DNA from: Magnetococcales bacterium
GTDB taxonomy: Bacteria; Pseudomonadota; Magnetococcia; Magnetococcales; Magnetaquicoccaceae
Length of the DNA stretch: 35,822 nucleotides
Direction: 5' to 3'
Assembly (NCBI GenBank): GCA_015231775.1
Contig: JADGAY010000019.1
Span: 1-35,822, forward strand
Part shown: positions 1 through 35,822 of the stretch, in pieces
Numbering within the stretch: the stretch's first letter is position 1
Layout: every line of letters begins with the position of its first letter
Notes under the pieces: generated by a model
Seen by the model: only the letters and a program-made list of their open reading frames with translations
Databases searched by the model: none
Told to the model about the DNA's origin: nothing
Position numbers and translations under genes: made by a program

Positions 1-1566
1 GTGGACTTCTCCTACGAGGTCTCCCGATCGCTCTCGGCCTGCGAGGGGGTGCTTCTGGTGGTGGATGCCGCCCAGGGGGTCGAGGCCCAGACGCTCGCCA
101 ACGTCTACATGGCCCTCGAACACGAGCTGGCGGTGATCCCGGTTCTCAACAAGATCGATCTCCCCTCCGCCGACCCCGAGGGGGTGCGCAAGCAGATCGA
201 GGATGTCATCGGCCTGGAGGCCCAGGACGCCATTCTCGCCTCGGCCAAGAGCGGCATCGGCATCGGCGATATCCTGGAGGCGGTCACCACCCGCATTCCG
301 CCCCCCAAGGGGGATCCCACCGCCCCGCTCAAGGCGCTGATCGTCGATTCCTGGTATGACAACTTCCTGGGCGTGGTTTCGCTGGTGCGCATCGTCGATG
401 GACGCCTCTCCACCGAGAACGCCACCCGCACCCGCAAGATCCGCCTGATGAGCACCGGCATGGAGTATCCGCTGGACAAGATCGGCATCTTCACCCCGCG
501 CCTCACCGAAACCTCCACCTTGTCCGCGGGCGAGGTGGGTTGGGTGGTGGCCGGCATCAAGGAGGTGTCGATGGCACGGGTGGGCGATACCATCACCGAT
601 GCCGCACGCCCGGCGGAGGAGCTGTTGCCCGGCTTCAAGGAGATCAAGCCCCTGGTCTTCGCCGGCCTCTACCCCACCGTCTCCTCGGATTACGTGCTGT
701 TGAAGGAGTCCCTGGAGAAGCTCTCCCTGAACGACTCCTCGATCGTCTTCGAAACCGAAAGCTCGCCGGCCCTGGGGTTCGGCATGCGCTGCGGATTCCT
801 GGGCATGCTCCACATGGAGATCGTCCAGGAGCGGTTGGAGCGGGAGTTTAATCTGGATCTGGTCACCACCGCCCCGACGGTGGTCTATCGCGCCCATCTG
901 ACCGATGGCACCATCGAGGAGGTTCACAACCCCTCGGCCCTGCCGCCGGCCAACAAGCTCGATCACCTGGAAGAGCCCTTCATCCTCGCCTCGATCCTCA
1001 CCCCCCCCGAACATGTCGGACCCCTGCTGCAACTGTGCAACGACCGCCGCGGGGTGCAGCGCGACCTCCACTACCTCTCGGAGTCGCGCACCATGTTGCG
1101 CTACGAGATGCCGATGAACGAGGTGGCCCTCGACTTCTTCGACCGGTTGAAATCGGTGTCGCGGGGCTATGCCTCCCTGGATTACGAATTTCTGGATTAC
1201 CGCCCCGGCGAACTGGTGAAACTCGACATCCTCATCAACGGGGAGCCGGTGGATGCGCTGTCGGTGATCGTGCATCGCGACAAGAGCATGACCCGTGGCC
1301 GCGACCTGGTGAAAAAAATGCGCGAGTTGATCCACCGCCAGATGTTCGAGGTGGCCATCCAGGCCGCCATCGGCGCCAAGGTGGTGGCACGCGAGACGGT
1401 GCAGGCGCTGCGCAAGAACGTCACCGCCAAGTGCTACGGCGGCGACATCACCCGCAAGCGCAAACTCCTGGAGAAACAAAAGGCCGGCAAAAAACGGATG
1501 AAACAGATCGGTCGCGTGGAGATCCCCCAGGAGGCGTTCCTGGCGGTTCTCAAGATCGATGACTAG
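1..1566 (+). CDS. lepA: Elongation factor 4 (LepA), 5'-truncated by window edge
   Basis: LepA is a ribosome-bound translational GTPase that can back-translocate the ribosome and influences initiation and 30S assembly. The visible 521 residues start inside the G domain: [11 protein letters not shown] normally follows the DTPGH of switch II, so the gtg at base 1 is an internal valine codon and not the start. About 80 N-terminal residues, including the P-loop, lie upstream of the window. NKIDL (G4) and the SAKSGIGI stretch (G5) are present, followed by the EF-G-like domains. The LepA-specific C-terminal domain ends with [20 protein letters not shown], which is diagnostic against EF-G and TypA. 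It is the first visible gene of an operon; lepB begins 19 bases after the stop. Identification is secure, and only the 5' end is missing. Confidence 0.97.
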
Positions 1567-1585
1567 GTAAGGAGGGCGGGCGAAG

Positions 1586-2461
1586 GTGGTCAATCCACAA
1601 CAGGTGTGGCGCCGGAGACATCTCTGGCATGGGGTGTTGTTCGTGATCGCCGCCATTCTCGTGTTTGGCAACGCGGTCTCGATGGGCATTTTCTCCATGC
1701 CCGAGGCGTCGCGCTCCTGGGCGCCGCTGATCGCCGGCGTCCTGCTCGTCATCGGGCTCTTCATGCTCTTCAAGGGGGAGGCTTTCCTGGAGGGGGGGAG
1801 CGCCGCCGCGGAGTACTACGAGGCGATCGCCATGGCTGTCGCCATCGCCTTCATGGTGCGCACCTTTTTGATCGAACCCTTCAAGATCCCCTCGGGATCG
1901 ATGATCCCGACCCTGCTGGTGGGCGACTACCTGTTCGTCAACAAACTCGCCTACGGCTACCGTCTCCCCTACACCAACCAACGCATCTTCATGTCCGGGG
2001 ATCCGGAGCGTGGCGAGATCGCGGTGTTCGAATACCCCAAGGATCCAACCAAGGATTACATCAAACGGATCATCGGCCTGCCCGGCGACAAGATCTCCTA
2101 TCGGGAGAAACGGGTCTTCGTCAACGGACAGCTCATCGCCCAGCAGGTGGATGGCACCTTCGCCTACATCAACGAGTTCGAACAGAAGGTCGAATCGCAA
2201 CGGCTGATCGAGCAGCTCGGCAACCATCCCCATCCGATCCTGGTGCGTCCCATGACCGGGATGGAGACGCCCCTCGAAATAGTGGTCCCACCGGACCACT
2301 ATTTCGTCGTGGGAGACAACCGCGACAACAGCAACGACAGCCGCTACTGGGGGTTCGTGCCGAAACATCGCCTGGTGGGGCGGGCGGTGGCGATGTTCTG
2401 GTCGTGGGACCGCTACGAGGGCAAACCACGCTGGGATCGCATCGGACAGGTGATCCGCTGA
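1586..2461 (+). CDS. lepB: Signal peptidase I
   Basis: Membrane serine protease that removes signal peptides from exported preproteins on the periplasmic face. The protein has 291 aa from a GTG start with a strong AAGGAGG ribosome site at 1569-1575. Two N-terminal hydrophobic segments (about residues 17-37 and 46-62) precede a further hydrophobic stretch at about 80-96. The catalytic serine is S105 in PSGSMIPTLL (box B) and the general-base lysine is K160 in DYIKRIIGLPGD (box D). Box E is seen as VVGDNRDNSNDSRYWG. All conserved boxes are intact, so the enzyme should be active. The stop overlaps the ATG of the next gene by one base (TGATG), which suggests translational coupling. The lepA-lepB pairing is classical. 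Confidence 0.97.
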   Translation: MVNPQQVWRRRHLWHGVLFVIAAILVFGNAVSMGIFSMPEASRSWAPLIAGVLLVIGLFMLFKGEAFLEGGSAAAEYYEAIAMAVAIAFMVRTFLIEPFKIPSGSMIPTLLVGDYLFVNKLAYGYRLPYTNQRIFMSGDPERGEIAVFEYPKDPTKDYIKRIIGLPGDKISYREKRVFVNGQLIAQQVDGTFAYINEFEQKVESQRLIEQLGNHPHPILVRPMTGMETPLEIVVPPDHYFVVGDNRDNSNDSRYWGFVPKHRLVGRAVAMFWSWDRYEGKPRWDRIGQVIR

Positions 2462-2844
2462 TGCCCCCTGGCATCCGACCCAGGCTTGGCGAATCGGGCG
2501 GCGCCTGGCTGACGTTGATGGTGCTCTGCCTGCTGGTGATCGTGGGATCGGCCTTGACCATGGGGATCGGTTCGGCGGTCTATGATCACTATCTGCTGCG
2601 CGATCTGGCCAACCGGGTGGTCAAGGAGTACGCCACCCTGCCCCTCGATGAGGTCAAACGGCGCGTGCGCCACGAAATCGATCAGTCCCGGTTGCCGGGG
2701 GAGGCTTTGATGGTGACCAAAACCCTGTCGGGATATCGGGTCGAGGTGGCCCAGACCATTCCGTTGAGCCTGGTACTCGGAGGCACGCAACTCCATGTGC
2801 CCGGCCATGGCCTCTGGACCTGGACCTATCGGACCGAAACGTGA
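2461..2844 (+). CDS. DUF4845 family membrane-anchored protein
   Basis: A 127-aa protein with one N-terminal transmembrane helix (about residues 15-37, LTLMVLCLLVIVGSALTMGI) and a small soluble domain, presumably periplasmic. Position between lepB and rnc, size and the single N-terminal helix match the DUF4845 family, found at exactly this place in many beta- and gammaproteobacteria. Its biochemical function is unknown. The start is taken as the ATG overlapping the lepB stop. Rnc follows 7 bases after its stop. The assignment rests on context and topology more than on a sequence motif, so it is a strong family call with no functional claim. Confidence 0.8.
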   Translation: MPPGIRPRLGESGGAWLTLMVLCLLVIVGSALTMGIGSAVYDHYLLRDLANRVVKEYATLPLDEVKRRVRHEIDQSRLPGEALMVTKTLSGYRVEVAQTIPLSLVLGGTQLHVPGHGLWTWTYRTET

Positions 2845-2851
2845 CGCTGCC

Positions 2852-3625
2852 ATGAACCGTGACGAATTCGACCCCGAGACCTTGACGGCCTGGTTTTCCG
2901 AACACTTCGATTACACCTTCAACGATCCGGGCATGCTGCGTCTGGCGTTGACCCACCGTTCGGTGGCCCAGGACGACACCCTGGAGCCCGCTCCGCTGGG
3001 GGCGCCTGACGAGGAGTTGCCGCTACGCCACAACGAACGGTTGGAGTTTCTGGGCGACGCGGTGTTGGATCTGGCGGTGTCGCGGTTGCTGTTCCACCGT
3101 TTTCCCGACGCCCCGGAGGGGGAGCTCTCCCACTGGCGTGCCGCGCTGGTCAACACCCGCGCCCTGGGCCAGATGGGCCGGGAGCTGGGTCTGGGCTCCC
3201 GCCTGCGGCTGGGTCGCGGCGAGGATCTGAGCGGGGGACGGGACAAACCCTCCATTCTCGGCAACTCCATCGAGGCCCTGTTCGGCGCGGTCTTTCTGGA
3301 TGGCGGGTGGCCGGGCGCGGAACGGATGGCCGCCAAGGTGTTCGCGGCGCGCATGGAGCGCTTTTCACCGGGCGGCGAGTTGAAGGATTTCAAGACCGCC
3401 TTGCAGGAGCGGTTGCAGGGCATGGCCCGTCCCCTGCCCCGATATGCATTGCTGGGTGTCTCCGGACCGCCGCACCAACGTCATTTTCAGGTGGCCTGTC
3501 GGGTGGACGAGGGAATCGTGGGGCGCGGCGATGGACCAAGCAAACGCCGCGCCGAACAGGAGGCGGCCCGTCATGCCATGGAGCTGATGGAGCGGATCGA
3601 CATGCGTGAGGAGAACGCGGAGTGA
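2852..3625 (+). CDS. rnc: Ribonuclease III
   Basis: Double-strand-specific endoribonuclease that processes pre-rRNA and structured mRNAs. It has 257 aa from the ATG at 2852; an upstream in-frame start at 2795 would overlap the preceding gene and adds unconserved residues. The signature NERLEFLGDAVLDLAV gives E62, E65 and D69. The second metal-binding segment reads ILGNSIEALFGAVFLDGG: E141 corresponds to the catalytic E117 of the E. coli enzyme, but the residue matching D114 is N138. A GN version of this segment also occurs in some other bacterial RNases III. The C-terminal dsRNA-binding domain starts near DFKTALQERLQG. A short insertion (about residues 41-58, rich in P, E and L) precedes the signature. 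The stop overlaps the era start by 4 bases (GTGA). Confidence 0.96.
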   Translation: MNRDEFDPETLTAWFSEHFDYTFNDPGMLRLALTHRSVAQDDTLEPAPLGAPDEELPLRHNERLEFLGDAVLDLAVSRLLFHRFPDAPEGELSHWRAALVNTRALGQMGRELGLGSRLRLGRGEDLSGGRDKPSILGNSIEALFGAVFLDGGWPGAERMAAKVFAARMERFSPGGELKDFKTALQERLQGMARPLPRYALLGVSGPPHQRHFQVACRVDEGIVGRGDGPSKRRAEQEAARHAMELMERIDMREENAE

Positions 3626-4602
3626 ACGGTTCATCGGCGGCAACGCCTGACAACAGATCAAAACAACCCGGCGAGTTCCGTTCCGGATACATCGCCATCG
3701 CCGGTCGCCCGAACACCGGCAAATCCACCTTCTTGAACCGCGTGCTCGGACGCAAGGCGGCCATCGTCACCCCCAAGGCCCAGACCACCCGTGGTCGCGT
3801 GCTCGGGGTGTGCGAACGCCAGGATGCGCAGTTCATCTTTCTGGACACGCCGGGCATCCACGATCCGGGTCGGGTGCTGCTCAATCAGGTGATGGTGCGT
3901 ACCGCCTTCGAGGCGTGTCGGGAGGCCGATGTCACCCTCTATTTCGTCGAGGCCACCACCGGGTTGACCGACGAGGATCGGGAGATTCTCATCCGCCTCG
4001 GCGAGGCCCCCATCATCCTGGTCTTCAACAAGATCGATCGCACCCCGAACAGCCGCCTGATGGAAAAGGTCGCCGCAACGGCGGAACTGGCCGGGGCGCG
4101 CATTGCCGAGGTGGTGCCGATCTCAGCCTTGACCGGTCGCAACGTCGATCGTCTGTTGGATCTTTTGCTCCGTTTCCTGCCCGAGGGACCGCGTTATTTC
4201 CCGGAGGGGCAGTGGACCGATCAGCCGGAGAGTTTCATCATCGCCGAGGTGATCCGCGAGAAGCTTTTCATGCTGTTGCGCCAGGAACTCCCCTACGCCC
4301 TGGCGGTGCGGGTGGTGCTGTGGGAGCGACGTCCGCCGCCGTCGGAGGTGCGTGATCTGGAGGCACACATCCTGGTGGCGCGGGAGTCGCAAAAGGGGAT
4401 CGTCATCGGTCATCGCGGCGAGTTGCTCAAACGGGTTGGCGCCCAGGCGCGCAAGGAGTTGGAGCACCAATTCGGCTGTCCGATCTTCATGCGTCTCCAG
4501 GTGCGTGTCGAACGGGAGTGGACCGCGGACGCGCGCATTCTGGCCGATCTGGGCTATGTGCATCCGGAAGAGGACGAGGAGTTGGATGCGGATCTCGGAT
4601 AG
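3622..4602 (+). CDS. era: GTPase Era
   Basis: Essential GTPase that binds the 3' end of 16S rRNA and acts in 30S maturation. It has 326 aa from a GTG that overlaps the rnc stop. Motifs: P-loop GRPNTGKS (residues 28-35), QTTRGRV in switch I, DTPGIHD (from residue 75), NKID (136-139), and a C-terminal KH domain carrying the KGIVIGHRGELLKRVG loop, which separates Era from other small GTPases. The N-terminus is about 15 residues longer than usual and hydrophilic. The recO start lies inside the last 17 bases of era, in another frame, so translation is probably coupled. Confidence 0.97.
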   Translation: MNGSSAATPDNRSKQPGEFRSGYIAIAGRPNTGKSTFLNRVLGRKAAIVTPKAQTTRGRVLGVCERQDAQFIFLDTPGIHDPGRVLLNQVMVRTAFEACREADVTLYFVEATTGLTDEDREILIRLGEAPIILVFNKIDRTPNSRLMEKVAATAELAGARIAEVVPISALTGRNVDRLLDLLLRFLPEGPRYFPEGQWTDQPESFIIAEVIREKLFMLLRQELPYALAVRVVLWERRPPPSEVRDLEAHILVARESQKGIVIGHRGELLKRVGAQARKELEHQFGCPIFMRLQVRVEREWTADARILADLGYVHPEEDEELDADLG

Positions 4603-5329
4603 GGCCCTGGCGATCCGGCGCGTGCCGTATCGTGATTCCTCGTGGATCGTGACCCTTCTGACCCCCTGTCACGGGGTGATCGCCGCCATGGCGCGTGGGG
4701 TGCGTCTGGGCGGACGGGACGGCAGCCGCGCCGCCCTGACCGGATTTCACGCGCTGTCGATCGAAATCCGCGCCCGCGCGCCGGATGCCCTGGGCACCCT
4801 GGCCCGGGCCGAGATCGTCGAGCCGCGCTATCGCCTCCCCTTTCTACCCGAGGCCTCGGCTGCCGGGCAGTTGCTCTTCGAGGCGGTGCACCGTCTGGAG
4901 ATGCCTTGGGATGCGCGGGATGGGGCGATCTTCCACTGTGTGGATGGGGCTCTGGAGGCGTTGGAGAGCGGGGCCGATCCACTGGCCGTGGCTGCCGGGA
5001 GCATCAGTCGTCTTTTGGGGTTGTTCGGGCATGGTTGGCGGGCCGGGGATTGCGTGGGGTGTGGCACTCGGGCGCGGTTGCGTTTCGTGTCGGTGAAGCG
5101 TGGCGGCGCGGTGTGCGAGGCGTGCGGGGCCCCCTATGCGGATCGTCTGCCCAAGGCGGGAGAGGCGGTGTTCGCGGCCATGGCCGATCGTTCCTGGCCG
5201 CCGCGTCTGAGCGGTCTGACCCGCGAGGAGATGCTTTTTTTCTATCAGTTGGGGGTGGAGGCCCTGAATCGGATCGGGCCGAGGCCCATGAGCGGGGACG
5301 TATCGTTCCGGCAACTGGCAAACGTGTGA
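4586..5329 (+). CDS. recO: DNA repair protein RecO
   Basis: RecO works with RecR and RecF to load RecA on SSB-coated single-stranded DNA. From the ATG at 4586 the protein has 247 aa. An N-terminal OB-fold segment (ALAIRRVPYRDSSWIVTLLT) is followed by a helical domain and a four-cysteine zinc site: C156 and C159 (CVGC) with C177 and C180 (CEAC). Position directly after era is the usual one for recO. It is the last gene of the lepA-lepB-DUF4845-rnc-era-recO run, and a hairpin with a T-rich tail follows 41 bases after the stop. RecO is a divergent family, so the call leans on the zinc site and gene order together. Confidence 0.92.
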   Translation: MRISDRALAIRRVPYRDSSWIVTLLTPCHGVIAAMARGVRLGGRDGSRAALTGFHALSIEIRARAPDALGTLARAEIVEPRYRLPFLPEASAAGQLLFEAVHRLEMPWDARDGAIFHCVDGALEALESGADPLAVAAGSISRLLGLFGHGWRAGDCVGCGTRARLRFVSVKRGGAVCEACGAPYADRLPKAGEAVFAAMADRSWPPRLSGLTREEMLFFYQLGVEALNRIGPRPMSGDVSFRQLANV

Positions 5330-5370
5330 GGCCTGTCTGGTTGTTAAACTATTGAGAAAAAAGAGAGCGT

Positions 5371-5402
5371 CTGGGAGATTCCTCTCCCAGGGTTTTGTTT
5401 TT
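5371..5402 (+). terminator. Rho-independent terminator after recO
   Basis: An 8-bp perfect stem (5371-5378 pairs with 5383-5390, loop TTCC) is followed by a T-rich run beginning GGTTTTGTTTTT. It lies 41 bases after the recO stop and would close the lepA-recO operon. The same arrangement, hairpin then a GGTTTTG..CTTTGATTTT tail, recurs in inverted orientation downstream of ahcY. Confidence 0.65.
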
Positions 5403-5482
5403 GACTTTGATTTTAGCGCGCTCTTTACAAAAAAGCCTTTTTCGCGCTTTTTGCGAAAAAGGCGCCGCGCGCCGCCTTGCGG
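5391..5482 (+). repeat. Intergenic hairpin repeat, copy 1
   Basis: This segment contains a T-rich lead (GTTTTG..CTTTGATTTT), a GCGCGC block, an 11-bp perfect hairpin (5435-5445 with 5453-5463, loop GCTTTTT), and then GCGCGCCGCCTTG. Its reverse complement aligns over nearly its whole length with 5833-5922, on the other side of the small Trm112 gene. The two copies form an imperfect inverted pair about 350 bases apart. Nothing in it looks coding. Confidence 0.7.
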
Positions 5483-5522
5483 AAGATTACGCTTCTCAAG
5501 ATGATTGAAGGGAGAAAAAAAG

Positions 5523-5693
5523 ATGATCGACAAGGCGTTGTTGGAGATTCTCGTCTGTCCGCAGTGCAAGGGGGGGTTGGAGTATGATGCCAAGAGCGAC
5601 GAGTTGATCTGCCGGGCCGATCGTCTGGCCTATCCGATCCGCGACGAGATTCCGGTCATGCTGGTGGATGAGGCGCGGAACGTGGAGGCGTAA
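5523..5693 (+). CDS. Trm112-family (UPF0434) small zinc-ribbon-like protein
   Basis: A 56-aa protein starting [19 protein letters not shown], with GAAGGGA as ribosome site at 5508-5514. The motif [14 protein letters not shown], a downstream [18 protein letters not shown] block and the very small size are typical of Trm112-like/UPF0434 proteins. The eukaryotic homologue activates methyltransferases; the bacterial role is not firmly established. Two cysteines sit in CPQC and a third in LICRADR, so the site looks incomplete for a four-cysteine zinc finger, which is common in the bacterial members. It stands alone between two inverted intergenic repeats. An in-frame TTG at 5505 is less likely because it would remove the ribosome site. 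Confidence 0.88.
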
Positions 5694-5793
5694 AACTGGC
5701 GGGGTCCTGGTGGTGGGAACCAGGGGCAACGACTCAGGGCGAATTGCTCAACGCAGGAGAGCCGCCTTCGGCGGCCTGTTTGGGGCCATGTTC

Positions 5794-5830
5794 GCGGGAT
5801 CGTTTGGCCAAAGGCGCCAAACGATCCCGC
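5794..5830. repeat. 15-bp perfect inverted repeat
   Basis: Arms 5794-5808 and 5816-5830 are perfectly complementary (GCGGGATCGTTTGGC and its reverse complement) around a 7-base loop. It lies 100 bases after the Trm112 stop and next to a second hairpin at 5848-5878. It could terminate transcription in either direction or be part of the local repeat element. No long T run follows it on the + strand. Confidence 0.6.
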
Positions 5831-5832
5831 GG

Positions 5833-5922
5833 CCAAGGCGGCGCGCAGCGTTTTTTCGCACAAGGCGCGAAAAAACGCTTTTTTGCAGGGCGCGCAAAAG
5901 GCAAAATCAAAGGCAAAACCGC
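5833..5922 (-). repeat. Intergenic hairpin repeat, copy 2 (inverted)
   Basis: Read on the - strand this matches copy 1 at 5391-5482: GGTTTTG, CTTTGATTTT, a GCGCGC block, a hairpin with a 7-base loop (5848-5859 with 5867-5878, 12 bp perfect) and GCGCGCCGCCTTGG. The sequence of the stem differs between the copies while the pairing is kept, which suggests the structure is under selection or newly regenerated. It also supplies the T-rich tail of the probable ahcY terminator. Confidence 0.7.
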
Positions 5923-5965
5923 GGGGCTCTGCCCCGCCCCCGCCGGGGACGATAATCGTCCCCGG
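5901..5965 (-). terminator. Probable double-hairpin terminator of metK-ahcY
   Basis: On the - strand, 21 bases after the ahcY stop, an 11-bp near-palindrome (5943-5953 with 5955-5965, a single central base) is followed by a 7-bp stem (5921-5927 with 5931-5937). A T-rich tail reading GGTTTTGCCTTTGATTTT comes next. The second stem plus tail is the better terminator candidate. Confidence 0.55.
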
Positions 5966-5986
5966 TCCCCTGTGATGACTTTGATC

Positions 5987-7300
5987 CTAATACCGATACG
6001 GCTCGGGCTTGAAGGGACCATCCACCGGCACGCCGATGTAGGTCGCCTGCTTCTCGGAGAGCACCGTGAGTTTCACCCCCAACTTGCCCAGATGCAAACG
6101 GGCCACCTTCTCGTCCAACTTCTTGGGCAACACATAGACGCCAATCGGATACTTGCCCGGATTGTTCCACAACTCGATCTGCGCCATCACCTGGTTGGTG
6201 AAGGAGTTGGACATCACGAAACTGGCGTGACCCGTGGCACAACCCAGATTGACCAGACGCCCCTCGGCCAACAGGATCAACCGCTTGCCGTCCGGGAAGA
6301 TCACATGATCCACCTGGGGCTTGATGTTCTCCCAGGTCAGGGAACGCAACGAGGCGACATCGATCTCGGAGTCGAAGTGACCGATGTTGCAGACGATCGC
6401 CTGATCCGGCATTTTCTCCATGTGGGCGCGGGTGATCACATCCACGTTGCCGGTGGCGGTGACGAAGATGTTGCCGACTGGCGCGGCATCCTCCATGGTC
6501 ACCACCCGATACCCCTCCATGGCGGCCTGCAAGGCGCAGATGGGATCGATCTCGGTGATCCACACCGTGGCACCCATGCCCCGGAACGCCTGGGCGCACC
6601 CCTTGCCCACGTCGCCATAACCGCACACCACCGCGATCTTGCCGGCCACCATCACGTCGGTGGCGCGCTTGATGCCGTCGATGAGCGACTCGCGACAGCC
6701 GTAGAGGTTGTCGAACTTGGACTTGGTGACCGAATCGTTGACGTTGAAGGCCGGAACCTTGAGGGTGCCGGCAGCCATCATCTCCTGCAAACGGTGCACG
6801 CCGGTGGTGGTCTCCTCGGAGATGCCGCGAATCCCGGCCATCAACGCCGCGTGCTCCGGACGGTGCAGCACCAGGGTCAGATCGCCGCCATCATCGAGAA
6901 TCATGTTGGGAAGCCAGCCATCGGGACCGAAGATGGTCTGGTCGATGCACCACCAGAACGCCTCCTCGGTTTCACCCTTCCAGGCAAAGACCGGGATGCC
7001 GGCGGCGGCGATGGCCGAGGCGGCGTGATCCTGGGTGGAGAAGATGTTGCACGACGACCAGCGCACCGAGGCGCCCAGATCCACCAGGGTCTCGATCAGG
7101 ACCGCGGTCTGGATGGTCATGTGCAGGCAGCCGGCGATGCGGGCGCCGGCCAGGGGTTTCTGTCCCTGGTATTCGCGCCGCAGGGCCATCAGGCCGGGCA
7201 TTTCGGTTTCGGCGATGGCGATCTCCTTGCGGCCCCACTCGGCCAGGCCGATATCGGCCACGCGGTAATCACGGAAATCGGAAAGGTTGGAAGCAGTCAT
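5987..7300 (-). CDS. ahcY: Adenosylhomocysteinase (SAH hydrolase)
   Basis: Hydrolyses S-adenosyl-homocysteine to adenosine and homocysteine, relieving product inhibition of methyltransferases. It has 437 aa, normal for the family. Substrate-domain motifs include [29 protein letters not shown] and [15 protein letters not shown]. The NAD-binding Rossmann segment is [25 protein letters not shown] and the C-terminal KPEPYRY, which contributes to the neighbouring cofactor site, are present. The gene lies 36 bases downstream of metK on the same strand, so the pair makes and recycles SAM. No SAH riboswitch is expected or seen in the short gap. Two hairpins follow the stop. Confidence 0.97.
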
Positions 7301-7336
7301 GTTTGGTCTCGTTTCAGGGTCAAAGAAGTTCCGTGA

Positions 7337-8506
7337 TCATCCGATTCCAGCAGCGGCGCGCAGCGCCTCCACTTTGTCGGCCCGCTCCCAGGTGAACTCG
7401 GGCAACTCGCGCCCGAAGTGACCATACGCGGCGGTCTTGGCATAGATGGGACGCAGCAGGTTCAACTGCACGGTGATCGCCTTGGGACGCAGATCAAAGG
7501 TATCGGCCACGATCTGCTCGATGCGGGCATCGGGAATCCGCCCGGTGCCGAAGGTCTCGACCATCAACGAGACCGGTCTGGAGAGGCCGATGGCATAGGC
7601 CACCTGGATCTCGCAACGCCGGGCCAAGCCGGCGGCGACGATGTTCTTGGCCACATAGCGGCCCATGTAGGCCGACGAACGGTCCACCTTGGAGGGATCC
7701 TTGCCCGAGAAGGCGCCGCCGCCATGACGTCCGGCACCGCCGTAGGTATCGACGATGATCTTGCGTCCGGTGACGCCGCAGTCGCCCACCGGTCCACCGA
7801 TCACGAACCGTCCGGTGGGATTGACATGGTAGACCACCTTTGGGCTCAACAATTCCGCAGGGATCACCGGCTTGATGATCTCCTCGATCACCGCCTCGCG
7901 CAACGCCTCGTAGGCGATGTCCGGGTCGTGCTGGGTGGAGACCACCACTGCCTCGACCCCGGTCGGACGACCGTTCTCGTAGCGCACCGTCACCTGGGAC
8001 TTGGCGTCCGGGCGCAGCCAGCGGAGCTGACCGGACTTGCGCACCTGGGACTGACGCTCCATGAGCCGGTGGGCATAATGGATCGGCATGGGCATCAAGG
8101 CCGGGGTTTCGTCGCAGGCGTAGCCGAACATCAACCCCTGATCGCCGGCGCCCTGATCCAGATCGATCCCCTCGCCCTCGTTCACCCCCTGGGCGATGTC
8201 CGTGGACTGTTTGTCCAGGGAGACCAGCACCGCGCAGGAGGCGTAATCGAATCCCATCTCCGAGGAGTTGTAACCGATCTCGCGAATCGCCTCGCGCGCC
8301 ACGGTCGGATAGTCGATCACCGCACGGGTGGTGATTTCACCCGCCACCACCACCATGCCGGTGGTCACCAGGGTTTCGCACGCCACGCGGCTGGTGGGTT
8401 CCTGGGCCAGAATGGCATCCAACACGCCATCGGAGATCCGATCGGCCATTTTGTCCGGGTGACCCTCGGAGACCGACTCCGATGAGAAGAGAAACGTTCG
8501 CTCCAT
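7337..8506 (-). CDS. metK: S-adenosylmethionine synthetase
   Basis: Makes S-adenosylmethionine from methionine and ATP. The chosen ATG at 8506 gives 389 aa beginning [19 protein letters not shown], the family's usual N-terminus, with GGAG 9 bases upstream. A longer reading frame extends 53 codons further but runs through a repeat and is not conserved. Motifs: GHPDK near the N-terminus, [12 protein letters not shown] (methionine loop), and [16 protein letters not shown] (P-loop-like). It forms an apparent operon with ahcY. The 353 bases between this start and the upstream M20 peptidase hold two tandem palindromic repeats (8584-8723) and about 75 bases of unique leader. I could not fit a known SAM riboswitch to the leader. 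Confidence 0.97.
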
Positions 8507-8583
8507 GCCTTGCAACTCCAGGTTGATCAAAGGGAGGGGAAATGCCGCCAGGATGCACCTCGGCGTGCCCGAGAGAAACCGAT

Positions 8584-8723
8584 TAAACTTGCATGATGGG
8601 GGGGGGAGAACCCCCTCACCCCCAACCATGGACCTCCCTTGGGGAGTTCCATGGTAAACTTGCATGATGGGGGGAGAACCCCCTCACCCCCCAACCATGG
8701 ACCTCCCTTTGGGAGTTCCATGG
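8584..8723 (+). repeat. Tandem pair of a dispersed palindromic repeat (copies A and B)
   Basis: Two adjacent units, 8584-8654 (71 bases) and 8655-8723 (69 bases), differ only by small changes in homopolymer length. Each starts TAAACTTGCATGATGGGGG, passes through a G-run/C-run hairpin (GGGGGAGAACCCCC), then CTCACCCCC and a second hairpin whose arms are CCATGGACCTCCC and GGAGTTCCATGG. Two further relatives lie at 34329-34387 and 34589-34660, so this is a dispersed family and not a one-off duplication. It sits in the leader or promoter region of metK, on the opposite strand. Not coding. Confidence 0.85.
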
Positions 8724-8859
8724 TAAAAAAAATGAAAGGATAATCGATTCTCGAATGTCAAACAACCTTAAAATGATGCGGGTCGGCCAAGGAAAACAGA
8801 CAAAGAAGAGGCATCAACAGGCCATCGGACGCGACCGCCCCTTTGATCCTGGGACCGGT

Positions 8860-10230
8860 TCACCCCAACGACATCTGATAAAAAAACCGGACCAGGCTCT
8901 CGGTTCCCACATGGAAGGAGGGAAGATGCAGATTCTCGTTGGGCGCGTGGGGCGCGGCATCGGGCAGGGAGAAGCCCACCAGGAGGGTCTTGATGGCCAG
9001 AAGTCGTTCGAAATCGGCCACCACGGGAATGGTCGCCCCTTCGCCGATGATCACCGGTTCGCGACCGAAGGCGTCGCGAAGGGCGCGCCCTGCCGCCTGG
9101 ACCGCCGGCAGTTCCGGATCGAGCCGCCAGGGCAGACCGCCGCCCGGCGTGGGAAAGAGTTCGAGGCGCACGCCCGGCGGGGTGACAGCGCGCAAATGGG
9201 CCATCACCAACTCCAGCGCCCGCTCCGGGGTCTGATCCGGCACCAGGCGCATGGAGAGTTTGGCATGGGCGCGGGCCGGCAGGACCGTTTTGGAGCCCGG
9301 CCCCATGTAGCCGCCCCACAGGCCGTTGATCTCGATGGTCGGACGGTACCAGAGTCGCTCCAGGGTCGCGTATCCCGCCTCGCCCCACCCCGCTTCCAGG
9401 CCGATCGGCTCCAGAAACGCCCGCTCCTCGAAGGGGATGTCGGCCACCCTGGCCCGCTCGGCGGGGGTCGGCGGACGCACGTCATCGAGATAGCCCGGCA
9501 CCTGGATCACCCCCCGTTCATCCTTGAGGGTGGCGAGCATGCGCGCCAGGGCCTCCAGGGGATTGGCCACCGCGCCGCCGAAGCTGCCGGAGTGGAGATC
9601 GCGTCCCGGTCCGTTCACCTGGATCTCGAGGGCCGCCAGGCCGCGCAGTCCGGCGGTGATCGCCGGAATCCCCTCGGCCCACTGACAGGTATCCGAAACA
9701 ATCGCCAGATCGGCGCGCAACAGCTCCTGGTTGGCCAGCAGAAAACCAGGCAGATTCGGACTGCCGATCTCCTCCTCCCCCTCGATCAGGAACACCACGT
9801 TGAGCGGCAGGGTGCCGGTGACCTTGAGGGTGGCGGCCACGGCCTGCATGTGCATCAGGATCTGCCCCTTGTCGTCCGCGCTGCCGCGGGCGAAAATCCG
9901 CGCGTCGCGCACCACGGGATCGAAGGGGCCGGCCTCCCACAACGCCAGCGGATCGACCGGCTGCACGTCGTAGTGACCATAGATCAACAGGGTCGGGGCC
10001 TCCGCCGCGCGCCGCCAACTGGCGGTGACGATCGGATGGCCGGCGGTGGGATGGATGGTCACCGCCTCCAGGCCGGCCTCGCGCAAAAACTCCGCGCACC
10101 AGGCGGCGGCGGCCCACATGTCCGGCTGATTTTCAGGATGACTGGAGATCGACGGAATCCGCAACCAGTCGATAAGCTGGTGCAAACGCTCCGTCTCGGT
10201 GGCGCGGAGATGGTCGAGAATGGCCCGCAT
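8860..10230 (-). CDS. M20 family dipeptidase/metallopeptidase
   Basis: Probable di-zinc dipeptidase of the CNDP/DapE-related M20 family. Zinc-ligand and catalytic motifs are all visible: YGHYDVQP (first His and adjacent Asp), RGSADDKGQ (bridging Asp), EGEEEIGS (catalytic Glu and ligand Glu), VSDTCQW, and a C-terminal HAPNENLHLPSF histidine. The insertion carrying DLHSGSFGG and NGLWGGYMGPGSKTVLPARA is the lid/dimerisation domain, and matches the dipeptidase subgroup better than DapE or ArgE. I chose the ATG at 10230 (456 aa) because the family usually begins a dozen residues before the RIPSISS motif. A GTG at 10263 that overlaps the sixA stop by 4 bases is a real alternative. Substrate unknown. 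Probably co-transcribed with sixA. Confidence 0.88.
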   Translation of the reverse strand: MRAILDHLRATETERLHQLIDWLRIPSISSHPENQPDMWAAAAWCAEFLREAGLEAVTIHPTAGHPIVTASWRRAAEAPTLLIYGHYDVQPVDPLALWEAGPFDPVVRDARIFARGSADDKGQILMHMQAVAATLKVTGTLPLNVVFLIEGEEEIGSPNLPGFLLANQELLRADLAIVSDTCQWAEGIPAITAGLRGLAALEIQVNGPGRDLHSGSFGGAVANPLEALARMLATLKDERGVIQVPGYLDDVRPPTPAERARVADIPFEERAFLEPIGLEAGWGEAGYATLERLWYRPTIEINGLWGGYMGPGSKTVLPARAHAKLSMRLVPDQTPERALELVMAHLRAVTPPGVRLELFPTPGGGLPWRLDPELPAVQAAGRALRDAFGREPVIIGEGATIPVVADFERLLAIKTLLVGFSLPDAAPHAPNENLHLPSFHVGTESLVRFFYQMSLG

Positions 10231-10259
10231 ATCCAGGTCGCTGGCGGTCAGAGCGCCCG

Positions 10260-10790
10260 TCACTCGGCCAACTGACGTGGCGAGATCAGGTTGACGAGGG
10301 TGGCGCAACCAGGGGTGAGATGCGACCAGTCGTTGGCAATCTCCAGGTGGGCGATGGTGGCGGTCTTGATCGCACCGGCTTCGCCCCCCTCCTCCAGGCC
10401 GGAAAGCGCCATATCGTGATTCACCAGATACTCAAACAGCATCTCCAGGCCCGGATTATGGCCGACGATCATGGCAATCTCGGTCTGTTTGGGCAGTTCG
10501 GCGAGCACCTCGAGCAACTCCTCGGTGCCGGCGCCGTAGATGCGCGCATCCCACAACACCGCCTTTTTCTTGATGTCGAGCACCTTGCAGACCTCGAGAA
10601 TGGTCTGTTTGGCGCGCAGGGCCGGGGAACTGACGATGCTATCGGGGATCAGGCCGTGATCCGACAGCCATTGACCCATGCGGGGTGCGTCCTGCAGGCC
10701 GCGTTTGGCCAGGGGGCGTTCGAAATCCGAGACCGCGTCCGTGTCCCAGGCCGATTTCGCGTGGCGCATGATGATCAGTTGGCGCTTCAT
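10260..10790 (-). CDS. sixA: Phosphohistidine phosphatase SixA-like
   Basis: A 176-aa histidine phosphatase of the RHG (phosphoglycerate mutase-like) superfamily. The catalytic RHAKSAW motif (R9, H10) is at the N-terminus, and the second conserved histidine is in MIVGHNPGLE. The compact size without insertions and the KSAWDTD continuation are typical of SixA, which in E. coli dephosphorylates histidine-phosphotransfer proteins. Start: the ATG at 10790; a longer frame to 10856 adds 22 unconserved residues. The ribosome site is weak. The M20 gene follows with overlap or close spacing. A role in damping phosphorelays is plausible in a region so rich in kinases and HPt modules, but that is inference. 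Confidence 0.88.
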   Translation of the reverse strand: MKRQLIIMRHAKSAWDTDAVSDFERPLAKRGLQDAPRMGQWLSDHGLIPDSIVSSPALRAKQTILEVCKVLDIKKKAVLWDARIYGAGTEELLEVLAELPKQTEIAMIVGHNPGLEMLFEYLVNHDMALSGLEEGGEAGAIKTATIAHLEIANDWSHLTPGCATLVNLISPRQLAE

Positions 10791-10957
10791 GGTGGGGATA
10801 CCCCATGCCCGATGGTGATGAATAGGGAGAGTATAAGATAAACGCCGATTCACCACCTGTCAAGGCCAGGAAATCCACCCTCTTCATGAAACTAGGGGAA
10901 CCCCGACCCCGCCGGGGCCCCCTTCGTGGTGCAAAATCCCAACCCGCCCCGCTGCAC
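10791..10957. other. Intergenic gap between gmhA and sixA
   Basis: 167 bases without a gene. A GC-rich block at about 10892-10925 (GGGGAACCCC followed by ACCCCGCCGGGGCCCCC) can form short stem-loops. It resembles, without clearly belonging to, the dispersed palindromic family seen at 8584 and 34589. It may terminate gmhB-gmhA transcription. No promoter for sixA could be picked with confidence. Confidence 0.35.
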
Positions 10958-11545
10958 TTAGCGCGGAAAGAGGGTCCGCTCCACCAGCGCGCAGAGGATA
11001 TGGCCGATCATGATGTGGCTCTCCTGGATGCGGGTGGTCTCCGAGGAGGGGACGCGGATGCAGTCGCACAGGGTGTAGAGCTTGCCACCCGCCTGGCCGG
11101 TCAGACCCATGCAGGTCACGTCACGCCGCCGGGCCACCTCCACCGCGGCCAGGATGTTCGGGCTGTTGCCGCTGGTGGTGATCGGGATGAAGAGATCCCC
11201 CTCCCGTCCCAGGGCGTCAAGCTCGCGGGCGAACACCTGTTCGTAGCCGTAGTCGTTGCCGATGGCGCTGATCGCCGAACTGTTGGTGCCCAGGGCCATC
11301 GAGGCCACCGGGGCCCGATCGTAGCAAAGTCGCGCGGTGAACTCGGCGCTCAGATGCTGGGCATCGGCGAAGCTGCCGCCGTTGCCGGCGAAGATGATCT
11401 TCCCGCCCCCCTTGAGAGAGGCCACGCAGTCGCTGGCCAGGGATTCGATCTGGGCGATGAGGGTGGAATCGCGCAGAATGGCACTCTTGACGCGCATCGA
11501 GGCTTCGATCTCGGCGCGAATCCGTTCCGTCCATGGGGTACTCAT
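10958..11545 (-). CDS. gmhA: Phosphoheptose (sedoheptulose-7-phosphate) isomerase
   Basis: Converts sedoheptulose 7-phosphate to D-glycero-D-manno-heptose 7-phosphate, the first step towards ADP-heptose for LPS inner core. It has 195 aa from an ATG with AGGAG 8 bases upstream; a longer frame to 11581 would ignore that site. SIS-domain motif GGKIIFAGNGGSFADAQHLSAE is characteristic, with probable zinc ligands H64 and E68. The C-terminal RIQESHIMIGHIL supplies Q174 and H182. It lies 41 bases downstream of gmhB on the same strand. The bifunctional HldE expected to complete the pathway is not in the window. Confidence 0.96.
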   Translation of the reverse strand: MSTPWTERIRAEIEASMRVKSAILRDSTLIAQIESLASDCVASLKGGGKIIFAGNGGSFADAQHLSAEFTARLCYDRAPVASMALGTNSSAISAIGNDYGYEQVFARELDALGREGDLFIPITTSGNSPNILAAVEVARRRDVTCMGLTGQAGGKLYTLCDCIRVPSSETTRIQESHIMIGHILCALVERTLFPR

Positions 11546-11586
11546 GATTTCAACTCCTGTAATGGGATTCGACATGTCCAATCAAC

Positions 11587-12183
11587 TCACGACAGCCAGT
11601 GGATCGCATCGCCGGGCGTGGCGATCACCGGACAAGGGGGATCCGCCGGAGCGGACTCCGGTGGACGGACCAACAACAGGGCACGTCCCACACCCGCCGC
11701 CACCGCGGCCTGGATGTCGCTCAACCGGTCTCCGACCAGGAGTGATCCGGCCAGATCGAGGTCCAACTCCCGGGCGGCCTGGAGGATCATCCCCGGTCCC
11801 GGCTTGCGGGAGGGATCCTCGCGCCGGTAGGGGCCTATTCCTTTCGTGGGATGAAAGGGGCTGAAATAAACCGCGTCGATGCGGCCCCCCTCGCGTTCGA
11901 ACGCGGCACGCATCCAGTCGGTGAGGGCGTGGAACTGGTGTTCCGTGTAGTAGCCGCGGGCGATGCCGGACTGGTTGGTCACCACCACCACCCGATAGCC
12001 GAGCCGACCGGCGGCGCGGATCAAATCGAAGATGCCCTCGATGAACTCGAACTGCTCCACCCGATGGACATAGCCGTGATCCACGTTGATCACCCCGTCC
12101 CGGTCCAGAAACAGGGCCCTGGTGGCAACCCGACCTCGCGGGGGTTCCACGGCTGGGGGGTGGAGGGATTCAGGCTCCGTCAT
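11587..12183 (-). CDS. gmhB: D-glycero-D-manno-heptose 1,7-bisphosphate 7-phosphatase
   Basis: HAD-superfamily phosphatase that removes the 7-phosphate of heptose bisphosphate in ADP-heptose synthesis. It has 198 aa from the ATG at 12183. Motif I is FLDRDGVINVDHGYV (D27 nucleophile, D29 acid/base), motif II TNQSGIARGYY, motif III RKPGPGM, and motif IV GDRLSDIQAA. In E. coli GmhB a zinc-binding Cys/His loop precedes RKP. Here the equivalent stretch is YFSPFHPTKGIGPYRRED and has no cysteine, so this is a zinc-free variant of the loop. The partner gmhA follows directly. A well-formed sigma70-type promoter lies about 60 bases upstream. The N-terminal 18 residues are proline-rich and not conserved, so a later start is possible. 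Confidence 0.93.
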   Translation of the reverse strand: MTEPESLHPPAVEPPRGRVATRALFLDRDGVINVDHGYVHRVEQFEFIEGIFDLIRAAGRLGYRVVVVTNQSGIARGYYTEHQFHALTDWMRAAFEREGGRIDAVYFSPFHPTKGIGPYRREDPSRKPGPGMILQAARELDLDLAGSLLVGDRLSDIQAAVAAGVGRALLLVRPPESAPADPPCPVIATPGDAIHWLS

Positions 12184-12250
12184 GGTTGCGCGCGTCCCCT
12201 GGTTCGGCCTCTCGTCCACTGGGTCCGCCCGTGCGGACCGATTAAAGCAA

Positions 12251-12278
12251 ATTATCATAATCCAGGGTGGAGCGTCAA
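12251..12278 (-). promoter_or_regulatory. Sigma70-type promoter for gmhB-gmhA
   Basis: On the - strand, TTGACG (12278-12273) and GATAAT (12256-12251) are separated by 16 bases. The predicted start site is near 12244, giving a leader of about 60 bases before the gmhB ATG. The -10 region is in a local AT-rich patch in otherwise GC-rich DNA. It lies in the 290-base divergent gap between gmhB and the kinase-like gene at 12474. Confidence 0.5.
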
Positions 12279-12473
12279 TTTTCTCGCGACCTTCCCGCTG
12301 GTTCAGCCCACGCCAACCCGAGCATTTTTCATACCGTGACAGCCACGCACGGCGCGCCCTGGCAAGGAATGCGGGCCGGATCGGCACTTTGGCACCACGC
12401 TCGCATCAAACCAGGATCACCACCACCTCCTGGCGCTCGGCATCCATTGTCCACGCCCCACCATGAAGGCCCC

Positions 12474-13250
12474 ATGTCCAACATCCCCTCCGAGCCTCTC
12501 CCGTCCGACGAACCACCGCTCCCCTCGGGCGACACCCCCTGCCCGCCCCAGGCCGAGATCCACTGTCTGGCCGCCGTCAGCCACGAACTGCGCACCACGC
12601 TCAACGTCATCCTCGGCATGGCGGATCTGTTGCAACAGACGGATGATCTCCAGAAAGCGCGACGTCAAGCCTCCGTGATCCACGACTCCGGCCTGGTGAT
12701 GCGCGCCCTCCTCGACGACATGCTCGAATACAGCCTGCTGGCCAGCGGCGGGGCCCAGCCTCGACCCGAACCCTTCGCACCAGGCGCACTGCTGGCCGAG
12801 TTGTACGACACCTTCTCCATTCAGGCCCGTGCCGCGGGAAGCGATTTTCTCACCCCGCCAGCCGCCAACCTGCCGGAGCGTCTGCATGGCGACGCGCGCC
12901 ACGCCCGCCAGGCCATCGCCCGACTGCTCGAACTGGCCCTGAAACTCACCCCGCGCGGCGAAATCCACGCGGATCTCCATTTCACCCCGATCAAGGGCAA
13001 AACCTGCCTGCTGCGCGGCACCATCCGCGCCTCGGGATGCATTCTTAACGAAAACCAGTGCAAAAGCCTCTTCAAACCGTTGCGCCCCCACGCCGACACC
13101 CCGCCGAGCCTCCCCACCCCGCCCGGCTTCGGACCCGCCATCGCCAAGGGGTGGATCCGACTGCTCGGGGGCACCCTGCGGGTGCGATGCACGCTCTCCG
13201 AACTGTCAACATTTACTTTTGAAATACCTTTCTCCCTACACCATCATTGA
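12474..13250 (+). CDS. Histidine-kinase-like protein with intact H-box and decayed ATPase domain
   Basis: A 258-aa soluble protein with no signal or membrane segment. Residues 1-28 are proline-rich. The dimerisation/phosphoacceptor helix is clear: AAVSHELRTTLNVILGMADLL, with H37 as the phosphorylatable histidine; the proline usual after HELRT is a threonine here. The C-terminal half follows the HATPase_c layout, but its nucleotide-binding residues are gone. The N-box position reads RLLELALKLTPRG with no asparagine, the G1 (DTGIGI) position reads IRASGCILNE, and the G2 position (GTGLGL) reads PPGFGPAI. The fold's last strands (LLGGTLRV, STFTFEIPF) remain. It therefore looks unable to bind ATP and may act as a phosphotransferase or docking partner. 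The start is the ATG at 12474, where MSNIPSE begins. Confidence 0.72.
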   Translation: MSNIPSEPLPSDEPPLPSGDTPCPPQAEIHCLAAVSHELRTTLNVILGMADLLQQTDDLQKARRQASVIHDSGLVMRALLDDMLEYSLLASGGAQPRPEPFAPGALLAELYDTFSIQARAAGSDFLTPPAANLPERLHGDARHARQAIARLLELALKLTPRGEIHADLHFTPIKGKTCLLRGTIRASGCILNENQCKSLFKPLRPHADTPPSLPTPPGFGPAIAKGWIRLLGGTLRVRCTLSELSTFTFEIPFSLHHH

Positions 13251-13411
13251 CACCTGTCGTCAAAATGGCTAAAATGGCCATCTAAGTCATTAATGAACGA
13301 CCACATGTCCGGATCGCACCCCCCCAGGCCGCGCCTACCCCCGTGACCCGCGTCAATCCATGGCGAGTCAACCCCCCGTACATCCTAAGAAACGTTCTTC
13401 GGGTATGCGCC

Positions 13412-15772
13412 ATGAACATCCCACTCGTCGATCACATCCGTCACTCCGTCAGTCGCAAGATCCTGCTTCTGACCGGCACGGTCGGCACCATCGCCCTGCT
13501 CCTCCTCGGCGGCATCCAACTCCATCTCATGAACCAGGCGCTCATGGAAGAGAACCGGAACGCCATCAGCCGCATCGCCGAAACCGCCACCCAGGGGCTC
13601 CAGGCCATCATGCTGGCCGGACAGGCCAGCATGGCCCACGACTACTTAGACCGGCTCAAGCAGGTGGAGGGGTTGGAGACCCTGCGCATCTTCCGCGTCA
13701 ACGGCAGCGAGGCGTTCCGACCCGAGGAGGCGGGCATGCCCCTCGATCCGACGCTCAAAGCCCCTTTTCAGCAGACCCTCGCCGAGCAGAAAACCCTGCT
13801 GCTCGACGCCACCGGCCCCAACGGCGTCGGACGCACCACCATCCTGGCACCGGTCCCCAACCGTGAACCCTGTCAGGCCTGTCACGGCACCGAGCACCCC
13901 CTGCGCGGGGTCTTTCTGCTGTCCGTGTCGCGTCAGGCCAGCGAAAGCCGGGTCGCCGAGGCGCGCGCCATCGCCCTGCTGCTCATGGCCGGATCGATCC
14001 CGCTGCTGATCCTGGTGATCCACCTGGTTCTGACCCGCGGCGTGCAACGTCCCCTCGGCCTGCTGCGCGACGCGATCACCCGCATCGCCAACGGCGATCT
14101 GACCCACCTGATCCCCGTCGCCGACGGCAAGGTGGATGACCTGGGACGGATCGCGCGGGATTTCAACGCCATGACCGTCCGTTTTCGGGATACCATCTGC
14201 CAGGTGTTCCTGCAAACCCACTCCATGGCCGCCTGCATCTCCGACCTGATCGACGTGCGCGACAGGCTCTCCACAGATGCGCAACACAGCTTCCGCCTCG
14301 CCGATCAGACCGCGCGGGATCACCACCTGGTGGAACGGCAGGTCTCGACCATCCAGGAGGCGATCCAACAGGCCACCGAACAGGTGGGCTCCATGTCGGC
14401 GTCCACCGAGCAACTCTCCGCCAACATCACCTCCATCGCCTCGGGCGCCGAACAGGCCAGCCACAACATCCACGCCATGTCGGAAGCGGCGGAACACATA
14501 CTCGGCAACGTCGCGAATGTCAACCGGAATCTCACCCGCGTGGATGGTTCGATCGCCGCGGTGGCCGAAGCCATCGGCGCGGTGACCGGCTCCATCGACG
14601 CGGTACGTCATCGTTGCCTGGACGCCAGCGCCCAATCCCGCCAGGCCAACTCGAAGGCCCAGAGCACCCAGGAGATCATGTCCCGGCTGGCCAACTCCGC
14701 CCAGCAGATCGATCAGGTGCTGGAGTTGATCAACGACATCGCCAATCAGACCAACATGCTGGCCCTCAACGCTTCGATCGAATCCGCCGGAGCCGGTGAT
14801 GCCGGCAAGGGGTTCGCGGTGGTGGCCAACGAGGTCAAGGATCTGGCGCGCCGCACCGGCGAGGCGACCCGTTTGATCGCCGGCAAGATCCGTGAGATCC
14901 AGTCCCACACCCAGGAGGTGGCCCTGGCCAACCAGGAGATCGCCTTGGCCATCGAACGGATCGATCAATCCAATCTGGAGATCACCGATGCCGTGGATGA
15001 ACAGGTGCTGCGGGTCACGGAGATCTCGGAGGCGATTCTGGCGGTCTCCGCCGCCGCACGGGAGGTGACCGACTCCTCCGCCGAACTCGACGGCGGCGCC
15101 CACGACATCGTGCGCTCGGCCCAGGAGGCGGCTCTCGGCGCCTCGGACGTGGCCCGTTCCGCGGGCGAGGCCTCCGCCGCCGCCAATCTGCTGGCGCGCC
15201 AGGGCGAAGCGATCCACGCCTCCTCCCTGGAGGTGGTTCACTCCGCCGCCCAGGCCGCCTCGGCCACCACCAGCGCCAACCACAAGGTGGGCGAGATCTC
15301 CCGCACCGCCTATCTGGTCAACGGCACCATCCATCACGTCTCCCTGCTCATCGACTCGGTGGCGGTGCCGGGTCGCAAACTCGAACATTCGGTGCGCGAC
15401 CTCACCTTGCACCCCGAACCCTTCCCGGTGGAAAAAATCAAGAATGCCCACCTCAAATGGCTCGGAAAACTGGAAAACGTCATCCGCGGACGCAGCGACC
15501 TGAAACCCGAACAGGTGGCCAGCGGACGGGAGTGCGATTTCGGCAAATGGTACTACAGCGACGGCACCCATCGTTTCGGCACGCTGGATATTTTCAACCA
15601 GGTGGGCGAAGTCCATCTGCTGGTCCACGAGGTGGCCCGCGAAACCGTCCGTCTGGCAAGCCAGGGGGATACCTCCGCCGCGGAGGCCAAGATGACGGAG
15701 TTCAACGCCATCAAGGATCGGTTGTTCGACCTGCTGGATCATTTGTACATGGAGGCCGCCAGCCAGGGGTGA
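13412..15772 (+). CDS. Methyl-accepting chemotaxis protein with heme-c motif and CZB domain
   Basis: A 786-aa chemoreceptor. TM1 is at about residues 17-40 and TM2 at about 185-207. Between them is a roughly 145-residue periplasmic domain containing CQACH (154-158), a c-type heme attachment motif, which suggests a heme-based redox or gas sensor. A HAMP domain (about 208-262) follows, then the long coiled-coil signalling domain with tip [20 protein letters not shown] and [15 protein letters not shown]. The last roughly 110 residues form a CZB zinc-binding domain: HLKW (H680), CDFGKWYY (C708), and H735 and H739 in VHLLVHE. CZB domains in other receptors bind zinc and modulate signalling. The start is the ATG at 13412; a longer frame lacks support. 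A 161-base gap without clear promoter precedes it, and the two-CW gene follows after 54 bases. Confidence 0.9.
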
Positions 15773-15826
15773 TTCCCCCGGACCAGGCCTGCGAATGCTC
15801 CATTCTACCGTGATGAGGGGGAAATC

Positions 15827-16135
15827 ATGGAAAACAAGCAGAACTGTTGGGAATTTTTCAACTGTGGCCGCAGCCGCCACGCAACCAATCAGGACGGCAG
15901 CTTCTGCCCGGTCAGCCTGATCGGCGCCTACGATGGCATCAACGGGGGGCGCGATGCCGGTCGTGCCTGCTGGAACATCGAGGGAACCTTCTGCTCCTTC
16001 TCGTCATGCGGTTCTGGCAACGACCAGCGCGGCACCTTTGATTTCAAGAAGGCGCAGTGTCAAAAATGTACGTTCAAGGCCCAGGTGATCCAGGAAGAGG
16101 GCGCGGAGTTCCAGGAGAACAAACGGTTCGGTTGA
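15827..16135 (+). CDS. Two-CW domain small cysteine-rich protein
   Basis: A 102-aa soluble protein with eight cysteines: C7, C13, C27, C48, C56, C61, C78 and C81. They are arranged as NCWEFFNCGR, a second RACWNIEGTFC block, and a terminal CQKCTF. The two Cys-Trp pairs are the hallmark of the two-CW family, found near or fused to sensory proteins in several motile bacteria; its function is not established. The cysteine pattern suggests metal or Fe-S binding, which is inference. There is a strong GAGGGGGA ribosome site. It lies 54 bases after the heme-c chemoreceptor on the same strand, so it is probably co-expressed with it. Confidence 0.8.
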   Translation: MENKQNCWEFFNCGRSRHATNQDGSFCPVSLIGAYDGINGGRDAGRACWNIEGTFCSFSSCGSGNDQRGTFDFKKAQCQKCTFKAQVIQEEGAEFQENKRFG

Positions 16136-16188
16136 GCCGCACATCCATTTCCTGGTTGCGATAATCCGGAATTTCTTGCCGATTCGTC

Positions 16189-16228
16189 GCCTGCGCCCCT
16201 GGCGCCCAGGCAGCCACGGTTTATTCTT
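16189..16228 (+). terminator. Possible terminator after the two-CW gene
   Basis: An imperfect stem (16189-16193 GCCTG with 16207-16211 CAGGC, extended by pairs across mismatches) is followed within 9 bases by a T-rich stretch (TTTATTCTTTTTCTT). It is weak but placed where the chemoreceptor/two-CW unit would end, before the sigma54 promoter of the next gene. Confidence 0.25.
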
Positions 16229-16277
16229 TTTCTTCCAGATCATTCATCTATTCCACAGCGCCCTCCCTCTGGAAAAT

Positions 16278-16292
16278 TGGCACGAACTTGGC
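16278..16292 (+). promoter_or_regulatory. Sigma54 promoter upstream of diguanylate cyclase gene
   Basis: TGGCACGAACTTGGC matches the -24/-12 consensus TGGCACGNNNNTTGC with one mismatch. GG is at 16279-16280 and GC at 16291-16292 with exactly 10 bases between. The predicted start site is near 16303, giving about 75 bases of leader before the ATG at 16379. The activator site was not identified. Confidence 0.7.
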
Positions 16293-16378
16293 TTCAAGCC
16301 GTATGAACACCCAATCATCCGGACGGAAAATGCCGTTCGGAACCCCGGCATGCCATGCCACAAGTCTGGAGTCATCCC

Positions 16379-17407
16379 ATGGGAATCAGTATTTCACTGG
16401 AAAACCGTCGCAAGGCGATGATCAATCCGGCACTCTTTGCCAAACAGCCGCGCGCCCTGATCGAGGAGATCGAAGAGTATCGCAAGGAGACCGAACGACT
16501 CGGACGGATCTACGATCTGCACCGACAACTCGGCATGTCCCTGGACATGGATACCATGATCGAGGCCATCTCCCGCTGGCTGGTGCCGGTGATGCCCCAC
16601 AATCTGGTGGCCTATCGCCGTTTCGACCGGCGCATCCACACCGCCTGTTCGAGTCACGGACCGGACCGGCTGCGGCTGCAGGAGATCGCCCAGGAGCTGA
16701 TGCGGCACCCCATGCGCGAAAAACGTTCCGGCTGCTTGACGAGCGTGGCGCGCTATTACCACCTGTGGCCCCTGGATCCGAATCACAACGACTGTCTGCT
16801 GGTGATCCACGAGTGCGCCGACCTCTCCTCCGCGCCGTTCGAGCATCTGGAGACCGAGGTACTCGAGGAGCTGCGCGGTCCCCTGGAGCGGGCGCTGGCC
16901 TATGAGGATCTCTACGATCAGGCGCGTCGCGACAGTTTGACCGGATTGGTCAACCGCCGGGTCTTCGAGGAGCGCGCCGCCCTGGAGATGGCCCACGCCC
17001 ATCGGCATGGCAATCCGCTGGTGCTGGCCTGTCTGGATCTGGACCATTTCAAGGCGATCAACGACCGGATGGGACATGGCGAGGGGGATGTGGTGTTGCA
17101 GAAGGTGTCGAAGACCTTTGCGCGCATCGTGCGTGATTCGGATCTGTTGGCGCGGGTGGGCGGGGATGAGTTCGCCATGATCCTGCCCAGCACCTCCCTC
17201 GAGAACGCCAACCTGCTCATGGAACGTCTGTGCAAGGCGGTGCGGGAGCTGAACATCGGCGCGCCGGGTTCGGAACCCCTCGGCGTGAGCGTAGGATTGG
17301 CCCTCTGGCAGCCTGCCGGGCACGCCACCCTGGAGGCGTGGTGGCAGAGCGCCGACGCGGCCCTCTATCGGGCCAAGGCGTCGGGACGATCCCAGGTCTG
17401 CTTCTGA
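16379..17407 (+). CDS. GAF-like/GGDEF diguanylate cyclase
   Basis: A 342-aa cytoplasmic protein. Residues about 40-175 look like a GAF-type sensor (RIYDLHRQLGMSLDMDTMIEAI at its start), and the GGDEF domain occupies about 180-342. DSLTGLVNRRVFEE opens the domain, the metal-binding aspartate is in LDLDHFKAIND (near D220), and the active site is an intact GGDEF (261-265). RDSD at 252-255, five residues before it, is a canonical RxxD inhibitory site. The protein should therefore make c-di-GMP from two GTP with product inhibition. The start ATG has GGAG 7 bases upstream. It sits behind a good sigma54 promoter, as does the flagellar operon, which suggests co-regulation with motility. The signal sensed is unknown. 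Confidence 0.9.
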   Translation: MGISISLENRRKAMINPALFAKQPRALIEEIEEYRKETERLGRIYDLHRQLGMSLDMDTMIEAISRWLVPVMPHNLVAYRRFDRRIHTACSSHGPDRLRLQEIAQELMRHPMREKRSGCLTSVARYYHLWPLDPNHNDCLLVIHECADLSSAPFEHLETEVLEELRGPLERALAYEDLYDQARRDSLTGLVNRRVFEERAALEMAHAHRHGNPLVLACLDLDHFKAINDRMGHGEGDVVLQKVSKTFARIVRDSDLLARVGGDEFAMILPSTSLENANLLMERLCKAVRELNIGAPGSEPLGVSVGLALWQPAGHATLEAWWQSADAALYRAKASGRSQVCF

Positions 17408-17414
17408 CCCGAGC

Positions 17415-17444
17415 CGCTGGGGAGAGCATCCACTCTCCCCAGCG
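17415..17444. terminator. 12-bp perfect hairpin between convergent genes
   Basis: Arms 17415-17426 (CGCTGGGGAGAG) and 17433-17444 pair perfectly around a 6-base loop, 8 bases after the stop of the diguanylate cyclase gene. The next gene converges on it from the other strand. There is no T run on either side, so if it terminates transcription it is not the textbook intrinsic type. Confidence 0.5.
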
Positions 17445-17488
17445 TGTCGAACCGCGGGTCTGGCCACCCAACCCGTCAGCCGGTTCAC

Positions 17489-18475
17489 CTATAGGACAAA
17501 GCTTCGATCCGATCCCGGCACCCGACCGGTTTGCATGCATTTGATCATGTGCAGCAATGCTGGACTGATCACGCCGTTCGGGCTGCCATCCGATTTGACA
17601 TGCGGAGTCTGGTCGGTCAGGAAATAGGAGTGCCCCTTGAGCTGGTCGAATCTACCGTTGAACCCATCACAGTCTGCCGCATAGACATTCCGTTGCACCT
17701 GATCCATATTCTCGGGTCCATAGTGGCCGAGACGCCTGGTGAACTCCCCCACCCGCATGCCGTTGGCTCCCCGACTGGCCATCAAGGCCTTGTCGTCGTT
17801 GGCGTAGTAGACCACGACATTGCGACTGATCTCGGTAAGAGTACGTCCCGGTTGACCGGATTCCAGGGACTCATCCGGCACATCCGCGGCGATCATGAAC
17901 AGGTTGCGGAACATGTACGGCAGGGATCCCCCGCCAAACCCCTTGGCAAAATTGTCAATGGTTTTGACCAGCACCCGATTGCCCATGGAGTGGGACAGAA
18001 CGTTGATCCGCTTCAAACACGGCACCTCAATTTGGCCAGGCTGTTTCTGCCAATCCAGGAATTTTCCCAGCAGACGTCCAAGCATGGGAGCCGAGGCGTC
18101 GGCGGTGGCCTGATCGTCCCAGTAGTCCAACAGGACGCCCGGATCGTCATCCGTGGGCCACATGATGGTCAGCACCTCCACCAAACCGGGCGCCGCTCTG
18201 TCCAGGAGGGACTGGAGATCCGAAGCACGTTGGAACACATCCTCCGGGGTGTTGGAGAAGCCATGGATGTACAGAAGCAGTTCCTGGGCGTTGGACGCCT
18301 TGAGCCGTCGAAAAAGGGCAGGGCTCATGATCTCCGTGATTTGTTTGGTCTTGTCATCGCGCTCACAGAAGAAGATGGAAAAGCAGGGTTGGTTGTTTTT
18401 GGAATCGAAGGTGAGGGTCCGACCTTCTTCCGACACGCAGGATTCATTGGGGGTACGGTTTGTGATGAACAGCAT
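17489..18475 (-). CDS. DUF900-like alpha/beta hydrolase
   Basis: A 328-aa soluble protein. LLLYIHGFSNTPEDVF provides the oxyanion-hole HG motif, and INVLSHSMGNRVL the nucleophile elbow with S163 in SHSMG. Probable acid and histidine residues lie in the region of AADVPDE and RLGHYGPEN. The pattern matches DUF900-type alpha/beta hydrolases, whose substrates are mostly unknown. The start is the ATG at 18475 with AGGAG 7 bases upstream; a longer frame to 18634 is not supported. The base composition is less GC-rich than the neighbours, and an AT-rich gene-poor tract lies just upstream, so horizontal acquisition is possible. Confidence 0.8.
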   Translation of the reverse strand: MLFITNRTPNESCVSEEGRTLTFDSKNNQPCFSIFFCERDDKTKQITEIMSPALFRRLKASNAQELLLYIHGFSNTPEDVFQRASDLQSLLDRAAPGLVEVLTIMWPTDDDPGVLLDYWDDQATADASAPMLGRLLGKFLDWQKQPGQIEVPCLKRINVLSHSMGNRVLVKTIDNFAKGFGGGSLPYMFRNLFMIAADVPDESLESGQPGRTLTEISRNVVVYYANDDKALMASRGANGMRVGEFTRRLGHYGPENMDQVQRNVYAADCDGFNGRFDQLKGHSYFLTDQTPHVKSDGSPNGVISPALLHMIKCMQTGRVPGSDRSFVL

Positions 18476-19275
18476 GATCGATCTCCTATGTTGGTGATGA
18501 TAGCCCTGAAAGACAAAAACCACTTCTGCGATTGTCAGGCATGCATGGTCAAGAGAACCGACGCAGAACCCCTTGGTACGCAAGAAACCCTTGCTGTTGT
18601 GCGTGGTTGCGAAGCCAGACCAATGAGATGCCAAACGTCACCGGGTTCCGCCACGATCGACGCCACCCGTGACAACACGATCGTGAAAAACCCAGCCAAA
18701 AAGCCCATGAAAAACAACTACAATTTAGTATAAGTGAGAAAATTGTATCAATATTATTGCGCCTGATCGATCAAAGGGCCAGCAAACGGTAACCAGGGAC
18801 CAAAACAGATAAAACCTTATATTGAATAATTCACCCCGATCTGGCTGATTCAAGTTCATAAAACATAGTTTCAAATGCACCATGGATCAACCAAAAAAAA
18901 TTAAAACTACCAAAAAAAGCGATTTCGAACCTTTCAATGCGATCCATGACCATACATACAAAGATGATTTCAATATTCAATTTAATTGTTATTATCTATG
19001 TCAATTAAGTAATTATTTAAGTAATACATTTGCGCGCCAGGCGTCCAAAATCCGGCAGTCGCGGATGATTGCCTGTGCGAACCCCTTGTTTCACATGGTG
19101 AATCGTCAGATGCCGAAGTTACCTTGTCGGCAACGAGCCTTGCTTACGCTCGAAACCGCACCCTCATAGTTGCAACAGTCAAAACGACAAATTCCGAGCT
19201 GGGTGCAGGTTAACCTATGAATCAACAGCTTGCCACAAGCGCTTGCCCGCGCGCCGGATCTTGAAGCCTGTTACC
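18476..19275. other. 800-base gene-poor tract with an AT-rich core
   Basis: No convincing gene. By eye the stretch from about 18720 to 19030 has only about 30% GC, against well over 60% around it, with runs of A and T and no G/C-rich codon pattern. A 95-codon frame (18882-19169, + strand, starting MDQPKKIKTTKK) crosses from the AT-rich to the GC-rich part and has no recognisable family. A 60-codon frame (18535-18717, - strand) begins with a hydrophobic stretch just upstream of the hydrolase but lacks support. The tract looks like the remains of an insertion or a transferred segment. Confidence 0.4.
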
Positions 19276-20133
19276 CTACGCGAACAGCAACGTGGAGAGC
19301 TTCTGCCGATAGGCCCGGATCAACGGGTGGCCGGGCCCCAACAGATCAAACACCCGCAGCAGAGCCTTGCGTCCCGCGTCATCCCCATGACTCCGGTCGC
19401 GACGCACCACCTCCAGGAAGCAATCCATCCCCTCGGCGTACTGCTCCCGGGCCACCAACGCCTCCCCCAGCGCCATGCGCGCCTCGAGATCCTCCGGACG
19501 CTCCGCCACCCGCCCCCTCAAAGAGTCCAGATCCGCCTCCGCGGCGCCGAACGCCAACCGGGCGATCAGGGCCTTGGCCTCGACCCGCTCGCGATCCCTG
19601 GGCTTCAAACGCTCCAGGGCCGTCCGGGCCCCATCCGGATCACCCAACTCCAGGGCCACCCGCGCCATGCCCAAAAGGGCCTCTCCGTGGGTCTCATCCA
19701 AGGCCAACGCCTGCCGATAGTGATCCGCCGCCCGTTCCCAGTCGCTCGCCCCCTCGGCCAATCGGGCCGCCCCCACCTGTTTGTCCGCCTCGCCGGGCAG
19801 CGACTGATCCAGAAAGCGCCGAACCTGCACCTCCGGCAGGGCGCCGGTGAACTCGTCAACCATCTCCCCATCCACGAACAGCTTGACCGCCGGAATCCCC
19901 CGCACCCCATACCGGCGCGCCAACTCCGGATCACGATCCGAGTCGATCTTGGCCAGATGGAACCGGCCATCCATCTCCACGGCCAGTTTCTCCAGAATCG
20001 GCCCCAAAGTACGACAGGGACCGCACCAACTGGCCCAGAAATCCACCAGCACCGGCACGCTCCGGGAGCGCTCCAGAACCTCGCGCGCAAAGGTTCCGCC
20101 ATCCACATTACCGATCCACCGTGATTCAGCCAT
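19276..20133 (-). CDS. CnoX-like thioredoxin-TPR fusion
   Basis: A 285-aa protein with an N-terminal thioredoxin domain (residues about 1-110) and a C-terminal TPR-like helical region (about 115-285). The active site is WASWCGPC with C37 and C40 both present. The cis-proline loop is VRGIPAVKLF. This architecture matches CnoX/YbbN, a chaperone-redox protein that hands clients to GroEL and protects cysteines. The E. coli protein lacks the first cysteine, while alphaproteobacterial members such as that of Caulobacter keep CXXC, as here. GGGAG lies 9 bases before the start. It is downstream of fliI on the same strand but 361 bases away, so probably a separate unit. Confidence 0.88.
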   Translation of the reverse strand: MAESRWIGNVDGGTFAREVLERSRSVPVLVDFWASWCGPCRTLGPILEKLAVEMDGRFHLAKIDSDRDPELARRYGVRGIPAVKLFVDGEMVDEFTGALPEVQVRRFLDQSLPGEADKQVGAARLAEGASDWERAADHYRQALALDETHGEALLGMARVALELGDPDGARTALERLKPRDRERVEAKALIARLAFGAAEADLDSLRGRVAERPEDLEARMALGEALVAREQYAEGMDCFLEVVRRDRSHGDDAGRKALLRVFDLLGPGHPLIRAYRQKLSTLLFA

Positions 20134-20282
20134 CCCTTTCCACTCCCATGCATGTTACAAAAATTTCAATTCAATCAATACCATCACCGGGATGATATGG
20201 ACCCGCCCCGTTGGCAACGGCCTGGGCATGAGCCAACGTGTGGACAGCCGCATTCACAGACCATGAACGGGAGGGATCTGAC

Positions 20283-20400
20283 CTGAAGACTACTGCAAAC
20301 GGTTTGGATTTGGCAAAGAATATCATGCAGGTGCATGGGTGCGGATTCGAACGGGAACAAGCGGTCAAGCGACACGAACAGGAACGGCGCGGTAGTCAAC
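20283..20400 (+). pseudogene. Remnant of an IS110-family transposase N-terminus
   Basis: The + strand reads LKTTANGLDLAKNIMQVHG, which closely resembles the N-terminal RNase H-like motif of IS110-family transposases, with the first catalytic aspartate in GLDLAKN. After VHG the similarity moves to another frame (GADSNGNK), as if one G had been added in a GGG run near 20338-20340. Beyond about 25 residues no further similarity can be followed in any frame, so this is a short, frameshifted fragment. It lies in the 361-base gap between the thioredoxin-TPR gene and fliI, and I see nothing else there. No terminal repeats were found. Confidence 0.45.
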
Positions 20401-20494
20401 AGCAGCGCAGACACACCACTGTCGGGGAGACGCATGAACCGGCCTGGAAAGTTGCGCACCAGGCCAGTTCTGCAAAGGATTTTGACAAAGGCTA

Positions 20495-21856
20495 TCAGGC
20501 GGCGCGGGCGTTGGTCTGGGTGGCCTGCAGCGTGGAGAAGACCCGACCCAACTGGCGGATGCTCTCCTCCATCCCACACCCCTGGGACACCGGTTGACGC
20601 AGAAAGTCGCGAATCGGCTTGATGAGCTTCAAGGCCATGTCGATGCGCGGGTTGGAGCCCTGCACGTAGGCGCCGATGTTGATCATGTCCTCGGCCTGGG
20701 TGTAGGCGGCCAGGGACTCGCGCAGTTGTCCGGCCCACCCCTTCTGGGTCTCGCCGGCCAGATCGCTCATCAGACGGGAGAGGGATCCCAACACGTCGAT
20801 GGCCGGATAGTGGTTGGAGGAAGCCAGATCGCGCGAGAGCACGAAGTGACCGTCCAGGATACCACGCACCGCGTCCACGATCGGATCCTGCAGGTCGTCC
20901 CCCTCCATGAGGACGGTATAGAGCCCGGTGATGCTCCCCTCGCCGCTGTCCCGACCGGCCCGTTCCAGCAGACGCGGCAGCAGCATGAAGGTCGAGGGCG
21001 GATAACCGCGACTGGTGGGCGGTTCACCCCGCGCCAGCCCGACCTCGCGTTGCGCCATGGCAAAACGGGTCAAGGAGTCCATCAACAGCAGCACATGCTG
21101 CTGACGGGCGCGGAAATACTCGGCGATCGAGGTGGCCAGATGAGCCGCGCGCAACCGCAACAGGGGCGGCTGATCGGAGGTGGCCACCACCACCACGGAG
21201 CGCTGCATCCCCTCCGGACCCAGATCCTTTTCCAGAAACTCCACCACCTCGCGGCCACGTTCGCCGACTAAGGCGATCACGTTGACATCCGCCTCGGTGT
21301 AACGGGCCATCATGCCCAGCAGCGTGCTCTTGCCCACGCCGGAACCCGAGAAGATCCCCACCCGCTGGCCGCGTCCGATGGTCAACAGACCGTTGATCGC
21401 CCGCACCCCCAGATCGAGACTCTCGGAGATGCGCCGGCGGTGCAACGGATTGATCGGCTCGGCGTGCAACGGGGTGAATTCGGAGAGATGGAGCGGCGGA
21501 CCGTGATCGATCGGCACCCCCGTCGGCCCCAACACCCGACCCAGCAGCGCCTCGCCCACCCCCACCATCTCCGCCCGTCCACGCGAGACGATCAGGCTTC
21601 CCGGATGGATCCCCTTGATCGCCCCCAAAGGCATCAGCAACAGGGCATCACTGCGGAATCCCACCACCTCGGCGCGAATCGCCGGCGAGCCGTCATCCGG
21701 ATAGACCTCGCACATATCGCCGATCGAGGCCGAGGGGCCCTCCCCCTCGATCAGAAGACCCAACACCTGCGCCACCTTGCCGGTGCGCTTCATGCCGAGT
21801 CCGCGCCGCGCCGACTCCTGATAGTCACGCCAGGGCAGTTCCAGGTCGAAATTCAT
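20495..21856 (-). CDS. fliI: Flagellum-specific ATPase FliI
   Basis: Hexameric ATPase of the flagellar type III export apparatus. The chosen ATG at 21856 overlaps the fliH stop (ATGA) and gives 453 aa. A P-loop GSGVGKST (171-178), catalytic E199 in LVGERGREV and Walker B aspartate D260 in LLLMDSLTRFAMAQRE are present. The FliI/SctN-type segment GEPPTSRGYPPSTF separates it from the F1 beta subunit. The N-terminal roughly 20 residues, which in other species bind FliH, are retained. Last gene of the flgB-flgC-fliE-fliF-fliG-fliH-fliI run. Its usual partner fliJ is not found downstream. Confidence 0.96.
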   Translation of the reverse strand: MNFDLELPWRDYQESARRGLGMKRTGKVAQVLGLLIEGEGPSASIGDMCEVYPDDGSPAIRAEVVGFRSDALLLMPLGAIKGIHPGSLIVSRGRAEMVGVGEALLGRVLGPTGVPIDHGPPLHLSEFTPLHAEPINPLHRRRISESLDLGVRAINGLLTIGRGQRVGIFSGSGVGKSTLLGMMARYTEADVNVIALVGERGREVVEFLEKDLGPEGMQRSVVVVATSDQPPLLRLRAAHLATSIAEYFRARQQHVLLLMDSLTRFAMAQREVGLARGEPPTSRGYPPSTFMLLPRLLERAGRDSGEGSITGLYTVLMEGDDLQDPIVDAVRGILDGHFVLSRDLASSNHYPAIDVLGSLSRLMSDLAGETQKGWAGQLRESLAAYTQAEDMINIGAYVQGSNPRIDMALKLIKPIRDFLRQPVSQGCGMEESIRQLGRVFSTLQATQTNARAA

Positions 21857-23037
21857 GACGCCTCCGTGAAGATCTCGTCGATGGCCAACTCTTCCACCCG
21901 ATCCTCGGGATCCAGATCCGCACCAGACCAGTCGTCCTCGGCCAAGGCGCCCCAATCCTCCCCGCCGATCAACTCTTCACCACCGAACGCCGCTTCGGCC
22001 AGCTCTTCACCACCGAGCGCCGCTTCGGCCAGCTCTTCACCACCGAACGCCGCTTCGGCCAGCTCTTCACCACCGAGCGCCGCTTCGGCCAGCTCTTCAC
22101 CACCGAGCGCCGCTTCGGCGGCCACGGCCAGCGCGGCGGGAGCCAACGCCGTCAGCGCGGCAGGGGCCAACGTCTCCTCCTTGGCCCGCGCAACGACGGG
22201 CATGGGCGGACGGATGGGACGATTCGGCACGCTGCCCGGATCCGGGGTGAGCGGAACCGGTTCCCGAGCCGCGGCCAACGTGGCCGCCTCCCGCGCCCGC
22301 TCGGCGATGTCCGGCACATCCATGGCATCCAGACGCTCCTGGAGATACTCGCGCATGGCGAGTTCCACCTCCTTGAGCTGGATCTCCAGATTGTCCTCCA
22401 GACCGCCGAAATCGCTCTCCAGATGGACCGCGCCCGAGGTCAACGTCGGATCCGCCTCGATGTTCAGATTGCCGAAAGCTCGAATCCGTTCCAGAATCCG
22501 CGCATTGCCCGGCGACACCCGGATCACGATCCCCTTGCGTCCAGAGGCGCGCTTGAGAATCCGCTTGACCCGCTCGGCCACGATCTCGGGTTTGATCGTC
22601 AATTCGGTGGCGATCAAGTCGCGGATCAGCACCAGGGTGGTCTCGACCAGATAGCGCTCCGCGCCGGCCAGAATGCGTTCGTGAAGCTGCTCGAGATTGG
22701 AGAGCACCCCTTCGAGTCGCGGGAGCATGGCGTGGATCTCGCGCTCCACCCGCTCCTCGCCGGCCTTGAGTCCGGCGGCCTCGGCGGCGGCGAAAACCCG
22801 TTGATAGACCTCCCGCTCCATCTGCTCCAGACGCCGGGCGTGCAACTCCTCGGCTGAAATCTCCGGCTCCTTCTTGGGCGGCACCACCACGGGCAGTCGT
22901 CCATCCGGACGCAACCGCAAGAAGTGCTCTCCCTTGATCTCGCGCGGCGCGTCGAGCAGGGCGCCAATCCCCACCCGACGGCACTCCAACCCGCCGGCAT
23001 CGGCCTTGATGATCTCCGCAACGTTACTCTCGGACAC
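21853..23037 (-). CDS. fliH: Flagellar assembly protein FliH with repeat-bearing C-terminal extension
   Basis: FliH regulates the FliI ATPase and links it to the export gate and C-ring. The 394-aa protein starts at GTG with AAGGGA upstream. The core (about residues 60-245) has a coiled-coil stretch and the FliH/V-type ATPase subunit E-like domain (LVETTLVLIRDLIATELTI, VRVSPGNARI, ADPTLTSGAVHLESDFG). Most FliH proteins end soon after this domain. Here about 145 further residues follow: a proline/alanine-rich linker, five copies of the decapeptide EAALGGEELA (or EAAFGGEELA) at about 308-357, and a strongly acidic tail (EDWGALAEDDW...). Placement between fliG and fliI confirms identity. The tail's role is unknown. 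Confidence 0.93.
   Translation of the reverse strand: MSESNVAEIIKADAGGLECRRVGIGALLDAPREIKGEHFLRLRPDGRLPVVVPPKKEPEISAEELHARRLEQMEREVYQRVFAAAEAAGLKAGEERVEREIHAMLPRLEGVLSNLEQLHERILAGAERYLVETTLVLIRDLIATELTIKPEIVAERVKRILKRASGRKGIVIRVSPGNARILERIRAFGNLNIEADPTLTSGAVHLESDFGGLEDNLEIQLKEVELAMREYLQERLDAMDVPDIAERAREAATLAAAREPVPLTPDPGSVPNRPIRPPMPVVARAKEETLAPAALTALAPAALAVAAEAALGGEELAEAALGGEELAEAAFGGEELAEAALGGEELAEAAFGGEELIGGEDWGALAEDDWSGADLDPEDRVEELAIDEIFTEAS
21971..22120 (-). repeat. Minisatellite: five 30-bp tandem units within fliH
   Basis: Five exactly adjacent 30-base units begin at 21971, 22001, 22031, 22061 and 22091. They are almost identical, differing mainly at one A/G position (GAACGCC against GAGCGCC) that alternates leucine and phenylalanine in the encoded decapeptide, plus single changes at the two ends. 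Because the unit is a multiple of three, gain or loss of units keeps fliH in frame. Such near-identity at the DNA level suggests recent slippage or gene conversion. Confidence 0.95.
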
Positions 23038-23118
23038 GGATCGCTTCCCTTGTCGTGGATCGGGTTACAACCTGGAACCAGTCAGGTGATCCCCAGGATG
23101 GAATCACCCGACAGCCCC

Positions 23119-24213
23119 TTACAGCACCACGTCGTCGGTGCCCTTGCCCATGATGACGATGGCACCCTCGGCCTCGAGACGACGCGCCGCCTTGAGAATG
23201 CTCTGCTGGGCGGATTCGACGTCGGCGACCTTCACCGGTCCCATCATCTCCAGATCCTCGCGCAGCATCTCCGCCGCGCGTTCGGACATGTTCTGGAAGA
23301 ACTTCTCCTTGAGTCGATCGTCGGTCCCCTTGAGGGCCGAAAGCAGCTCGTCGTTGTTGACCTCGCGCAACAGGGTCTGGAAGCTCTTGTCGTCCATGAG
23401 CAGCAGATCCTCGAACAGGAACATCTCCTTGCGCACCTCCTCGGCGAGGGGATTGTCCTCCTCGTCAAGATAGGCCAACAGCTTGTCGGAGAGGTCGCGG
23501 CTCATCATGTTCAACAGCTCCGCCACCTTCTTGACACCACCACCACCCTCCTTCGCATATCCACCCCGGGTGGCGCCCAACGCCTCGAGTTCGGTCAACA
23601 GGGACTCCTCGATATCCTCCAGCGCCCCAGGCGGCAGACTGCCGAGCTTGGCCATGCGCAGGATCACCTCCTGCTGCACGTCGCTGATCAAATAATCGAC
23701 CACATAGGAGGCCTGCTCCACCTGCAACTGGGACAGGATCAACGCGATGCTCTGGGGATGCTCGTTGGCCAGGAAGGTGGCCACCAGCGTTGGCTCCATG
23801 GCATTGAGGATCTCCCAGGGGGTGTTCTTGGGCCCCTGCTGCAACTCCTTGAGGAACTGACGCGCCTTCTCCTTGCCCAGGGCCTTGGAGATCATGTCCT
23901 TGACCTTGTTCATGCCGCCGCGCACGTCGAACTGCTGCAACTCGAACCGGTCCAAAAACTCCTGACGCACCGCCCGCACCACCTCCTGGGGGGTGCTGCC
24001 GATCCGGGCGATGGTGCGGGTCAACTCGCGCACCTCGTCCTCCTGCATCCCATCCAGGATCTTCTTCACATCCTCGTCGGCCAGGGACAGGATGAAGATC
24101 GCCGCCTTCTCCTTGCCGGTCAGCTTGGTGCGCGAACTGATCTTGCGCTTCGGCACCGCTTCCCCAGCCGGATCGTTCCAGACTTCGTTGTCAACAACCG
24201 CTGCTTCCGCCAT
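23119..24213 (-). CDS. fliG: Flagellar motor switch protein FliG
   Basis: C-ring protein that receives torque from MotA and joins the MS ring (FliF) to FliM. The 364-aa protein begins with a hydrophilic extension of about 30 residues, followed by LTGKEKAAIFILSLADEDV, the start of the FliF-binding domain. The middle domain carries the EHPQSIALILSQL motif. The C-terminal torque domain has the charged helix region (LLREVNNDELLSALKG, LKEKFFQNMSERAAEMLRED). All three armadillo-like domains are present. GAGAGGA lies 7 bases before the ATG. fliF precedes it by 48 bases and fliH follows after 81 bases. Confidence 0.96.
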   Translation of the reverse strand: MAEAAVVDNEVWNDPAGEAVPKRKISSRTKLTGKEKAAIFILSLADEDVKKILDGMQEDEVRELTRTIARIGSTPQEVVRAVRQEFLDRFELQQFDVRGGMNKVKDMISKALGKEKARQFLKELQQGPKNTPWEILNAMEPTLVATFLANEHPQSIALILSQLQVEQASYVVDYLISDVQQEVILRMAKLGSLPPGALEDIEESLLTELEALGATRGGYAKEGGGGVKKVAELLNMMSRDLSDKLLAYLDEEDNPLAEEVRKEMFLFEDLLLMDDKSFQTLLREVNNDELLSALKGTDDRLKEKFFQNMSERAAEMLREDLEMMGPVKVADVESAQQSILKAARRLEAEGAIVIMGKGTDDVVL

Positions 24214-24261
24214 GGATCCGTCCTCTCCACATAAACCTTTAAGTTAGGTCACAAACCGGCA

Positions 24262-25905
24262 TCAATCTTCCTGCAACAACCAGGAACGCAGGATCTCGCG
24301 GGCTTCGTCCGGATGCTCGCTGATCATCTGCTGCGTCAGCTTGATGTTGCGATCCGGCGTGCGCATGCGCATCGGCTGCTCGGTGGGCAGGGTACCCACC
24401 CCCTCGGCCACGAGTTGCGCTTCCAACTCGGCCACCGCCGCCGGCACGCCACTCGAATCCGGCACCTTCTCGCCCAGCAGCAGACGCATGACCATCGGCT
24501 TGAGGACGAAGAAGAGCAGCAGCAGGATGATGATCCCCAGACCAACCTGGAGATAAATCTCCGGACGTTCCCAGAACTTGACCGTCTGCTCCAGACCACC
24601 GGTGAGGGGTTCGAACGGCGCACTGGTCACCTGAATGGTGTCGCCGCGCTGGGTGCGGAAACCCACCGCCTGCTCGATGATCTTCTGGAGCTGCGCCAAC
24701 TCGTCGGAGGTGCGCTCCTTGTAGACATCCTTGCTCTTGTTGTTCGGGTCGGACTCGTAGTGACCATCGACCAGGACCGCGATGGAGAGCCGTTGAATGG
24801 TGCCGACCGGCAGCACGATCTTGTTGACGGTCTTGCTGATCTCATAGTTGGTGGTCTCGCGCTCCACGCTGCGCGACTGCTCGGAACCGCTTCCGCTCGA
24901 CTTCACCTTGTCGTTGGCATCGTTGGGACGCACGCCCGGCACGCCGCTCTCGCCAAAGGAGCCACGGCTGCTTTCGTTGACCGTCTGTTCGCTGCGGGCC
25001 ACCTGCCCTTCGGGATCGAACTTCTCCTCGCTGCGCTCCACCCGCTTGAGATCCAGCTCCGCAGTGATGCGCACGATGCTGCGGCTCACGCCGCTGGCAT
25101 TCACCCCCACCACCTTGTCCAACATCGCCTGGGCGCGATCCTCGAGGGTCTTTTCCACCTGACGCTGGAGGCTCAGGCTCTCCTCGGCGGGCATGCGACC
25201 ATCGGCGGTGACCGCCTTCTTGCTCGAGATCAAATTTCCCTTGTGATCGAGCAGCGTGACATCCGACTCCTCCAACCCCTCCACCGCCGAGGCCACCAGA
25301 TGGGTGATCCCCTCGATCTGCTTGGCATTCAAGGGGCGGGAGAGTTCCATCACCACCGAGGCGGTGGCCCGCTTCTCCTCGGAGACGAACAGGGACTTCT
25401 TGGGCAGCACCAGATGCACCCGCGCCTTGCTCACCGCGTCGATGCTCTCGATGGTGCGCGCCAGCTCACCCTGAAGACCGCGCTGGAAGTTCATCCGTTG
25501 CAGAAAGTCGGTCATGCCGACCAGATTGGTCTTGTCGAAGATCTCGAAACCGGTGCCGGTCCCCTGTTTGGGCAGACCCTGGCTGGCCAGATCCAACCGC
25601 GCGTTGTAGAGCTTGTTGGCCGGCACCTCGATGGTGGTACCACCCATCGAGAGCTGATACGGCACGTTCATCGTGGTGAGTTGCGCCACCACCTTGCCGG
25701 CCTCGGCCTCCGGGAGTCCGGAATAGAGCACCTTGTAACTGGGCCGGGTGGCAAACCAGATGATCGCCGTCAAGGCCAGTGCCGTGGCGGCCACGGCCAA
25801 CAGCAATCCGTTGCGCCCGCCCAGCGGGAGACGCTCCAGAAACCGCGTGAAAACTTCCGCTGGTGCCTCGGAGCGGGCAGCCATCGCGCTCGTCGCCTCT
25901 GCCAT
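24262..25905 (-). CDS. fliF: Flagellar MS-ring protein FliF
   Basis: Forms the MS ring in the inner membrane, the base on which the flagellum is built. It has 547 aa with TM1 at about residues 32-51 (LLLAVAATALALTAIIWFAT) and TM2 at about 451-470 (YLQVGLGIIILLLLFFVL). Between them are ring-building domains: PSYKVLYSGLPEAEAGKVV, GFEIFDKTNLVGMTDF and ARVHLVLPKKSLFV. The C-terminal segment after TM2 ends in HPDEAREILRSWLLQED, the FliG-binding helices. Length and order are normal. The 136-base gap to fliE is the largest within this operon and holds no recognised gene. Confidence 0.97.
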   Translation of the reverse strand: MAEATSAMAARSEAPAEVFTRFLERLPLGGRNGLLLAVAATALALTAIIWFATRPSYKVLYSGLPEAEAGKVVAQLTTMNVPYQLSMGGTTIEVPANKLYNARLDLASQGLPKQGTGTGFEIFDKTNLVGMTDFLQRMNFQRGLQGELARTIESIDAVSKARVHLVLPKKSLFVSEEKRATASVVMELSRPLNAKQIEGITHLVASAVEGLEESDVTLLDHKGNLISSKKAVTADGRMPAEESLSLQRQVEKTLEDRAQAMLDKVVGVNASGVSRSIVRITAELDLKRVERSEEKFDPEGQVARSEQTVNESSRGSFGESGVPGVRPNDANDKVKSSGSGSEQSRSVERETTNYEISKTVNKIVLPVGTIQRLSIAVLVDGHYESDPNNKSKDVYKERTSDELAQLQKIIEQAVGFRTQRGDTIQVTSAPFEPLTGGLEQTVKFWERPEIYLQVGLGIIILLLLFFVLKPMVMRLLLGEKVPDSSGVPAAVAELEAQLVAEGVGTLPTEQPMRMRTPDRNIKLTQQMISEHPDEAREILRSWLLQED

Positions 25906-26041
25906 GTTCAGGTATCCTCAACGCATAAAGACAAATAAAAGAATGGGACCGCCTTGTCCAACCCGACACGATTCCCGACCTGTACATCCGTGGATCCACC
26001 ACGACCAGGCCGAAAGGGGATCTCCCTTCACGGAATCAGGG

Positions 26042-26356
26042 TCACGCCGGCATGCTCATCACTTCCCGATAGACCTCCAGGGCCTTGTTGCGCACCTGCA
26101 TCAACAGACGCATGTGCAACTCGGCCTTGGATCCGGCGATCTGCGCCTCGTGAATACTCACCCCGGCATTGCCCAGGAGCGCCTTTTCACTCAAATCCTT
26201 GGCCTCCCTGCCCAGCCGGTCGGTCTCCTTGATCTGCCGGGCCAGGGTCACGGAAAAATCCTCCCAGTGACCACCACCGCCATCCCCCCCGGTGATCGAT
26301 GGGCTGGAGAGGTTGATGGGCGGCAGAGGCGTGGTGCCTATCGGATTGATGGACAT
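26042..26356 (-). CDS. fliE: Flagellar hook-basal body protein FliE
   Basis: Small protein that joins the MS ring to the proximal rod. It has 104 aa. After a variable proline/glycine-rich N-terminus comes the conserved FliE core: DFSVTLARQIKETDRLGREA, NAGVSIHEAQIAGSKAELHMRLLMQVRNKALEVYREVMSMP. The EVYREVM(S/N)MPA ending is typical. AAGGAG lies 7 bases before the ATG. It sits between flgC and fliF as in many flagellar clusters. Confidence 0.96.
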   Translation of the reverse strand: MSINPIGTTPLPPINLSSPSITGGDGGGGHWEDFSVTLARQIKETDRLGREAKDLSEKALLGNAGVSIHEAQIAGSKAELHMRLLMQVRNKALEVYREVMSMPA

Positions 26357-26389
26357 CGGTTGACTCCTTGATATTCTTCCCTAATACAA

Positions 26390-26818
26390 CTAACGACCGA
26401 TCTCCAACGCCTTCATGGCCATGGCCTTCGAGGCGTTGAGAACCGTGACATTGGACTCATAGGCGCGACTGGCCGCCATCATGTTGACCATCTCCGCCGT
26501 GGGATCCACATTCGGCATGGCCACGTACCCCTGGGCATTGGCATCCGGATGGGACGGGTCGTACTGCAGGCGCGGCGGACGCTCATCCACGTGAATCCGC
26601 TCCACGGCCACGCCCGTGGTGGCGGCCATCTGTTCGCGACTCAACATCTCGTCGAACGATTTGGCCGAAAAGACCGGATCCTTGCGCTTGTAGGGCCCAC
26701 CCTCCGGGGTACGGGTGGTCTGGGCATTGGCGAGATTCTCGGCAATGATGTTCAGACGCAACCTTTGTGCCGATAATCCCGAGGAGGTCACGCGAAAGGA
26801 GGTCAGGAAGTCGTCCAT
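26390..26818 (-). CDS. flgC: Flagellar proximal rod protein FlgC
   Basis: Proximal rod component. It has 142 aa with the N-terminal rod/hook signature SSGLSAQRLRLNIIAENLANAQTT and the C-terminal NVDPTAEMVNMMAASRAYESNVTVLNASKAM that forms the coiled rod core. Length is normal. It follows flgB by 52 bases and precedes fliE by 33, with an AAGGAA ribosome site. No signal peptide, as expected for a substrate of the flagellar export apparatus. Confidence 0.97.
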   Translation of the reverse strand: MDDFLTSFRVTSSGLSAQRLRLNIIAENLANAQTTRTPEGGPYKRKDPVFSAKSFDEMLSREQMAATTGVAVERIHVDERPPRLQYDPSHPDANAQGYVAMPNVDPTAEMVNMMAASRAYESNVTVLNASKAMAMKALEIGR

Positions 26819-26871
26819 GGAGCCATTCCTTGTGCAAGTAGATTAGGATTCACGCCTTATCGACCCACGGA

Positions 26872-27288
26872 TCACTGGGAGGAGCCCCCCTGGATCACCA
26901 TGCGCAGATTGCTGATCTGGGAATTCATCGACTGGGCGGCATAGTTGTAGAGCAGTTGGTTGGCGCTCTGACGGGCCATCTCCTGCTCCAGATCGACGCT
27001 GTTCTGATCCCCCTTGGGAATCGCGGTCTCGACCTCCTGCAACTCCCCTTCCACCGGGATGTGCATGGCCATGGGCATGTGCTGCCGGGCGGTGCGCGCC
27101 ACGGGGAGTTCATCCCCCACCGGCATGGAGTCGCGCAGCACATCCTCGAACTCCAGACGACGCGCCTTGTAGCCGGGGGTATCGACATTGGCGATGTTGG
27201 AGGCAATGATCTCCTGTCGCCGATGGCGCAGATTCATCAGATTGGACTTGAACGCCCCTTCATTCCCCAACAAACCGAACTCGGCCAT
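26872..27288 (-). CDS. flgB: Flagellar proximal rod protein FlgB
   Basis: First gene of the flagellar run; proximal rod component. From the ATG at 27288 the protein has 138 aa, with AAGGAG 7 bases upstream; the longer frame to 27447 has no support. The rod signature is RRQEIIASNIANVDTPGYKARRLEFEDVL and the C-terminus is NQLLYNYAAQSMNSQISNLRMVIQG. A sigma54 promoter lies about 140 bases upstream of the start. The following order flgC, fliE, fliF, fliG, fliH, fliI suggests that the operon builds the MS ring, rod base, switch and export ATPase in one transcript. Confidence 0.96.
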   Translation of the reverse strand: MAEFGLLGNEGAFKSNLMNLRHRRQEIIASNIANVDTPGYKARRLEFEDVLRDSMPVGDELPVARTARQHMPMAMHIPVEGELQEVETAIPKGDQNSVDLEQEMARQSANQLLYNYAAQSMNSQISNLRMVIQGGSSQ

Positions 27289-27427
27289 CTGCCTGCTCCT
27301 TCTCAAATATTGATCCGCGTGACCCCTGGGGGCTCTCCACGCGCGAGGGGGGTCTCCCCGGATCCTGCAACTGAACGTCAAATCATTGACACAATGTGAA
27401 TTCTGGTTCCCGCACTGACACCAAGCA

Positions 27428-27442
27428 GCATAAATCGTGCCG
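27428..27442 (-). promoter_or_regulatory. Sigma54 promoter upstream of flgB
   Basis: On the - strand CGGCACGATTTATGC fits the -24/-12 consensus TGGCACGNNNNTTGC with two mismatches. The invariant GG and GC are separated by exactly 10 bases. The predicted start is near 27416, about 128 bases before the flgB ATG. It lies in the 292-base divergent gap between flgB and the VOC gene. I see no other clear signal in that gap. Confidence 0.6.
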
Positions 27443-27580
27443 GCCAATTTTTTTCAAAAACTCTCCATCCAGCCCCGCGCACGGACCATCCAAGAAGCGA
27501 TTGACCCGCCACTCCCCTTCTGTCATGCTGCATTCGTGCGCGTTTCCTCCCCACATCCCAGCAACTAAAGAAGGCTCCCC

Positions 27581-28003
27581 ATGGAACAACGTCTCTCCCT
27601 GGTCACCCTCGGCGTCCGTGATTTAAATAGCGCGCGCGCGTTCTATGAAAGCCTGGGCTGGGAGGCCTACAGGGAGAGCAACGAGCACATCTGTTTCTTC
27701 CAGACCGGTTGCATGGTGATCGGCCTCTATCCCCTTCCCGACCTGCTGACGGATCAAGGCCGCCCGGAGGCTCGACCGGTCGCGGGCGGCATCACCCTGG
27801 GGATCAATGTGGTGGCGCGGGAGGATGTGGATCGGGAGTTGGCCAAGGTACTGGAGAAGGGCGCGACGCTGCTGACCCCTGCCGCGGACACCCCCTGGGG
27901 CGGACGCACCGCCTATTTCGCGGATCCGGAGGGTCACCCGTGGGAGATCACCTGGGCGCCGATGTTCCCGTTGGGCGCCAACGGGGCGTTGATACTGCCG
28001 TGA
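27581..28003 (+). CDS. VOC (glyoxalase/bleomycin-resistance) superfamily protein
   Basis: A 140-aa single-chain protein with paired beta-alpha-beta-beta-beta modules. LSLVTLGVRDLNSARAFYESLGWE is the typical N-terminal module, and the C-terminal GGRTAYFADPEGHPWEITWAP is typical of the closing module, with a likely metal or substrate ligand in HPWEI. The family includes glyoxalases, dioxygenases and resistance proteins, and no substrate can be assigned from sequence. AAAGAAGG lies 6 bases before the ATG. The stop overlaps the start of the next gene (GTGA), which suggests the two are made together. Confidence 0.88.
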   Translation: MEQRLSLVTLGVRDLNSARAFYESLGWEAYRESNEHICFFQTGCMVIGLYPLPDLLTDQGRPEARPVAGGITLGINVVAREDVDRELAKVLEKGATLLTPAADTPWGGRTAYFADPEGHPWEITWAPMFPLGANGALILP

Positions 28004-28326
28004 GATCGAGCCGGCTTGGGGACCGCCTGTTGAACTGGCTCCGAAGCTGCCTCCCGGACACCGCGGTTCCACTGCGCGAGGCGTTCGGGCGCTGTGACCC
28101 TGGCGATGTGGTGGTGTTTCGCCAGGAGTGGGTCGGCTATCTGCCGGATGGACTCTGTTGCTGGGTGGAGAAGAACGGCACGGATGTCTCGGAACATTTT
28201 CCCGCGTGGCACCTCTCCGATCTGGAACAACTGACGACAGAAAAGGTGATCGAAAAAATCGGCCAGTGGCGCAATCCAGACGATCCGCTGGAGTATACGT
28301 TGATTTTCAAGGTGTGCGGCGCTTAA
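28000..28326 (+). CDS. Hypothetical 108-aa protein coupled to the VOC gene
   Basis: Not recognised. The reading frame starts at a GTG that overlaps the VOC stop by 4 bases, the same coupling seen at rnc-era. The protein is soluble, with a run VVVFRQEWVGYLPDGLCCWVEKNG that looks like a small beta-sheet with adjacent cysteines. A charged helical part follows (LSDLEQLTTEKVIEKIGQW). The overlap and good codon pattern support it being real. No function is proposed. Confidence 0.6.
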   Translation: MRSSRLGDRLLNWLRSCLPDTAVPLREAFGRCDPGDVVVFRQEWVGYLPDGLCCWVEKNGTDVSEHFPAWHLSDLEQLTTEKVIEKIGQWRNPDDPLEYTLIFKVCGA

Positions 28327-28500
28327 AATCCCAAATCATCCAGATGGGGAAAGGAACCGCTTCACGCACCCATGCTCCCTTTGCCACCCCCCATGGCTGA
28401 CGCATGCCAGCATGAGAGTCTGCCAGATAGGAATTGGACACGGTTTGCCGACCACAACATCCGCACGACATCAACCCCTTACCAGCGCTCCGGTGTCGCC

Positions 28501-28740
28501 ATGACCGTTCCCCACGCCCTTGAAAGCAAAACCACGCTTCCTTCCCCTCCTCCAGACACCACCGAAGGGCTGGACCCGGTTTCGACGCCATTGGCGCGCG
28601 TAGCCCAGCCAAGTCCGTTTCCCGAGCATCTCCCCGGCATTCACCAGCCTGGACGATACGAACGCCTGCGCGGCTGCGCCGGACCGGGCATGGATACCGA
28701 CACCCTCATGACCCTCACCCGTGGCGCGTGGCAGGGATGA
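28501..28740 (+). CDS. Putative antitoxin partner of the PIN toxin
   Basis: A 79-aa frame whose stop overlaps the ATG of the PIN gene (ATGA). Only the C-terminus is informative: MDTDTLMTLTRGAW resembles the toxin-binding tail found at the end of AbrB/MazE-type antitoxins paired with VapC toxins of this kind. The first 50 residues (proline-, threonine- and leucine-rich) show no DNA-binding domain. Either the N-terminus has been replaced or the gene is a broken antitoxin. The ribosome site at 28501 is weak, and the true start is uncertain. The 174 bases between this and the preceding gene hold nothing I recognise. Confidence 0.4.
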   Translation: MTVPHALESKTTLPSPPPDTTEGLDPVSTPLARVAQPSPFPEHLPGIHQPGRYERLRGCAGPGMDTDTLMTLTRGAWQG

Positions 28741-29144
28741 CCCTGGTCGATACCAATGTCCTGCTGGATCTGTTCACCGATGATCCGACCTGGAGCGATT
28801 GGTCACTCCAGCAACTGAATCGGGTCGCGACATACGGACCGATCGTGATCAACGATGTGGTGTACGCGGAACTTTCCGTGCGCTTCGCGCGCATCGAAAT
28901 ACTCGATCAGGCACTGGAAGCCATGGATGCTCGACTGGAACGGCTACCCAGGACGGCACTATTTCTGGCCGGGAAAAGTTTCTTGCGCTATCGAGAGTCG
29001 GGTGGTCAACGCCATGGGGTATTACCGGATTTTTTCATCGGCGCCCATGCCAGCATCACCGGATGGCCGCTTCTGACCCGAGACATTCGACGGTACCGCA
29101 CCTATTTCCCCGACGTTCGTCTGATTGCTCCCAATTGGAGTTGA
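28737..29144 (+). CDS. VapC-type PIN domain ribonuclease toxin
   Basis: A 135-aa PIN-domain protein, the toxin of a type II toxin-antitoxin pair. Acidic metal-site residues are all present: D5 in LVDTNVLLDLF, E45 in VVYAELS, D98 in LPDFFIGAHA and D116 in LLTRDIRRY. The TGWPLLTRDIRRYRTYFPDV ending is typical of this VapC subgroup. VapC toxins cleave tRNA or rRNA; the target of this one is unknown. The ATG at 28737 overlaps the upstream frame's stop. An in-frame GTG three codons earlier is possible. Confidence 0.85.
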   Translation: MTLVDTNVLLDLFTDDPTWSDWSLQQLNRVATYGPIVINDVVYAELSVRFARIEILDQALEAMDARLERLPRTALFLAGKSFLRYRESGGQRHGVLPDFFIGAHASITGWPLLTRDIRRYRTYFPDVRLIAPNWS

Positions 29145-29212
29145 ACGGCCAAGAGATCCGCGCCATTTCCGCCCCAATCCGCCCGAGTCGCCAACCCCTC
29201 GAACACCTCGAC

Positions 29213-32200
29213 CTACCGCGCCGCGAACTCCTGCAGCACCTCCAACAACCGCTTCCGGGAGATCGGCTTGGAGAGGTAATAATCACACCCCGCGGCCATG
29301 GCCTCGGCAGAGGCCTCCTGCATGGCATGGGCGGTCAGGGCCACCACCGGGGTCGGGACCATCCCCTGCTCCATCTCCCAGGCGCGCATCGTCCGCGTGG
29401 CCGCGTAGCCGTCCATGATCGGCATCTGGATGTCCATCAGCACGATGTCAAACCGCGCCTTCTGAAAAAATTCCACAGCCTGTTCCCCATGTTCGGCGAA
29501 GGTCAGTTGATGGGGGGTGCCCTTCAAAAAGGCCCGGATCAACAACCGGTTATCCTCGGAGTCCTCGGCCAGCAGGATCGACAACCCCCGTTCCGCGTCA
29601 CGGGTCGTCTCTTCACGCGCCCCCTGGCGCACCACCGAAACCAGAGGGTGCGCCCCCTCCTCCTTGACCGTCGGCAGTTCGAGGGAAAACGAAAAGCGAC
29701 TTCCCTGCCCCACCGCGCTCTCGACCGCGATCCGCCCCCCCATCCGCTCCACCAGCAGCGCGCAGATCGACAACCCCAAACCCGATCCGCCAAACTTGCG
29801 GGTGATGGAGCGATCCGCCTGTCGGAACGGCTGGAAGATGCTGGTCAACTTGTCTGGGGGAATGCCGATGCCGGTATCGCGGATCGCGAACAGGATCCGT
29901 CCGCCCGGCTCGCACCGCGCCTCCAGCGACACCTCCCCCTCGAAGGTGAACTTGACCGCATTGCCCAACAGGTTCAACAGAATCTGCCGCAACCGGTTCG
30001 GATCCCCCCGCACATGCACCGGCAAACCCGGATCCACCACCCATTGCAACCGAATGCCCCGCTCCCGCGCCGGCACCTGCATGATCTCCGCCGTGCCGAT
30101 CACCAGGGCCGGCAGGTCGAAGGCGGAACACTCCGGATCGAACTGGCCGGCCTCGATCTTGGAAAAATCCAGCACATCGCTGATCAGGGCCAGCAGCGAC
30201 TCGCTCGCCTTGCGCGACATCTCCAGATACCGACGCTGCTCCTCCGTGGCGTTGGCCTCCATCAACAGCTCGTTCACCCCGAGGATCGCGTTGAGCGGGG
30301 TGCGGATCTCATGACTCATGTGGGCCAAAAAGGTCGATTTGGCGCGGTTGCCCGCCTCGGCCATCTCCCGTGCCCGTTCCGCCTCCTCCTTGGCGATGCG
30401 CAGCTCGACGGTGCGCGCCGCCACCTCCTTCTCGAGGGCATCGCGATGGCGCTTCAACTCCAGATGGGTGGCCACCCGGCGCCTGACGATCTCCCCGTGA
30501 AACGGCTTGGTGATGTAATCCACCCCGCCCAGCCGGAAACCCTCGCTCTCGTCGGCCACCTCCTTCTTGGCGGTGACGAAGATCACCGGAATCTCCTTGG
30601 TGCCCGGCTGCTCCCGCAACTGCCGGCACACCTCGTAGCCGTTCATCTCCGGCATCATGATATCCAGCAGGATCAGATCCGGCGGCTCTCCGGAGAGGGC
30701 GGCCCGCAACGCCTGGGGACCGCTCATCGCCACCTGCCGCTGGTAATCGACCAGCCACTCCTTCAACAGATCCACATTTCCCGGCTGGTCATCGACGATC
30801 AACACCCGCGCCTTGGGCGGCTCCTCGCGCGGCGGCGACACGGCGATCAACTCGCGTCCGAACAGGTGCGCCAGGGCATGCAGACGCTCCTCGGCCTCGG
30901 CGAAGTGGTAGACCTCGATCTGACGGGCCAACTCCTGGTAGGTGAACCAGGAGTCGCTGTTCTTGAGCAGCGACCCCAATTCGGCCAGCCACGGCTCCAC
31001 CTCGATGCCGCACCGGGTCACCCGATCGAGAATCCAGCTCATCAACCGCAGCGCCCGATCGATGTCCACGCCGGCCAGGTCGGCCCGCGCCATGCTCTGA
31101 TCCGGCGTCCCGGCCAGCCGCGCCGGATCCACCCCCAATCCGCCCATCACCACCCGCATCCTCTGGATGAAGGTGGCAAGCGCCACCTGGCGCCAGACGG
31201 CATCGTCGGCGGCGAGCGCCCTGATCAACTCGTCCGCGGCCTCGGCCAGGGTGATGGCGCCCACCGCCCGCGCCGCCCCGCGCAGCACATGGAGACGAAG
31301 CGCCGCATCCACGCGCCGATCCATCTCGATCAACCCCGGCAGGGCGTCGAGCATCTCCTCGTACTCGCGGCGGAAGCGGATCAGCAGGCGGCCATACAAC
31401 CCCCGATTCCCGGCCACCCGTTCCAGGCCGAAAACCGGATCGAGTCCAGGCAGACGCAGCAGCGGTTGCGACTCCGGGGCGGGGAATCCTTCGGGGGGAT
31501 CCCAGCCCTCGAAAGGCGCCACCCATTTTTTCAGCAATCCATGCAGACGCTCGGCGCGCGGCGGCAACTCCAGGCTGTCACGCATGCCCACATCCAGACA
31601 GTGACGTTTCTCCTCGATCCCACCCTGGGCCAGGAGGGCGATCACCGGCAGATCGGCGCCATTGGGCACCGCGCGCAGACGCGCCACGCACTCCGGACCG
31701 CCCCACTCCGGCAGTTGGGAGTCGATCAGCAGCACGTCGAAGGGATAGCGACCCGCCAGCTCCAGCACCTGCGCGCCATCCGTGGCCAGCTCGACCACCA
31801 GGCCGATCCGTTCCAACAGTTCGGTCAGAATCCGCGCCGACACCTCGCCGGCCTGGGCCAACAGCACCCGCGCCCCGCCGATGCGCGCGCCGGTCTCCTC
31901 CTCCTGGGCCAGGAGTTTCTCGCGGCGCCGATCGGCATGACCCGCCTCGCCCCCCCCTTGATGGGCCAGGCCACGGATCAGGCGCGAACGGGTGACCGGC
32001 TTGTCGATGAAGCCGTCCATGCCGGCCCGTTCCATCCGTTCGAGCACCTCGCCGATCCCGAACGGCGCCAGCAGTAGAATCACCGGACAGGGTGGTCTGG
32101 GCACCATAGCCTCCAGCGACGCCCGAATCTCCACCGCGGCCACGTCGCCATCCTTGCCCGGCATGCGCCAGTCCAGGAGCACATGGCTGTAAGGGGCGCG

Positions 32201-34264
32201 CCCGGTGCCGTTGGCGGCCAGCACCCGCGCCACCGCCTCGGCCCCGGATGAGACCACCTCGGGTTCGAGCAGCAACTCGCCGAGCAGCTCGGCCAAAGCC
32301 GCCCGCGCCCCTGGATCGTCATCAGCCACCAGCACCCGTCCGCCCCACAGCTCCTCCGGGAGGGTGAGCGCCTTGCGCCGGTTCTGACCGTGCACGCCCA
32401 CGCACACCTCGAAGCCGAACTCGCTCCCCTGCCCCGGCGCGCTCTCCGACCACATCCGCCCACCCATCAGCGACACCAGTCTCTGGCAGATCGACAGACC
32501 CAATCCGGTACCCCCATAACGACGGGTGGTGGAGCCATCCGCCTGCACAAAGGGGGCGAACAGGTTGGGGAGCATGACGGGATCGATGCCGATGCCGGTA
32601 TCGCGGACCGCGCAACTCAGGCAGACCCCACCATCCGGGGTGACGCGCGGGGTGATCCGAACCGTGACGCCCCCCTGTTCGGTGAACTTGATGGCGTTGC
32701 GGATCAGGTTGATCAACACCTGCTCCAGCCGGATCACATCCCCGAACAGCACCGCGTCGAACGCGGAGGGGAGCGCGAAGACCAGCTCGATGCGTCGGTC
32801 CGCCACCTGCTTGCTGAACAGGTCCGCCAGCCGCTCCACCAGCAGATACAGATCGAACGGCACCGGATCGAGGCTCATCTGGCCCGCCTCGAGTTTGGAG
32901 AAGTCGAGCAGATCGCTGATGATCCCCATCAACGAACGGGAGGCGTTCTCGATCTTGACCAGGTAATCCCGCACCCTGGGATTGAGATCGGCCTTGAGCG
33001 CCAGCTCCGTGAACCCCAACACCGCGTGCATCGGGGTACGGATCTCGTGGCTCATGTTGGCGATGAATTCGCTTTTGGCCACACTGGCCATCTCGGCCAC
33101 GGCCAGGGTCTCTTCCAGGGATTTCACCAACTGACGCCGGTCGGTGACATCCTGCAAAAAGCCGATGAAGCGGACCTTGCCATCCTGCACCGTGGAGGTG
33201 AGCGACACTTGCAGATCCACGCTCTGGCCATCGGCGCGCAGGCCCGGAAACTCCAGGCGGCGGCGCAGACGCGGCGCCTCGGCACCCAGGGCGGCGCATT
33301 TTCTCAACCCGACCCGATGGGCCTCGCGCTGCCCCTCCGGAACGATGAACTGCTCCAGGGGCTGGCCCAGCACCACGTCGCGGTGGTAGCCGAAAAGCTG
33401 TTCGGCGGCGGGATTGAACTCCACCACCCGCCCCTCCTCATCGGTGGTGATGATGGCATCCAGGGCATGGGCCAGAATCGCCTGATGGCGATCCAGCAGG
33501 CGGACGATGGACTGATAACGCTCGATGTTCTCGAGGTTCTGATGGACCCGGCACAGCAACTCCTCGGGCTGATACGGCTTGACGAGAAAATCGTTGGCCC
33601 CGGCCTTGATGAAGCGTGCCGCCAGGTCCGAGTCGCCCTGGGAGGAGAGGCCGATCACCGCCACCTCCTCGCGACCGTGACGGGCACGCAGACGCCGCGC
33701 GAACTCCACGCCATCCATGCCCGGCATCTGATAATCGCTGATCACCAGGGAGATGGTCTCGTTGCCCAGGATGCGCAGAGCCTCCTCGCCCTCCCCGGCC
33801 TCGCGCAACTCGAAACCGTGGCGTTCCAACAACCGGCTGAGCAAGCGACGTGCGGAACGGGAGTCATCGACCACCAGGATACGTGTCCGGCGGTTCGAGC
33901 GGAACCGCTCGATGGCCTGGATCACGGTATCGACCACCCCCGGACTGTCCTTGATGAAGTAATCCAGAAGCCCCTTGTCGAGAAAGATCTGCCGCAGTTG
34001 CGGCTTGAACATGCCTGTCAGAACGATGGACGGGAGTTGGTGGGTCACCATCAGATCGACGATCTCCCCTTCCGGGGCGTCGGGAAGAAACAGATCGAGC
34101 AGCGCCAGGAGAAACCGGCGCGGATACCTTTCGAGTACCACGCGCGCTTCGGCGAGACTCTTGGCGAGCACCACCTCCACGCCCAGGGCGCGTTGCAGCC
34201 GCGCCTTGATCAAAGCCGCGAAACTGCTCGAATCTTCGACGATCAAGATGGTGTCCATCGTCAT
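29213..34264 (-). CDS. Giant hybrid histidine kinase with two kinase cores, six receivers and an HPt
   Basis: About 1,683 aa, no membrane segment. Order: REC1 (about 4-120, phospho-Asp D57), REC2 (128-245, D177), PAS (265-385), DHp/HATPase 1 (H406 in [23 protein letters not shown]), REC3 (643-770, D698), REC4 (798-915, D848, but without the acidic pair or lysine of normal receivers), HPt-like helices (H992 in [13 protein letters not shown]), REC5 (1153-1270, D1201), coiled coil, DHp/HATPase 2 (H1318 in [23 protein letters not shown]), REC6 (1562-1680, D1611). Both kinase cores keep every ATP-binding box. It reads like two hybrid kinases joined in one open frame. The start is ATG 34264; ATG 34258, with GGGGA 9 bases upstream, is equally possible. 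It is divergent from the HAMP-PAS gene at 34688. Confidence 0.92.
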
Positions 34265-34328
34265 GCGTCCCCGACCTTGCCGACGTGAGGATGTCCGTGA
34301 GATCCACACGTTCCAGACCTGCATACCG

Positions 34329-34387
34329 AGATGGGAGCGCCCCCCTCACTCCCGACCACGCCCCCTCGCGGGAGCCCTACGGTAAAA
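34329..34387 (+). repeat. Dispersed palindromic repeat, copy C
   Basis: This copy aligns with the tandem units at 8584-8723 (GATGGG.., CCCCCTCACTCCCGACCA, then GGGAG..CTACGGTAAA), though it is shorter and more diverged. It starts within the 423-base divergent gap upstream of the giant kinase. The rest of that gap (34390-34580) is AT-rich and holds an 18-base palindrome at 34445-34462 (GCATTTTTCAAAAAATGC) but no gene. Confidence 0.6.
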
Positions 34388-34588
34388 CAAAACAGAAAAA
34401 TACCATTCATCACTAAACCATTAGCATTAACACCCTACAATAGCGCATTTTTCAAAAAATGCATGGACAAACTCCATCAAGACTCATTCACAAACCGTGA
34501 CCCTGGCATGCAATCGTGTTATGCTCTTCCATCATCATTATCAAGTCATGCCACAAAGCGCGCCTTTCCGACCGATTCGCCGGCACAG

Positions 34589-34660
34589 ACTTGCATGAGG
34601 GGGGGATCCCCCCCTCACCCCCCGACCGTGGATTTCAACTCGCGGAAGTTCCACGATAAA
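34589..34660 (+). repeat. Dispersed palindromic repeat, copy D
   Basis: ACTTGCATGAGGGGGGGATC begins a unit that matches the 8584 units: G-run/C-run hairpin around GATC, CTCACCCCCCGACC, then GTGGATTTC..GGAAGTTCCACGATAAA with complementary ends. It is in the same orientation as the other three copies. It ends 27 bases before the ATG of the HAMP-PAS gene and so lies in that gene's leader or promoter. Confidence 0.75.
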
Positions 34661-34687
34661 AAACGCCGAGGCAATCCGATCAACCTC

Positions 34688-35822
34688 ATGTCCATGCGCT
34701 TCAAACTGATTCTCTTGTGCCTGATCCCACTGCTCGTCGGTCTAGGGGGCAGTGCCGCCATATCCCACTACCTGACCGGAAAAAGCGCCCAGGAATCGGC
34801 CTTCACCTTTCTGGATCGAGCCAACCTGGAGTTGATCGCCGAACTCGAAGTCATGGTCGCGGGGGACCCCTCCTCCCGGCCACCGCCGGTGGAGCGGTTG
34901 CGCGACCTTCTGCGACGCATCCACCGTCATGCGGCGAGCGAAGGCCGTCAACTGATCCTGGCCCCGGACGGGGCCATTCTCGCCGATAGCCACGCCACGG
35001 TCCAGGGCCGACCCGACTCCCCGGCGTGGCGTGCCCTCCTCGATCGCATCCGTCAGGGCGAAACCGGCCATGACGAACTCCAGCTGGCCGGAGAACGGTG
35101 GCTGGTCGCCTTCCGCCCTTCGGGCATCGGCAACCTGCGCATTGCCCATCTGCACGTCGAACGGACCCTGATGCCCGAGGCGCGCACCTGGCTTTTGAAT
35201 CCGCTCCTGGCCCACCTGCTGCTCGCCGCCACCCTGACCATCCTGACCCTCATGATCCTGCGCGGCCATGGCGAACGGCTCACAGCCCCCATCGGCATGC
35301 TGCGCGAGGCGATGCAACGGCTCATCCACGGACCACTCGACCTTTCGACGAAAATCACCTCCCCCACGCGGGACGAATCCGGCGCCCTGATCGACACCTT
35401 CAACCAACTGCTCGCCACCCTGCACCAGAAAACCGATTCCAAGGGGTTCATGGAGCAGATCTTGAGCGCCATGCTGGATGGCCTGTTGATTCTCGATCGG
35501 GAAAACCGCATCCAGCGGGTCAACAAGGCGCTCCTCACCCTGCTCGACGAGACCGAGGTCAAGCTGCTCGGACGCCATCTGGATGAGTTGATCCCGGACC
35601 CCTCCTTCTGCGCCATCATGTATCGGGACATGCTGGCCGAACGTCCGTTCCGCTTCCAGGAGACCACCTTTCTGACCGCCGACGGTCGCGAGGTGGCGGT
35701 ATCGATCTCCAGCTCCCTGTTGCGCGAAGGGGAGACCCTGGCCGGCACGGTGATTCTGGTGCAGGATATCCGCCAGCGCAAACGCAACGAAGAGCAACTC
35801 CACTTCCTGGCCAACTTCGACG
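34688..35822 (+). CDS. Membrane HAMP-PAS signalling protein, probably a diguanylate cyclase, cut by window end
   Basis: An open frame runs without a stop from ATG 34688 to the window end (378 codons plus one base); ATG 34694 is an alternative start. TM1 is at about residues 5-25 (LILLCLIPLLVGLGGSAA). An extracytoplasmic sensor domain of about 150 residues follows, then TM2 at about 170-190 (LLAHLLLAATLTILTLMIL). A HAMP-like segment (APIGMLREAMQRLIHG...DESGALIDTFNQLL) precedes a PAS domain (MLDGLLILDRENRIQRVNKA ... VILVQDIRQRK). The last visible residues, EEQLHFLANFD, are what usually leads into DALTGLPNR of a GGDEF domain, so c-di-GMP synthesis is likely but not shown. No good ribosome site was seen. 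Confidence 0.82.
   Translation, partial: MSMRFKLILLCLIPLLVGLGGSAAISHYLTGKSAQESAFTFLDRANLELIAELEVMVAGDPSSRPPPVERLRDLLRRIHRHAASEGRQLILAPDGAILADSHATVQGRPDSPAWRALLDRIRQGETGHDELQLAGERWLVAFRPSGIGNLRIAHLHVERTLMPEARTWLLNPLLAHLLLAATLTILTLMILRGHGERLTAPIGMLREAMQRLIHGPLDLSTKITSPTRDESGALIDTFNQLLATLHQKTDSKGFMEQILSAMLDGLLILDRENRIQRVNKALLTLLDETEVKLLGRHLDELIPDPSFCAIMYRDMLAERPFRFQETTFLTADGREVAVSISSSLLREGETLAGTVILVQDIRQRKRNEEQLHFLANFD

Follow-up and report, generated by a model that had tools for sequence, protein, structure and literature searches.

FliH, with its counterpart SctL, is the stator protein of type III export, in which, according to the accessible parts of two reports (PMC9114704, PMC4443714), the C-terminal domain binds FliI and an N-terminal docking peptide (APAR) with a tryptophan clamp (W7/W10) contacts FliN-FliM and FlhA. 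One length-variable repeat has already been described in this protein, the GxxxG repeats of the helical N-terminal half, which in the available portion of PMC2674601 are strongly species-variable in length (m from 0 to 12) without an obvious explanation. The variable intragenic tandem repeats of bacteria treated in PMC3899988 are likewise coding tandem units with a slippage origin and changeable length, the bacterial cases in the accessible part of that source being mostly on/off phase switches. An in-frame coding minisatellite is a known kind of element, and a C-terminal, lineage-typical, repeatedly expanding FliH tail was not found in searches of the open-licence literature. Here, we characterize such an array in the C-terminal tail of the FliH encoded in a 35,822-nucleotide stretch from a Magnetococcales bacterium (assembly GCA_015231775.1, contig JADGAY010000019.1, positions 1 to 35,822; hereafter, the window). 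The array adds to FliH a second, independent repeat-length variable beside the GxxxG segment.

The window's fliH (21853-23037, minus strand) encodes a protein of 394 amino acids, from a GTG start, with congeners opening with the same VSE sequence, to a TGA stop at 21853-21855, and was identified by a match to Pfam PF02108 over residues 107-223 (E 3.1e-10; 40.5 bits against a curated cut-off of 24.1). It lies in the minus-strand gene order fliF, fliG, fliH, fliI, adjoining fliG (23119-24213, minus strand) and the export ATPase gene fliI (20495-21856, minus strand; TIGR01026, 573.5 bits); FliN was matched in all nine genomes searched. The PF02108 core and the place beside fliG and fliI are thus shared with FliH and SctL elsewhere, but the window's protein has about 158 extra residues after the FliI-binding core, with the array among them. 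With the end of the core set at residue 236, this tail comprises residues 237-394 (158 aa; 21856-22329, minus strand), contains 24% Asp and Glu, and carries a net charge of -30. It is probably disordered, as is weakly suggested by the low pLDDT of a single AlphaFold model of poor overall quality (mean pLDDT 50.7, pTM 0.25, 3 sequences; pLDDT below 50 for residues 258-394). The fliH stop and the fliI ATG overlap in an ATGA, and the final fliH codons of the window contain a GGAGG; across the order, 23 of 43 loci have the fliH stop within ATGA. With this arrangement, a frameshift in the tail would upset the fliI junction as well, which is one plausible reason why the tail arrays stay in frame. 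A 404-aa plus-strand ORF that runs across the array, opposite fliH and fliI, was not taken as a gene.

Tandem Repeats Finder (TRF) located the array at 21973-22119 (period 30, 4.9 copies, 97% matches, score 280), the top of the five rows in the window, and reading in the fliH frame resolved it into five 30-bp units, AEAA(L/F)GGEEL, that encode residues 307-356 (21970-22119, minus strand). The initial annotation had placed the array, correctly described as five nearly identical in-frame units in the FliH C-terminal tail, at 21971-22120, one base off at both ends. Made up of five tandem units inside a single gene, each a multiple of 3 bp long, the array belongs among in-frame coding minisatellites, for which three units suffice. 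It lies after the C-terminal domain, as opposed to the GxxxG repeats of the N-terminal half (as located in the available portion of PMC2674601), and the AEAALGGEEL units of residues 307-356 contain no GxxxG. Compared with the phase switches that predominate among the bacterial cases in the accessible part of PMC3899988, gain or loss of a 30-bp unit leaves the reading frame intact, which rules out a phase-variable contingency locus, and such a change would be graded in length. In coding order, position 5 of the units reads L, L, F, L, F, a series compatible with duplication of a two-unit block, among other possible histories.

The units vary solely at this L/F codon and at one synonymous codon, the last of unit 5, where TTG replaces CTG. 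In unit columns 1-9, codons for the same residue are always identical, which has a probability of about 10^-9.3 under independent codon choice, and the single synonymous change among the five units contrasts with a core dS of 0.84 and 0.91 between the window and two congeners. When the 30-bp unit was searched across its own genome with up to 3 mismatches, all five matches fell inside the array, and a 301-bp query found no match besides itself. This uniqueness, together with the absence of the array from all eight readable congeneric tails described below, argues that it is recent or homogenized, and the codon sharing bears out the same deduction from DNA homogeneity in the initial annotation. 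Adjoining the array is a weaker, older-looking degenerate repeat (LAPAALTA / LAPAALAVA; 22116-22176, minus strand, converted from 2362-2422 in the TRF row for locus L002; period 24, 2.7 copies, 75% matches, score 64).

The search for FliH covered 48 members of the order, including the window's genome, and matched 43 of them. Among the five genomes lacking a match, fliI adjoins a contig end in G001 and G040, and G004, G007, and G047 have no FliI match above the cut-off; in G001, the contig ends within fliH, leaving 167 tail residues readable. The genus is represented by 10 congeners (each species by a single genome), seven with a whole FliH tail, so that, counting the partial tail of G001, eight are readable. 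None of the eight contains the window's five-unit array, which, as far as unit number and tail were compared, is consequently not fixed among relatives, and in six of them the tail measures 86-93 residues. In alignments with congeners, the array and its flank form an insertion bounded by residues ~284 and ~361, before an acidic Trp-x7-Trp segment (W362, W370; 21928-21954, minus strand; delineated by alignment with two congeners) that directly follows the array. The Trp-x7-Trp spacing is kept in seven of the eight whole tails of the genus (the window's included), the exception being L009, the fliH locus of G002. This locus and that of G001 (L062) have in common another, degenerate array of 12-residue units, their tail DNA being 81% identical (400 of 492 aligned bases), and G001 has exactly 72 bp fewer within that array, equivalent to two 36-bp units. 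Thus, the in-frame change of unit number anticipated in the initial annotation does occur between species of the genus, as directly evidenced by the G002/G001 array, a different array of the same tail from that of the window.

Across the 43 Magnetococcales genomes, the number of residues after the Pfam FliH domain (computed as tail length plus 13) has a median of 171 and a range of 33-310. Outside the order, 49 FliH proteins were drawn from 71 matching genomes: the 29 best-scoring ones among the loci retrieved have a median of 18 residues and a maximum of 57, and 20 picked by hand, which include those with the longest open frames, have a median of 14 and a maximum of 31. The tails of 41 of the 43 order members exceed the longest of these 49 (57 aa), in agreement with the earlier description of the array as lying in an extension that ordinary FliH proteins lack; short tails, of 33 and 41 aa after the Pfam domain, exist in the order as well. 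Ten of the 43 tails, the window's among them, reached TRF scores of at least 100; they represent 6 of 14 families, and their units are unrelated. No such score was obtained for any of the 43 FliH cores or in any of 100 sets made by codon shuffling of the 43 tails. Among the 43 loci, the tails gave 33 TRF rows (15 genomes; 19 kb scanned), the cores 4 (4 genomes; 32 kb), and the flanks 8 (7 genomes; 98 kb). The period is divisible by 3 in 32 of the 33 tail rows versus 4 of the 8 flank rows (rows of one array overlap). The strongest tail arrays are those of L013 (60-bp units, 6.8 copies) and L045 (63-bp units, 7.1 copies). The long FliH tail is a trait found throughout the Magnetococcales, in which arrays with unrelated units arose repeatedly, and the window's array is therefore one case of an order-wide pattern that the initial annotation had missed. 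The 28 of 43 tails without any TRF row, along with the short tails, indicate that neither repeats nor length is needed across the order.

In all 12 pairs compared, dN/dS is higher in the tail (~0.12-0.59) than in the core (~0.03-0.21) and below 1 throughout, as estimated with a simple Nei-Gojobori script after dropping the first 25 aligned core codons and with several dS values near saturation; the tails of the order are mostly acidic. The explanation that we favor, with roughly even confidence, is that a young in-frame minisatellite in the long acidic Magnetococcales FliH tail serves as a length-variable spacer. Slippage or unequal recombination would multiply units in frame inside the tail, where selection may preserve the frame and the general character (acidic and probably disordered) rather than exact length and sequence; under such loose selection, short in-frame duplications would accumulate in many lineages. 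Given that the FliI-binding domain of FliH is the C-terminal one (in the accessible parts of PMC9114704 and PMC4443714), a tail behind it would hang near FliI, and the array would act as an acidic spacer from the FliI-binding domain to the terminal Trp-x7-Trp segment.

The main rival, which we hold to be possible and distinctly less probable, is that the array arose by neutral slippage in a tail that tolerates in-frame insertions and has no role of its own. The higher dN/dS of the tail than of the core in all 12 pairs, the unrelatedness of units between lineages, and the congeners that manage without the window's array all agree with it, and a neutral origin accounts for the same sequence data as the spacer does. 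The tails have nonetheless remained long (41 of 43 above the outside maximum) and mostly acidic with dN/dS below 1, which speaks for selection on the tail rather than on the array within it. If the tail does have a role, the Magnetococcales offer a natural series of FliH proteins in which the arm differs in length by whole units and the core is conserved, making a link between geometry and export testable; if it has none, the array still points to a site within a conserved machine at which repeated in-frame expansion is tolerated.

The units might instead be tandem short binding motifs, their number setting avidity for FliI, FliJ, FliN, or a chaperone. Several tails do repeat short acidic-hydrophobic units (20 residues in L013, 21 in L045, and 12 in L019 and L009), but a conserved partner would not favor units that are unrelated between lineages, and from the sequences we judge this improbable. 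We are equally doubtful of a broader proposal in which the tail would be a second docking arm that followed loss of the N-terminal Trp clamp, the number of units setting reach or avidity and hence the export rate, and in which the acidic tail with its terminal Trp or repeated motifs would help to keep the FliI ring in place at the C-ring or the export gate. Like the docking peptide with its W7/W10 clamp, as described in the accessible parts of PMC4443714 and PMC9114704, the window's tail has an acidic segment with two Trp residues, but they lie at the opposite end of the protein and with another spacing. The N-terminal pair itself is absent, the window's FliH core being devoid of Trp, as are 41 of the 43 cores of the order in a count with the L044 N-terminus masked; L036 has one Trp before the first Met and L019 one in the coiled coil. 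Trp is found in 27 of the 43 tails. A simple transfer of the clamp to the tail was rejected on the grounds that the other 16 tails are Trp-free and that 14 of the 49 outside FliH proteins (first-ATG rule) lack an N-terminal Trp without having a long tail, so that its absence is not specific to the order. Order members have in common an N-terminal FliH stretch of their own, which could be a docking element.

Single units of the 12-residue array of L009 and L062 resemble the EIDAL motif of the FliM N-terminus. A CheY-like motif was considered in this connection, QQEIDAL of the L009 tail being similar to ILSxxEID(A/S)L(M/L) in the FliM N-termini of the five genomes compared, and was not retained, as a likeness of five residues may be due to chance in an acidic, Ala/Leu-rich tail; the motif is absent from the window's units. 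The L013 tail units may resemble the CheZ C-terminus.

It is very unlikely, more so than either of the binding proposals, that the array or its unit number is an artefact of the draft assembly (389 contigs, 88.97% complete), even with tandem repeats being a known cause of assembly errors (in the available part of PMC6868369), considering that the longest exact repeat within 21851-22250 spans 74 bases, such that any longer assembly word crosses the five units unambiguously, and that the frame continues into a normal C-terminus and the ATGA overlap with fliI.

Several other features of the contig were recorded. A palindrome-rich unit of about 70 bp, present in 2.1 tandem copies at 8584-8727, has at least 43 matches in its own genome (in a first look that scored 40 of 148 candidates) and hence represents a dispersed repeat family. 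The repeat overlaps the start of an S-adenosylmethionine synthetase ORF (7337-8665), the Pfam match of which begins only at residue 58, so that the true start may be further in. A 381-aa ORF at 17489-18634 matches an alpha/beta hydrolase family (DUF900), and a 1703-aa ORF at 29213-34324 has hybrid sensor kinase family matches in several separate stretches, with two kinase regions.
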